From Oscillatoriales cyanobacterium PMM_0019 (GTDB lineage Bacteria > Cyanobacteriota > Cyanobacteriia > Cyanobacteriales > CASBRB01): DNA of 49,435 bases. Positions 1 to 49,435 of this stretch are shown piece by piece. Each line of letters begins with the position of its first letter. Within the stretch, counting starts at the first letter, position 1. The stretch is taken from contig CASBRB010000229.1 of the NCBI GenBank assembly GCA_949127975.1, positions 1 to 49,435 of the forward strand. The letters are read 5' to 3'. The notes under the pieces are model-generated. The model was not told the origin of the DNA, made no database searches, and worked only from the letters and a program-made list of their open reading frames with translations. Position numbers and translations under genes: made by a program.

Positions 1-24
1 AGCTGGTTAAAACTACTAGATTAT

Positions 25-240
25 ATGCAGCCCAGCCGATATCCTGCCTTGGAGCAGGCAATTAACAGACATCCTTTAATCGTAAGACCCCAGAGCAACC
101 TCCTAGATGTCCTGGCTTTAATGAGCCATAGAACCGACAGCACCAGCACTAGCACCAAAAAAGCCAGCGGCGCTTTGGTGATGGAGGGATGCGCTTTGCA
201 ACAGCCAAGGAAACTGCTCGTACCCCATCCCTCTTGGTAA
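25..240 (+). pseudogene. CBS-domain fragment (decayed sensor N-terminus)
   Basis: A 71-codon frame whose first 55 or so residues read like the start of a CBS domain as found at the N-terminus of cyanobacterial multi-sensor kinases: an LEQAINRHPLIV strand, then a LLDVLALMSHR helix and a second short strand ALVMEG. After ALVMEG the sequence leaves the CBS pattern (no G-[IL]-[FL]-T-x-x-D loop) and stops, so the frame looks like a truncated or frameshifted remnant. It ends 6 bases before the response regulator gene. It could instead be the end of a gene that begins before the window, but a start codon is present at position 25. Confidence 0.45.
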
Positions 241-246
241 TCAGGA

Positions 247-1200
247 ATGAATACACCCTATTTATTAAAAGAACCACCTGTCATCCTCGTCGTAGACGAT
301 GACAAGATGACCCGGCAACTATTGCGCCGAGCAATGGAAAAGGAAGGTTACCAGGTGGTAGAAGCCAGCAATGGAGAAGAGTGTTTGGCGGCTTACCCCC
401 GCGTAAAACCGCATATTATTTTGCTTGATGGCGTAATGCCAGTGATGGATGGCTTTAATTGCTGTACCCGTTTGCAAGCGCTGCCAGGGGGCGATCGCAC
501 GCCAGTGTTAATGATTACAGGACTAGAGGACAAACTCTCAGTCGATCGGGCTTTTGAAGCTGGAGCTAGCGATTATGTTACTAAGCCAATTCACTGGCCA
601 GTACTTCTCCAGCGCGTGCGACGTTTGCTCAAACAAATATCACTGATGGAACAACTAGAAATTGCCAACAAGGAATTGCAGCAACTAGCGACATCTGATG
701 CTTTAACAAACATTGCCAACCGACGCCGATTTGATGAATATTTTGACCTAGAGTGGCGACGGATGGCAAGAGAAGTATTGCCCCTGTCTCTGATTCTATG
801 CGACATTGACTTTTTCAAAGCCTATAACGATACTTATGGTCATTTAGCGGGAGACTTTTGTTTGCAACAGGTTGCTAATGCGATCGGCCATACCGCTAAC
901 CGACCAGGGGATTTATTAGCTCGTTACGGGGGCGAAGAATTTGCTGTGGTTTTGCCTTATACCCCCAGTACAGGTGCCCTGGAACTAGCAGAGAAAATTC
1001 GTCAGAATATTATAGGATTGAAGATTGAGCATAGAGGCAGCCAGATTAGCCCCTATGTCACTATCAGTTTAGGCGTATCCAGCACGTTTCCTCACACTAA
1101 AATGCCACCTTCAACACTGATTGCGGCAGCTGATATAGCTCTGTATCAGGCAAAAGCTCAAGGACGCGATCGGGCAATTTTGAACCCATTTGAAGATTAG
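247..1200 (+). CDS. response regulator with GGDEF diguanylate cyclase domain
   Basis: Predicted c-di-GMP synthase controlled by phosphorylation. The 317-residue protein has a receiver domain (about residues 11-130) with the acidic pocket D17/D18, phospho-acceptor D61 in LLDGVMP and K113. A short helical linker follows, then a GGDEF domain (about 148-310). The active-site motif is GGEEF at 228-232, and an RxxD product-inhibition site (R219, D222) lies exactly five residues before it. Both domains look intact, so the cyclase should be active and feedback-inhibited. The architecture resembles PleD but with one receiver. The partner kinase is not in the window; the CBS remnant just upstream may be what is left of a former sensor gene. 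Confidence 0.93.
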   Translation: MNTPYLLKEPPVILVVDDDKMTRQLLRRAMEKEGYQVVEASNGEECLAAYPRVKPHIILLDGVMPVMDGFNCCTRLQALPGGDRTPVLMITGLEDKLSVDRAFEAGASDYVTKPIHWPVLLQRVRRLLKQISLMEQLEIANKELQQLATSDALTNIANRRRFDEYFDLEWRRMAREVLPLSLILCDIDFFKAYNDTYGHLAGDFCLQQVANAIGHTANRPGDLLARYGGEEFAVVLPYTPSTGALELAEKIRQNIIGLKIEHRGSQISPYVTISLGVSSTFPHTKMPPSTLIAAADIALYQAKAQGRDRAILNPFED

Positions 1201-1218
1201 TTGTCACCGATCAACCTT

Positions 1219-2595
1219 CTAAAGTAACGAAGCTGACTCATAAAGACGTCTCACAATCGATTTAATTTTAGTACCATACCCCAAATCTGCTGACCAACGA
1301 CCGCTGAGTTGCTCGACTAGAGGTGCAATGCCCCGCGTCACAAAGCGAAATCGGGGATCGACTAATTCCTGCACTATTGGCTCCTGAGAAGCGTAGGCTT
1401 TTAGGTGTTGAATTTGAGCCCGAACGCCGATTCTAGCACTGGGAAACGTTCCGCTCTCAGTTTCGCCACCGATCGAGCCTAAGCCAGCAAAATTATTTTG
1501 ACTGATTTTAACATCACCTCCAAAGCGCAGAAAGCCAGTTTCTAAACACATTTGGCCGAAGGCAATATCATAGTTAACGCCCTCAATAGTAGCTTCTTCT
1601 CGGTACAGCTTGGGTAAGTCAGGAAACTGAGACAGTGCATTCTCGTTATTAGCTTTGAGAAACATCATTAGCTGTACCTCGGAGGTATTGCCACGTCCCA
1701 TGAGTTGGTCTATGTCACCAGCGCAGATTTGTAAAATTGAGCGCAAAATTACGGTTTGGGTGGCACTATCCCAACTTACAGAAACATTAAAGTCTCGCAG
1801 TTCAATAGCTTTTACATACACTACACCTCGGTAGGAAACGCGACGGATATTGGTGGCATTACTCAATTTAACTCCCAGTCGATCTACTAGATCGATCGGG
1901 ATGTAGGCGTTGTTATTAATCAGGAGACCTTTTTCTCCGTAAACCTGGTTGTTAATACTAATATTAATCGGGCTATAAGTGGTTTCCGGGGTCGTGCCAC
2001 CACCCGTGCTACCTCCTGTGCTACCTCCCGTACCACCACCTTGGAGCCAAGATGCTATTGCGTCTGCTATTCCCAGTGCCATATCACGGCGTCGAGTCTG
2101 AATTAACTGCCGATCGTCTGGATTGGTGAGAAACCCAACTTCCAGTACCATTGAGGAAATAATGATATCGCGACAGAAAGCTAGACGTCCCACACTGGTA
2201 GTTGTGTCTGGCTTGGCACCCCGCGTCGGCAGTTGGGGAACACGACGCAGCAAGGCAAGCAGAATTTGTTCGGCTTGAGTTTTGCGCTCTGGGTTGTTGG
2301 TAATGTAATAGATAGTGGCACCACGAACATCTGGGTTGCCGTAGGCATCGGCACGGATTTGGATGGCGGTGTCACCGTTACGAGCGCGGCTATTGATCCA
2401 GTTAATTGTCTGCGGTAAAGTCAGGTCATCGGGTACAGAAAAAACTTCAATACTGCGCGATCGCACTTCCGGTACTATCTGATCCCGCAGCAGGATCATT
2501 TCCTGTGCTTCCGTCGTACCCCCCGCCACTATCCCTGAGTCGCTACCGTTGACTTCAGAACTACCATGCCCAGCTGCAATAAATATCCGTCCCAT
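1219..2595 (-). CDS. N-acetylmuramoyl-L-alanine amidase / glucosaminidase fusion
   Basis: A 458-residue cell-wall hydrolase. An Amidase_3 domain occupies about residues 1-188 (AAGHG with H10, E29, and LEVGFLTNPDD with catalytic-type E152). A Gly/Ser/Thr-rich linker (about 186-203) leads to a stalk-like beta domain (copper amine oxidase N-terminal type, about 207-290). The C-terminus resembles an FlgJ/LytF-type glucosaminidase (FGQMCLETGFLRFGGDV, NNFAGLG). Family members would cut both the stem peptide amide and the glycan chain. The third zinc ligand is odd: where the family has I-H-A-D/N-A, this protein has IRADA with R81, a single-base CAT to CGT difference. No classical signal peptide is visible at this start, as is common for cyanobacterial members. 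It is transcribed convergently with the GGDEF gene. Confidence 0.88.
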   Translation of the reverse strand: MGRIFIAAGHGSSEVNGSDSGIVAGGTTEAQEMILLRDQIVPEVRSRSIEVFSVPDDLTLPQTINWINSRARNGDTAIQIRADAYGNPDVRGATIYYITNNPERKTQAEQILLALLRRVPQLPTRGAKPDTTTSVGRLAFCRDIIISSMVLEVGFLTNPDDRQLIQTRRRDMALGIADAIASWLQGGGTGGSTGGSTGGGTTPETTYSPINISINNQVYGEKGLLINNNAYIPIDLVDRLGVKLSNATNIRRVSYRGVVYVKAIELRDFNVSVSWDSATQTVILRSILQICAGDIDQLMGRGNTSEVQLMMFLKANNENALSQFPDLPKLYREEATIEGVNYDIAFGQMCLETGFLRFGGDVKISQNNFAGLGSIGGETESGTFPSARIGVRAQIQHLKAYASQEPIVQELVDPRFRFVTRGIAPLVEQLSGRWSADLGYGTKIKSIVRRLYESASLL

Positions 2596-2654
2596 CTCAG
2601 AGCTTTCCTTGTGCTATAAGTTGTTGGTTGTTGGTTGTTAGTATCACATTCATT

Positions 2655-2705
2655 ACTGTAGCACTGCCTCTACATATAGCGGTTCGTAGGGGCAATCCCC
2701 TTTTA
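2655..2705. repeat. interspersed repeat, family A (partial)
   Basis: A fragment of the most common repeat in the window (called family A here). It has actgtagcactgcctctac, a tatagcggttcgtaggggc stretch and aatcccc, without the second half of the hairpin. The 5' and 3' flanks show no gene. Confidence 0.75.
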
Positions 2706-2763
2706 ATCAAAATGCGATCGCACTAAGCAAATCTAAAATCTAAAATACTTGCCTGCCTGACCA

Positions 2764-3402
2764 TCAATTAGTTTGTAACATAATTTGTCTAATTTCTTTG
2801 AGGATACGCATTATATCATATAACTGATTACGGCGGGGAATTAGCAGAGAGAAAACATTTGATAAGTCATATTCTGGGGTGGACTGAATCAATAGTTTAA
2901 TAAACTGAAATTCATCGCCATTGGTAATTAGTCCATAAACCGGACATTCGGGATTAGGATTGGCTAACATATAGGTTAGTGCTTGGGGGAGCGCGATCGA
3001 AAATGTAATAGTTGCTTTGGATTCAACCACTAATACCCAGAGTTGTTGAATAATCAATATGTCAATGCGACCTCTTAAAATTTCATCTTTATCTTCTACA
3101 ACCACTTCTACTTCTGGTTCAGTCGTCACAAAAAAAGGTTCATCGTATAAACCAGCAAGAGTTAACAAAGGGGAAATTAGCAATTGATTAATTGTGCCTT
3201 CTGCCAGATAACCGCGTTTTCGATGCCGATAAAATCTGGTTTTAATTTGGTTTAAAATAGCAATTTCGGACTCAGTAAGTTGGGGTAAATCTTGCTGCCA
3301 TTCTGGAAAAAAAAGTTCATTGTCTGTAGGGCGCAGGTTAAATGTTTCTTCTAGGTCATCAAGAGTTTTAATAGTTTTGGAAATGGGGCGGGTTTGAACC
3401 AT
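2764..3402 (-). CDS. PD-(D/E)XK-fold hypothetical protein
   Basis: A 212-residue protein of the cyanobacterial group related to the N-terminal nuclease domain of type I restriction subunits. The recognisable core is RGRIDILI followed by VLVVESKATITF, an arrangement (D, then ExK on the next strand) that matches the PD-(D/E)XK metal-binding signature. A helix with QALTYM, common after the active site in this fold, follows. The N-terminal 75 residues are helical and charged. No methylase or specificity subunit is adjacent, so the role is unknown; a nuclease or a diverged non-catalytic member are both possible. A second protein with the same type of core lies 1.6 kb away at 5048-5686. Confidence 0.7.
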   Translation of the reverse strand: MVQTRPISKTIKTLDDLEETFNLRPTDNELFFPEWQQDLPQLTESEIAILNQIKTRFYRHRKRGYLAEGTINQLLISPLLTLAGLYDEPFFVTTEPEVEVVVEDKDEILRGRIDILIIQQLWVLVVESKATITFSIALPQALTYMLANPNPECPVYGLITNGDEFQFIKLLIQSTPEYDLSNVFSLLIPRRNQLYDIMRILKEIRQIMLQTN

Positions 3403-3526
3403 GTTTTATTTTCCTAGAGAACTGGACTAAAAGCTTGGCTATTTATATAATTATATCTGCTCCAGGCAGAACCCAGGTATAAAAACAACTCCAAGCCGCA
3501 AGACCAAAACGGCGCGAAAAACTCTT

Positions 3527-3681
3527 ACAGTACTGTAGCACTGCCCCTATATATAGCGGTTCGTAGGGCAATCCCCCTGTGGTTGCCCCTATATATAGCG
3601 GTTCGTAGGGGCAATCCCCTGTGGTTGCCCCTATATATAGCGATTCGTAGGGGCAATCCCCCTGTGGTTGCCCCTATATAT
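3527..3681. repeat. tandem array of family A repeats
   Basis: Three to four near-identical units of about 42 bases, each reading gcccctatatatagcggtt, cgtaggggcaatccccctgt and ggtt. Each unit can fold because ggggcaa pairs with ttgcccc. Short frames found here on both strands are products of the repeat, not genes. Confidence 0.85.
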
Positions 3682-3702
3682 GCTAGCCCTGCAATCGGTG
3701 TT

Positions 3703-3760
3703 CTTTCTCGTTCCCAGGCTCTGCCTGGGAATGCTGGAAAGGAGGCAGAGCCGACACCAC
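3703..3760. repeat. interspersed palindrome, family D
   Basis: Contains the perfect inverted repeat cccaggc-tct-gcctggg preceded by tctcgttc and followed by aatgctggaaaggaggcag. The same unit recurs near 5772-5818, 5966-5990, 36067-36105 and 37652-37740. From here to 4050 no gene is recognised; the short frames on both strands lack coding character. Confidence 0.7.
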
Positions 3761-4059
3761 TCGGGAACACCACTGCGGGAGCAATCGGTGTTCAAACTCA
3801 TTCCCTCCTTTAGCGATGGAACGAGAAGAAAGGTTACGAGAGTCACCTTGACAGGGCTAACAGAGCTAGGTTCTATAAAGCCACATAGAGCCTACCATCA
3901 CCACCAGCGCGTCGAACGCATGCAAAATTAGATCGGGTAATAAATTCAGATTTGGACGACCGCCAAATGAGAAGAAAAGCCAGAACGATGCCACTGTGTA
4001 GAGCGTAAAAATTGTATCAGGGTAAGCGCAAGAAAAAGAGTGACAAGATGTGCTAAAGG

Positions 4060-4095
4060 GGGAGCCTTAATTTTGGCAATTTCGCTGAAAGAGTG
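4060..4095 (-). pseudogene. relic of the 5048-5686 gene family
   Basis: On the minus strand these 36 bases encode HSFSEIAKIKAP and match the YSFSEIAKMKAP segment of the downstream gene (5624-5659) at 31 of 36 bases. The similarity stops on both sides, so this is a short leftover of a paralogue or of a local duplication, not a functional gene. Confidence 0.6.
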
Positions 4096-4210
4096 CTATC
4101 TTTGGGTAGCGAACGACGAGAGTTGTCGCGCTTGCCTTGCGCTATCGCGCCCAAAAATTACGCACCATTCGTCCAGGAGGTATAATGTAAAAAAGTAGAA
4201 AGCCTTAACC

Positions 4211-4492
4211 ATGATTGGTACTAATATTTACATCAGTCAAGAAACTCAAGAATGTCTAATTAAAGCAGCCGCTTTACAACAAATGTCTGTTGAAAAACTA
4301 GCTTCTTATATATTGAGGGAAAGTCTCCAAAATAAGTTTGGGGAAATTAGCAATTCAAGGTCAATTCAAAGCCAATTCGCCGTTAATCCTCTGAGGGAAA
4401 TGCAACCCTATGCTTATTTAGCAGATCCTAATGAACCAGTGATTTCTCCTGATGATTGGGAAATGAATCAGAATGAGGTGAATGATTTGTGA
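4211..4492 (+). CDS. antitoxin-like protein of a VapBC-type pair
   Basis: A 93-residue protein starting with IGTNIYISQETQECLIKAAA, which resembles the beta strand and first helix of a ribbon-helix-helix or related DNA-binding fold, with a disordered acidic tail ending EPVISPDDWEMNQNEVNDL. The tail probably wraps the toxin. It ends inside the start of the PIN-domain gene (4-base GTGA overlap), the usual order for antitoxin then toxin with translational coupling. Autoregulation of the pair is expected for the family but no operator is evident. Confidence 0.7.
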   Translation: MIGTNIYISQETQECLIKAAALQQMSVEKLASYILRESLQNKFGEISNSRSIQSQFAVNPLREMQPYAYLADPNEPVISPDDWEMNQNEVNDL

Positions 4493-4884
4493 TCGTTCTT
4501 GATACTCATATTTGGGTTTGGTGGAATCACAATGATTCCCGGTTGACCCCTACCCACCATGAGGCAATAAATCGGGAAAGACCTCATGGTTTAGGTATTT
4601 GCTCCATAAGTTTGTTAGAGATTAGCAGACTTGTTACCCAAAATAAGCTAATTCTTCCCTGTCCGGTTCAAGAATGGTTTAATATTGCTTTGACACAAGA
4701 GGGGGTACTTCTTCTGTCAATCACTCGCCAAATTGCCATTGATTGCTACTCACTACCAGGCAATTTTCATAAAGAACCAGCCGATAGACTTATCGTTTCC
4801 ACAGCAAGAATGTATGATGTTTTTTTGGTGAGTGTAGATGAAAAAATCCTGGCCTATTCTTATGTAAAAAGGATTTTACCCTGA
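4489..4884 (+). CDS. VapC-like PIN-domain ribonuclease toxin
   Basis: A 131-residue PIN-domain protein. The four conserved acidic residues are visible: D5 in VLDTH, E44 in SLLEISRL, D99 in EPADRLIVSTA and D117 in VSVDEKIL. Members cleave RNA (often initiator tRNA or rRNA) and inhibit growth unless bound by the antitoxin. The start is GTG at 4489, overlapping the antitoxin stop by four bases. The length fits the family, and nothing suggests inactivation. Confidence 0.88.
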   Translation: MIVLDTHIWVWWNHNDSRLTPTHHEAINRERPHGLGICSISLLEISRLVTQNKLILPCPVQEWFNIALTQEGVLLLSITRQIAIDCYSLPGNFHKEPADRLIVSTARMYDVFLVSVDEKILAYSYVKRILP

Positions 4885-4927
4885 TGTGGAGCGTGATTTT
4901 CAGGTAAATAGCCATAGTTTGTCGCTA

Positions 4928-5065
4928 AAATTCTCGCCATAGCGATCGAGCGAAGAGCGATCGCACTATGAAGTTGGATTTCGTTCCTCAACCCTACAAG
5001 AGAAGAGCGATCGCACTATGAAGTTGGGTTTCGTTCCTCAACCCAACCTACAAAAGAAGAGCGAT
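4928..5065. repeat. direct repeats containing HIP1 and family B sequence
   Basis: Three spaced copies of gaagagcgatcgcac, two of them within units that also contain atgaagttgg and tttcgttcctcaaccc. This is a short tandem expansion between the toxin gene and the convergent gene at 5048. Confidence 0.65.
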
Positions 5066-5686
5066 CGCACTCCCGCTTAGGGCTGCAACCAGAATCCTCA
5101 TCAATTGTTCTAAATCAGTTGGTACTCGATACAGGGTTAATTCTTGGGTGACTATTTTGCTCTGACGATGCAGGACTCCAAACTGCCAAATCGTACCTGT
5201 TGAAACTGCTCCAACTAAAGAAGGCTGTTGCTCTACTGATGTTGATTTTTCCCACTGATCGAGCGCAATCAGTTCAACTGCCATCTGGGTGAAGCCATTG
5301 GTCAAATCCTCCTGCTTTGCTTCCACTACTAACAGGTTATTTTTTGTTCTGAGCAAATAATCTAACTCGCCTTGAAGCCGATCGCTCACTTTTAATATAT
5401 ACTCAATCCGCAACTGCGCTCGCGTGTAATGAATTAAATCTTCCATTAACGGTGCAATTAGCATTTCTCGACGGGATTGCTCGTTGGTGAAATCTATATA
5501 AGGTAGCACTTCTTCAATGCGCGATCGCCGATCGAGCGATCGATCTAACTCACCCTGATATTGAGGTAAATCGAGTAGGGTACGTTCCAGTGAATAGCCA
5601 TATTCCGCCAACATTTCATCAGTTGGAGCCTTCATTTTAGCAATTTCACTGAAAGAGTAAGTACGATTGGGGTCAAGTAGAGGCAT
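5048..5686 (-). CDS. PD-(D/E)XK-fold hypothetical protein
   Basis: A 212-residue protein when started at the ATG at 5686 (MPLLDPNRTYSFSEIAKM); an upstream start at 5746 would add 20 residues that do not look conserved. The central part has ELDYLLRTKNNLLVVEAKQED, i.e. D then ExK on neighbouring strands, followed by a helix with QMAVELIALDQWE, as expected for a restriction-endonuclease-like fold. Related proteins are common in filamentous cyanobacteria as single genes, often in many copies. Function is unknown. It lacks methylase neighbours, and its own 3' end overlaps a HIP1-rich repeat. Confidence 0.68.
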   Translation of the reverse strand: MPLLDPNRTYSFSEIAKMKAPTDEMLAEYGYSLERTLLDLPQYQGELDRSLDRRSRIEEVLPYIDFTNEQSRREMLIAPLMEDLIHYTRAQLRIEYILKVSDRLQGELDYLLRTKNNLLVVEAKQEDLTNGFTQMAVELIALDQWEKSTSVEQQPSLVGAVSTGTIWQFGVLHRQSKIVTQELTLYRVPTDLEQLMRILVAALSGSAIALLL

Positions 5687-5845
5687 AGAATTAAAAATAT
5701 GTATTGCTCTTTTGATTATGGTAGAGAATTGGTGGACAATGCCCACCTAGCCCTGTCAAGGTGTTATTTCTCGTTCCCAGGCAGAGCCTGGGAATGCTGG
5801 AAAGGAGGCTCTGCCTCCCAATTTCACGCACTAGCCTGATACTTC

Positions 5846-5939
5846 CAGGACTTACGCAGACTGGGCATATATAGGGGCAACGATCGGCTCTTGATTGCCC
5901 CTACCAACCGCTATATGTAGAGGCAGTGCGTAAGTCCTG
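5846..5939. mobile_element. small MITE-like element
   Basis: About 94 bases bounded by the terminal inverted repeats caggacttacgca and tgcgtaagtcctg, enclosing a family A core (tatataggggcaa, ttgcccctac, and cgctatatgtagaggcag). No coding capacity. Related complete copies lie at 23418-23496 and 49096-49232. A partner transposase is not in the window. Confidence 0.7.
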
Positions 5940-5987
5940 TCTTATCTTAGGCTGCTCTCAAAGGTTTCGTTCCTAGGCTCCGCCTGG

Positions 5988-6180
5988 GAACGAGAAAGCA
6001 ACGAGAAAACTCTCTTCCAATGGTAATGTTGGGTTTCGCTATCGCTCAACCCAACCTACAATAACTACAATAACTAGGAACGCGAAAGCAACGAGAAAAC
6101 TCTCTTCCAATGGTAATGTTGGGTTTCGCTATCGCTCAACCCAACCTACAATAACTAGGAACGCGAAAGCAACGAGAAAG
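5988..6180. repeat. 90-base tandem duplication
   Basis: Two near-perfect copies with a 90-base period (acgagaaaactctcttccaa at 6001 and again at 6091), followed by the beginning of a third. Each copy contains a family B palindrome, tgttgggtttcgctatcgct followed by caacccaacctaca. The rest of the interval from 5687 to 6417 holds only repeats and no gene. Confidence 0.85.
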
Positions 6181-6332
6181 CACGCAAGCGTGCCAACTGG
6201 GGCGGCGAATTCTGGCTAATCCACTACTGCTTGGCGTTGCGCTCAAAGTCGGTAAACGACTGAATATCTCTAAAGTCAATCATGGAGTTACGGTTAATTT
6301 AATGTTGTACTATATCCATATATTCTTCCAGT

Positions 6333-6407
6333 AGGGGCAACCACGGGGGTAGGGGGTGCCCCTACCATGAACCTAGGGGCAACCACGGGGGTAGGGGGTG
6401 CCCCTAC
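6333..6407. repeat. paired hairpin repeats
   Basis: Two copies of aggggcaaccacgggggtag followed by ggggtgcccctac, separated by a few bases, immediately beyond the stop codon of argD. The ggggca/tgcccc arms can fold and might act as a terminator for argD, although no T-run follows. Confidence 0.65.
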
Positions 6408-6417
6408 AATTAATATC

Positions 6418-7701
6418 TTATGGTATCACTGCGGCGATCGCTTTCTCCAATACTTGTAACCCCTTATCTATCTCCTCGGCAGAAACAATCAGCGGCGGGA
6501 CAAAGCGAATTACCTTGGGACCAGCGGGAACTAACAGTAAACCCTCAGCAATAGCCGCCTTAACAATATCAGTTGAGGTAACTTGGGTGTCTGCTTTCAA
6601 CTCCATGCCGTTGATTAAACCCCAGCCACGCACTTCGGCAATCAAATCGGGATACTTAGAAGCAAGACCTCTTAACCCTGTCCGCAATTGTTCGCCTCGT
6701 TGCTGTACATTTGCCAGCAGGTTTTCCCGTTCCAAAGTCTGACAAACACTCAGGGCAGCGGCACAGGCAAAAGGATTACCGCCAAACGTGCTAGCATGAT
6801 CCCCCGGCTTGAAGACATCGCAGAACTGCTTGCACATCGTAGCACCGATGGGGATGCCACCACCCAATCCTTTAGCACTGGTGAAAATATCCGGCTCAAT
6901 TCCCAGATTCTCGTACCCCCAAAAGTGCCCTGTGCGCCCCATGCCCACCTGCACTTCATCCAGAATCAACAGAATACCTTTCTCAGTACAAATCTCCCGA
7001 ATCCGCTGGAAGTATTCCACATTTCCTGGGCGGACGCCACCTTCACCCTGTAAAGCTTCTAGGAGAATTGCAGCTACCTGGCTCTCTTGAGCGTCTAGTC
7101 GAGTTATTGTTTCTTCCAATGCCTGAATATCGTTGTAAGGCACATACTCAAACCCCGGCATCAAAGGATCGAAATTCTGCTGGTACTTCGGTTGCCCGGT
7201 AGCTGTAATTGTCGCTAATGTCCGCCCGTGGAAACTAGCGTGTGCTGTCAAAATTACTGGGTTCTTGATGTTTAACACTGTGTGGGCGTACTTTCGAGCT
7301 AGTTTAATTGCCCCTTCGTTGGCTTCCGCCCCAGAGTTACAGAAAAACACCCTATCGGCACAGGAATGTTCTATCAGCCATTTCGCTAACTCTCCCTGCA
7401 AGGGGATGTAATACAAGTTAGAAACATGGTGTAGCTTTTTGATTTGGCGCGTTACCGCTTCTATCAGGGCGGGGTGGGCGTGTCCTAGAGTACAAGTGGC
7501 AATTCCCGCCACAAAATCCAAATATTCTCGCCCTTGGGTATCCCAAACGCGGCAACCTTCACCTCGCTCTAGGGCAAGGGGAAAGCGCCCGTAGGTTGCC
7601 ATTACACTGTCGTCAAAGCGATCTTGGCTAAACTCGCTGTTATGAACTGGTGCTGACTTTAGTGGTATGGAAGGATTCTCAATGAGAGTTTCTATGCTCA
7701 C
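6418..7701 (-). CDS. argD: acetylornithine aminotransferase
   Basis: A fold-type I PLP enzyme of 427 residues that converts N-acetylglutamate semialdehyde and glutamate to N-acetylornithine in arginine synthesis. Class III aminotransferase landmarks are in order: the GIATCTLGHAHP strand near 66-77, FCNSGAEANEGAIKLAR (120-136) for phosphate binding, SFHGRTLA (156-163), LLILDEVQVGMGRTG (244-258) with the cofactor-binding aspartate D248, and TSAKGLGGGIPIGA with the Schiff-base lysine K277. The length and N-terminal extension are normal for cyanobacteria. It stands alone, divergent from the channel gene at 7834. Confidence 0.96.
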   Translation of the reverse strand: MSIETLIENPSIPLKSAPVHNSEFSQDRFDDSVMATYGRFPLALERGEGCRVWDTQGREYLDFVAGIATCTLGHAHPALIEAVTRQIKKLHHVSNLYYIPLQGELAKWLIEHSCADRVFFCNSGAEANEGAIKLARKYAHTVLNIKNPVILTAHASFHGRTLATITATGQPKYQQNFDPLMPGFEYVPYNDIQALEETITRLDAQESQVAAILLEALQGEGGVRPGNVEYFQRIREICTEKGILLILDEVQVGMGRTGHFWGYENLGIEPDIFTSAKGLGGGIPIGATMCKQFCDVFKPGDHASTFGGNPFACAAALSVCQTLERENLLANVQQRGEQLRTGLRGLASKYPDLIAEVRGWGLINGMELKADTQVTSTDIVKAAIAEGLLLVPAGPKVIRFVPPLIVSAEEIDKGLQVLEKAIAAVIP

Positions 7702-7833
7702 TTGTGGCTGCTCCTGATTAATTTGTTATTATCGATCGCATCTTAGTTTCAAAAATCATAGCTTGATATTCTTAGCTTATTGGTGGTTATTTTTACCAAA
7801 GAACAATTATAGTCGCGCCAGAGGTGACCGAAA

Positions 7834-8901
7834 TTGGTGTACTCGACGCTAGAAAAAAAATACCGACGCATCCAAAAAGAGCTGATTGCAGGCGCTCTAG
7901 CTCTCGGCTGTGTTTTCTTGATGGGCACTCTATGGTATAGGCTGATCGAGGGGTGGGGTTGGATAGACGCCGTTTACATGACGGCGATCACCCTGTCTAC
8001 CGTTGGGTTTGGAGAAATTCATCACCTAGGCGATCGCGGCCGGATGTTTACTATCTCCCTAATTTTCATGGGAGTAGTGAGCATCGGCTATATTGCCAAT
8101 CGATTTACAGAAGCCCTAATTCAAGGTTATTTTCAAGAAGGAAGACTCCTGCGACAACAGCGACGCTTAATGGACTCGTTAACTCGACATTATATCATTT
8201 GTGGATTTGGACGCACAGGGCGTCAGGTCGCCTTGGAATTTGAGGCCGAAGGCATATCTTTTCTCACCCTAGACTCTGACTTGGAGCAGGTACAGACAGC
8301 CCAGGCTGAGGGTTACATCGCTGTGCAAGGTGATGCTACTCTAGATGAAACTTTGCTGAAGGTGGGGATCGATCGAGCTATTTGTTTAGTAGCGGCCCTA
8401 CCCTCTGATGCCGAAAATCTCTACACCGTGCTGTCTGCGAAAACTCTCAACCCTCAAATCCGAGCGATCGCTCGTGCTAGTAACGAAGAAGCCTTAAAAA
8501 AGCTACGGCGGGCGGGTGCAGATGCTGTTGTCTCTCCCTACATCACTGGTGGTAGACGCATGGCGGCTGCCGCACTCAGACCTCAAGTGATGGATTTTGT
8601 GGATGGGATTCTCACTGGAACCGATCGGGCTTTCTATATGGAAGAATTCTTGATCGATCCCCAAAGCTGTCCCGTTGTTGGGCAAAACTTGAGAGAAGCA
8701 CGGTTGCGATCGCAATCCGGGGCACTGGTTCTAGCCATTCGCCGCGCTGATGGGAACCTGATTGGGGGACCGACGGGTGACACGCAATTATTACCAGGAG
8801 ATTTACTTATCTGCATGGGCACGGCTGAGCAACTGCGCATACTAAACCGTATTTTAGAACCAAACCCTTCCCAATTTCCGCGACCACCTAAGCATACCTA
8901 A
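7834..8901 (+). CDS. two-domain potassium channel with RCK/TrkA-N domain
   Basis: A 355-residue inner-membrane ion channel. Two transmembrane helices (about 17-36 and 73-95) flank a pore loop with the K+ selectivity filter TVGFG at 56-60. The cytoplasmic part is an RCK module: Rossmann motif GFGRTG at 124-129, acidic D at the end of beta-2, and a C-terminal TrkA-C-like domain (about 255-345). It would pass K+ and be gated by a nucleotide or cation bound to the RCK ring. The frame can start at TTG 7834 or GTG 7837; no ATG is near, and GTG 7837 looks equally plausible. It lies divergent from argD and convergent with the small gene at 8898. Confidence 0.92.
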   Translation: MVYSTLEKKYRRIQKELIAGALALGCVFLMGTLWYRLIEGWGWIDAVYMTAITLSTVGFGEIHHLGDRGRMFTISLIFMGVVSIGYIANRFTEALIQGYFQEGRLLRQQRRLMDSLTRHYIICGFGRTGRQVALEFEAEGISFLTLDSDLEQVQTAQAEGYIAVQGDATLDETLLKVGIDRAICLVAALPSDAENLYTVLSAKTLNPQIRAIARASNEEALKKLRRAGADAVVSPYITGGRRMAAAALRPQVMDFVDGILTGTDRAFYMEEFLIDPQSCPVVGQNLREARLRSQSGALVLAIRRADGNLIGGPTGDTQLLPGDLLICMGTAEQLRILNRILEPNPSQFPRPPKHT

Positions 8902-9104
8902 TCTAACTTCAACGCATTGACTGGGACTTGATCCCAAGAATTAACAGTCCGCAAGCTAGCTACCCAGCCCTGTTCTTTTTGCTTATCGGACAAATTCTGC
9001 TGAAAAGATTCGTGGCAATCCTTTGCTAATTCCTCATCGCAAGAGGCAATACAAGAATATAGAAGTCCAGAAGGATCGATCTGTTCGTTTACCCAAATAA
9101 TCAT
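8898..9104 (-). CDS. conserved cyanobacterial small hypothetical protein
   Basis: A 68-residue acidic protein of unknown function with a Cys pair (YSCIASCDEE) and no membrane segment. Its ATG overlaps the stop of the acetyltransferase fragment by four bases (ATGA), which shows it was translated as the second gene of that operon. Since the upstream gene is interrupted by an insertion, expression of this protein may now depend on a promoter within the insertion element. Its stop codon overlaps the end of the channel gene on the other strand. Confidence 0.65.
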   Translation of the reverse strand: MIIWVNEQIDPSGLLYSCIASCDEELAKDCHESFQQNLSDKQKEQGWVASLRTVNSWDQVPVNALKLD

Positions 9105-9520
9105 TTTTTTTCACTGGTAAGGCGGCAGATGCGCCAATCCTCTAAAATTACAGCTCCCATGCTTTCATAAAAAGTGCGAGCAGGCTGATTCCAATCCAAA
9201 ACGCTCCACTCTAAGCGCCCACAACCCCGCGCCACAGCTAATTTTGATAAGTGGCTAAATAAAGCCTTACCTATTCCCTGACGTTGGTATTCTGGCAAAA
9301 CAAATATATCTTCTAGATAAATACCTGGCTTAGTGAGAAAGGTGGAATATTTATAAAAAAAGACGGCGAATCCAACTACTTGCCCCTCATACTCTCCCAC
9401 AATAGCCTCTGCATAAGGTCGATTGCCAAACAGATGTTCCTTGAGGGCTTCAGGATTACCAGTCACAGCATGGGAGAGTTTTTCGTACTCTGCCAATGCC
9501 TGAATTAATTGAATTGACAC
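9101..9520 (-). pseudogene. GNAT N-acetyltransferase, C-terminal part (interrupted by insertion)
   Basis: About 137 residues of a GNAT-family acetyltransferase resembling diamine/spermidine-type enzymes. The acetyl-CoA loop LPEYQRQGIGKALF and the conserved C-terminal WNQPARTFYESMGA are intact. The fragment begins at IQLIQALAEYEKL, which in complete relatives follows an RPAxxEDxPxI strand-helix. That missing piece is found beyond the TnpB element at 10923-10976. A GTG at 9520 could start a truncated 139-residue protein, but it would lack the first strand of the fold and probably not be functional. Confidence 0.85.
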
Positions 9521-10785
9521 TCCCCGCTCGTCATAGACGGGGATTCTTGGTTCGCAGAGCGAACTTGCTCATACAGGATTTCTCCTGCAAAAGTAGCGGT
9601 TCCCTCTCCCCAAGCGTTTAATGGGTCATCCCACAAAGTTCCCGTATGCCCTACGGTACTCAATCCACGCCTTAATATGTTGATAGCAGCATTAAAATCT
9701 CGATCTAGTTCACATCCACAAGCACATTTATGGGTGCGAGTACTTAGAGATTTCTTGACAATGGTTCCACATTTTGAACATTCTTGCGACGTATAGTGAG
9801 GTGGCACAGCAATTGTTACTTTCCCCATTTTCTGCCCAAATCGTTCTACCCATTGTCGAAACTGATACCAACCAGCATCATTTATCGATTTAGCAAGGCA
9901 GTGGTTTTTAACTAAATTCCGTACCTTCAAGTCTTCATAGGCTACCAAATCGTTAGACTGGATTACGCAACGCGCCACTCTCTTGGCGTGTTCTTCACGT
10001 TGCCTACTTATTTTGAGGTGCTGTCTTGCTACTCGATTTCTAGCTTTGTGATAATTGCTAGACTGTGGCTGCTTATGAAGCTTCCTTTCTTTACTGTATT
10101 TTCGGGAAAGACGGCGTTGCAGCTTCTTTAACCTTTTCTCCCCTTCGCGATAAAACTTTGGATTTGGTTCTGCATACCCAGTCGAATCAGTGTAAAACGC
10201 TGCGAGTCCAACATCTAACCCAACAGCTCGATTTGTCGGTTCCGTTTCAACCTTGGGCGGTTCTATCTGAATCACAAATTGGCAATAATACCCATCGGCA
10301 CGTTTGACTAAGCGAACTCGCTTAATCCGATCGATCTGGTAATAGTTCAGATCGTATGTGCCAATAAGTTTTAATTTACCAATACCTTTTTTGTCGGTAA
10401 TGGTTATTGCTTTTCTGTTCTCAGATAACTTCCAGCCACTTGTTTTATATTCAACTGACCTGCCATGCTTCCTGAATTGGGGATAACCCAACCCACCCCT
10501 GGGGTGGGTAGCTTTGCAATTGTCAAAGAACCTCTTAATCGCAGACCAGGCTCGTTCCGCTGCTGCTTGACGCGCCATTGAGTTTAGCTCATCAGCAAAT
10601 TTATATTCAGCGGCTAAGACTTTGCAGTATTTATTCAAGTCGTATTGACTAACGTTTTTACCGTCCATCCAGAGTCTAAGGCATTTATTTCTAATAAAAA
10701 GAGCAGTTCGTATCGCCTCTTCTATGGCGACGAACTGCTCTTTTTTGCCCTTGACTTTAAATTCTATGACGGTTGTTGACGACAT
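9505..10785 (-). CDS. tnpB: TnpB, RNA-guided nuclease of an IS200/IS605-type element
   Basis: A 426-residue TnpB of the IS605/IS1341 type. The RuvC catalytic triad is complete: D191 in GLDVGLAAF, E284 in VAYEDLKVRN and D361 in DRDFNAAIN. The zinc finger has C336, C339, C354 and C356. The N-terminal half carries the helical and OB-like recognition part. Homologues are guided by an omega RNA that overlaps the 3' end of the gene and cut at the vacant site next to a short TAM. No TnpA transposase is in the element, so movement would need a TnpA supplied from elsewhere. The C-terminus runs into the flanking acetyltransferase sequence, with the stop at 9505. Confidence 0.93.
   Translation of the reverse strand: MSSTTVIEFKVKGKKEQFVAIEEAIRTALFIRNKCLRLWMDGKNVSQYDLNKYCKVLAAEYKFADELNSMARQAAAERAWSAIKRFFDNCKATHPRGGLGYPQFRKHGRSVEYKTSGWKLSENRKAITITDKKGIGKLKLIGTYDLNYYQIDRIKRVRLVKRADGYYCQFVIQIEPPKVETEPTNRAVGLDVGLAAFYTDSTGYAEPNPKFYREGEKRLKKLQRRLSRKYSKERKLHKQPQSSNYHKARNRVARQHLKISRQREEHAKRVARCVIQSNDLVAYEDLKVRNLVKNHCLAKSINDAGWYQFRQWVERFGQKMGKVTIAVPPHYTSQECSKCGTIVKKSLSTRTHKCACGCELDRDFNAAINILRRGLSTVGHTGTLWDDPLNAWGEGTATFAGEILYEQVRSANQESPSMTSGECQFN
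9515..9680 (-). ncRNA. probable omega RNA (reRNA) of the TnpB element
   Basis: In IS200/IS605 elements the guide RNA is transcribed from the 3' end of tnpB through the right end, and its last bases come from flanking DNA. Here the 3' end of tnpB, the right-end hairpin at 9522-9542 and the junction near 9515 are present in that order. The guide would begin with the interrupted acetyltransferase sequence (attcaattaattcagg). The extent upstream is a guess; only the right-end hairpin is directly seen. Confidence 0.4.
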
Positions 10786-10922
10786 AATCCTTCTGCTCGA
10801 CTTATTCTATAGTAGGTCATTATCTATAGATTGTCAAGACTTACGGCAATTAAAATTGCCGTGTCGCTCTACATCCACCGCTTAAAAGACGGTGGTTTTG
10901 AGGCGAACCGTATTCTTTTAGA
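9515..10922 (-). mobile_element. IS200/IS605 (IS1341-type) element inserted in a GNAT gene
   Basis: Boundaries are inferred from the split acetyltransferase: coding sequence stops matching after codon 18 at about 10923 and resumes at about 9514. The element is about 1.4 kb and carries only tnpB. Subterminal palindromes typical of the family are visible. Near the left end ccaccg and cggtgg surround cttaaaaga (about 10876-10896), and near the right end ccccg and cgggg surround ctcgtcataga (9522-9542). A further palindrome acggcaatt-aa-aattgccgt lies just upstream of tnpB at about 10844-10863. No target-site duplication is expected for this family, and none is seen. The exact ends could be off by one to four bases. 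Confidence 0.85.
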
Positions 10923-10976
10923 TAATATCGGTACATCTTCTGGAGCGGCGGGACGCACTATTAACTCAGTAGTCAT
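10923..10976 (-). pseudogene. GNAT N-acetyltransferase, N-terminal part (18 codons)
   Basis: On the minus strand an ATG at 10976 opens MTTELIVRPAAPEDVPIL, the classic first strand and turn of a GNAT enzyme. An aagga-like ribosome site precedes it by about ten bases. After codon 18 the frame enters the insertion element and stops within about 20 codons. Joining these codons directly to the fragment ending at 9101 restores a continuous 155-residue acetyltransferase of normal length, so both pieces are one gene split by the tnpB element. Confidence 0.85.
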
Positions 10977-10984
10977 TGGTGATT

Positions 10985-11062
10985 TGTCCTTTGGCATTTG
11001 AATTAAATATTTTTAATCGCATTGCGGCGCAGAGGGTTACGCAGAGTTCGCAAAGGGGGCTG
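10985..11062. repeat. interspersed repeat, family E
   Basis: Reads tcctttggcatttgaatta, then a T-run, aatcgcattgcggcgcag and agggttacgcagagttcgca. A close copy lies at 18676-18740 and a shorter one at 42868-42908. It separates the sigma factor gene from the split acetyltransferase. Confidence 0.7.
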
Positions 11063-11106
11063 AGGGCTTGAGCCGCAGCTTTTCGTGAGCCCTCTCTCTC
11101 TCCCTT

Positions 11107-12237
11107 TTAGCTTAACCAACCTTTTAGGCGTCGGGCAACCTGAGGACGACGCAGTTTCCGCATGGCTTTGCTCTGAATCTGACGCACTCGCTCCCGGGAG
11201 AGGTTAAACAAGCCGCCTACTTCTTCTAAGGTGTAGGGTTCGGTGCTGCTTAAACCATAGCGTAGAGATATAACATCTTTTTCCCGCTCTGTCAAGACTT
11301 CGCTCAACACTTCTTCAATTTCCTGGCGCATCATGGTTTCGTTCATCTTAGACTCAGGAGACTGGTTATCTGTGTCTTCTAGCAAATCCACCAGTTCGGT
11401 TTCTTCTCCCTTGCCAACTCGATGGTTCAGAGAAAGCGATCGCCGTCGCAATTGTAACAGATGACGCAGATGCTCTGGGGTAATCTCCATTGATTCCGCC
11501 AGTTCTACTTCAGTTGGATTCCGTTGTAGTTGTTGCTTGAGAACGCGCTGGGCTTTTTTCAGTTTGTTCAGCTTCTCAACGATGTGGATGGGCAAGCGAA
11601 TTGTACGGGCATCGTTGGCAATTGTGCGGGTGATAGCTTGACGAATCCACCAGTAGGCATAGGTGGAAAACTTATAACCTTTGTCGGGATCGAACTTTTC
11701 AGTGGCGCGGTTCAAACCTAGAGCGCCTTCCTGAATTAAATCTAAAAACGCAACACCCCGGTTCAAATAGCGCTTGGCAATAGAGACGACTAACCGCAGG
11801 TTCGAGCGAATCATCTTGCGTTTCGCCACCCGACCGCGATAAAGTTGATTATCCAGTTGCTTTTCTGTCAACTCCAAGCCTAAAGCTACTTCTGCTTTGG
11901 TTGGTTCGCGTCGCAGTTGACAGCGCAGGTCTTTTTGAATCTCGTCGATTTTCACCATGAATTGAACGTCATGGGCTAAGACAACTTCTTCTTCTGGCTT
12001 GAGGAGTGGATAGCGTGCCATCTCCTTGAAGAATGTGCCTACTGTGTCATCGGAGAGTGTTCTGCGGCGTGAGTCTACCCGCTCTATCCCTACTAATTCA
12101 TCTGCTGAGGACCCCGACAATTCAACCTCAACAAGGCTTATGCCTGGTTCCTGTAAATCAGGCTCAGCCATATTGTAAAAAATTTTATTGTCTTCAGATT
12201 CCAGCAGGTTCATTTGGCTTAATTCAGAAATATTCAT
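11107..12237 (-). CDS. sigC: group 2 sigma-70 factor, SigC-like
   Basis: A 376-residue RNA polymerase sigma factor. After a 60-residue acidic N-terminal extension come region 1.2 (DTVGTFFKEMARYPLLKPEE), region 2 (NLRLVVSIAKRYLNRGV, DLIQEGALGLNRA and KGYKFSTYAYWWIRQAI, which includes the -10 binding part), region 3 and region 4.2 (TLEEVGGLFNLSRERVRQIQ). The missing non-conserved region and size point to a non-essential group 2 factor that adjusts transcription to stress, growth phase or carbon/nitrogen state. The extended N-terminus and the AKRKMIRSNLRLVVSIAKRY block are most like SigC among cyanobacterial paralogues; SigB/D/E are less likely. The assignment to SigC is from memory of the family. 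Confidence 0.88.
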   Translation of the reverse strand: MNISELSQMNLLESEDNKIFYNMAEPDLQEPGISLVEVELSGSSADELVGIERVDSRRRTLSDDTVGTFFKEMARYPLLKPEEEVVLAHDVQFMVKIDEIQKDLRCQLRREPTKAEVALGLELTEKQLDNQLYRGRVAKRKMIRSNLRLVVSIAKRYLNRGVAFLDLIQEGALGLNRATEKFDPDKGYKFSTYAYWWIRQAITRTIANDARTIRLPIHIVEKLNKLKKAQRVLKQQLQRNPTEVELAESMEITPEHLRHLLQLRRRSLSLNHRVGKGEETELVDLLEDTDNQSPESKMNETMMRQEIEEVLSEVLTEREKDVISLRYGLSSTEPYTLEEVGGLFNLSRERVRQIQSKAMRKLRRPQVARRLKGWLS

Positions 12238-12640
12238 AAGTTTGCTCTAATTCAGGACAAGATAAAGTGAATTTGTAAGTCAGGTTGCTATATCTGCGTT
12301 GATAACAACATCAACCATAAACTGGAAAAACCTTGAGAGCGCTGAGTGACAAATCAGAACTTAAATTTTTTTAAGTATTGTCTGTTACGATTACAGGATC
12401 TCATATAATAAAGTAATTCCTCTCTACCAATGGTGAGAAAAAAAGACATCTTCCCTGCGTAGTAGTGTTGCTAGTAAATATGAAGTTTGATAGTCAAAAC
12501 TTCAACCACTTGGCGGATGGCGGTATGCTACGGTGCCCGATCGCCATCTAAACTTATCCAGTTCCAGAATAACGTAAAATTAGCTAAAACTGGCGATCTA
12601 GGCATCGCGTGCAAGTCCCTCTCTGGTACAGGTCGGTTGT
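12238..12640. promoter_or_regulatory. divergent intergenic region between the sigma factor and priA
   Basis: About 400 bases without a gene, containing the promoters of two divergent genes. Two inverted repeats are visible: gaagttt/aaacttc (12482-12503) and gatggcg/cgccatc (12516-12522 and 12542-12548). The part nearest the sigma gene is AT-rich with a ttaaatttttttaag tract around 12360. No tRNA or known riboswitch is recognised. Confidence 0.5.
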
Positions 12641-15175
12641 ATGTCAAATTCTAAACAGTTTTCTGCTGTGATGGCTGAGCCTAAGGCATCTTATGATGCT
12701 AGTGCTCCTGGTGAGCGGTTTATAGAAGTGCTGGTTGATTTTCCAGGGGCACCGGAAACACAGAAATTGTATACCTATCGGTTGCCAGCAGATTTGACAG
12801 TGCAGCCAGGGGATATTTTGAGTGTGCCGTTTGGAGCGCAGCAGGTGGGATCAATTGCCATTCGTCTCCTATCTCAGTTGCCACCCGATTTAACATCTGA
12901 AAAAATTCGCTATATCGAGGATGTAGTTTGTTCTGGGTTTTTCCCCTTTTCCTATTGGGAGCTAATTGAGCGAGTAGCACAATATTATTACACGCCCCTA
13001 ATGCAAGTGATTAAGGTCGCACTGCCGCCTGGGTTGTTGGCGCGATCGTCTCGTCGCATTCGCCTTAACGCAGACAAGAGTGGGGGTAGTACTAGCGCTG
13101 ATGCCTTCCTTAGTCCGGCAGCCCGTCAAATTCTGGGACTATTAAGAGCGCAACCAGATGGGGACTACAGTTGGAAGCACCTCCAGGGCAAAGTGAGAAA
13201 CGCTCACCAGGGACTAAGAGAGTTGTTACGCAGGCGTTGGGTGGAAAGTTACTTTGAAGCACCAAAACCAACACGACCAAAGCTGCAAAAAGCAGTTACG
13301 CTGGTGATTGACGCATTTCCCAGCGACCTCACTCCCCGCCAAAGGGAAGTTTTAGAAGTGCTGCGCCGTCGGGGTGGGGATTTGTGGCTGAGTGAGTTGT
13401 TACAAATTTGTAGCACCAGTTCCTCAACTCTCAAGGCATTGGAACAGAAAGGCTACATTACCATCGAACAGCGGGAAGTGTTGCGGAAAGATTATACACC
13501 ATTGGTGGCAAGTGAGGAAGCCAAATCTTTAACCGATGCCCAGGCTCAAGCGTTGGCAACTATTACTCAGTTGTCTGGAACAGCAACTGTGCTGTTGCAC
13601 GGCGTCACTGGCTCTGGAAAAACGGAGGTATATTTACAAGCGATCGCACCCGTCTTAGAATGCGGACAATCAGCCCTCGTCCTAGTGCCAGAAATTGGCT
13701 TAACTCCTCAGCTCACAGACAGATTTACTGCTCGTTTCGGTAACAAAGTTTGCGTCTATCACAGTGCCCTATCCGATGGCGAACGCTACGACACCTGGCG
13801 TCAAATGCTCACGGGCGAACCACAGGTGGTAATTGGTACTCGCTCAGCCGTGTTTGCCCCTCTGCCCAAGTTGGGCTTAATCTTTTTAGATGAAGAACAC
13901 GACTCCAGCTTTAAACAAGAGCAAAAATCACCCACCTACCACGCTCGTACCGTTGCTACTTGGCGTTCCGAACTAGAAAACTGCCCACTTGTCTTAGGTT
14001 CCGCTACCCCCTCTCTAGAAACTTGGGTGAACATTAACCAGCAAGGGACAGCAGCACAGGAAAATTCCACTCATTACCTATCCCTGCCAGAACGTGTCTA
14101 CTCGCGCCCCCTGCCGCCTGTAGAAGTGATAGATATGCGCCAAGAGTTGCGAGATGGCAATCGATCGATTTTCAGTCGCTCTCTTCAGGAATCCTTGCAG
14201 CAGCTACACGAACGCCAACAACAGGGAATTTTGTTTATCCACCGCCGAGGATATAGTACTTTTGTATCTTGTCGCAGTTGTGGTTATGTGATAGAATGTC
14301 CTAATTGTGATGTTTCTTTGGCATATCACCACAGCCAAGAGGGAGCAGTTGAGCTATTGCGGTGTCATTACTGTAATTTTGTGCGATCGCACCCTCAAAA
14401 TTGCCCAGAATGCGGTTCCCCTTACTTAAAATTCTTTGGCAGTGGCACCCAACGCATAGAACAAGAAATAGCGCGGCAGTTCCCCCAGTTGAGTTGCATC
14501 CGGTTTGATAGCGATACTACCCGTACCAAAGGCGCTCACCGTAGCCTGCTGACGCGCTTTACTAATCGAGAAGCCGATTTATTAATTGGTACTCAAATGC
14601 TGACTAAAGGGCTGGATTTACCCCAGGTGACGGTAGTGGGCGTGGTGGCGGCAGATGGGCTGTTATATCTAGGCGACTACCGAGCATCAGAGAGAGCCTT
14701 TCAAACTCTAACTCAAGTTGCTGGGCGCTCTGGGCGTGGTAACGATCCTGGTAAAGTGATTATCCAAACTTACACCCCCGAACACGCTGTTATTCAAGCA
14801 GTGCGTCGTCACGAGTATCAATCTTTTATTGAGGCAGAATTACAACAACGTGCAGCACTCAACTATCCCCCTTATGGGCGTCTAATTTTGTATCGACTGA
14901 GCAGTGTAGATGAAAGAGCTGTTGAGGAAGCTGCCGAAATATTAGGAGCGGAATTACGCCAAACTGAGTCAGACGAAACTGTTAAATCCAGTTATGAGAT
15001 CCTGGGACCAGCACCAGCTAATATTATGCGGATAGCTAATAAATATCGGTGGCAGATTTTGCTCAAGTTTCCCCCGGATGTTGCTGTAGAGTTACCGGAT
15101 TTAGCTTATTTGCGTACACTATGCCCAGATTCAGTAAGTTTAACGATTGATGTAGATCCGTTGAATTTGAGCTGA
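12641..15175 (+). CDS. priA: primosomal replication restart helicase PriA
   Basis: An 844-residue SF2 DNA helicase that recognises stalled forks and reloads the replisome. The N-terminal DNA-binding region has VLVDFPGAPETQKLYTYRLP. A winged-helix part follows, then Walker A GVTGSGKT (321-328), the DEEH box (417-420) and GSATPSLETW. The two-zinc module has paired cysteines (CRSCGYVIECPNC, CHYCNF, CPECGS). The helicase C-terminal motif is QVAGRSGRG. All catalytic parts look intact. The N-terminal 25 residues are probably unconserved, so the real start may be the ATG at 12671 (MAEP) or the annotated 12641. It is monocistronic. Confidence 0.95.
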   Translation: MSNSKQFSAVMAEPKASYDASAPGERFIEVLVDFPGAPETQKLYTYRLPADLTVQPGDILSVPFGAQQVGSIAIRLLSQLPPDLTSEKIRYIEDVVCSGFFPFSYWELIERVAQYYYTPLMQVIKVALPPGLLARSSRRIRLNADKSGGSTSADAFLSPAARQILGLLRAQPDGDYSWKHLQGKVRNAHQGLRELLRRRWVESYFEAPKPTRPKLQKAVTLVIDAFPSDLTPRQREVLEVLRRRGGDLWLSELLQICSTSSSTLKALEQKGYITIEQREVLRKDYTPLVASEEAKSLTDAQAQALATITQLSGTATVLLHGVTGSGKTEVYLQAIAPVLECGQSALVLVPEIGLTPQLTDRFTARFGNKVCVYHSALSDGERYDTWRQMLTGEPQVVIGTRSAVFAPLPKLGLIFLDEEHDSSFKQEQKSPTYHARTVATWRSELENCPLVLGSATPSLETWVNINQQGTAAQENSTHYLSLPERVYSRPLPPVEVIDMRQELRDGNRSIFSRSLQESLQQLHERQQQGILFIHRRGYSTFVSCRSCGYVIECPNCDVSLAYHHSQEGAVELLRCHYCNFVRSHPQNCPECGSPYLKFFGSGTQRIEQEIARQFPQLSCIRFDSDTTRTKGAHRSLLTRFTNREADLLIGTQMLTKGLDLPQVTVVGVVAADGLLYLGDYRASERAFQTLTQVAGRSGRGNDPGKVIIQTYTPEHAVIQAVRRHEYQSFIEAELQQRAALNYPPYGRLILYRLSSVDERAVEEAAEILGAELRQTESDETVKSSYEILGPAPANIMRIANKYRWQILLKFPPDVAVELPDLAYLRTLCPDSVSLTIDVDPLNLS

Positions 15176-15186
15176 TAGGAGCGCTC

Positions 15187-15444
15187 TTAATTGCGATAAA
15201 CATTACGTCTATGACCAACATGAAATACAGTTACGACTTGTTGCCGATCGTCAATGTCATAGAGTACCCGGTAACTCCCGACGCGAATGCGCCACCCTTC
15301 GCGATTAGTTAATTTAATACAGCCCTGAGGTCTAGGAATTTCGGCAAGCTCAAAAATAGCCTGACGGACTTGTGTATAAGCCTCAACAGGCAGTAGAGCC
15401 AATTCTTTTTGAGCGCGTCGCACAATTAAGAGAGTATAACTCAT
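15187..15444 (-). CDS. RelE/ParE-family toxin
   Basis: An 85-residue basic protein with the RelE fold pattern: YTLLIVRRAQKELALLP, then a helix, IKLTNREGWRIRVGSYRVLY and the C-terminal VFHVGHRRNVYR. Family members either cleave mRNA on the ribosome (RelE) or inhibit gyrase (ParE); the basic C-terminus with HRRxxY fits the mRNA interferase group. The ATG at 15444 shares a base with the stop of the upstream antitoxin (TGATG); a TTG at 15447 could add one residue. The pair is convergent with priA, only 11 bases from its stop. Confidence 0.88.
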   Translation of the reverse strand: MSYTLLIVRRAQKELALLPVEAYTQVRQAIFELAEIPRPQGCIKLTNREGWRIRVGSYRVLYDIDDRQQVVTVFHVGHRRNVYRN

Positions 15445-15644
15445 CAATGCTCCTGCTCAATTTCAGCTACTGCCTGCTCGAAGGGAATAGCTTCATCGCC
15501 AGATTCCTTAGCATCATCATAAGCACGTATGGATGCCAACTCTTCGAGTTCTTCAAGGATTTTGTGGTAATCTTCTATATTCAGGAATACTCCGATCTGG
15601 TTTCCGTTTTCATCTATAATATAGTGTTGTTTGAATCTAATCAT
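15444..15644 (-). CDS. RelB/Phd-like antitoxin
   Basis: A 66-residue acidic protein starting at ATG 15644 (MIRFKQHYIIDENGNQIGVF). The N-terminal strand pair and LNIEDYHKILEELEELAS helix match antitoxins of RelE-type toxins, and the C-terminal half is rich in Asp and Glu, as expected for the toxin-binding tail. A TTG five codons upstream is less likely. It is translationally coupled to the toxin and probably represses the pair's promoter in the repeat-rich upstream region. Confidence 0.78.
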   Translation of the reverse strand: MIRFKQHYIIDENGNQIGVFLNIEDYHKILEELEELASIRAYDDAKESGDEAIPFEQAVAEIEQEH

Positions 15645-15673
15645 TATGAATAATCTCAAATTTTTCTTATTTA

Positions 15674-15759
15674 CAGGTTCGTAGTGAGGGCTTTAGCCCT
15701 GTCAGGTTCGTAGTGAGGGCTTTAGCCCTGTCAGGTTCGTAGTGAGGGCTTTAGCCCTA
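15674..15759. repeat. three tandem 29-base repeats, family C
   Basis: Three direct copies of caggttcgtagtgagggc followed by tttagccctgt, with agggct/agccct forming a small hairpin in each. No unique spacers separate the copies, so this is not CRISPR. Related units are found at 21114-21140 and inside the element at 24647-24841. Confidence 0.85.
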
Positions 15760-15764
15760 AACCC

Positions 15765-16166
15765 CTACTCAATCAAGTAGGTAAACCAAAATAAACCCGG
15801 TTCTTTGTGACTAGCTTGCCGTCGAGCCAAACGCCAGGTTTTGCCCTCTATCTGACGTTGTAAATAAACATCAAAGTTTTGCCTTTGACTCACCTGATGC
15901 TTTGGTAGCTTGACAGTAACGTTGTAATTCCCCTGGATGTGGTAGCTGGGTAAATCTTCTATTTTTAATGGTTCGGTGTCGGTAATTTGTAGGTGCTTGA
16001 CTTCAAAGAAAGCAGGTGGTGAGCCGAGATGCTGGCTAAACTGCTGGTGGGCTAAATTGAGCTGGAGTGCTAGAGCTTTCTCCACCAGTTGACTGCTCGG
16101 TGGCGCTACACCAGAGCAGCCCGTCAAAAACCAAATCAGCATTACTGTCAAAATTAGCCTTATCAT
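15765..16166 (-). CDS. small lipoprotein, hypothetical
   Basis: A 133-residue exported protein with a lipobox: a short positive start, hydrophobic LILTVMLIWFLTG and C17, so it is probably lipid-anchored. The mature part has mixed alpha/beta character with a conserved-looking end (RLARRQASHKEPGLFWFTYLI). No enzyme motif is visible. It is divergent from the O-methyltransferase gene and monocistronic. Confidence 0.72.
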   Translation of the reverse strand: MIRLILTVMLIWFLTGCSGVAPPSSQLVEKALALQLNLAHQQFSQHLGSPPAFFEVKHLQITDTEPLKIEDLPSYHIQGNYNVTVKLPKHQVSQRQNFDVYLQRQIEGKTWRLARRQASHKEPGLFWFTYLIE

Positions 16167-16230
16167 AGATCTTATCCCCGCTGTTTATCTCGCCAGTTTT
16201 AGAATAGGCTTTCTTTGATTTTCCAAAACT

Positions 16231-16896
16231 ATGTCCAAAAACACACTAGGTCTTGAGCAGCAAGTCCACGATTATCTATTATCTGTATCTTTACGCGAAC
16301 CGGATCAACTCCGGCAACTGCGGGAAGAAACCGCCCGTCATCCTCATGGGATCATGCAGATTTCACCAGAACAAGGGCAGTTTATGGCACTGCTCATCCA
16401 ATTGCTAGGGGCTACCAAAACCCTGGAAATTGGTGTGTTTACTGGTTATAGCTCTCTGTCGGTAGCTTTAGCCCTTCCCCCAAATGGTAAAATTATCGCT
16501 TGCGATGTTAGTGAAGAATATACCTCGATCGCTCGTCGCTATTGGCAGGCGGCTGGGGTAGCAGACAAAATTGATTTGCGTATAGCACCAGCACTCACGA
16601 CTTTAGATCAGCTTTTGGCTACTGGGCAAGCAGGAACATTTGACTTTGCTTTTATTGATGCGGATAAGTATAATTATCTAGCGTATTATGAAAAAGCTCT
16701 CGAACTCATTCGTCCCGGCGGTTTGATTGCCATTGATAACGTTCTCTGGTCTGGACAGGTTGCCAACCCTCAAGTGCAAGATCATAGTACCCAAGCGATC
16801 CGAGCGTTCAATGAGAAGTTGCACCACGACGAACGGGTGTCACTCAGCATGGTTCCGATCGCCGATGGACTCACTTTAGCACTAAAGCGACCTTAG
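16231..16896 (+). CDS. class I SAM-dependent O-methyltransferase
   Basis: A 221-residue methyltransferase of the caffeoyl-CoA/catechol O-methyltransferase group. SAM-binding motif I is [16 protein letters not shown] (about 69-84), the adenine-contact acid is in IACDVSEEY, and the metal-binding region is [13 protein letters not shown] and [13 protein letters not shown]. The N-terminal helices [26 protein letters not shown] form the substrate lid of this family. In cyanobacteria such enzymes methylate o-diphenols; the natural substrate is not evident from its neighbours. Confidence 0.9.
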
Positions 16897-16953
16897 TTGA
16901 ATTCGGTGACAACCTAGCCCTGTCAAGGTGTTTTTGCGTGTGTTCTCGTTTCT

Positions 16954-17183
16954 CGTTCCCAGCCTTGGCCCTTGTCCTTACCCACATTTATCGCTCATCC
17001 ATCAGCCCGCCTCCGGTTCAAACCGGAGGCTAATAGCCAAAGTCCGTTAAAACGGACTGAAAGCTACTTAAAAATAATTAGTCGGTTTTAACCGACTTAA
17101 GCTTAAGCTGCGCGATTTGAATCGCTGGCGGGATTGAAACGAAGCTAGAAATCTGGTTAAGGACAAGGCCTTGGCCTGGAACG
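16954..17183. mobile_element. structured palindrome array with terminal inverted repeats
   Basis: Imperfect arms of about 27 bases (cgttcccagccttggccc and its partner ending ggcctggaacg at 17157-17183) enclose a ladder of hairpins: cctccggtt/aaccggagg (17010-17029), agtccgtt/aacggact (17041-17058), gtcggtt/aaccgac (17081-17096) and gcgat/atcgc (17112-17125). There is no coding capacity. A related two-hairpin piece in the opposite orientation is at 37177-37228. It looks like a non-autonomous structured element. Confidence 0.6.
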
Positions 17184-17301
17184 AAGCCTTTGAGGCTCTG
17201 CCTCATGTCGTCGATCGAGATGAAAATGTAAACTATGTAACTATACTAAGTCATAAAATTTGGTATTTCAAGAGAAGAGATAAATTATTTAGGCGCTTGC
17301 T

Positions 17302-17652
17302 ATGGAATACACCTTTGACATCTTAGGAGTTTCTCCTGTTCTCTACTTCTTCAATCAACAACAAGAAATTATTCAGAAAAATCCCCAGCCTAGCGTAGAA
17401 TACATAGGAACTTATAAATGCACCCTTGATGCTTTCCTTGATAACATCGAGCGTGTTACCCCAAAGCGCGGTTGGAATTTTGATGAAATCGCGAACACAG
17501 TGCTTAACTTTTGGCTCAATCACTCGGACAACATTCGTTATTGGCAATCTCGACTAACGGATGCTGGTAAGGAAAATCTGTTGGTGTCAAGAGTTGCTGA
17601 CATTCAAGGGTTGCAGGAAGAGTTTGAATTTTTACTGGGTAAAGGTTTTTGA
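17302..17652 (+). CDS. conserved hypothetical protein
   Basis: A 116-residue soluble protein of a type seen in cyanobacteria but without a known function. The N-terminus is MEYTFDILGVSPVLYFFNQQ, and an aromatic-rich middle with LNFWLNHSDNIRYWQ and a helical end are visible. No motif or membrane segment is recognised. A moderate AT bias and the flanking repeats suggest an accessory gene. Confidence 0.6.
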   Translation: MEYTFDILGVSPVLYFFNQQQEIIQKNPQPSVEYIGTYKCTLDAFLDNIERVTPKRGWNFDEIANTVLNFWLNHSDNIRYWQSRLTDAGKENLLVSRVADIQGLQEEFEFLLGKGF

Positions 17653-17815
17653 TCAAGAGTACCAGGATTGTAGGGGCGAGAGCCCCTACGATTAATTGAC
17701 TCCTGACTCCTGTTCATTACTCATTTTATTTTTCGCTGTTTAAAAAACTTTAAACTTCACTGGATTTTTTTGTCAAATTGCTGTATTATAGTCACGTTTT
17801 TAATATCCGACTTGT

Positions 17816-18652
17816 ATGAGCAAAATTTCATCCCTAGCCAAGTCTGCGGTTGTGGTTCTAATTGCTGGAGTGAGTTTAATCTATCCTACTCGAATTCAGA
17901 CCCAAACACTTGGAGATGCTCCAATCCCACAGCCAGAGCCAACAAACACACCTCTTGAGGCTATTCCCATTCCCATAACACCTCCATCACCAGCGCAACC
18001 ATCTGTACTACCGCCTTCACAGCAGGTACTTACAGATAACTTAATTTCTCAAGTTTGGTGGCAACAGAAAATAAAATCTCAAGTTAGAACGGCTCACAAA
18101 AAGCAATACGATGCTTGTTTGTTTGGTGATTCAATATCCTCAGGAATTGGCAATACACTGGGAGATGGCACTTTTAACTTCGCCTTAGGAGGGATGAGTA
18201 CCGTTTCCCTCATTGAACAGTTAAAAAGTTTATCGACAGCCAAATTAAAATGCAGTCTAGCTGTTATTGCAGTGGGGACAAATGACGCCGATTACAATAT
18301 TACAAATGATATGTTTTTGAAAAATATGAAACAAAGTATTGCTTTGGTGAAAAGTATGGGAGCTGACAATGTATATTTGGTTCCTGCTTTTTACTCTACT
18401 ACTGAGGCGAGTAATCAGCCCCGGCTAGCTGGTTCTCTTGCCAGAGTAGAAGAAATTAACGCTCTTATTCGTCAAGTAGCAGCAATGGAAAAGGTGGTAC
18501 TTTTTGAGCAAGATATTCAACCATTGTACCAAGGTCAAGCTCTGAGAAAAGATTTAACCACTGATGGTGTTCATCTCAATGCCGAAGGTAAAAAAATTTA
18601 TCGGCACGCTTTATCAAAATTACTCAGTCTCCGTTTTAAAGGGTGTGATTAG
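17816..18652 (+). CDS. SGNH/GDSL-family hydrolase, exported
   Basis: A 278-residue esterase-like protein. A signal peptide (about 1-30) and a proline-rich linker (35-75) precede the hydrolase domain. The nucleophile block is FGDSISSGIG, the glycine block is FALGGMST, the asparagine block is VGTNDADYN, and the catalytic Asp/His pair is TDGVHLNAEGKKIY. All four SGNH blocks are intact. Substrates in this family include acyl groups on sugars and lipids; here the target is unknown, probably periplasmic or outer surface. Confidence 0.88.
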   Translation: MSKISSLAKSAVVVLIAGVSLIYPTRIQTQTLGDAPIPQPEPTNTPLEAIPIPITPPSPAQPSVLPPSQQVLTDNLISQVWWQQKIKSQVRTAHKKQYDACLFGDSISSGIGNTLGDGTFNFALGGMSTVSLIEQLKSLSTAKLKCSLAVIAVGTNDADYNITNDMFLKNMKQSIALVKSMGADNVYLVPAFYSTTEASNQPRLAGSLARVEEINALIRQVAAMEKVVLFEQDIQPLYQGQALRKDLTTDGVHLNAEGKKIYRHALSKLLSLRFKGCD

Positions 18653-18675
18653 TCATTTGTCTTATCGAATCCTTT

Positions 18676-18806
18676 GGCATCTGAATTAATTTTTTTTAAT
18701 CGCATTGCGGCGCAAAGGTAAGCGCAAAGGGCGCAGAGGTAGCTGCAATCATTAGGACTGTAGCACTGCCTCTACATTTAGCGGTTCCTAGGGGCAATCC
18801 CCCTGG
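18676..18806. repeat. family E and family A repeats
   Basis: Family E (tttggcatctgaattaat, T-run, aatcgcattgcggcgcaaag) is followed directly by a family A piece (gtagcactgcctctacattt, agcggttcctaggggcaatc). Both fill the gap between convergent genes. Confidence 0.7.
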
Positions 18807-18811
18807 GAATT

Positions 18812-19780
18812 TTAAGCGCTCATCTCTAGCATCCTCTTAATTGGGCGCAATGCTGCTAATCGCATATCTTCTGGTAGGGTAATTCCTGGGGCGCGATTTT
18901 TCATGGCTAGATACAATTTTTCTAATGTATTTAGTCGCATATAGGGGCACTCGTTGCAAGCGCAACTATTCGTCGGTGGCGCTGGGATAAATTCTTTCTC
19001 TGGTGACAGCTTCTGCATTTGGTGTATAATTCCTGGTTCAGTCGCTACTACAAAGGCTGAATGAGTGTTTTGCTGAGAATACTTTAGCAGCGCACTGGTA
19101 GAACCGATGTAGTTGGCGTGTCGTAGTACGGCGGGTTCACATTCTGGGTGGGCAATTACTTCGGCTTCTGGGTGGGTAATTTTTAGTTGGACTATTTTCT
19201 TTTCTGAGAAGTTTTCGTGTACGATACATGCTCCTTGCCACAGCACTAAGTCTCGCCCTGTCTGCTCTATAACATAGCGTCCTAAATTGCGATCGGGAGC
19301 AAAAATAATCGGTTGATTTTCAGGAATTTGGCGGACAATTTTAACCGCGTTAGAACTGGTGCAGATAATATCGCTCATGGCTTTAATGGCGGCAGAGCAG
19401 TTGATATAAGAAATTACTAGATGCTCCGGGTGAGCTGCCTTGAATGCGGCAAAGGCTTCGGGTGGGCAGCTATCAGCCAATGAGCAACCAGCATTTAAGT
19501 CTGGTAGCAGTACCAGTTTATCTGGATTCAGGATTTTGGCAGTTTCTGCCATAAAGTGGACGCCTGCAAAGACTATGACGTCGGCATCCGTGTTGGCTGC
19601 CTTCCGGGAAAGCTCTAGAGAATCGCCAATGTAGTCTGCCACATCCTGAATGTCCGGATCTTGATAGTAGTGGGCGAGAATCACCGCGTTGAGTTCTTGT
19701 TTGAGGGCTTGAATCGCCTCAAACAAATCATGGGGAGTTTCAGACAGTGGGGGATTTAAGGGGAGTGCAGTAATAAACAC
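18812..19780 (-). CDS. nadA: quinolinate synthase
   Basis: A 322-residue [4Fe-4S] enzyme that condenses iminoaspartate with dihydroxyacetone phosphate to quinolinate in de novo NAD synthesis. Family signatures present are [21 protein letters not shown] (start about 34), [34 protein letters not shown] and [11 protein letters not shown]. Cluster ligands are most likely C99, C185 and one of C273-C278. The full length and absence of a frameshift suggest an active enzyme. nadB is not in the window, and the gene appears monocistronic. Confidence 0.96.
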
Positions 19781-20030
19781 AATTAGCTTCTACCTGGAGT
19801 CGGGGGGGGTAGCCTTGTTCATGATTATAGTGGTTTTTACCAAAATTGGTCTCTGGGTATAAATTTAGCATCCGCAACGACAAGCACTGCTATATTTGCG
19901 GATGACTTGCTTTGATAAACCCACCCCTACCCCTCCCAGGAGGGAACATTGACAAGTTGCTGGCGATTACGTTATCTTTAGGGTTATCCATGAGCTTTTT
20001 AGAAGGTGCAAAAACGGGCGATGCTTGCCT

Positions 20031-21005
20031 ATGCTTGAGATAGATACGAACATTACATTAGGTATGGGCAATCAGGGCAATCAGGAACAATTGGTCAAAA
20101 TTGCTGTAGTTGGGGATATACACGAGCAATGGGAAGTCGATGACGGCATTGCCCTCAAGCATTTGGGGGTTGACTTGGTGCTGTTTGTGGGGGATATGGG
20201 TAATGAGTCCGTGTCGGTGGTGCAGGCTGTAGCTTCTGTGGATATTCCCAAAGCAGTAATTTTAGGTAACCATGATGCGTGGTACACTGCTACCGACTGG
20301 GGCAGGAAAAAGTGCCCATACGATCGCACCCTCGAAGATTGGGTACAGCAGCAGCTAGATTTACTGGGAGATAGTCATGTAGGATATGGTAAATTAGACT
20401 TCCCAGCGCTGAATTTAACTGTTGTCGGGGGTCGTCCTTTCAGTTGGGGTGGCCCACAATGGAAACATGGCGATTTCTATCAGGAGCGGTTTGGAATAGC
20501 TAATTTTGCAGAGTCTACCGCTCGGATGGTTGCCGCCGCCCAGCAGTCAGCATATGAAACTGTGATTTTTGTCGGTCATAATGGTCCTACAGGTTTAGGC
20601 TCGAATCCCGAAGACCCCTGTGGCAAAGACTGGGGAGAACCCGGCGGAGATTACGGAGATCCGGATTTGACGGATGCTTTAGCCCAAACTCGCGCCCTTG
20701 GTAAAAATCTTCCTCTGGTAGTTTTTGGTCATATGCACCATAAATTGAGGCACACCACGGAACGTCTACGCAAGCAGCTCCATGTTAGTTCAGAGGGAAC
20801 AGTATACCTGAATGCAGCAAGCGTGCCTAGGATTGTTAATACTGACAGCGAGTGCCTGCGTAACTTTTCCCTAGTCTACCTGCAAGGTGGCATAGTCACC
20901 CAAGCGTCTTTGGTTTGGCTGGATAAAACCTTCACTGTGGCATCTGAGCAGATATTTCTCGATCGCACTAAACCACTTGTCAGCACTCCCCCACTTCTGA
21001 TATGA
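20031..21005 (+). CDS. calcineurin-like metallophosphoesterase
   Basis: A 324-residue protein when started at ATG 20031; TTG 20025 adds two residues. Metal-binding motifs in order: GDIHEQW, GDMGNES, GNHDAW and, near the end, GHNGP and FGHMHHKL, which complete the dinuclear metallophosphoesterase site. Members of this cyanobacterial/plant subfamily have an insert around RPFSWGG and a GKDWGEPGGDYGDPDL loop. The physiological phosphate ester is not known. It lies just upstream of tRNA-Ser. Confidence 0.9.
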   Translation: MLEIDTNITLGMGNQGNQEQLVKIAVVGDIHEQWEVDDGIALKHLGVDLVLFVGDMGNESVSVVQAVASVDIPKAVILGNHDAWYTATDWGRKKCPYDRTLEDWVQQQLDLLGDSHVGYGKLDFPALNLTVVGGRPFSWGGPQWKHGDFYQERFGIANFAESTARMVAAAQQSAYETVIFVGHNGPTGLGSNPEDPCGKDWGEPGGDYGDPDLTDALAQTRALGKNLPLVVFGHMHHKLRHTTERLRKQLHVSSEGTVYLNAASVPRIVNTDSECLRNFSLVYLQGGIVTQASLVWLDKTFTVASEQIFLDRTKPLVSTPPLLI

Positions 21006-21020
21006 TAAATAGAGACGCCT

Positions 21021-21105
21021 GGAGAGGTGGCAGAGTGGTCGAATGCGCCTGACTTGAAATCAGGTGAACCGCAAGGTTCCGTGGGTTCAAATCCCACCCT
21101 CTCCG
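21021..21105 (+). tRNA. tRNA-Ser (anticodon UGA)
   Basis: An 85-base class II tRNA. The acceptor stem pairs ggagagg with cctctcc. The anticodon stem cctga/tcagg encloses the loop cttgaaa with anticodon TGA (Ser, reads UCN codons). The long variable arm (gaaccgcaaggttc) and TPsiC arm (gtgggttcaaatcccac) are complete. The 3' CCA is not encoded, as is usual in cyanobacteria. Confidence 0.97.
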
Positions 21106-21161
21106 TCCATTGGTTCGTAGTGAGGACTTTAGTCCTCATTATCCGCGTAAGTCCTGTATAA

Positions 21162-21605
21162 CTAAAGAATGGTAAGATAAGTTTCATTAGGGCCGATGGG
21201 CAATACTTTCAAGCTTTGATTTTTCAACTCTACTTCAATGCCTAATGCTTCCATCGGCAAAACACCTAAAAGAGGACTTCTGCCTGCTGCGAGTTCCAAA
21301 CATTCAAAAGTTCCCTCCCTACCACACAAGGAAATTTTGGCATCTTGAAAAATCCGGGCACTACTAATCCCGGTAGCTGTTTCTACAACCACTTCCTTAA
21401 GAATTTTCAAGCCGAGTCTGGCAATTACATCTGCTGGCAGACACAAAGTTGTGGCTCCCGTATCTACTAAGACATTTTCTAGGGTGATAGACCGTACTTG
21501 CTCTGATGGGATTATACCATCTTCTGCTTTAGCCTGATCTATCCGATTTGTGATGACTAACGTTGTCGTAACTTTTCCCATTGCGTTGTCGGTCGTTGGT
21601 CGCAT
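21162..21605 (-). CDS. clan AA aspartic protease-like protein
   Basis: A 147-residue retropepsin-like protein. The catalytic motif is VDTGATTLCLP (D-T/S-G type), with a hydrophobic-hydrophobic-G motif near LLGVLPMEALGIEV. A dimer would form the active site, each chain giving one Asp. Such short proteins are frequent in cyanobacteria near accessory genes. The substrate is unknown, and a non-proteolytic role is possible. Confidence 0.8.
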   Translation of the reverse strand: MRPTTDNAMGKVTTTLVITNRIDQAKAEDGIIPSEQVRSITLENVLVDTGATTLCLPADVIARLGLKILKEVVVETATGISSARIFQDAKISLCGREGTFECLELAAGRSPLLGVLPMEALGIEVELKNQSLKVLPIGPNETYLTIL

Positions 21606-21668
21606 AATGTTCCTAAACTTGTGGTATTATAATTTAATATATGGTAGCGATCGCTTAACAAACAGTAA

Positions 21669-21840
21669 GATTGTAGGTTGGGTTTCGTTCCTCAACCCAA
21701 CTTGCTAGTTGTAAAACCTTAACAGGACTTACGCACTGCCTCTATATATAGCGGGTTCGTAGGGGCAAACCCCTGTGGTTGCCCCTATATATGCTTATCA
21801 ACTATACTGTTATCAAACAGTTTCAATGGTAGGGGCAGTA
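21669..21840. repeat. family B palindrome plus family A repeat
   Basis: The palindrome ttgtaggttgggtt...aacccaactt (about 21669-21703) is followed by caggacttacgcactgcctc, tatatatagcgggttcgtag and gggttgcccctatatatgc-like sequence. The left end caggacttacgca matches the MITE terminal repeat, but the right end is missing. It lies just ahead of the helicase start. Confidence 0.75.
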
Positions 21841-21845
21841 GGCTG

Positions 21846-23378
21846 GTGAAATTGTCTGCAAAGGGTATTTATAAAGTCAAACATCAAGCTACAAGCAAGG
21901 GAATCGCACCTAAATATATTTATAATGTAGCGCCATTACCAGATGACGACCATTTTGTCAATAAGCTATTAGTCGCTGCATCTCAGGGTAGTTACAATCT
22001 TAATCTACCACCAGGATGCCCTAGAATACCCTCCTCTATCCAACTGCGGCAGTATCAGCAACAAGCGGTAGCTAGCTGGTTTGCTAATCAAGGGCGAGGC
22101 ACCCTGAAAATGGCTACTGGTAGTGGCAAGACTATCACCGCTCTAGCGATCGCTTCTGCACTTTACCAAAAAATCGGCTTGCAAGTCTTACTCGTCGTCT
22201 GCCCGTTTTGCCATCTAGTCACCCAATGGGGGCGAGAATGCGAAAAATTTGGCATGGCACCAATATTAGCGTTTGAGAATGTACATCACTGGCAAAACCA
22301 ACTCTCTACCCAACTCTACAATGTGCGTTGTGGCACTCAACCGTTTCTTAGCGTTATCACCACCAATGACACCCTGATGAGCGAGGGGCTACAATCTCAA
22401 TTAAAGCATTTCCCAGATAAAGCCTTAATTATTGGAGACGAAGCCCATAACCTGGGGGCAAAGCGTCGGGAAGCAAGTTTACCTCGCAATATTGGGCTGC
22501 GACTAGCTTTATCAGCAACGCCAGAGCGGTATCTTGATGAAGATGGTACCCAATCTTTATTTGATTATTTTGGCGCAGTAATAGATCCTGAGTTTACCCT
22601 AGGAGATGCTATAGCACAAGGTGCCCTAGTACATTACCTCTACTATCCCATTCTAGTCGAGCTTACAGAAGCAGAGAGCCATACATACTTAAAATTAACT
22701 AAAAGTATTGGGAGGGCGCTGCTATTTCGCCAACGAGAAACCCGCTCAGCTAATCTCAGCAACCATGATTATCAAGACTTAACACCATTACTAATGCAGC
22801 GGGCAAGGTTAATCGGAGCGGCTGCTAATAAATTAACCGCGTTGCGCCAGTTAATGAGTACACGCCTAGATACGACGCACACTTTATTTTATTGCGGTGA
22901 TGGTTCTTCTGAAAGCAGCCGCCAACTGCAAGCGGTTACTAAAATGCTGGGTAATGACTTAGGTTACAGAGTAAGCACCTACACCGCCGAGACATCCTTA
23001 TCAGAGCGCGAAGATTTGCGCTGTCAATTTGAAACTGGCGAGTTACAGGGTTTGGTAGCCATTCGCTGTTTAGATGAGGGGGTGGATATTCCAGCCATTC
23101 AGACTGCGGTGATTTTAGCCAGTAGTGGCAACCCACGCCAGTTTATTCAGCGACGGGGGCGAATTTTGCGCCCTTACCCAGGCAAGCAACGCGCACACCT
23201 CTTTGACATGATTGTACTGCCGCCAGAGCTAGACAGGGAAACCTTGGAAGTAGAGCGCAATCTGCTGCGCAAAGAATTGCGGCGCTTTGTAGAGTTTGCT
23301 GACTTGGCTGATAATGCTGGGCAAGCTAGGGTAAAACTGCTAGCGCTGCAAAAAAGATATGGTTTGTTGGATATTTGA
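21846..23378 (+). CDS. SF2 DEAD/DEAH helicase, phosphorothioation-system restriction type
   Basis: A 510-residue type III restriction/UvrB-like helicase. The Q-region is IQLRQYQQQAVASWF, Walker A TGSGKT (91-96), DEAH box 198-201, motif III ALSATPER, and the C-terminal motifs are CLDEGVDIP and QFIQRRGRILRP. The block from FANQGRGTLKMATGSGKT to QLSTQLYNV resembles helicases annotated as DNA phosphorothioation system restriction enzymes. That link is recalled from family knowledge and must be tested. The start is GTG 21846, and the first 55 residues look unconserved. It heads a same-strand cluster with a DndD-like ATPase and a phosphorothioation-associated protein. The nuclease partner is not identified. 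Confidence 0.75.
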   Translation: MKLSAKGIYKVKHQATSKGIAPKYIYNVAPLPDDDHFVNKLLVAASQGSYNLNLPPGCPRIPSSIQLRQYQQQAVASWFANQGRGTLKMATGSGKTITALAIASALYQKIGLQVLLVVCPFCHLVTQWGRECEKFGMAPILAFENVHHWQNQLSTQLYNVRCGTQPFLSVITTNDTLMSEGLQSQLKHFPDKALIIGDEAHNLGAKRREASLPRNIGLRLALSATPERYLDEDGTQSLFDYFGAVIDPEFTLGDAIAQGALVHYLYYPILVELTEAESHTYLKLTKSIGRALLFRQRETRSANLSNHDYQDLTPLLMQRARLIGAAANKLTALRQLMSTRLDTTHTLFYCGDGSSESSRQLQAVTKMLGNDLGYRVSTYTAETSLSEREDLRCQFETGELQGLVAIRCLDEGVDIPAIQTAVILASSGNPRQFIQRRGRILRPYPGKQRAHLFDMIVLPPELDRETLEVERNLLRKELRRFVEFADLADNAGQARVKLLALQKRYGLLDI

Positions 23379-23417
23379 TATTTGGTGATTGTGCTTTTAT
23401 AGGTGCGTTAACGGTAT

Positions 23418-23496
23418 CAGGACTTACGCAGCTACACTAAATACAGCGGTTCCTAGGGGCAATCCCCCTTTGTGTGCCCAGTGTGCGTAAGTCCTG
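23418..23496. mobile_element. small MITE-like element
   Basis: A 79-base element with terminal inverted repeats caggacttacgca and tgcgtaagtcctg and a short family A core (agcggttcctaggggcaatc). It sits between the helicase and DUF6745-type genes. No clear target duplication is seen. Confidence 0.7.
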
Positions 23497-23558
23497 ATTA
23501 TAACTGTGCCCGCTAGATCGTTTATATTAAAGGTAAAGATGAGTACGGGGTTGGCGGT

Positions 23559-24629
23559 ATGTCAAAGTTGGCAATTGAACAATTTACTCCTGAACAAGAA
23601 GCCTTAATTCCTATCTATAAAGATAAGTGGTGGCAAATAGCTACCTCCACCAAGCGACTCGATCGTCAAAAAGCTACAAAAGTTGTAAAAGCACTATATA
23701 ATTTAAGTGGTAACTCAGTAAAAGAGATTATATTTTTTGATAGCCCTTTTGCAGCTTTTAATAGCATTGAAGTCCTTATACAAATCGAGCATTTTTTAAA
23801 ATTAAATAATAATTCTATAAATAAAAATCTATGTGAGATAGGAACAATTTTTAATAAACTCTGGCTGCGCTTGCAGAAGCTCAGCTACGAATCACCAGTA
23901 TATCAACAATTGATAGAACAAGTAAATTGGCAGATAAGAACCGAATTAACCGGGAGAATGGAAAATGAACTATCAAGGCGAATCGACCACAAATTGTGGC
24001 AGCGATTGGCAGGTAAACCGAGAGTAGGAGGTCAAAGTCGGCTCCAAAATATTTGCATTCAACCTGAAAGGTTAGCTGGGTTTTGTAATTATTTTGATTG
24101 GGATTTTTCTGTGATAAAGGGTGTAGCCGATCGCCAAGAATGGGAAATATTTCAGTCACTGGTTAAAGAGTGTGGTTGGATTATACCTCTGGAAAATGCT
24201 TGTATCATTTGCGAACGCCCCCACATCCTTTCTTTCGACAATCAACAACAACTACATGGGGAAGGCTATCCAGCTATTCAGTTTATTGATGGGTTTAGTA
24301 TCTATGCCTATCATGGTGTAACCTTATCTGAAAAATATGGTCAAGTTCCTCCTTCTCAATGGTGTTCTGAATGGCTATTATCTGAACCTAGCGCTGAAAT
24401 TAGGCGAGTTTTACTTCAAGGAATTAGTTACAACAGGATTTGGCAAAATTTAACAGCTATTGAAATAGATAGTTGGCAAGAATACACTTTACTAAAAGTT
24501 AATAATGATGGCGAATTAGAGCCAACTTATTTACTAAAAATGACCAGCCCTAGTAGCGGTTCTATTCATGTCATCCGTGTACCGCCTAATATTCTCTCGG
24601 CTCGTGAAGCAATTCGTTGGGTACATTAG
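23559..24629 (+). CDS. DUF6745-type hypothetical protein
   Basis: A 356-residue protein. The second half has the signature of the DUF6745 group: LHGEGYPAIQFIDGFSIYAYHGV, LSEKYGQVPPSQWCSEWLL and EIRRVLLQGISYNRI. The N-terminal half is helical (LAIEQFTPEQEALIPIYKDKWW). The family is frequent in filamentous cyanobacteria and often occurs near leucine-rich or STAND-type genes, but its role is not known. Here it follows the helicase in the same direction and may belong to the defence cluster or be an insertion into it. Confidence 0.7.
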   Translation: MSKLAIEQFTPEQEALIPIYKDKWWQIATSTKRLDRQKATKVVKALYNLSGNSVKEIIFFDSPFAAFNSIEVLIQIEHFLKLNNNSINKNLCEIGTIFNKLWLRLQKLSYESPVYQQLIEQVNWQIRTELTGRMENELSRRIDHKLWQRLAGKPRVGGQSRLQNICIQPERLAGFCNYFDWDFSVIKGVADRQEWEIFQSLVKECGWIIPLENACIICERPHILSFDNQQQLHGEGYPAIQFIDGFSIYAYHGVTLSEKYGQVPPSQWCSEWLLSEPSAEIRRVLLQGISYNRIWQNLTAIEIDSWQEYTLLKVNNDGELEPTYLLKMTSPSSGSIHVIRVPPNILSAREAIRWVH

Positions 24630-24646
24630 GGACAGGACTTACACAC

Positions 24647-24841
24647 GGGAGCAACGCCAAAAAGTGATATTTAGCGCCAAAAGCCCAATAGCTTTCTCAG
24701 TAAGGGCTAAAGCCCTCACTACGAACTAATTTCCAAGAAAAAGTTAAAGGGCTAAAGCCCTCACGACGAACGAAAAAGTTTGTAGTGAGGGCTTTAGCCC
24801 TCAGTAAGGCTCACGACTTCTCACTTTTTCGCGTTGCTCCC
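24647..24841. mobile_element. MITE-like element with family C cargo
   Basis: About 195 bases bounded by near-perfect 21-base inverted repeats (gggagcaacgc...aaagtga and tcacttt...gcgttgctccc, one mismatch). The interior holds three copies of agtgagggctttagccct in alternating orientation. No coding capacity. A distinct element family from the caggacttacgca type; a few bases of the latter lie just upstream (24634-24642). Confidence 0.7.
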
Positions 24842-24967
24842 AACGAACTCCTACTGCCGCACGATAAAACTGGTAAAACAACGGCGGTAGCCAAAAAAAC
24901 TAGCTTAGGATAGAAGTGAAGCCTTCACCAGATTGCTAGAGTACGAGTACATTATATTTTTCAACCT

Positions 24968-25414
24968 ATGACCTCAGCCAACCATTCTCCTTTTCGACGT
25001 AAAGAAATTCTTCGAGGCATCCTCTCCGTATGTATAATTATAGTGGGGATAACTCACTTTATTAGACCAGATCAGTATGCCAGAATAGTACCACCACCAT
25101 TTCCACCCTTGGCATCCGTATATATTAGTGGGGTTTTTGAGATTTTAGGTGGGATTGGCTTGCTAATTCCATTTGTGAGCGTAGCTGCTGCATGGGGGCT
25201 GATTTCCCTGTTTATTGCCGTGTTCCCTGCTAACATTTACATGACATTACATAATATTGAGCTAGAAGGGATTCCCCATAGCCAAGCCCTTTATATAGCA
25301 AGGCTACCTTTTCAGGCAGTGTTGATTGCCTGGGCTTGGTGGTACACTCGCCATCCAGAGCAGCAGCATGGAGCTTCTAAAGTTGCCGAGGAAGCTAAAA
25401 CACTTAGCCAGTAG
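24968..25414 (+). CDS. DoxX-like membrane protein
   Basis: A 148-residue protein with four predicted transmembrane helices (ILSVCIIIVGITHFI, the VYISGVFEILGGIGLLIPF region, AAWGLISLFIAVFPANIYM and RLPFQAVLIAWAWWY). The helix 2 GxxEILGGIGLLIP pattern is characteristic of the DoxX/DoxD family. Its function is usually unknown; some members are linked to oxidative stress. It shows no obvious link to the flanking nuclease-like genes and is probably a passenger. Confidence 0.82.
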   Translation: MTSANHSPFRRKEILRGILSVCIIIVGITHFIRPDQYARIVPPPFPPLASVYISGVFEILGGIGLLIPFVSVAAAWGLISLFIAVFPANIYMTLHNIELEGIPHSQALYIARLPFQAVLIAWAWWYTRHPEQQHGASKVAEEAKTLSQ

Positions 25415-25421
25415 AACTCCT

Positions 25422-25466
25422 ACAGGTTTGTAGGGGCAATCCCCCTGTGGTTGCCCCTATATATGC
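25422..25466. repeat. family A repeat (partial)
   Basis: Reads aggtttgtaggggcaatccc, ctgtggttgcccctatatat, gccc. The ggggcaa/ttgcccc hairpin is intact but the outer ends are missing. Confidence 0.75.
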
Positions 25467-25616
25467 CCAGTCCAATCGCTTTATAAAAATAGTTCTTCCT
25501 TATCAACTTAAGTATAACAAAAAAAATAACAGGTGTCAAGGGGGGCAGAAAAAATATTTTCCTTTGGATAAACGACGCAGTAACTCGCTAAAATATAGCA
25601 AACTTTAAGGGGCAAC

Positions 25617-25799
25617 GTGGGCGGGGTGAGTAACGAAGCCAGTCTGAATGATGTACAACAGCCAATTACAGATGCGCCAGCGGAGGTACGTCAAATTATA
25701 GAGCGGGTGTTACAGGCGGAAAAGGATAAGCTGTATATGAAGAATCCCCGCCATATTAATGACGATATTTTGGCAATAGTGAAGGAAGCAGTACCATGA
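25617..25799 (+). CDS. small hypothetical protein coupled to the DndD-like ATPase
   Basis: A 60-residue protein: a disordered start (SNEASLNDVQQPITD), then the helix APAEVRQIIERVLQAEKDKLY and a short tail. It starts at GTG 25617 behind aagggg; a second GTG at 25626 is possible. Its stop overlaps the ATPase start by four bases (ATGA), so the two products are made together and may bind each other. No known family recognised. Confidence 0.72.
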   Translation: MGGVSNEASLNDVQQPITDAPAEVRQIIERVLQAEKDKLYMKNPRHINDDILAIVKEAVP

Positions 25800-27862
25800 A
25801 GCTTACTTCCATCAAACTATGTAACTTTCGCCAATTTTATGGCAAAACACCAGAAATTCTACTTGCTGCTGGGGAGTCGGGGAATACTACAGTATTTCAC
25901 GGCAACAACGGAGCGGGGAAGACGGGGTTGTTGAATGCCTTTACTTGGGTACTGTATGAAAAGTTTAGTGCAGCTTTTGCCCAATCAGAGCAATTGGTAA
26001 ATAAAAGAGCGATCGCAGAAGCTTTACCAGGAATGGCGGTAGAATGTTGGGTGGAAGTAACATGGGAGCACGACTGCAAAAGCTACCGAGCTAAACGCGA
26101 GTGCCGTGCCTATAAAGGCGAAACCATCGAGTCGGGCGAAAGTCGGTTGTATATGCAGATAGCAGGGGATGATGGGCGCTGGGCACTGCCGCGAGAGCAA
26201 CCTGAAGATATCATTGGGAGAATTTTGCCAGAGAGCCTGCATCAGTATTTCTTTTTTGATGGCGAGCGGATTGAGCAGATAGTACGCTCTGACAAGAAAG
26301 CTGAAATTGCCGAAGCTACCAAGAAGCTCCTAGGGGTAGAAATATTAAGTCGAGCTATCAGACATCTAGGGGAAGTAAAGAAAACCCTAGAGAAAGAGTT
26401 GGAAGCAATCGGGGATATTCAGACGAAGAAGCTTTTAACCAAGAAAGAGGCAGTAGAGCAGGAAACTGAGCGACTATTCCAGCGACAAGCTGAGATTGCC
26501 CAGGAGTTGTCACATCAACAGACGCTAAAAAAAGATATCAGTAACAGATTAAGTGAGCTTAGTCGTGCTAAAGAGTTGGAAGAAAGACGCCAACAGCTAG
26601 AAGCCCAGCAAGCATCAAACCGAGAAGCCCTGAAGAAAAGTAAAGTAACACTCAAAAGAGCGATCGCTACTCAAGCATACACGGTTTTACTCTGTGAAGC
26701 AACAACTCAGTTTAGAGGAATAGTAGATGATTTGAGGCAGAAAGGCGAATTACCTATAGGCATAGAGCGGCAGTTTGTCAATGACTTACTCACACAGCAC
26801 CGATGTATTTGTGGGGGAGAGCTAATAGAGGATACTCCAGCTTACGATAACGTCAGTAGTTGGCTGGATAAAGCAGGGATAGCAGTAGTCGAGGAAACAG
26901 CTATCCGCATGAGTGCTCAAGTTGACGAAATAAACAAGCAAGCCGAAGCCTTTTGGGGAGAGATTGACACAGAGCAAGTCAATATCAATCAGGTAAGGCA
27001 AGTAATATCTCAGATAGAGACGCAACTGGATAATATCAGAGAACAGTTAAGAAGAGATCCTAGCGAAGAAATAAGGAATTTGCAAAAGCGACTGGATGAG
27101 ATTGAAGCCAAAATCCGGGAGCTAACCCTAGAAGAAGGGGAAAACCAGCAGAAAATCGCCGACAGTAAAACCGAAGCCGAGAATTTAGGCAAGCAAATCG
27201 CCAAACATGAGATGAATGAGGCAAGGCAGGTACTAGCCCAGCGACGGATTGCCACCGCCCAGGATGCAGTTGAGCGGTTAACAGAAGTGCGCTCGCGCAT
27301 GGATAAACAATTTCGCTTGCAATTAGAAAAGCGAGTGCAAGAGATATTTAGTGAAATTTCATTTACTCCCTACATTCCCAAGCTCACCGAGAAATACGAA
27401 TTGACACTGGAAGAGAATACCGCAGGGCAACCCACGCAAGTACCTGCTTCTACGGGGGAAAACCAAATTCTCAGTTTATCCTTTATCGGCGGAATTATTG
27501 ACAGGGTACGGGAGTGGAGTGCCAAGGAAATGTTAATGGTGCCAGATACCAGCACCTTTCCCCTGGTGATGGATTCGCCATTTGGGAGTTTAGATGAAAT
27601 ATATCGACGCCAAATAGCCAAGATACTGCCCAGATTAGCGAATCAGTTAATTATTTTAGTCACTAAAACCCAGTGGCGGGGGGAAGTAGCCACAGAAATG
27701 GAAAATCATATAGGTAGGGAGTATGTCTTGACTTATTACTCTTCTAAGTTAGATTGCGAACAAGATGCTATAGAATTAAGTGGAATTCGCTATCCTTTGG
27801 TGAAACAAAGCCCGAATGAGTTTGAGTATACCGAGATTCTAGAGGTGAATTATGATTTCTAG
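25796..27862 (+). CDS. DndD/Rad50-like SMC-type ATPase
   Basis: A 688-residue ATPase of the Rad50/SbcC/DndD type. Walker A is HGNNGAGKT (GNNGAGKT 36-43) and FFFDGERIEQI near 150-160 matches a block seen in DndD proteins. Long coiled coils (about 190-320 and 360-520) surround a tip with H-R-C-I-C-G (C337 and C339), a zinc-hook-like turn. The signature motif is STGENQILSLSFI, Walker B VMDSPFGSLDE (D593, E601). DndD ATPases act with DndC and DndE in sulfur modification of DNA, but none of those genes are near. It could instead be a stand-alone defence ATPase. The start is fixed by the ATGA overlap with the preceding small gene. Confidence 0.8.
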   Translation: MKLTSIKLCNFRQFYGKTPEILLAAGESGNTTVFHGNNGAGKTGLLNAFTWVLYEKFSAAFAQSEQLVNKRAIAEALPGMAVECWVEVTWEHDCKSYRAKRECRAYKGETIESGESRLYMQIAGDDGRWALPREQPEDIIGRILPESLHQYFFFDGERIEQIVRSDKKAEIAEATKKLLGVEILSRAIRHLGEVKKTLEKELEAIGDIQTKKLLTKKEAVEQETERLFQRQAEIAQELSHQQTLKKDISNRLSELSRAKELEERRQQLEAQQASNREALKKSKVTLKRAIATQAYTVLLCEATTQFRGIVDDLRQKGELPIGIERQFVNDLLTQHRCICGGELIEDTPAYDNVSSWLDKAGIAVVEETAIRMSAQVDEINKQAEAFWGEIDTEQVNINQVRQVISQIETQLDNIREQLRRDPSEEIRNLQKRLDEIEAKIRELTLEEGENQQKIADSKTEAENLGKQIAKHEMNEARQVLAQRRIATAQDAVERLTEVRSRMDKQFRLQLEKRVQEIFSEISFTPYIPKLTEKYELTLEENTAGQPTQVPASTGENQILSLSFIGGIIDRVREWSAKEMLMVPDTSTFPLVMDSPFGSLDEIYRRQIAKILPRLANQLIILVTKTQWRGEVATEMENHIGREYVLTYYSSKLDCEQDAIELSGIRYPLVKQSPNEFEYTEILEVNYDF

Positions 27863-27873
27863 TTTATCTACAA

Positions 27874-28030
27874 CAGGACATACGCACTGCCCCTAAATAT
27901 AGGGTTAGTAGGGGCAATCCCCCTGTGGTTGCCCCTATATATAGCGGGTGGTAGGGGCAATCCCCCCGTGGTTGCCCCCTACATATAGCGGGTGGTAGGG
28001 GCAATCCCCCCGTGGTTGCCCCTATATATG
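27874..28030. repeat. tandem family A repeats at a degenerate MITE
   Basis: A left end caggacatacgcactgcc (one mismatch to the MITE end) is followed by three to four units of agcgggtggtaggggcaatc and cccccgtggttgccccta. It lies between the ATPase and the next gene; frames extended into it (from 27992) are translated repeat sequence. Confidence 0.8.
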
Positions 28031-28069
28031 CTAAAGTCCTCACTACGAACTATAACAAATATTAATTCA

Positions 28070-28537
28070 ATGGGTGCCAACAGAATCAAAATTGCTAAAG
28101 ATAAAGCTGACTTGGTGAAAGTCTTGACAGCATCAGATGACACCACTGGAGTTTTCCAGACTTATGTAGAGGTTATGGTGTTTGCGGCTGGATTAGGATC
28201 AAAGCGGAAAAAGCGGGTGCCATTAGCAGGAGTTTCTAAAGATTTAGAACCAATTCGACTAGAGTATTTTGAAAACCATAAATATGACTTGGTAATTAAT
28301 TTGCTAGCTGTTTCTGAAGTCAAAGAGCATAATATATTAGCTGATGATGAAAAACTGGAGGAGCAACGGATTAAAATATTTGAAGAATACGCCAATGCTG
28401 GATTAGAAATATTACAGCAAGAATTGCGGGGAGCAGTAGACTATTCTGAGCAAATTTTATTGCTTCTTAGTTCGGAAAGATTTCAGCAAGAGCAGTCAGA
28501 AGAGGAGTTTGATTTAAGCAAATTTCTCTCTAAATAA
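28070..28537 (+). CDS. DNA phosphorothioation-associated protein 4-like
   Basis: A 155-residue protein when started at ATG 28070 (MGANRIKIAKDKADLVKVLT); upstream codons are repeat-derived. The body, with FQTYVEVMVFAAGLGSKRKK, VPLAGV, IFEEYANAGLEILQQEL and DYSEQILLLL, resembles the small dnd-associated protein 4 family, whose genes usually sit with dnd loci. Its biochemical role is not known to me. Its presence downstream of a DndD-like ATPase is the main support for reading this cluster as phosphorothioation-related. The similarity is recalled, not computed. Confidence 0.6.
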   Translation: MGANRIKIAKDKADLVKVLTASDDTTGVFQTYVEVMVFAAGLGSKRKKRVPLAGVSKDLEPIRLEYFENHKYDLVINLLAVSEVKEHNILADDEKLEEQRIKIFEEYANAGLEILQQELRGAVDYSEQILLLLSSERFQQEQSEEEFDLSKFLSK

Positions 28538-28542
28538 GCGAT

Positions 28543-28571
28543 GGTGCGTTACGGCAAGAGCCTAACGCACC
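28543..28571 (+). terminator. inverted repeat after the associated-protein gene
   Basis: ggtgcgtta and taacgcacc (9-base arms, 11-base loop) just after the stop codon at 28537. No T-run follows, so the role as terminator is weak; the sequence is also a common cyanobacterial repeat. Confidence 0.4.
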
Positions 28572-28623
28572 CTACGCTTGTGGTACATTTGTAAAACATA
28601 GTGTGAAACAAAAAGAGAGATAG

Positions 28624-29286
28624 ATGACTAACGGTAAGTCGGAATCAATCGGGATACGGGTACCAGCCGAGTTGATGGCTGAATTGGAAAGTGTAGGCAA
28701 TGGTACAGCTTACTATCGGAAAGAACGGAAAAACCGAAGGAATACCAGGAATTATGATTTAACCCGCCTACTGCTGGATGCGATTCGTGCTGGGCTGTCG
28801 GTGATTAAGTCTGGGGAATATGTGCCAGTGTCAGAGGTTACTCTGAAACAAGAGTTAGACGATGTTAAACAAAAACTACAGGTATTGTTTAACAAGGTGT
28901 CTAACTTAGAGGATAAAGGTTTGTCTAACAATACGCCAGACGAAAAGGCAAATAAATGTCCGATCGCTAACCTAGAAGAGATTATACAAGAAAAGGATAG
29001 AGCGATCGAGGAACTAGAAACCATCAAAGCTTATACCAAGCAGCAGGAGGAGTTAGTTAACAAATATTATGACCAAATGAATTACTGGAAAACTAAAGCT
29101 GAAAAAAAGTGGGATGTCATCAATAACTATGAAATAGAGAAGCAAAAAACTGTTCAACTTCAAGCTCAAACAGAGACGCTGCGAGAACAACTGGCAGCGG
29201 CACAAGCAAAGGTAGCGCGGCTATCCTCATCACCACCTACACCAGTAATCATCGATACCTTGGCAATTTCTATATCAACACTGTAA
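28624..29286 (+). CDS. coiled-coil protein with N-terminal DNA-binding-like part
   Basis: A 220-residue protein. The first 65 residues (SESIGIRVPAELMAEL, then RNTRNYDLTRLLLDAIRAG) resemble a ribbon-helix-helix type DNA-binding start. Residues 75-205 are coiled coil with heptads (LKQELDDVKQKLQ, EEIIQEKDRAIEELETI, QAQTETLREQLAAAQAK). The gene closes the same-strand series that starts at 21846. It may be a regulator or a structural adaptor of the cluster, but no family is recognised with certainty. Confidence 0.6.
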   Translation: MTNGKSESIGIRVPAELMAELESVGNGTAYYRKERKNRRNTRNYDLTRLLLDAIRAGLSVIKSGEYVPVSEVTLKQELDDVKQKLQVLFNKVSNLEDKGLSNNTPDEKANKCPIANLEEIIQEKDRAIEELETIKAYTKQQEELVNKYYDQMNYWKTKAEKKWDVINNYEIEKQKTVQLQAQTETLREQLAAAQAKVARLSSSPPTPVIIDTLAISISTL

Positions 29287-29302
29287 GTCTTTGTAGTCTT
29301 TT

Positions 29303-29385
29303 GTAGGTTGGGTTGAGGAACGAAACCCAACATTACCACTGTGGGTTTATGTTGGGTAACGCTTACGCTCTACCCAACCTACAGC
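29303..29385. repeat. family B palindrome
   Basis: ttgtaggttgggttgaggaa ... ctacccaacctacagc: an extended inverted repeat around aacccaacattaccactgtg. The remaining gap to 29670 shows no gene or RNA that I recognise. Confidence 0.7.
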
Positions 29386-29670
29386 CGCTAGAATGGATAT
29401 CAGTACTGTAGCATACACCTTGGCAACTCTTAGATAATCCTGAAATATGATTCGAGGGATGTTTGGAGATAAGGGACAAATATATTTTGACATTGAGTTG
29501 AGTGATGAATCCGGTTTTAATACCATAGTAGTAGGTACACTAAGTCAAAAGTCGTAGTCAAAGTTCTCTAGTTAGTCATGGTTGAAATCAAGACATTTTT
29601 CAGATGTCAAGCTAATTTTAAAAATCTACTATGAGGATAGTTGAAATTACACACAACAGGAAACAACACC

Positions 29671-30126
29671 ATGCGTTTTATCTCTAAAAAAACTCTTTCT
29701 GCTCTTGCTGGATTGACCTTATTAGCAGGTGGAATTGCTGCTCCAGTTCTGGCTCAGACAACTAATACTCCTCAAAATAATGTCGAACAACACCATAAAC
29801 GGGGTGGAGATGATTGGGCTGCTAAGTTAAATTTAACAGACGCACAGAAAGCTCAGATTAAGTCAATCCGCCAAGCGGAACGAACTGAGACACAAAGCAT
29901 TTTCACAACCGAACAACAGGCTCAACTCGCTCAAGCAAAAGCTAATCATACCCGACCACAACTTAACCTCACGGATGCTCAAAAACAACAACTGCGTGCA
30001 ATTCACCAAAAGTATAAAGCTCAGTTTGAGGCACTGCTGACCCCAGAGCAACAGCAACAAATCCAACAGTTCAAGGCACAACACCAAAACCATCAGCATA
30101 ACGATGGGAATACTTCTAACCAATAA
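29671..30126 (+). CDS. Spy/CpxP-type periplasmic protein
   Basis: A 151-residue exported helical protein when started at ATG 29671 (MRFISKKTLSALAGL); TTG 29641 would add ten unlikely residues. The signal peptide ends near VLAQTT. Two LTxxQ-type motifs (LNLTDAQKAQI, LNLTDAQKQQL) and a LTPEQQQQI helix are the hallmark of the Spy/CpxP family, which binds unfolded periplasmic proteins or metals. The His/Gln-rich tail (HQNHQHNDG) may bind metal. It is monocistronic. Confidence 0.82.
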   Translation: MRFISKKTLSALAGLTLLAGGIAAPVLAQTTNTPQNNVEQHHKRGGDDWAAKLNLTDAQKAQIKSIRQAERTETQSIFTTEQQAQLAQAKANHTRPQLNLTDAQKQQLRAIHQKYKAQFEALLTPEQQQQIQQFKAQHQNHQHNDGNTSNQ

Positions 30127-30152
30127 TCGAGACTAGGCAGGTTTTCAGGGGA

Positions 30153-30214
30153 GCATATATAGCGGTTCCCAGGGGGATTGCCCCTACAAACCGCTATATT
30201 GTAGAGGCAGTGCT
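30153..30214. repeat. family A repeat
   Basis: tatatagcggttcccagg, gggattgcccctacaaaccg and ctatattgtagaggcagtgc form a full family A hairpin between convergent genes. Confidence 0.7.
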
Positions 30215-31130
30215 ACAGTGCTGAAACAGTTGCTTCAGAGAAGCCTAAAAGATTTTGTGTCTGTGCGGTAATGCCAAACAGCTTATCGGCATGGCAGAAG
30301 ATTTCCCAGCCACGAACTGACATAGAACCAATACCAACGAGCGCTAGGGGAACCGCTGCTACACCTAGGAGAAATGCGATGCTTGGGAACATCATGCAGA
30401 TTGCCATCAAAACGCCTGTCATGACAGCTCCAGCAATACCAGCAGTGGCGGTAGCAACGGTGACTCGTTGCACCAACTCTTGCTGGGTAATTTTACCTTC
30501 AACACATAACAGGGAGTTTTCTAAAAGTGAGAATACTAACTCAACCGCAGCAGCAACAACTGCGCCTTGGATAGCTGCCCCAACTACTTCTGAAACTGCT
30601 GCCTTGAAAGCTGCATCAGCCAAAACTTTCTTCGCGGCAGCTAGCTCTTTTGGAGTCATATCTGCACCACCGCGAGCGCGGTTAATCCAAAATTGTTCAA
30701 AAATACCGTTAGAGGCTTCGCTTCCACCCTCATTAACATAAGCTTTGATGTGACTCCAATCCTTATCTGAGCAGAATTTGCGGATTGCCTCCGGCCCTTG
30801 GGCGCGAATTTGAGCGGGAATAGTTTCAAATACTTTAGCCGCTTCCTGGAAATTACGCATCCCGTGACGTACCCCAGATCGAGCAAATTTTAGTTGCATC
30901 TGTAGTGACAAGTTATCAAAACAAATGTTGTGTGCCACCTGAAAAGCTTCTTGAGCCATGATAGTAGCAGAACTGGCAACTGAACAGGGCATCTCTTTGA
31001 CTATGCCAGTGACTTGAGTCACATTTTCCTGGATTTGGGAGATAGCCTGGTTGGTCAAATTTTGAGTGTTGGCAACAGCTTCAGTAACTTTAGCACCCAA
31101 AAAATCGATGGGGTTGATGTGGATTTCCAT
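30213..31130 (-). CDS. hypothetical membrane protein
   Basis: A 305-residue protein when started at ATG 31130 (MEIHINPIDFLGAKV); the frame extends upstream to 31268 but that part is repeat sequence. The N-terminal helix-rich part (TEAVANTQNLTNQAISQIQENV) is followed by a soluble segment with Cys residues (NICFDNL, KFCSDKDW) and several C-terminal hydrophobic segments (VVGAAIQGAVVAAAVELVFSLL, GIAGAVMTGVLMAICMMF and AFLLGVAAVPLALVGIG). No catalytic motif. It could be a membrane-active or pore-type effector, but nothing in the sequence proves this. Confidence 0.6.
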   Translation of the reverse strand: MEIHINPIDFLGAKVTEAVANTQNLTNQAISQIQENVTQVTGIVKEMPCSVASSATIMAQEAFQVAHNICFDNLSLQMQLKFARSGVRHGMRNFQEAAKVFETIPAQIRAQGPEAIRKFCSDKDWSHIKAYVNEGGSEASNGIFEQFWINRARGGADMTPKELAAAKKVLADAAFKAAVSEVVGAAIQGAVVAAAVELVFSLLENSLLCVEGKITQQELVQRVTVATATAGIAGAVMTGVLMAICMMFPSIAFLLGVAAVPLALVGIGSMSVRGWEIFCHADKLFGITAQTQNLLGFSEATVSAL

Positions 31131-31173
31131 CTCTGTGATTTTAATAATTACAAAACTTAGTATTATTATATAG

Positions 31174-31207
31174 CGTTGTAGGTTGGGTTGAGGAACGAAA
31201 CCCAACA
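31174..31207. repeat. family B palindrome
   Basis: gttgtaggttgggttgagga and acgaaacccaac form half of the family B unit, immediately upstream of the membrane protein start. Confidence 0.65.
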
Positions 31208-31249
31208 TTAAGGAGCGATCGGGAGTTAGAATTGGTAGTTGGAGGTTTA

Positions 31250-31347
31250 AACCCGCAACCACTACCACCAGGGCGTTATTTGTCGGCTAGCTAAACCTTT
31301 CAACCCGCAACCACTACCACCAGGGCGTTATTTGTCGGCTAGCTAAA
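31250..31347 (+). repeat. 46-base direct repeat with a peptide-coding look
   Basis: Two identical 46-base copies (31250-31295 and 31302-31347, period 52). In the plus-strand frame each reads NPQPLPPGRYLSAS and a stop; the first copy is preceded by an open ELELVVGGL. It looks like the C-terminal end of a short gene duplicated together with its stop. The rest of the gap is family B repeat sequence with no gene. Confidence 0.75.
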
Positions 31348-31451
31348 CTGCGCCATAAATACCAACAGGCTATCGAGGCTTACGGGGTATGCAGGATATC
31401 GATCGCTGGTGGGTCTACAACACTTAGTGTGATTTTTTACTAATCAATTGG

Positions 31452-31530
31452 CTTGTAGGTTGAGCAGCAGCGTTACCCAACGTTTAAAGCGAATAAGTTG
31501 GGTTTCGTTCCTCAACCCAACCTACAATCC
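31452..31530. repeat. family B palindrome
   Basis: ttgtaggttgagcagcagcg ... cgttcctcaacccaacctac, a long imperfect inverted repeat just beyond the stop of the exported protein gene at 31539. Confidence 0.7.
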
Positions 31531-31538
31531 TTGAACTA

Positions 31539-32513
31539 TTACTTAGAGTTAATAACTAAGGTAATCGAGGTTTTTGTACCGATTGTAACTGGTTTGCTTC
31601 TGCTAGGATTGCTCACCTCCATTTGGATATTTACTTGGGTGGATAAGTTGGAAATAATTGGCTCCAGCTTGTTTAACGACAGTTGCACTTGCCCCTGTCC
31701 CTGTAAATTTAATGATTTTAGATTTATGTTAGTTTTCGTCGGCATTTCTGGTAAAATCAATTTTTGGGATTTGGCGTCACCATTTATACTCACATTTAGG
31801 GTGGCAACACCATCTTTGAAATTTACCAACTGATAGGTAGTAGTCATGGGTAAATTAACGCCGTTAAAATTAACTGAGGTGGAATTACGCCACTGGGCTC
31901 CTATGCCAATCGCTTCTGCGGGTAGTGGTGCAGATACTTGATTCATGGAGTCTGATAGTTGATTAAAGATTTTTTTTGAGTTGGCGTCAAGTCCTGGGGG
32001 CAAAGAAAAATTAATTGTTATAGGCTTGCCTCGGTTATCGATGACGAAAAAGCTGCTAGTACCGACTAAGGCTTTGAGGCGCGATCGGATTGCCTCGATC
32101 GCTTTTGGTGACATACTATTATCAGGGATAACATCAGCGTTAGTATAAGTTACCTTAGCGTGAATATTCCCGTTAGCATCGACTTGAGTGACATTAGTCT
32201 CCATCGTGATAACACTTGCCGGAGTTTTGAAAGGGGGCATAGACTTGCCTGCTACAGACATGGCAAAATCCATATTCAAAGTCATGGTTGTCGTTTCCTT
32301 AGCATTAACACTTGGTTGGAAACGCAGTTGCTGCCTAGGTTTAGCCCCAGCATTGAGCAATTCTAAATGGGATTGTATAATCGGGGTAGTTCGAGGGGAG
32401 CTATTGACTTGTTGCTTGTCAGTTGTCAGGATTTGGGCGCTAACGGGTGCATTTAGAGGTTTTGCACCCCATCCGACGGTGAAAAATATCAACAAAGCTA
32501 ATGTTTTTTTCAT
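31539..32513 (-). CDS. exported protein of unknown function (DUF6263-like)
   Basis: A 324-residue protein with a signal peptide (about 1-27, ending near VSAQI). The mature part is a beta-rich fold with three similar-looking segments (RQQLRFQP...TLNMDFAMSV, NIHAKVTYTNADVIPD, GVNLPMTTTYQLVNFKDGVATL), as in DUF6263-type periplasmic proteins. No active-site motif or lipobox is recognised. It is divergent from the lanthipeptide synthetase gene with about 160 bases between them, so the two could share a regulatory region. Confidence 0.65.
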   Translation of the reverse strand: MKKTLALLIFFTVGWGAKPLNAPVSAQILTTDKQQVNSSPRTTPIIQSHLELLNAGAKPRQQLRFQPSVNAKETTTMTLNMDFAMSVAGKSMPPFKTPASVITMETNVTQVDANGNIHAKVTYTNADVIPDNSMSPKAIEAIRSRLKALVGTSSFFVIDNRGKPITINFSLPPGLDANSKKIFNQLSDSMNQVSAPLPAEAIGIGAQWRNSTSVNFNGVNLPMTTTYQLVNFKDGVATLNVSINGDAKSQKLILPEMPTKTNINLKSLNLQGQGQVQLSLNKLEPIISNLSTQVNIQMEVSNPSRSKPVTIGTKTSITLVINSK

Positions 32514-32551
32514 TTTTGAGAAAAACCATACTGGCTAGCCGAATAGCAGAA

Positions 32552-32597
32552 TGGGCATATGTAGGGGCAATCCCCAAGTGGGTTGCCCCTGCCAACT
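32552..32597. repeat. family A hairpin in the divergent promoter region
   Basis: gggcatatgtaggggcaatc and gttgcccctgcc fold into a hairpin about 80 bases before the synthetase start. It may have displaced or supplied promoter elements of that gene. Confidence 0.65.
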
Positions 32598-32674
32598 AAC
32601 ATCGCGAAATAACCCTTAATATAGATATTAGCTCATATTCACGAATAAACCGAGTTTTCACGGCAACTTTTTTT

Positions 32675-35600
32675 ATGGTAATCACACAATCTGACTTAGA
32701 ACAAATTATTGCCCAAGCTAGCTTTATATCAGAACGTCTCTCCACATCTTTTTCAAAACTTAAAAACGATGAGGCGTTCAAAATTGATACCACCGCAGTT
32801 AGTCAACAGCAAGTTAGCGACGAGCGACTAGCCCGCTGGTGTCACGTAGTTGCCCAAGGAAACTGGGAAAAATTTCACAAGCGGCTACAATGGGATGGGT
32901 TAGATATCGACACAGTACGCCCGATACTAGGCTCTTACTCTTTTGAGTATACTGGAGAAGCCCAGGAAATGCCAACCTGGGGGGAAACTTTGAGGGAGAT
33001 TATTCAATCTGCCACGGAATTAGACTTGCAGGATAAAACAAACATCCCCCGTGAACCGGAAAATCCGGTGCCGTTTGAAGATGTGTTGTTGCCTGCTGTA
33101 TTAGTGGCACGGCAGAAATTACTAACTGCATTGGATTCTCCTTCATTATCCCCAGACAGCTTACCCTTGGCATTGCTGACGGAAGCAGCCTACAAAAAAT
33201 TAGAACACAGCCTGCTAGAAAGGCTAGTGCAAATCTGCGGGAAAACTTTAGACTTTGAATTTACTCATTCGCGTCCCCTGGGGCACAACTTGCTCAGTCT
33301 GCTGATAGGAGAAACCCAAGAAAATAGCACAGATGGATACAACGCCTTTGTTGATAAATTATTACAGGATGGGCTATTGACATTTTTCCAGAAATACCCA
33401 GTGCTGGGCAGGTTAATGGCAACTGCTATTGACTTGTGGGTAGAAGTAACAGCGGAATTGTTGCAACGTATCCAGGCTGATTTATCCGAAATTCAGCAAA
33501 TATTCAGTCAACAGTCAACAATCAACAAAGTTACTGAAATCAAAACTTCTTTATCAGATCCCCATAATCGAGGGCGTTCTGTAACTATACTAACATTCGA
33601 TTCTGGGTTAAAGCTCGTCTACAAACCTAAGAATATCGGGTTAGAAGTTGCCTATAACCAGTTTTTAGAATGGTGCAATCAGCAAATAAACAATTCTCCC
33701 CCTCTTTTCTTCAAAATAATCAAGATAATCAATCGGGAAACTTACGGCTGGGTGGAATATGTAGAGCATCTGCCCTGTGAAGATGAAGCAGCAGCAGAGC
33801 GCTTCTATCAGCGGGCGGGAAAGTTGTTGTGCCTGCTGTATTTTTTGAGAACAACTGACTGTCACCGTGAAAATTTAATAGCTAGTGGTGAACATCTGGT
33901 GTTAATTGATATGGAAACCCTGATGCACCATGAAGCTAATTCATTTGGCAACCCCCTAGGAGAGACAACCACCCAGACGGTTTTGACTCAACAGCTCTAC
34001 AATTCAGTTTTGCGTACAGGAATCTTGCCCAGTTGGGAGATTAATCGAGATAACGAAGTTGCTTACGATATTAGTGGCTTAGGCAGCGTCGAGGCACAGC
34101 AAACACCCAGACGTAGTTGGCGCTGGAAATCAATCAATACAGATGATATGCGACTGAGTTACGATAATTTTACAGTACCATTAGAAAAAAATAGTCCAAT
34201 TTTGAATGGAGTACCCCTGTCACCTAATGACTACCTTGACAGTATAGTCGCAGGGTTTAAGCAGATGTACCACTTCCTGCTAGAGCAGCGACAAACGCTG
34301 CTAGCAGAAGATTCACCATTGGCAGCATTCTCAGCACAGCGCGTGAGGTTTGTTTTCCGCCCTACTAAAATTTACTTTTTGGTTTTAAACAAATCTTTTG
34401 CCCCTGAATTTCTTAAAAATGGGGTAGACTGGAGCATAGAACTAGAAGCTATGAGTCGGGCTTTTCTCACACCCCCACATAAACCTTATAATTGGTCAGT
34501 ATGTGGCAGCGAACTCAGCGCCATGCAGCAGTTGGATATTCCCTACTTTGCAGCATCCTCTGACAGCGATGTTCTCAGCTATGGGGTGATGTCACCTATT
34601 GAACATTTTTTTAAAAAACCCAGCTACAGCCAAGTCATAACCCAGCTAGCATCTCTCGATGAAACAGATTTAGCTCGACAAGTTGCCTTGATTCAGGGGG
34701 CTTTTTATGCTAGAGTAGCGCGGCAACCTGGAAGTATTACAGAATCGGATACCGAGAGTACGACGCTCGAAGAAGCTGATTTTTCCCAAGTCTGTGCTTT
34801 AACTGTTGAACAATTGCTTGGGCAAGCTAGTCAGATTGCCCAAGATATTCAGGCACGGGCGATTAAAGAAACCGATGGCAGTGTAAACTGGATTGGCTTA
34901 AGTTATATTCCCAAGGTCGAGCGGTTCCAACTCATGCCCTTGGGCGATAACTTCTATGATGGTAGTTGTGGGATTGCCTTATTTCTGGCAGCTTTGGATT
35001 ATGTAAAGGGCAACAGCGAATTCCGGCACCTAGCTTTAGGAGCAATACATTCCTTACGTCAATTCTTACAGAAAGCTAAACCTGAAGACCTGCAAGAATT
35101 TGCTCAAGTGGGAATTGGTGGAGCTGCGGGACTTGGTTCTATAATATATTGTCTAGTGAAGATGAGTCAATTCCTTCAGGAAACAGAGCTTTTAGCAGAC
35201 GCCCAGAAATTTGCCAACTTAATTACTCCCGAACTGATAGCCAGCGATAAGGACTTGGACATAGTCAAGGGAGCAGCAGGAGCAATCTTGGGGCTATTGG
35301 CACTTTATAATGAAACCAAGGATGGGGCAGTTTTAGATAAAGCGGTAATCTGCGGACAGCATCTGGTGGAGCATCAAATGAGTAGTGAAGATGGTATTGG
35401 AGCGTGGAAAACCTTTGCCCAAAAGCCATTAACAGGTTTTTCTCATGGAGCCGCTGGCATTGCCTACTCCTTGCTAAGACTATATAAAGTAACACAACAA
35501 GACGCCTTTTTAAAAGTAGCGAGTGAAGGAATTGCTTACGAGCGTAGTGTATTTGAGCCCAGTGTCGCTAATTGGCCAAATTTTATAGTGTCTGGCGATT

Positions 35601-36031
35601 CTGAAAATGTAACCCCAGGTTTTATGGTGAGCTGGTGTCATGGCGCACCTGGGATTGGCTTAGGGAGGCTGGGCGGTTTATCTATATTAGATACTGATGA
35701 AATTCGTCAAGACATAGAAGCAGCATTACTGACTACAAAGAATTACAACTGGCAAGGTGTAGCTCATCTGTGCTGCGGGCAATTTGGCAGAATAGAAATG
35801 CTGCTGGTGGCTGCTCAGAAGCTTCAGCGGAAAGAATTGCGAGACATCGCTCAACTAAGGGCTGCTTGGGTGATAGCCAACGCTTCAAAAACAGGAGCAT
35901 TCAAACTATTTCTTAACTTGCCATCAGAAGTATTCATCCCCTGTTTCTTTCAGGGAAATGCAGGCATTGGCTACGAGTTGCTGCGGTTAGCGAAGCCAGA
36001 GGTACTACCCTCAGTGCTATTATGGGAATAA
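32675..36031 (+). CDS. class II lanthipeptide synthetase (LanM), CCG type
   Basis: A 1118-residue bifunctional enzyme that dehydrates Ser/Thr in a precursor peptide and joins them to Cys as thioethers. The dehydratase domain (about 180-710) has KLVYKPKNIGLEVAYNQF (near 313-330), TDCHREN at 394-400 and the ID-M-E strand with D412 and E414. The LanC-like cyclase (about 760-1118) has GFSHGAAGIAY, C988-H989-G and C1033-C1034-G. The last motif supplies two adjacent Cys zinc ligands (CCG) in place of the usual CHG, a feature of ProcM-like synthetases with relaxed substrate choice. All catalytic parts look intact. The precursor is probably the gene at 38185. Confidence 0.95.
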   Translation: MVITQSDLEQIIAQASFISERLSTSFSKLKNDEAFKIDTTAVSQQQVSDERLARWCHVVAQGNWEKFHKRLQWDGLDIDTVRPILGSYSFEYTGEAQEMPTWGETLREIIQSATELDLQDKTNIPREPENPVPFEDVLLPAVLVARQKLLTALDSPSLSPDSLPLALLTEAAYKKLEHSLLERLVQICGKTLDFEFTHSRPLGHNLLSLLIGETQENSTDGYNAFVDKLLQDGLLTFFQKYPVLGRLMATAIDLWVEVTAELLQRIQADLSEIQQIFSQQSTINKVTEIKTSLSDPHNRGRSVTILTFDSGLKLVYKPKNIGLEVAYNQFLEWCNQQINNSPPLFFKIIKIINRETYGWVEYVEHLPCEDEAAAERFYQRAGKLLCLLYFLRTTDCHRENLIASGEHLVLIDMETLMHHEANSFGNPLGETTTQTVLTQQLYNSVLRTGILPSWEINRDNEVAYDISGLGSVEAQQTPRRSWRWKSINTDDMRLSYDNFTVPLEKNSPILNGVPLSPNDYLDSIVAGFKQMYHFLLEQRQTLLAEDSPLAAFSAQRVRFVFRPTKIYFLVLNKSFAPEFLKNGVDWSIELEAMSRAFLTPPHKPYNWSVCGSELSAMQQLDIPYFAASSDSDVLSYGVMSPIEHFFKKPSYSQVITQLASLDETDLARQVALIQGAFYARVARQPGSITESDTESTTLEEADFSQVCALTVEQLLGQASQIAQDIQARAIKETDGSVNWIGLSYIPKVERFQLMPLGDNFYDGSCGIALFLAALDYVKGNSEFRHLALGAIHSLRQFLQKAKPEDLQEFAQVGIGGAAGLGSIIYCLVKMSQFLQETELLADAQKFANLITPELIASDKDLDIVKGAAGAILGLLALYNETKDGAVLDKAVICGQHLVEHQMSSEDGIGAWKTFAQKPLTGFSHGAAGIAYSLLRLYKVTQQDAFLKVASEGIAYERSVFEPSVANWPNFIVSGDSENVTPGFMVSWCHGAPGIGLGRLGGLSILDTDEIRQDIEAALLTTKNYNWQGVAHLCCGQFGRIEMLLVAAQKLQRKELRDIAQLRAAWVIANASKTGAFKLFLNLPSEVFIPCFFQGNAGIGYELLRLAKPEVLPSVLLWE

Positions 36032-36066
36032 CTGACGATTAAGAATCGGGAACGGGGAACAGATTT

Positions 36067-36267
36067 CTCGTTCCCAGGATGTGCCTGGGAATGCTGTGTG
36101 GAGGCAGACTTACGCGCACTGGGCACGCACAGGGGGTTTGCCCCTACTCACCCGCTATATATAGAGGCAGTAGTTGTAGTTGTAGTAGGTTGGGTAGAGC
36201 GATCGCGAAACCCAACATAAACCCACAGGGGTGATGTTGGGTTTCGTTCCTCAACCCAACCTACAAA
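36067..36267. repeat. families D, A and B in series
   Basis: A D palindrome (tctcgttcccaggatgtgcc tggga), a family A piece with a truncated gacttacgcgcactg end, and a family B palindrome (tgtagtaggttgggtagagc ... caacccaacctacaa). Together they fill the gap between LanM and the DUF2993 gene. Confidence 0.75.
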
Positions 36268-36325
36268 TATAGCAACCGCCTTGGCGGTTGCTTACAATTG
36301 AATAAGTAGAACGGACAAAAATAGT

Positions 36326-37030
36326 GTGACACCAGAAAAAGTCAAGTTTGGACAACAGGTAGTCAATAAATTCATTGAGATGATCTTGGCGAGGATGATC
36401 GATGCTGAACTATGCCAAGTCCGCGTCAGAGCCAATCTCAAGCAATTAGCTCGTGGCGAACTCGATGGGCTGACTATCGAAATGTATGGTTTTAGGCTGC
36501 GTCAACACTTGCGAGTTACAGAATTTCGGTTCGATATTGGGGAAGCGGCGGTTAACATTCAAAGCATCATGCGCCGACAAATCGAACTACTGCATCCCTC
36601 AGAAGGCACTTTGCTCTTGGTGGTTACTCAAGAGCAGTTAACCAGTGTACTAAACTCCCTGAATGTATCTCCATCAGACGAACATCTTGAGCCAAAGAAG
36701 AGGCAGGTCAACTGTCAGCTAGGGGAAGATGGCGCAATGGTATTCCACTTTGAATGGATATATGCTGGAGAAATTGCATCTGGAAGTTGCACCGTCATAC
36801 CGCTTCTTAAAGCAGATGGTTCTGGAGTTGTGCTGAACCAAGGAAATAGGTCGGGCAAGGAACCACCTGACGAATTTGTTAGAGCAGTAAGCACCCAAGT
36901 AAGCGACATCTTGAGCCTAAGTGACATTGCTAATCTTGGGACAACTTTTCACTTTGAAAAGATTGATATCACAGCAGGTAAGATAACGGTACGAGCCACT
37001 ACCCATATCGAGCATTTTCCCAAAGTTTAA
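36326..37030 (+). CDS. DUF2993 family protein
   Basis: A 234-residue protein starting at GTG 36326. The pattern ARMIDAELCQVRVRANLKQLARGELDGLTIEMYGF..LRVTEFRF is typical of the DUF2993 (LmeA-like) family common in cyanobacteria, whose members are thought to bind lipids at the membrane or cell wall. There is no signal peptide at this start. It sits between the synthetase and the precursor peptide gene in the same direction, but the repeats between them argue against a single operon. A role in peptide maturation is not supported by sequence. Confidence 0.78.
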   Translation: MTPEKVKFGQQVVNKFIEMILARMIDAELCQVRVRANLKQLARGELDGLTIEMYGFRLRQHLRVTEFRFDIGEAAVNIQSIMRRQIELLHPSEGTLLLVVTQEQLTSVLNSLNVSPSDEHLEPKKRQVNCQLGEDGAMVFHFEWIYAGEIASGSCTVIPLLKADGSGVVLNQGNRSGKEPPDEFVRAVSTQVSDILSLSDIANLGTTFHFEKIDITAGKITVRATTHIEHFPKV

Positions 37031-37076
37031 TCTAACAAAGAATTGGCTCTTTGGTACTTGTTATGCTAGAGCAACA

Positions 37077-37123
37077 GTTGATGGGTCGGGAACAGGGAAC
37101 AGGGAACAGGGAACGAGAAAATG
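37077..37123. repeat. short tandem repeat gggaaca
   Basis: gatgggtcgggaacagggaa cagggaacagggaacgaga contains four direct copies of gggaaca/g. Slippage-type repeat without coding function. Confidence 0.7.
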
Positions 37124-37176
37124 GTTTGATTTCAGGCGTAGGAATTTTCAACCCTGACAGGCCGATAAGATTGTGT

Positions 37177-37228
37177 AGTCCTCTTGAGCGAGGACTTTAG
37201 CTATTAGCCTCTGGTTTAAACCAGAGGC
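37177..37228. repeat. structured palindrome pair related to 17010-17058
   Basis: Two hairpins, agtcctc/gaggact (37177-37196) and gcctctggtt/aaccagaggc (37207-37228), in the order and spacing of the first two hairpins at 17010-17058 but in the opposite orientation. Stem changes relative to that copy are compensated on both arms. Confidence 0.65.
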
Positions 37229-37282
37229 GGGCTGTCGGATAATTTTTACCCCTATTATATTTTAAAAAATTTTCACCATCTG

Positions 37283-37390
37283 ATGTTGGGTTTCGTTCCT
37301 CAACCCAACCTACAACTACAACTGGCTCTATATATAGCGGGTTCGTAGGGGCAAACCCCCTGTGGTTGCCCCTATATATGCCAGTATGCT
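37283..37390. repeat. family B and family A repeats
   Basis: A family B palindrome (gttgggtttcgttcctcaac, ccaacctaca) followed by a family A unit (tatatatagcgggttcgtag, gggcaaaccccctgtggttg, cccctatatatgcc). The rest of 37031-38184 holds no gene; a ctccccttctcccttgatgg/gagaagggg palindrome is at about 37457-37482 and a D-type palindrome at 37650-37740. The 380 bases directly before the precursor gene are AT-rich and free of repeats. Confidence 0.75.
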
Positions 37391-38184
37391 ACAGTACTGT
37401 TTAAAAAAAATCACCATCTGGGAGAGGGGAGTAAGAGTCGGAATTTCTTCTATTTCTCCCCTTCTCCCTTGATGGGAGAAGGGGTTGGGGGATGAGGGTG
37501 ATAACTTAGGTCTGGCGTACAATATGTTTAAGATACTTGATGAACGAGTCCCGATCGATCATTACTTTTGTGCTAATATTATTAAATTTCTATTACATTT
37601 TAGCATACTAAGTACGAAAGACCCGGATTGTCTGAGCGCGGCTGGGCAGTTTTCTCGTTCCGGTGGCTCTGCCTGGGAATGCTGTTTGTCGGCAGAGCCG
37701 ACAAGCCTTCGTTCCGGTGGCTCCTGCCTGGGAACGAGAAGAAAGGTTACGAAGTCATAAAGATGCCAAAGGATTCGATATTACTGGCTTTCCTCTATCT
37801 TAATAGATAAATCATAAGGCATAGTTAGAATAGAATTACACTTTTCAATCACCCTTCAACGATTTTAAAGAGAGCTATCTCTTGAGCCTGTACTTAAAAC
37901 TGATATAACCGTAAAACCTACCCTTAATAACAGGATAACAGAAATTGTTCTCAGTATTTACACGTATCAACATAGTATAATTACGTAGATTTAACTCCTT
38001 TTACTGGTTGATAAGTGGGGTATATACATAGATATTAATACACTTATCAAAAGTTTGATGCTAGTGGCTGTGGATGCTAAATAATCAAAAAAATCTTTAA
38101 AATTCAGTAGTTTCTCCAATGACGTTTTAAAAATAAACGGTGAAGATAAATATAGAGACAAGAAAAAAATTAAGGATTAAGCAA

Positions 38185-38529
38185 ATGTTCGGCCAAAAGA
38201 ATTGGAACCAATTTCTACAAATATTACAACAAGACCGCCAAGCTCAAGACAGTCTGAAGAAAGCGACAGACCAAGAAGGCTTTGTGAATCTGGCAGTTCA
38301 ACTGGGTAAACAAAAAGGCTTCAATTTCACCAGCAAAGATTTGAAAGCAATGCTTGCTCAAGCTCTAGCTCCAATCTCTGAAGAGCTTAGTGACGATGAA
38401 TTAGCGTGCGTGGCAGGAGGAGGAGACAACGACGACAAACCAAAAAATACACATAAGAACTGTGGCGTTGGTGGAACGTGCTATAATCATACATGTTGTG
38501 TTACTGGTGACCAGGCATATACTCTTTAG
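38185..38529 (+). CDS. Nif11-leader lanthipeptide precursor
   Basis: A 114-residue precursor started at ATG 38185 with an aagga site eight bases before it; a GTG at 38140 could add 15 residues. Residues 1-60 (QKNWNQFLQILQQDRQAQDS to FTSKDLKAML) match the Nif11-type leader fold. The leader ends with ISEELSDDELACVAGGG, the typical double-glycine cleavage region. The predicted core (from about 80 or 81 to 114) has five Thr (89, 98, 103, 107, 113), no Ser, and four Cys (93, 99, 104, 105). That permits up to four (methyl)lanthionine rings or two rings plus a disulfide. The nearest modifying enzyme is the LanM at 32675-36031. Confidence 0.9.
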   Translation: MFGQKNWNQFLQILQQDRQAQDSLKKATDQEGFVNLAVQLGKQKGFNFTSKDLKAMLAQALAPISEELSDDELACVAGGGDNDDKPKNTHKNCGVGGTCYNHTCCVTGDQAYTL

Positions 38530-38642
38530 GGGTATAAATCTTGGCAGTTTTCACCATCATTGAAATTACAATGACTGGGCAAATAATTGACTTAACTTCA
38601 GATTTTGGATGTTAGATTGTGATGAATTTTACAGCGAATTAA

Positions 38643-38662
38643 CCCCTGGATTTATCCAGGGG
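38643..38662 (+). terminator. hairpin between precursor and protease genes
   Basis: Perfect arms cccctgga and tccagggg with a four-base loop, about 110 bases after the precursor stop. The following sequence (ctagtaagaacaaaatcg) lacks a U-tract, so it could be a partial terminator or an mRNA-stabilising stem that sets different levels for the precursor and the protease. Confidence 0.5.
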
Positions 38663-38757
38663 CTAGTAAGAACAAAATCGACTTTTTAAAAACTGTCAAT
38701 TTTAAATTTGAAATCAAAGCTTTGGTGGTATATATTGATAGGGAGCATGTGTTAGAG

Positions 38758-40044
38758 ATGAAAAATATTAAATCAGCGATCGCTATCCTTAGCGCCCTCA
38801 CACTTAATCTTGTGACTCTCCAAAGTACCACAGCACAATCGGCTGCTAAAAGATACATAGTGGTTTTCAAAGAAAACCCTGTCACTGATGTTGATTCTGT
38901 GGTTCAGGAACACACTAGGCTTTATGCTTTGCCTGAGGTTACTCATACTTATAAACGTGTTTTGAAAGGATATGCGGCTCTCCTGCCAGACGCTCTCGTG
39001 ACAATGCTTAAAAACGATCCGAGGGTTGACTTTATTTCTCCAGACTATCCCGTTAAAGCTGTGGGACAGACACTACCAGAAGGTGTACAGCGGATTGGAG
39101 GAAATCTCAGTAGTGGCAAGTCTGGAAGCGGCCAGGGTTCTGTTAATACACCTATAGCGATAATTGATTCAGGGATTCAAGTTAACCATCCCGACCTCAA
39201 TGTAGTTGGGGGTCATAACTGTGTAGGTAAGGGAACAAGCTATAATGATGGTTACGGTCATGGCACTCATGTAGCTGGCACCGCAGCCGCTAAGGATAAC
39301 ACCATTGGCGTTGTTGGGGTAGCACCTGGTGCGCCACTGTACGCAGTTCGAGTTTTAGACAACACAGGAAATGGAAGTTGGTCTAATCTTATTTGCGGTG
39401 TGGATTGGGTGACAACTAACAGCGCTAGCACCGGAATCAAAGTTGCCAATATGAGTCTGGGTGGAGTTAACTCCTCTGATGATGGCAATTGCGGTAATAC
39501 CAACAAGGACGCGCTACACCAAGCTATATGTAAGTCTGTGGCTGCTGGCATTACTTATGTAGCTGCTGCTGGAAACAATTCTCAGGACTTTTCTAATTTT
39601 ACACCCGCAGCATATAGCGAAGTTCTCACCGTAACAGCAATGGCTGATTTTAATGGTAAACCAGGAGGTGGTGCAGCTTCCACCTGTGGGAGCGATACCA
39701 CTGATGCGGATGATTTTGCTGCTTCATTCAGCAATTTCGCTACTATTGGCACCAGTAATGTCAATCACACCATTGCCGCACCAGGTGCATGTATCGAATC
39801 TACTTGGCTCAGTGGTGGCTATCTTAGCATTTCCGGTACGAGCATGGCTTCACCCCACGTAGCTGGAACGGTGGCTGTGTGCATTGCTTCTAGTAAGTGT
39901 GCAGGTAAGACACCGCAACAAATCATCAGTAAACTACGGAGCGATGCCGCTGCACAACCGATAACTTACGGTTTTCAGGGCGATCCGAACTCACCTATCG
40001 GCACCCATTACTATGGTCCTCTGGTGTATACAGGGAATTACTAG
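38758..40044 (+). CDS. secreted subtilisin-like serine protease (S8)
   Basis: A 428-residue protease when started at ATG 38758 (MKNIKSAIAILSALTLN), which gives a normal signal peptide; GTG 38722 adds 12 unlikely residues. An inhibitor I9-type propeptide (YIVVFKENPVTDVDSVVQEH to YPVKAV) precedes the S8 domain. The triad is D137 (AIIDSGI), H168 (YGHGTHVAG) and S362 (GTSMASPHVAG), and the oxyanion Asn is in AAGNNSQ. The enzyme is intact and extracellular or periplasmic. Its position right after the lanthipeptide precursor suggests a leader-removing (LanP-like) role, but a general protease next to it by chance cannot be excluded. Confidence 0.9.
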   Translation: MKNIKSAIAILSALTLNLVTLQSTTAQSAAKRYIVVFKENPVTDVDSVVQEHTRLYALPEVTHTYKRVLKGYAALLPDALVTMLKNDPRVDFISPDYPVKAVGQTLPEGVQRIGGNLSSGKSGSGQGSVNTPIAIIDSGIQVNHPDLNVVGGHNCVGKGTSYNDGYGHGTHVAGTAAAKDNTIGVVGVAPGAPLYAVRVLDNTGNGSWSNLICGVDWVTTNSASTGIKVANMSLGGVNSSDDGNCGNTNKDALHQAICKSVAAGITYVAAAGNNSQDFSNFTPAAYSEVLTVTAMADFNGKPGGGAASTCGSDTTDADDFAASFSNFATIGTSNVNHTIAAPGACIESTWLSGGYLSISGTSMASPHVAGTVAVCIASSKCAGKTPQQIISKLRSDAAAQPITYGFQGDPNSPIGTHYYGPLVYTGNY

Positions 40045-40051
40045 GTTAAGG

Positions 40052-40340
40052 AGAGGGGCAACCACAGGGGGATTGCCCCTACACCGGAGCCTTCACCCTC
40101 ATCCCCCAACCCCTTCTCCCATCAAGGGAGAAGGGGAGAAAGAGAAAACCATCAAACCATCCGACTCTTACTCTCCTCTCCCGGCTCCCCCCTTCCGGCT
40201 CCCCTCCTGGGAGGGGCGAGGGGTGGGTAGGACTGGGGTGAGAGCCATTTACAGAGCCTAAGGGGAGGGCAACCACAGGGGGATTGCCCCTACACTGGAG
40301 CCTAAGGGGAGGGGCAACCACAGGGGGATTGCCCCTACGC
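40052..40340. repeat. three hairpin repeats and a palindrome
   Basis: Three copies of ggggcaaccacagggggatt followed by gcccctac (about 40052-40082, 40263-40294 and 40311-40340), each followed by a ggagcc or similar motif, with a cttctcccatcaagggagaa palindrome between. Frames here on either strand are repeat-derived. A 140-base AT-rich stretch without repeats precedes the next gene. Confidence 0.75.
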
Positions 40341-40481
40341 CGGAGTGCCCAACCTTTCTGTAAAAGTATCCGGGAACCTTGAAAATCTGGTTGAAAAGAT
40401 GTATTAGGGTGTATTTATATGAATTAGGCGATTACTTGGCCAAGTTTTAAGTGATGGTTCAAAATTAAGGAGCGCGAACCT

Positions 40482-42860
40482 ATGAAAAATTATCTGAAAT
40501 TTCTTCAGCCCCACCGTCACTTTAGGTTAGTTTCTCCTTCAGCTTTGTCACCAATGCAAACTTTAGCCCAAACCTTATCTTTATTTGTTTTAAGTTTTTC
40601 AAGTTTACTTTTTACTTCTACAGCACAAGCCAATCCTATCCAGGCAGATACTACCCTGCGGATTCCTTCGGCGGTATCGTGCGTGGCTAATAGCTGCATT
40701 ATCAATGGTGGAACACTACGAGGAAGCAACCTGCTCCACAGCTTTACCCAGTTTTCTGTACCTACAGGTGGTGTAGCTCAGTTTAACAACGATCCAGGGG
40801 TGGTAAATATCTTCAGCCGGATTACCGGAACATCGATTTCCAATATAGATGGTTTGCTGAAAACTAACGGCACCGCTAATTTGTTTTTGCTCAATCCCAA
40901 CGGAATTGTTTTTGGTCCAAATGCCCAACTAAGCATAAACGGTTCTTTCCTTGCCAGTACAGCCAGTGGGATTCAGTTTGCTGATGGGAGTTTTTTTAGT
41001 ACCACCCCACCATCCACACCCCTGCTCACAGTAAGTGTGCCAGTAGGTTTACAGTTTGGCTCTACCCCCGGTAAAATCGTGGTGCAGAGCCAAGGCAACC
41101 AAGGCGATGGCTTGATCGTACCACCAAATCAAACCTTAGCTTTGGTGGGTGGCGATATCTCAGTAGAGGGAGGAATACTGCAAACAGCAGGGGGAAGAAT
41201 TGAATTAGGGAGTGTGGGCAGCCAGAGTTTAGTCAGCCTCACCCCGATAGCTAAAGGATGGGCATTGGGATATAATGGTGTTTCTGTTTTCCAAAATATT
41301 CAACTTTCCGGTAGTACAGCTTACGTTAATGCCAGTGGTGCAGGTGGTGGGGATATCCAGGTTCAGGGAAAAACTGTCAGCCTTACCAGTGGTGCCCAAA
41401 TTGAAGCTTCGACTTTGGGTTCGCAACCGGGAGGAACTTTAATAGTTAACGCAACTGACGCGGTGGAAGTGACGGGAAAAATCTCAGATCCCCCAAGCGG
41501 CTTTTTTACTGAAGTTTACCCACCAGGCAGTGGTGCAGGCGGCAAGTTGACTATTTCGACTCAGCGGTTGTTGTTGGATGGAGCCGCATTAATAGACGCT
41601 TCTGCGTTTCCTAACTCCATAGGTAAGGCTGGCGACGTGACTATTAACACGGGTAGTTTAATTGTTCGCAATGGGGCACAGCTAGACGCGGCAAGCATTG
41701 GTGGCAAAGGAGCAGGGGGAAATATCAACATTAACGCCACTGACTTGGTGCAGTTGAGTGGTGCTAACTCTAACGGCATCCGCAGTGCTTTGTTTACTGT
41801 GACTACGGGTAATGCGCCTGCTGGCGACTTGAGGATTAACACCAGTCGGTTGATTATCGAGAATGGGGCACGGGCATCAACTTCGACTCGGCTTGCCGGG
41901 AATGGGGGAACTTTAACCGTAAATGCCAACTCGGTGGAATTGAGTGGCGTCTCGCCCAATGGTAAAAACCCCAGTGGCTTATTTGCCCTCTCTGGGGAGT
42001 TGGGTACTGGCACCGATCCAAAAAAAGCTTCTGGAGCGGGGGGTTCCTTGATGATTAATACAGGACAACTGATTGTCACAAATGGGGCACAGGTATCAGC
42101 CAGCGCTCTAGGCACGGGCACGGCAGGCAATTTGAACATCACTGCTCAGTCAGTTAATTTGGACAATGCAGGCAGCATCCGAGCAGAAACCCAAGTAGGA
42201 ACTGGCGGTAACATTAACCTGCAAGCACAAAATTATCAAATGCGCCACAACAGCAACTTAACTACCAGTGCCAGCCAAGCGGCAACAGGCGGCAACATCA
42301 CCCTCAATACCAATACATTATTAGCTTTAGAAAATAGTAATATCACAGCCAATGCCGTCCGAGGTAGAGGTGGAAATATCAACATTACCACCCAAGGCGT
42401 CTTTCTTTCCCCAAATAGTTCTATTACTGCTAGTTCTGACTTGGGAGTTAATGGTGTTGTGCAAGTGCAAATTCTAGGGTTTGACGTCACCAATACCCTA
42501 ACGCCATTTAGGGGTAATTTCGTCAGTACGGAGCAAGTTGTGGCTGGCAGTTGTCTGGCAAATCGTAATCGACAGCAGGGTACCTTTGTCGTTACAGGTA
42601 CGGGAGGTTTAGTACCTACTCCTTACGATCCCATCAGCGGTCGATATAATGTGGTTACATTGCAGCCTCTCAGAGATGGGCTTTCTCGTCCGGGATCTTG
42701 GAAACCTGGGAATACTTCTCCCTCTGCTCGTTGGAAAATAGGCGATCCGATCGTGGAAGCGCAAAGCATTGTGGTTACTCCAGATGGACGCACTTTGTTG
42801 GCAGCATCGTCTGCAAAAGGAATGACTGAATCATCAAATATGGTCTGCCATCCCAGCTAA
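40482..42860 (+). CDS. filamentous-haemagglutinin-type exoprotein (TpsA-like)
   Basis: A 792-residue exported protein. A signal sequence ends near ALA-type FTSTAQANPIQ (about 45-52). The haemagglutination-activity domain follows (about 52-165; GGTLRGSNLLHSFTQFSVP, NIFSRITGTSISNIDG, NLFLLNPNGIVFG), then Gly/Thr/Asn-rich parallel beta-helix repeats with GG-x-[IL]-x-[IV]-N patterns to about 690. The proline-rich end lacks a membrane anchor. Such proteins usually need a TpsB/Omp85 pore to reach the surface; no TpsB is in the window. It may be an adhesin or S-layer-like surface protein. Confidence 0.9.
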   Translation: MKNYLKFLQPHRHFRLVSPSALSPMQTLAQTLSLFVLSFSSLLFTSTAQANPIQADTTLRIPSAVSCVANSCIINGGTLRGSNLLHSFTQFSVPTGGVAQFNNDPGVVNIFSRITGTSISNIDGLLKTNGTANLFLLNPNGIVFGPNAQLSINGSFLASTASGIQFADGSFFSTTPPSTPLLTVSVPVGLQFGSTPGKIVVQSQGNQGDGLIVPPNQTLALVGGDISVEGGILQTAGGRIELGSVGSQSLVSLTPIAKGWALGYNGVSVFQNIQLSGSTAYVNASGAGGGDIQVQGKTVSLTSGAQIEASTLGSQPGGTLIVNATDAVEVTGKISDPPSGFFTEVYPPGSGAGGKLTISTQRLLLDGAALIDASAFPNSIGKAGDVTINTGSLIVRNGAQLDAASIGGKGAGGNININATDLVQLSGANSNGIRSALFTVTTGNAPAGDLRINTSRLIIENGARASTSTRLAGNGGTLTVNANSVELSGVSPNGKNPSGLFALSGELGTGTDPKKASGAGGSLMINTGQLIVTNGAQVSASALGTGTAGNLNITAQSVNLDNAGSIRAETQVGTGGNINLQAQNYQMRHNSNLTTSASQAATGGNITLNTNTLLALENSNITANAVRGRGGNINITTQGVFLSPNSSITASSDLGVNGVVQVQILGFDVTNTLTPFRGNFVSTEQVVAGSCLANRNRQQGTFVVTGTGGLVPTPYDPISGRYNVVTLQPLRDGLSRPGSWKPGNTSPSARWKIGDPIVEAQSIVVTPDGRTLLAASSAKGMTESSNMVCHPS

Positions 42861-42867
42861 TTTTTTA

Positions 42868-42908
42868 ACGCAAAGGGGCGCAAAGGTTTACGCAAAGGGC
42901 GCGGAGGT
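42868..42908. repeat. family E fragment
   Basis: acgcaaaggggcgcaaaggt and ttacgcaaagggcgcggagg, overlapping the 3' end of the lipid kinase gene. Confidence 0.6.
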
Positions 42909-43874
42909 AATTTTAGGCTCTATTGTTAAGGCGGGAAGTCCTTCTAGTTTTTCGTCGGCAGGGGATTGGGCTTCTTCAAGCTTTGGTACTAGGAGGGTTA
43001 AACTACCTGGCAAACATTCAATTTCTAAAGGCGTTGTGCCGATAATTTCACCATCAATAACGACTTTTTGAGGAGGAATGGTGGTAATTTTGAAGCTTTT
43101 ACCCCGGATGTAGCCGATATCATCTCGCTCGGCGGCAGTGCCTTGTAAGGCGCTCTGGAGTAAATGATAAGAGGCGGCGATCGCCCCTACCACATTCGTC
43201 GGTGCTACTACTGTTAAATCTAGTAACCCATCATCAACTATTATCCCTGCTGGCCCCTGAGCCAAGATGGAAGTTGGCGGTGCCGCATTAGCTATAGTCA
43301 CTGCTACTGCTGGCACTTTGATTATTTTATCTTCGGTTTCTATCTCCGCTTCAAACCTTTCCATTTCTTGCAGTTGTTGTAGTCCGGCTAGAATATATGC
43401 AAACATTCCGAAGCGATCTTTCATCCCTCGATCGGCCTTTTCTACTGCCTCCGCTTCAAACCCAATTCCTGCTAGTAATACCATCCGCTTGCCGTTACAG
43501 TAAGCCGCATCTACTACCCGCGTAGCACCCCCCAATATAGTCTGACAAGCGGCTTCTATCGTGTCTGGAAGCCCCATTGCTGCGGCAAACGCATTAGCTG
43601 TTCCCTGGGAAATTACGCCTAGGGGAATATTTGTTCCTACCATAACATCAGCGGCTGCTGAGAGTGTACCATCACCGCCAGAGACAATAATGGTACTAGC
43701 TCCTCGTTCTATCGCTTCATCTGCAAGTTGACCAGCGTGAATTTCTTTGGTAGTAAACCGGATATCCAGATCTATTTCCGGCTCTAAAAGCGACCGGATT
43801 ACTAACAAATCTTGCTCTGGATCGCTATGACCGGCAACAGGATTAAATATTAGGCAAGCAGAACGTTTTATCAT
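42888..43874 (-). CDS. YegS/DAGK-family lipid kinase
   Basis: A 328-residue kinase of the diacylglycerol kinase catalytic family. The N-terminal signature is LIFNPVAG, followed by the nucleotide loop VSGGDGTLSAAADVM, GVISQGTANAFAAAMG and the second-domain GIGFEAEAVEKAD. The C-terminus has IIVDDGLLDLTVVAP and KVVIDGE, usual for YegS/BmrU homologues that phosphorylate membrane lipids. The start ATG follows the RelA/SpoT stop directly (TAAATG), so the two are co-translated. The C-terminal 30 residues are unconserved. Confidence 0.9.
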   Translation of the reverse strand: MIKRSACLIFNPVAGHSDPEQDLLVIRSLLEPEIDLDIRFTTKEIHAGQLADEAIERGASTIIVSGGDGTLSAAADVMVGTNIPLGVISQGTANAFAAAMGLPDTIEAACQTILGGATRVVDAAYCNGKRMVLLAGIGFEAEAVEKADRGMKDRFGMFAYILAGLQQLQEMERFEAEIETEDKIIKVPAVAVTIANAAPPTSILAQGPAGIIVDDGLLDLTVVAPTNVVGAIAASYHLLQSALQGTAAERDDIGYIRGKSFKITTIPPQKVVIDGEIIGTTPLEIECLPGSLTLLVPKLEEAQSPADEKLEGLPALTIEPKITSAPFA

Positions 43875-46127
43875 TTAACAACTAAAAACTCGTTTCATGC
43901 TCAGGATATCGCTCATCTGTTTAATTTGGGTGAAACTGCGATCGAGTTGTTTGCAGTCGCAGATATCGATGCACAATTCTATGATCGCTGGCTGATTTTT
44001 GTCAGTTTTCACCTGAGCCTTGCGGACGTTGATATTATTGTCACTCAAGCGAGACAAAATATCTTTGAGTACGCCCACACGGTCAAGAGCTTCAATTTGG
44101 ATATTAACCGGATAAGTTTCGGGACGACCACCATCTAAAGAAGGAGAATTCCAGTTAACTGGTACCAAGCGATCGCCTTCCACATTTTCCACATTTTGGC
44201 AACCCTGGCGATGAATAGCGATCCCGCGATTGCTGCGGCTGACTACGCCAATAATCTGTTCCCCCGGTATCGGGTTACAACAACCTGCCAGGTGGTATAG
44301 TAATCCTTCAATCCCCACTATCGGAGATTTACTATTAGTTGAGCTAGCAGGTGGGCGTCCACTATTTGTAGACTGGGGTAGCACTTCAAGAGCGGCTGGA
44401 AGCGGTTGAGTTGCCTTAACGCCATCTCGCAACCGATTTACCACTTGGTTAAGCGTCACTTCTCCATAACCCAAACCAGCGAGGAGATCTTCGACGCTAT
44501 GATAATTGCAGCGCTCTGCCACTACCATCATCGGTGGGGACTTCAGCAAAGCTTCAAAGCCATTTTTCCCCAGTTCCTTTTCTAGCATTTCTTTCCCGCG
44601 AGCAATATTTTCTTCACGGCGCGATCGCTTGTACCACTGCCGAATCCGGTTACGTGCCCCAGTCGTGATCGCATAATTGAGCCAGTCCAAGCTGGGATGG
44701 CTGTTTTCTCTAGTGATAATTTCCACCATATCCCCATTTTTCAGAGGCGTTTCCAGCGGCAGCATCCGCCCATTCACTCTGGCCCCTGCACAGTGATTTC
44801 CCACCTCGGTATGAATCCGATAGGCAAAATCTACAGGCGTTGCCCCACGAGCCAGGGGCACCACATCTCCTTGGGGCGTAAACACATACACGTCATCGTC
44901 AAATAAATTATCTTTGACGTTTTCCATGTATTCTTGAGCATCCTTGAGATCGCTTTGCCATTCCAGCAACTGCCGCAGCCAGGTGAACTTTTCATCTATA
45001 TCTTTCAACTTGCTGCGGTTGGAGTTTCCACTTTCCTTATATTTCCAGTGAGCCGCGATCCCATACTCTGCCACCCGATGCATTTCTAAGGTGCGGATTT
45101 GTACCTCTAAAGGACGAAAGCTGATCCCCAGAACTGCCGTATGCAGTGACTGGTAGCGATTAGCCTTGGGTAAACCAATATAATCTTTAAACCGACCTGG
45201 GATTGGTCGAAACGCATCGTGAACTACTGCTAAAGCACGATAGCATTCATCCTTGGTATTGACAATTATCCGGATAGCAGCTAAATCGTAGATCTCGTGA
45301 AATTCTTTCTGTTGTCGGCGCATCTTCTGATAGATGCTGTACAGGTGCTTGGGTCGCCCGCTGATGTCTGTATAATTAATCCCAGCTTCCTTAAGTCCGT
45401 GCCGCAAAACTTCTGCGATGTTAGTCAGTCTGGCTTCTCTAGCTGCCCGTTTTTCTGCCACTAAATCCTGTATCTGTCGGTAGGCTTCCGGTTCCAAGTA
45501 CTTAAATGATAAATCTTCCAATTCCCATTTAAAGCGTCCTATTCCTAAGCGATTTGCCAGTGGGGCAAATATTTCCCGTGTTTCCGTGGCAATTTGGCGT
45601 TGTTTGTTATCCGGTAGATGTTCTAGCGTCCGCATATTGTGCAGGCGATCGGCCAGTTTCACTACTATTACCCGGATATCCTGCGCCATCGCCAGAAACA
45701 TCCGGCGAAAATTCTCGGCTTGGCGTTCTTTCTTACTGGAGAAGTTAAACTTAGAAAGTTTAGTGACACCTTCTACTAACTGTCGGACTTCGACTCCAAA
45801 CAGTTTTTCTAGATCGTCTGACGTCACATCGGTATCTTCAACAATGTCGTGCAGAAACCCAGCGGCAATCATCCCACCGCTGCCGCCTAAGTCGCGCAAC
45901 AAACCAGCAACCGCAACTGGATGGCAAATGTATGGTTCTCCTGACGCTCGACGCTGACCATCATGCCGTTTGTAGGCAAATTCAAACGCCCGACAAATCA
46001 AATCTACGTCTTGAGCATTGGCTGCCGCCGCTGCCCCAGCCGTGTCAGATTCTTTGGCAATCAAACATTCTTGGAGCCAGTCAGGAATAACGCAATCAAT
46101 TATGGGAGTAGGAGCCTGGGTATTCAT
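43875..46127 (-). CDS. spoT: bifunctional (p)ppGpp synthetase/hydrolase (RelA/SpoT)
   Basis: A 750-residue Rel/SpoT protein when started at ATG 46127 (MNTQAPTPIIDC); the frame extends to 46184 without good cause. The hydrolase HD domain has HPVAVAGLLRDLG, FLHDIVEDTDVT and VKLADRLHNMRTL. The synthetase has IRIIVNTKDECYRAL and FKDYIGLPKANRYQSLHTAV, including the GLPKxNxYQSLHT loop. TGS (VFTPQGDVVPLARGATPVDFAYRIHTEVG), a zinc/helical region (GCCNPIPGEQIIG) and a C-terminal ACT domain follow. Both active sites look intact. It is the only long RSH in the window and forms a two-gene unit with the downstream lipid kinase. Confidence 0.95.
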   Translation of the reverse strand: MNTQAPTPIIDCVIPDWLQECLIAKESDTAGAAAAANAQDVDLICRAFEFAYKRHDGQRRASGEPYICHPVAVAGLLRDLGGSGGMIAAGFLHDIVEDTDVTSDDLEKLFGVEVRQLVEGVTKLSKFNFSSKKERQAENFRRMFLAMAQDIRVIVVKLADRLHNMRTLEHLPDNKQRQIATETREIFAPLANRLGIGRFKWELEDLSFKYLEPEAYRQIQDLVAEKRAAREARLTNIAEVLRHGLKEAGINYTDISGRPKHLYSIYQKMRRQQKEFHEIYDLAAIRIIVNTKDECYRALAVVHDAFRPIPGRFKDYIGLPKANRYQSLHTAVLGISFRPLEVQIRTLEMHRVAEYGIAAHWKYKESGNSNRSKLKDIDEKFTWLRQLLEWQSDLKDAQEYMENVKDNLFDDDVYVFTPQGDVVPLARGATPVDFAYRIHTEVGNHCAGARVNGRMLPLETPLKNGDMVEIITRENSHPSLDWLNYAITTGARNRIRQWYKRSRREENIARGKEMLEKELGKNGFEALLKSPPMMVVAERCNYHSVEDLLAGLGYGEVTLNQVVNRLRDGVKATQPLPAALEVLPQSTNSGRPPASSTNSKSPIVGIEGLLYHLAGCCNPIPGEQIIGVVSRSNRGIAIHRQGCQNVENVEGDRLVPVNWNSPSLDGGRPETYPVNIQIEALDRVGVLKDILSRLSDNNINVRKAQVKTDKNQPAIIELCIDICDCKQLDRSFTQIKQMSDILSMKRVFSC

Positions 46128-46418
46128 GATATCACACCTAATGATTAAAAATAGAAGTTGGCAAGAGGGATGGGTTGTAGCCATTTATGGCGCTACACCC
46201 GCAGGTAAAAAGCTCAAAAGCTTTGCTGAAGGTCGGTTCAGGGGCGAACTATTAGATATTGTTCTTAACTATATTTGATGCAGAAATGTCGCTGCTAGTT
46301 CGCCCTCTAGAACAGCATTTTGCTTTAAGTGTAGACTCCAGCACGCTGAAGCGGTAACTATCGCCTGTATGAATTCGATAAAATTCTTTACATTAATTAT
46401 AGTCTATCTATGGGATAA

Positions 46419-46763
46419 ATGTTACTACCGTTACATCGCCAGCATTTACAGGAATTTATAACAGCCCTAGAACAGTTGCTACCAACTAGCCAACAGGCAG
46501 AAAATCTAGAGTTGCTCAGGGAGCAGTTTCAGGAGGTACAACAAATTTTTCAGGGGCAAATTTTAACTTTGAGCAGGGATGGCTCTCTCACATACCAGCC
46601 CTACTTGACGGAAATCCACAGGCTGTTGCGACTTTTGCAGATTGATGTCATGTTTTTGCTCTCATCCCAGCAAGCAGTAACATCCCAGCAACGACAAAGG
46701 GGAATTGAGGAGCGGATCAAAGCTGCTAGAGCCTTGTGCGAAGTGCTGCTCCAAAAACATTAA
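46419..46763 (+). CDS. PatD-like heterocyst-frequency protein
   Basis: A 114-residue helical protein. FITALEQLLPTSQQAENLELL, QEVQQIFQGQILTLS, TEIHRLLRLLQIDVMFL and SSQQAVTSQQRQ match what I recall of PatD, a small protein that limits heterocyst frequency in Anabaena. Homologues also occur in strains that do not form heterocysts, where the role is unknown. The C-terminal residues overlap the low-complexity start of the next frame, but the next gene's true start at 46787 leaves a 23-base gap. The assignment is from memory of the family. Confidence 0.62.
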   Translation: MLLPLHRQHLQEFITALEQLLPTSQQAENLELLREQFQEVQQIFQGQILTLSRDGSLTYQPYLTEIHRLLRLLQIDVMFLLSSQQAVTSQQRQRGIEERIKAARALCEVLLQKH

Positions 46764-46786
46764 ATCTGAAATTAGGAGATCTAGCT

Positions 46787-47356
46787 GTGAACTGTCCGAA
46801 ATGCAAGCAACCACTAATCGATAGCACTTTATCTACTGCTTTAGCTGTGAAGCACTGTACCAATTGTCAAGGCAGTTGGATTCCCGCAGTTGAATATCAA
46901 GCATGGGTGAGCCAGGAACCCCAAAAGTCATTGTCCCCAGAATTATTCTCTGAATTGCTAAATAATATAGATGTCGTCCCATCTCCTTTTGATAGCAAAG
47001 CAGCTTTGTGCCCAGAGTGCCATCACTATCTAGCTCGTGCCAAGGTAAGCATGAAAAATCCATTTTATGTGGAGCGCTGTCCTAGCTGTACCGGGGTTTG
47101 GTGCGATGAGGGTGAATGGAACATGCTAGAAAAGTTAGGGCTTTCCACCACTATTGAACAATTGTTCTCTAGTGGATGGCAAGCGCGGATGCGAGAGCAA
47201 TTACATGCTTATCAGGAGCGTCAAGCAGTTGTAGACAAAGTTGGACCAGAGCTAGCCGCTCAGCTATTTCAGCTAGCATCAGTCCTAGAGAAGCATCCCA
47301 ACGGCGATTTTGCTGCCGCTTATCTAATGCGACGCTTTGACAGAACTTATGTATAG
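46787..47356 (+). CDS. zinc-ribbon (zf-TFIIB type) protein
   Basis: A 189-residue protein when started at GTG 46787, preceded by aggag at nine bases; a start at 46736 would add 17 codons lacking similarity. Two zinc-ribbon repeats are visible: NCPKCKQPL...HCTNCQGSWI and LCPECHHYL...RCPSCTGVWCDEGEW, each with two CxxC pairs. Related proteins with zf-TFIIB motifs are widespread and uncharacterised. The C-terminal helix region (LEKHPNGDFAAAYLMRRFD) is unassigned. Confidence 0.78.
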   Translation: MNCPKCKQPLIDSTLSTALAVKHCTNCQGSWIPAVEYQAWVSQEPQKSLSPELFSELLNNIDVVPSPFDSKAALCPECHHYLARAKVSMKNPFYVERCPSCTGVWCDEGEWNMLEKLGLSTTIEQLFSSGWQARMREQLHAYQERQAVVDKVGPELAAQLFQLASVLEKHPNGDFAAAYLMRRFDRTYV

Positions 47357-47377
47357 AGGATCTAAAATCTAAAATTG

Positions 47378-49030
47378 ATGAGCAATGCCTTGTTGAATGT
47401 AGAAAATTTGCGAGTGTCTTATCCTAGCAGTCGATCGGGGGCGGCAGCTCCACCCCAAAGTTGGGCTGTGGATGACGTTTCTTTCATCCTCCAACCCGGA
47501 GAAAAATTAGGCTTAGTCGGAGAATCTGGTTGCGGCAAGTCAACCCTGGGGCGGGCAGTAATGCGGTTGTTGTCGAAAGAAACGCGACTTGAAGGGCGGG
47601 TGACTTTTGAGGAGCGATCGGTTTTTGAGATGACACCTTCTCAATTACGGCGATTTCGAGGAGAAGCAGTAGCACTGGTGTTTCAAGATCCGATGACGCG
47701 CCTCGATCCCCTAATGCCCATAGGGGAACACTGTCTGGAAACCCTCAAAGCTCATCAACCACAACTGTCTAGGCGTCAAGCGAAAGAACAGGCTCTAGCT
47801 ACCCTGGAAGCAGTGAAAATACCTGCGAACCGATGGTCCCAGTATCCCCATGAGTTTAGTGGCGGGATGCGACAACGGGTAGCGATCGCTCTTGCCCTAC
47901 TCCTTAACCCAAAACTGATCGTAGCGGATGAACCCACTACTAGCTTAGATGTTACTGTCGCCGCTTCTATTTTAAAGGAACTAACGCGCTTGTGCCGCGA
48001 TCAAAACATGGCCCTAGTGTTAATTTCTCATGATTTGGCCCTGGTGGGGGAGTATTGCGATCGCCTTGCTGTTATGTATGAAGGCAAAATCGTGGAAACT
48101 GGTTCAGTCGGTCCCATTTTTGGGCAGCCACAGCATGAATATACCCGATCGCTCCTCAAAGCAGCTCTGCACATTAAATCAGATTCGGGGGTGAAGCAGG
48201 TAAAATCTGGCAGCCTGGGGGCAGAAACAATTCTTCGGCTCACTTCTTTGAAGCAGTATTATACCTTAGAAAGTAATTTTTTGCAGCAGATTTTTTCTAA
48301 AGAAGGCAAAAAAACGATTAAAGCTGTAGATGGGATTAATCTGGAACTCGAACGCGGTGAGATTCTCGGACTTGTAGGAGAATCAGGCTGCGGCAAGAGT
48401 ACCCTATCAAGAACAATTTTGCAGTTGATTCGCCCGACAAGTGGAACAGTAGAATTTCTGGGACAGGATTTAACCAAGCTGTCTCGCCAGTCCATCCGAG
48501 GGTGGAGGCGGAAAATGCAAATGGTGTTTCAAGATCCCCATGCTTGTCTCAATCCACTGATGACTGTAGGCCAAAGTATTGCCGATCCCTTGTTCATTCA
48601 CAAGCTAGCTACCCCAGAAGCAGCGAAAATTCAGGTGATGGAGATGCTAGAGCGGGTGGGGCTTACTCCCGTGGAGGAATATTATCAACGGTATCCAGCA
48701 GACTTGTCTGGGGGGCAACAGCAACGGGTGGCTCTAGCACGAGCCTTGATTACTCATCCGGAATTACTGATCTGTGATGAGCCGGTGAGTATGCTGGATG
48801 CTAGCGTGCAGGCGCAGGTGTTAGATTTGATGTTGGAGTTAAAGCGGGAATTTAATCTCACGTACTTGTTTATCACTCATGACTTGTGGGTGGCGAAGTT
48901 TTTGTGCGATCGCATTGCCGTCATGAATGCTGGTCAAATTGTGGAACTCGGTCCCACCCAGGATATTTTTACCAATCCCCAACACCCCTATACTCAAACT
49001 CTACTGAGTGCTGCTCCTTTACTAGGATAG
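47378..49030 (+). CDS. ABC transporter, fused DppD/DppF-type ATPases
   Basis: A 550-residue protein starting at ATG 47378 (TTG 47375 is one codon before). It consists of two ABC ATPase domains in tandem, each with Walker [10 protein letters not shown] (about 49-57 and 337-345), signature ([13 protein letters not shown] and [13 protein letters not shown]), Walker B ([12 protein letters not shown] and [12 protein letters not shown]) and a Dpp/Opp C-terminal extension ([15 protein letters not shown] and [18 protein letters not shown]). Such fusions energise import of peptides, or nickel or other small molecules, by the Dpp/Opp class. Permease and binding-protein genes are not in the window. The ATPase pair looks fully active. 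Confidence 0.93.
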
Positions 49031-49095
49031 AGAAGTTATACATTTGCGTATACATCAACGCAAACATCCAGCTTGGATAATTGATTTTAGATCAA

Positions 49096-49232
49096 CAGGA
49101 CTTACGCACTGTCTCTATAATATAGAGGTTTTGTAGGGGCAAACCCCCCGTGGTTGCCCCCTATATATAGCGGGTTCGTAGGGGCAAACCCCCTGTGGTT
49201 GCCCCTATATATGCCAGTGTGCGTAAGTCCTG
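49096..49232. mobile_element. MITE-like element with 5-base target repeats
   Basis: A 137-base element with ends caggacttacgcactg and cagtgtgcgtaagtcctg as inverted repeats and two family A hairpin units inside. It is flanked by direct repeats atcaa (49091-49095 and 49233-49237), which look like a target duplication. No gene inside. Confidence 0.8.
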
Positions 49233-49260
49233 ATCAATCCCGATTCTGGAGAAAATTTTT

Positions 49261-49435
49261 ATGAGAGAGTTGGATCGCAAAAAAGCCATGTATTTTTTTA
49301 CCTATAGAGATTTTATCATTGAGTTTTACCCAGATCAGCTGCTAAATGGTGATTCTATATTGCGCATGGTCTGCATAAATACTCAAGTATTACCATACTG
49401 CGCTCAAGACCTGTGGTACACCGAAGATATGTGGC
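49261..49435 (+). CDS. partial hypothetical protein at the window end
   Basis: An open frame from ATG 49261 that runs off the end of the window after 58 codons (MRELDRKKAMYFFTYRDFII, then EFYPDQLLNGDSILRMV and so on). The composition is normal for a real gene, but no family is recognised and the end is missing. Confidence 0.5.
   Translation, partial: MRELDRKKAMYFFTYRDFIIEFYPDQLLNGDSILRMVCINTQVLPYCAQDLWYTEDMW

Follow-up and report, generated by a model that had tools for sequence, protein, structure and literature searches.

A probable class II lanthipeptide locus with a CCG-type LanM and a Nif11-leader precursor in an Oscillatoriales cyanobacterium

We describe a cyanobacterial locus that probably makes one class II lanthipeptide, by means of a LanM synthetase, a Nif11-leader precursor encoded downstream of it and an exporter encoded elsewhere in the genome. 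The system is probably functional and of a kind already known. It lies in the window, the 49,435-nucleotide stretch analysed here, which is one whole contig of a 96%-complete draft genome (5.74 Mb in 512 contigs). Among the genomes searched, the source genome alone represents its family; with the assembly broken into 512 contigs, the picture of gene linkage and the tally of precursors are incomplete.

LanM and its Nif11-leader precursor

The synthetase gene (32675–36031, plus strand) encodes 1118 residues and matches the curated LanM model TIGR03897 with 1027.9 bits (cut-off 304); a DUF4135 dehydratase domain (PF13575, 465 bits) is joined to a C-terminal LanC-like cyclase domain (PF05147, LANC_like, 204 bits). 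We aligned it with CHG enzymes and with the LanM of genome G605, which we take to be ProcM (the genome being presumably that of Prochlorococcus MIT9313), and also with CylM and LicM2. All ten dehydratase residues are kept (K317, D295, H297, D395, H397, N400, D412, E414, R562 and T564, reading KDHDHNDERT), and the cyclase has its three zinc ligands, C988 as the first, then C1033 and C1034, followed by Gly in the motif HLCCG. Domains and catalytic residues are those of a class II synthetase, and the enzyme groups with the CCG-type LanMs, in which Cys-Cys-Gly replaces Cys-His-Gly. Residues and family match thus confirm a sequence-only reading of this DNA, which had described a full-length LanM with adjacent cysteines at exactly 1033 and 1034 and Gly after them.

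In a tree of 104 LanMs, built by a quick method with SH-aLRT and without bootstrap, the window LanM falls on the CCG side, and the CHG enzymes lie across a starred branch from it. Its sister (SH-aLRT 99) is the only other LanM of its own genome, also of CCG type and 60% identical (contig C498, 10605–13979); a CHG partner LanM was not found in the genome. The presumed ProcM and six picocyanobacterial kin form a separate clade, outside which the window LanM stands at 30% identity to the presumed ProcM. The earlier assignment to the ProcM group therefore holds for the CCG side, apart from CHG enzymes, and fails if that group is drawn narrowly. The same reading had ascribed to ProcM-group enzymes the acceptance of many substrates, which agrees with passages of two papers, and ring placement of low selectivity, which does not: those passages describe wide substrate tolerance, yet cyclization of each substrate with high fidelity (PMC10306099; PMC10027976). 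We do not carry 'low selectivity' forward, since ring placement by ProcM is described there as faithful.

The candidate substrate (38185–38529, plus strand; 114 residues) is a Nif11-leader (N11P) precursor, a family described together with the NHLP precursors (PMC2887384). It exceeds the cut-offs of TIGR03798 (38.7 bits against 32.3) and Nif11 (29.3 bits against 23.8), and its ATG start is preceded, about 8 nt upstream, by AAGGA, read directly. The leader, residues 1–79, ends in the double-Gly motif VAGG and has hydrophobic residues at −4 (V), −7 (L) and −12 (L), the pattern read by PCAT peptidases (PMC10885120). The core, residues 80–114 (35 residues, GDNDDKPKNTHKNCGVGGTCYNHTCCVTGDQAYTL), has four Cys, five Thr and no Ser. 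A Nif11-like leader with a double-Gly end and a variable core define the N11P family; dehydration and cyclization of the window core are predicted. The double-Gly leader and Cys/Thr-rich core had been recognized from the letters and are confirmed. The leader score is nevertheless modest (29–39 bits), which counts against our explanation.

Two Nif11 proteins over the curated cut-off occur in the genome, the window precursor and a short protein on contig C291 that has no double-Gly motif or Cys core. The window precursor is therefore the only core-bearing one over cut-off in the 5.74 Mb draft. A lax genome search with it as query gave nothing convincing past these two, and tblastn with relatives' precursors as queries gave only short, chance-level matches in the window and on contigs C498, C278 and C300. 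Further Nif11 peptides had been suggested to occur elsewhere in the genome; the one other that passes the cut-off is the coreless C291 protein. By our own arithmetic, the chance of such a precursor falling within 2.2 kb of one of two LanMs is about 0.3%. The proximity thus goes beyond chance, as this is the sole core-bearing precursor in 5.74 Mb with two LanMs, and as the pairing recurs in relatives.

To compare relatives we searched 391 genomes of the order, finding a LanM match (E ≤ 1e-50) in 107, and examined neighbourhoods with flanks for 40 other LanM loci; a contig scan with LanM alone had given one locus, in Fischerella sp. PCC 9431, and the broader genome search was used for comparison. 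About half of the LanM loci examined have Nif11 precursors within the flank, and precursor-like matches occur in 30 of the 107 LanM-bearing genomes versus 18 of the 284 without a LanM match. Over 60 relatives, mean identity to the window precursor is 0.31 in the leader and 0.08 in the core; a conserved leader with a variable core is the usual N11P pattern. We also grouped LanMs by the zinc ligands seen in the alignment: beside three-Cys enzymes, Cys is present in 40 of 44 cores, and beside ligand-less enzymes in 2 of 25, these counts being genes rather than independent events. The window pair, a three-Cys enzyme and a four-Cys core, fits this rule and gains support from it. The arrangement itself speaks against our explanation: the precursor lies 2,153 nt downstream of LanM, separated from it by repeats and a further gene, whereas relatives' precursors are mostly directly upstream of LanM, some being downstream (L069 and, by coordinates, in genomes G155 and G106). 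Overall, the pairing of LanM and precursor is well supported, and the proposal of a class II locus with a CCG-type LanM and a Nif11 precursor is upheld by family matches, tree and recurring pair.

One relative's locus (L068, 4887–15932) carries both a CHG and a CCG LanM with four Nif11 precursors. It also encodes a short-leader double-Gly peptide (8926–9153) whose core CTYICCVT resembles the TCCVT of the window core.

Exporter, proposed pathway and intervening gene

The window encodes no exporter of the LanT type, as had been noted; its other ABC ATPase (47375–49030) is an OppDF-like import ATPase. A distant exporter had been suggested, and the genome does have one: among its four C39-peptidase genes is a tandem NHLM ABC1/ABC2-type pair on contig C300 (L014, 9792–12029 and 7120–9837, minus strand), with 1149 bits against TIGR03796 (cut-off 853) and 981 bits against TIGR03797 (cut-off 709). 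A C39-peptidase ABC protein and a partner ABC protein, each over its curated cut-off, constitute an NHLM-type exporter, the type named by NCBI's models for Nif11/nitrile-hydratase-leader peptides. Many of the relatives' LanM loci have ABC exporters of NHLM or HlyB type nearby, and close homologues of the C300 pair, or of one of its genes, lie about 8 kb or less from LanM at L055, L059, L062, L067, L069 and L184. The C300 pair is the most likely exporter of the window lanthipeptide.

We infer from the sequences that these parts act together, that they are expressed and that the product may have a biological activity. LanM would bind the Nif11-type leader, then phosphorylate core Thr and eliminate the phosphate; Thr would be the dehydration targets because the core has no Ser. 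At the three-Cys zinc site, dehydrobutyrines would be joined to the four Cys of the core, so that as many as four methyllanthionine rings could form. A C39-peptidase ABC exporter, most likely the C300 pair, would cut after VAGG and export the peptide. For the C498 LanM, the substrate may be this precursor too, or another that fell into a gap of the assembly.

Between LanM and precursor lies an LmeA-like gene (36326–37030, plus strand; PF11209, formerly DUF2993, 51 bits), in keeping with the earlier remark that repeats and a DUF2993 gene fill a gap of about 2.1 kb. We considered it as a part of the system and rejected it, as none of the 40 relatives' LanM loci has it; it probably stands outside the lanthipeptide system. 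Inverted copies of a dispersed 60-nt repeat bracket the gene (36121–36180 and 37312–37371), and a further repeat pair lies around it (36232–36269 and 37281–37318). These dispersed repeats (GATGTTGGGTTTCGTTCCTCAACCCAACCTACA and neighbours), partly inverted where they flank the gene, have further copies at several window sites and on other contigs. The inverted repeats suggest an insertion or rearrangement in the LanM–precursor gap. The number of promoter- and terminator-like sites in the intergenic stretches is close to chance expectation, and we gave these sites no weight. A second copy of the whole locus was also sought and rejected: contig C278 has no LanM, Nif11 or LmeA gene, and the surroundings of the C498 LanM resemble the window in dispersed repeats only.

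The subtilase and alternative readings

A secreted subtilase is encoded on the same strand, some 230 nt beyond the precursor gene (38758–40044, plus strand). It starts at ATG 38758 and encodes a signal-like N-terminus, an I9 propeptide (PF05922, 35 bits) and an S8 domain (PF00082, 133 bits) with all three triad motifs intact (IIDSG, GHGTH and GTSMASP), so that the secreted subtilisin noticed directly after the precursor is indeed there. It has the make-up of a LanP, a secreted S8 pro-enzyme, and lacks the conserved linkage to lanM and lanA: no counterpart was found within the fetched flanks at any of the 40 relatives' LanM loci. Orthologues (61–63% identity) occur in three other genomes of the 245 searched (E ≤ 1e-40); these three have no LanM match, and no LanM or Nif11 gene lies within the fetched flank. 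A paralogue in its own genome (61%, contig C278) has chemotaxis-type and sulfotransferase-like genes as neighbours and no RiPP gene among them. On this distribution we rejected the protease as a dedicated part of the system. Because it is absent at the 40 LanM loci and its orthologues are in genomes without LanM, we read the protease as probably a bystander; of the proposal that all three genes act together, the LanM–precursor half is supported and the inclusion of the protease is not.

Two side observations concern this region. In the C278 paralogue (L192, 3733–5394) the C-terminal part contains a long inserted stretch of Pro-Ser repeats. Directly after the window subtilase gene is a two-partner-secretion exoprotein gene (40482–42860; TPS domain, 202 bits); TPS genes also lie near relatives' LanM loci L053, L054, L056 and L065, perhaps only through being common in these genomes.

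A bystander has to be weighed against two-step maturation. Here cleavage at VAGG by the distant exporter would leave the acidic stretch GDNDDK(PK) on the peptide, to be removed outside the cell by the neighbouring subtilase as a recruited LanP. Hexapeptides are removed in a second step by CylA (GDVQAE) and LicP (NDVNPE), and from mersacidin (GDMEAA) (PMC10885120). The core start GDNDDK resembles these post-double-Gly hexapeptides, strongly acidic core starts are rare among relatives' cores, and the gene encodes a secreted pro-enzyme on the same strand close behind the precursor. We nevertheless regard this route as unlikely, given the absence of the protease at all 40 loci, the three orthologues in genomes without LanM, the setting of the paralogue and the best solved matches, which are ordinary extracellular subtilisins (LicP being outside that comparison). 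An extended version, in which a distant NHLM exporter and a newly recruited subtilase trimming GDNDDK are combined with two CCG LanMs that set different ring patterns on one precursor, seems to us very doubtful.

It is also conceivable that this LanM modifies a substrate other than the window Nif11 protein, encoded elsewhere and bearing another type of leader (NHLP, for example); the precursor would then be a relic or serve the C498 LanM. The unusual spacing with a gene intervening, the presence of two LanMs for one precursor and the related loci L061, L064, L070 and L051, in whose fetched flanks no Nif11 precursor was found, would agree with this. Yet the sole core-bearing precursor over cut-off adjoins one of the two LanMs, clade mates of the window LanM adjoin Nif11 precursors, and the core contains Cys, as a three-Cys enzyme would lead one to expect; we hold a separate substrate to be quite unlikely. 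A combinatorial system of the prochlorosin kind, with many substrates dispersed over the genome, would suit a CCG-type enzyme, and in G268 and other relatives several Nif11 precursors do lie on different contigs. We consider it highly improbable here, as the enzyme lies outside the ProcM clade and the same search gave 38 Nif11-leader matches in G605 against one core-bearing precursor in the present genome, where two Nif11 genes over cut-off, one of them coreless, and two LanMs occur in a 96%-complete draft. With 30% identity, a separate clade and one core-bearing precursor, 'prochlorosin-like' proves a loose label. The reading we prefer remains one lanthipeptide made by the window LanM from the window precursor.

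Zinc-less relatives, significance and known systems

Next to the CCG group, 11 LanMs form a starred clade in which the zinc ligands are gone (ACW, AAW, TCW and similar motifs) and all dehydratase residues are kept (L094, 5926–12771; L095, 5413–8811 with flanks; L152, L166, L147, L158, L159, L161, L180, L093 and L096). Nearly all of the Nif11 peptides found beside them as precursors lack Cys, and many have KIKW or PKW at the C-terminus; six such peptides follow one another at L094 (9791–12771), with cupin/JmjC-like and MBL-fold-like genes, judged by eye, near them. These features suggest that the clade consists of dehydratase-only LanMs making dehydrated, non-lanthionine peptides. Our literature search found no paper plainly about dehydratase-only, zinc-less LanMs with Cys-free cores, and this group looks more novel than the window locus. 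On the CHG side, too, zinc ligands are lost or altered (S-C-N, S-C-S and the like) in L084–L087, L089, L100 and L080, with dehydratase residues mostly kept. L084 bears a CCG label in the tree through a GWCCG elsewhere in its tail, whereas its aligned ligands are S-C-N; the placement of the window LanM is unaffected.

With this locus come a probable new lanthipeptide core (KNTHKNCGVGGTCYNHTCCVTG) and a pair of CCG LanMs, in a lineage whose family has no second genome among those searched. The locus also shows that a CCG zinc site need not mean a prochlorosin-like substrate pool. The tracking of core Cys with zinc ligands both supports the window pairing and points to the zinc-less LanMs with Cys-free substrates.

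Among known systems, CCG-motif LanMs with N11P precursors have been described at loci of Synechocystis sp. PCC 7509 and Chamaesiphon minutus (PMC10027976). Like such loci of larger cyanobacteria, the present one has a CCG-type LanM, a Nif11 double-Gly leader and a variable Cys/Thr core, with C39 ABC exporters in the genome. Unlike them, it has a single precursor, downstream and 2.15 kb off, its exporter is unlinked, and two CCG LanMs lie on different contigs with no CHG partner found. With the prochlorosin system (ProcM/ProcA, Prochlorococcus MIT9313) it shares the three-Cys zinc site, the Nif11 leader and the possibility of substrates unlinked from the enzyme, whereas its one precursor, against about 30 there, gives no sign of substrate expansion. 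Cytolysin and lichenicidin (LanM, LanT and S8 LanP) resemble it in their class II LanM, in a secreted S8 gene next to the precursor and in the acidic stretch after the double Gly; they differ in that their LanPs are dedicated, whereas the S8 protease here is unlinked to lanthipeptide genes in any relative examined, and the leader here is of Nif11 type.
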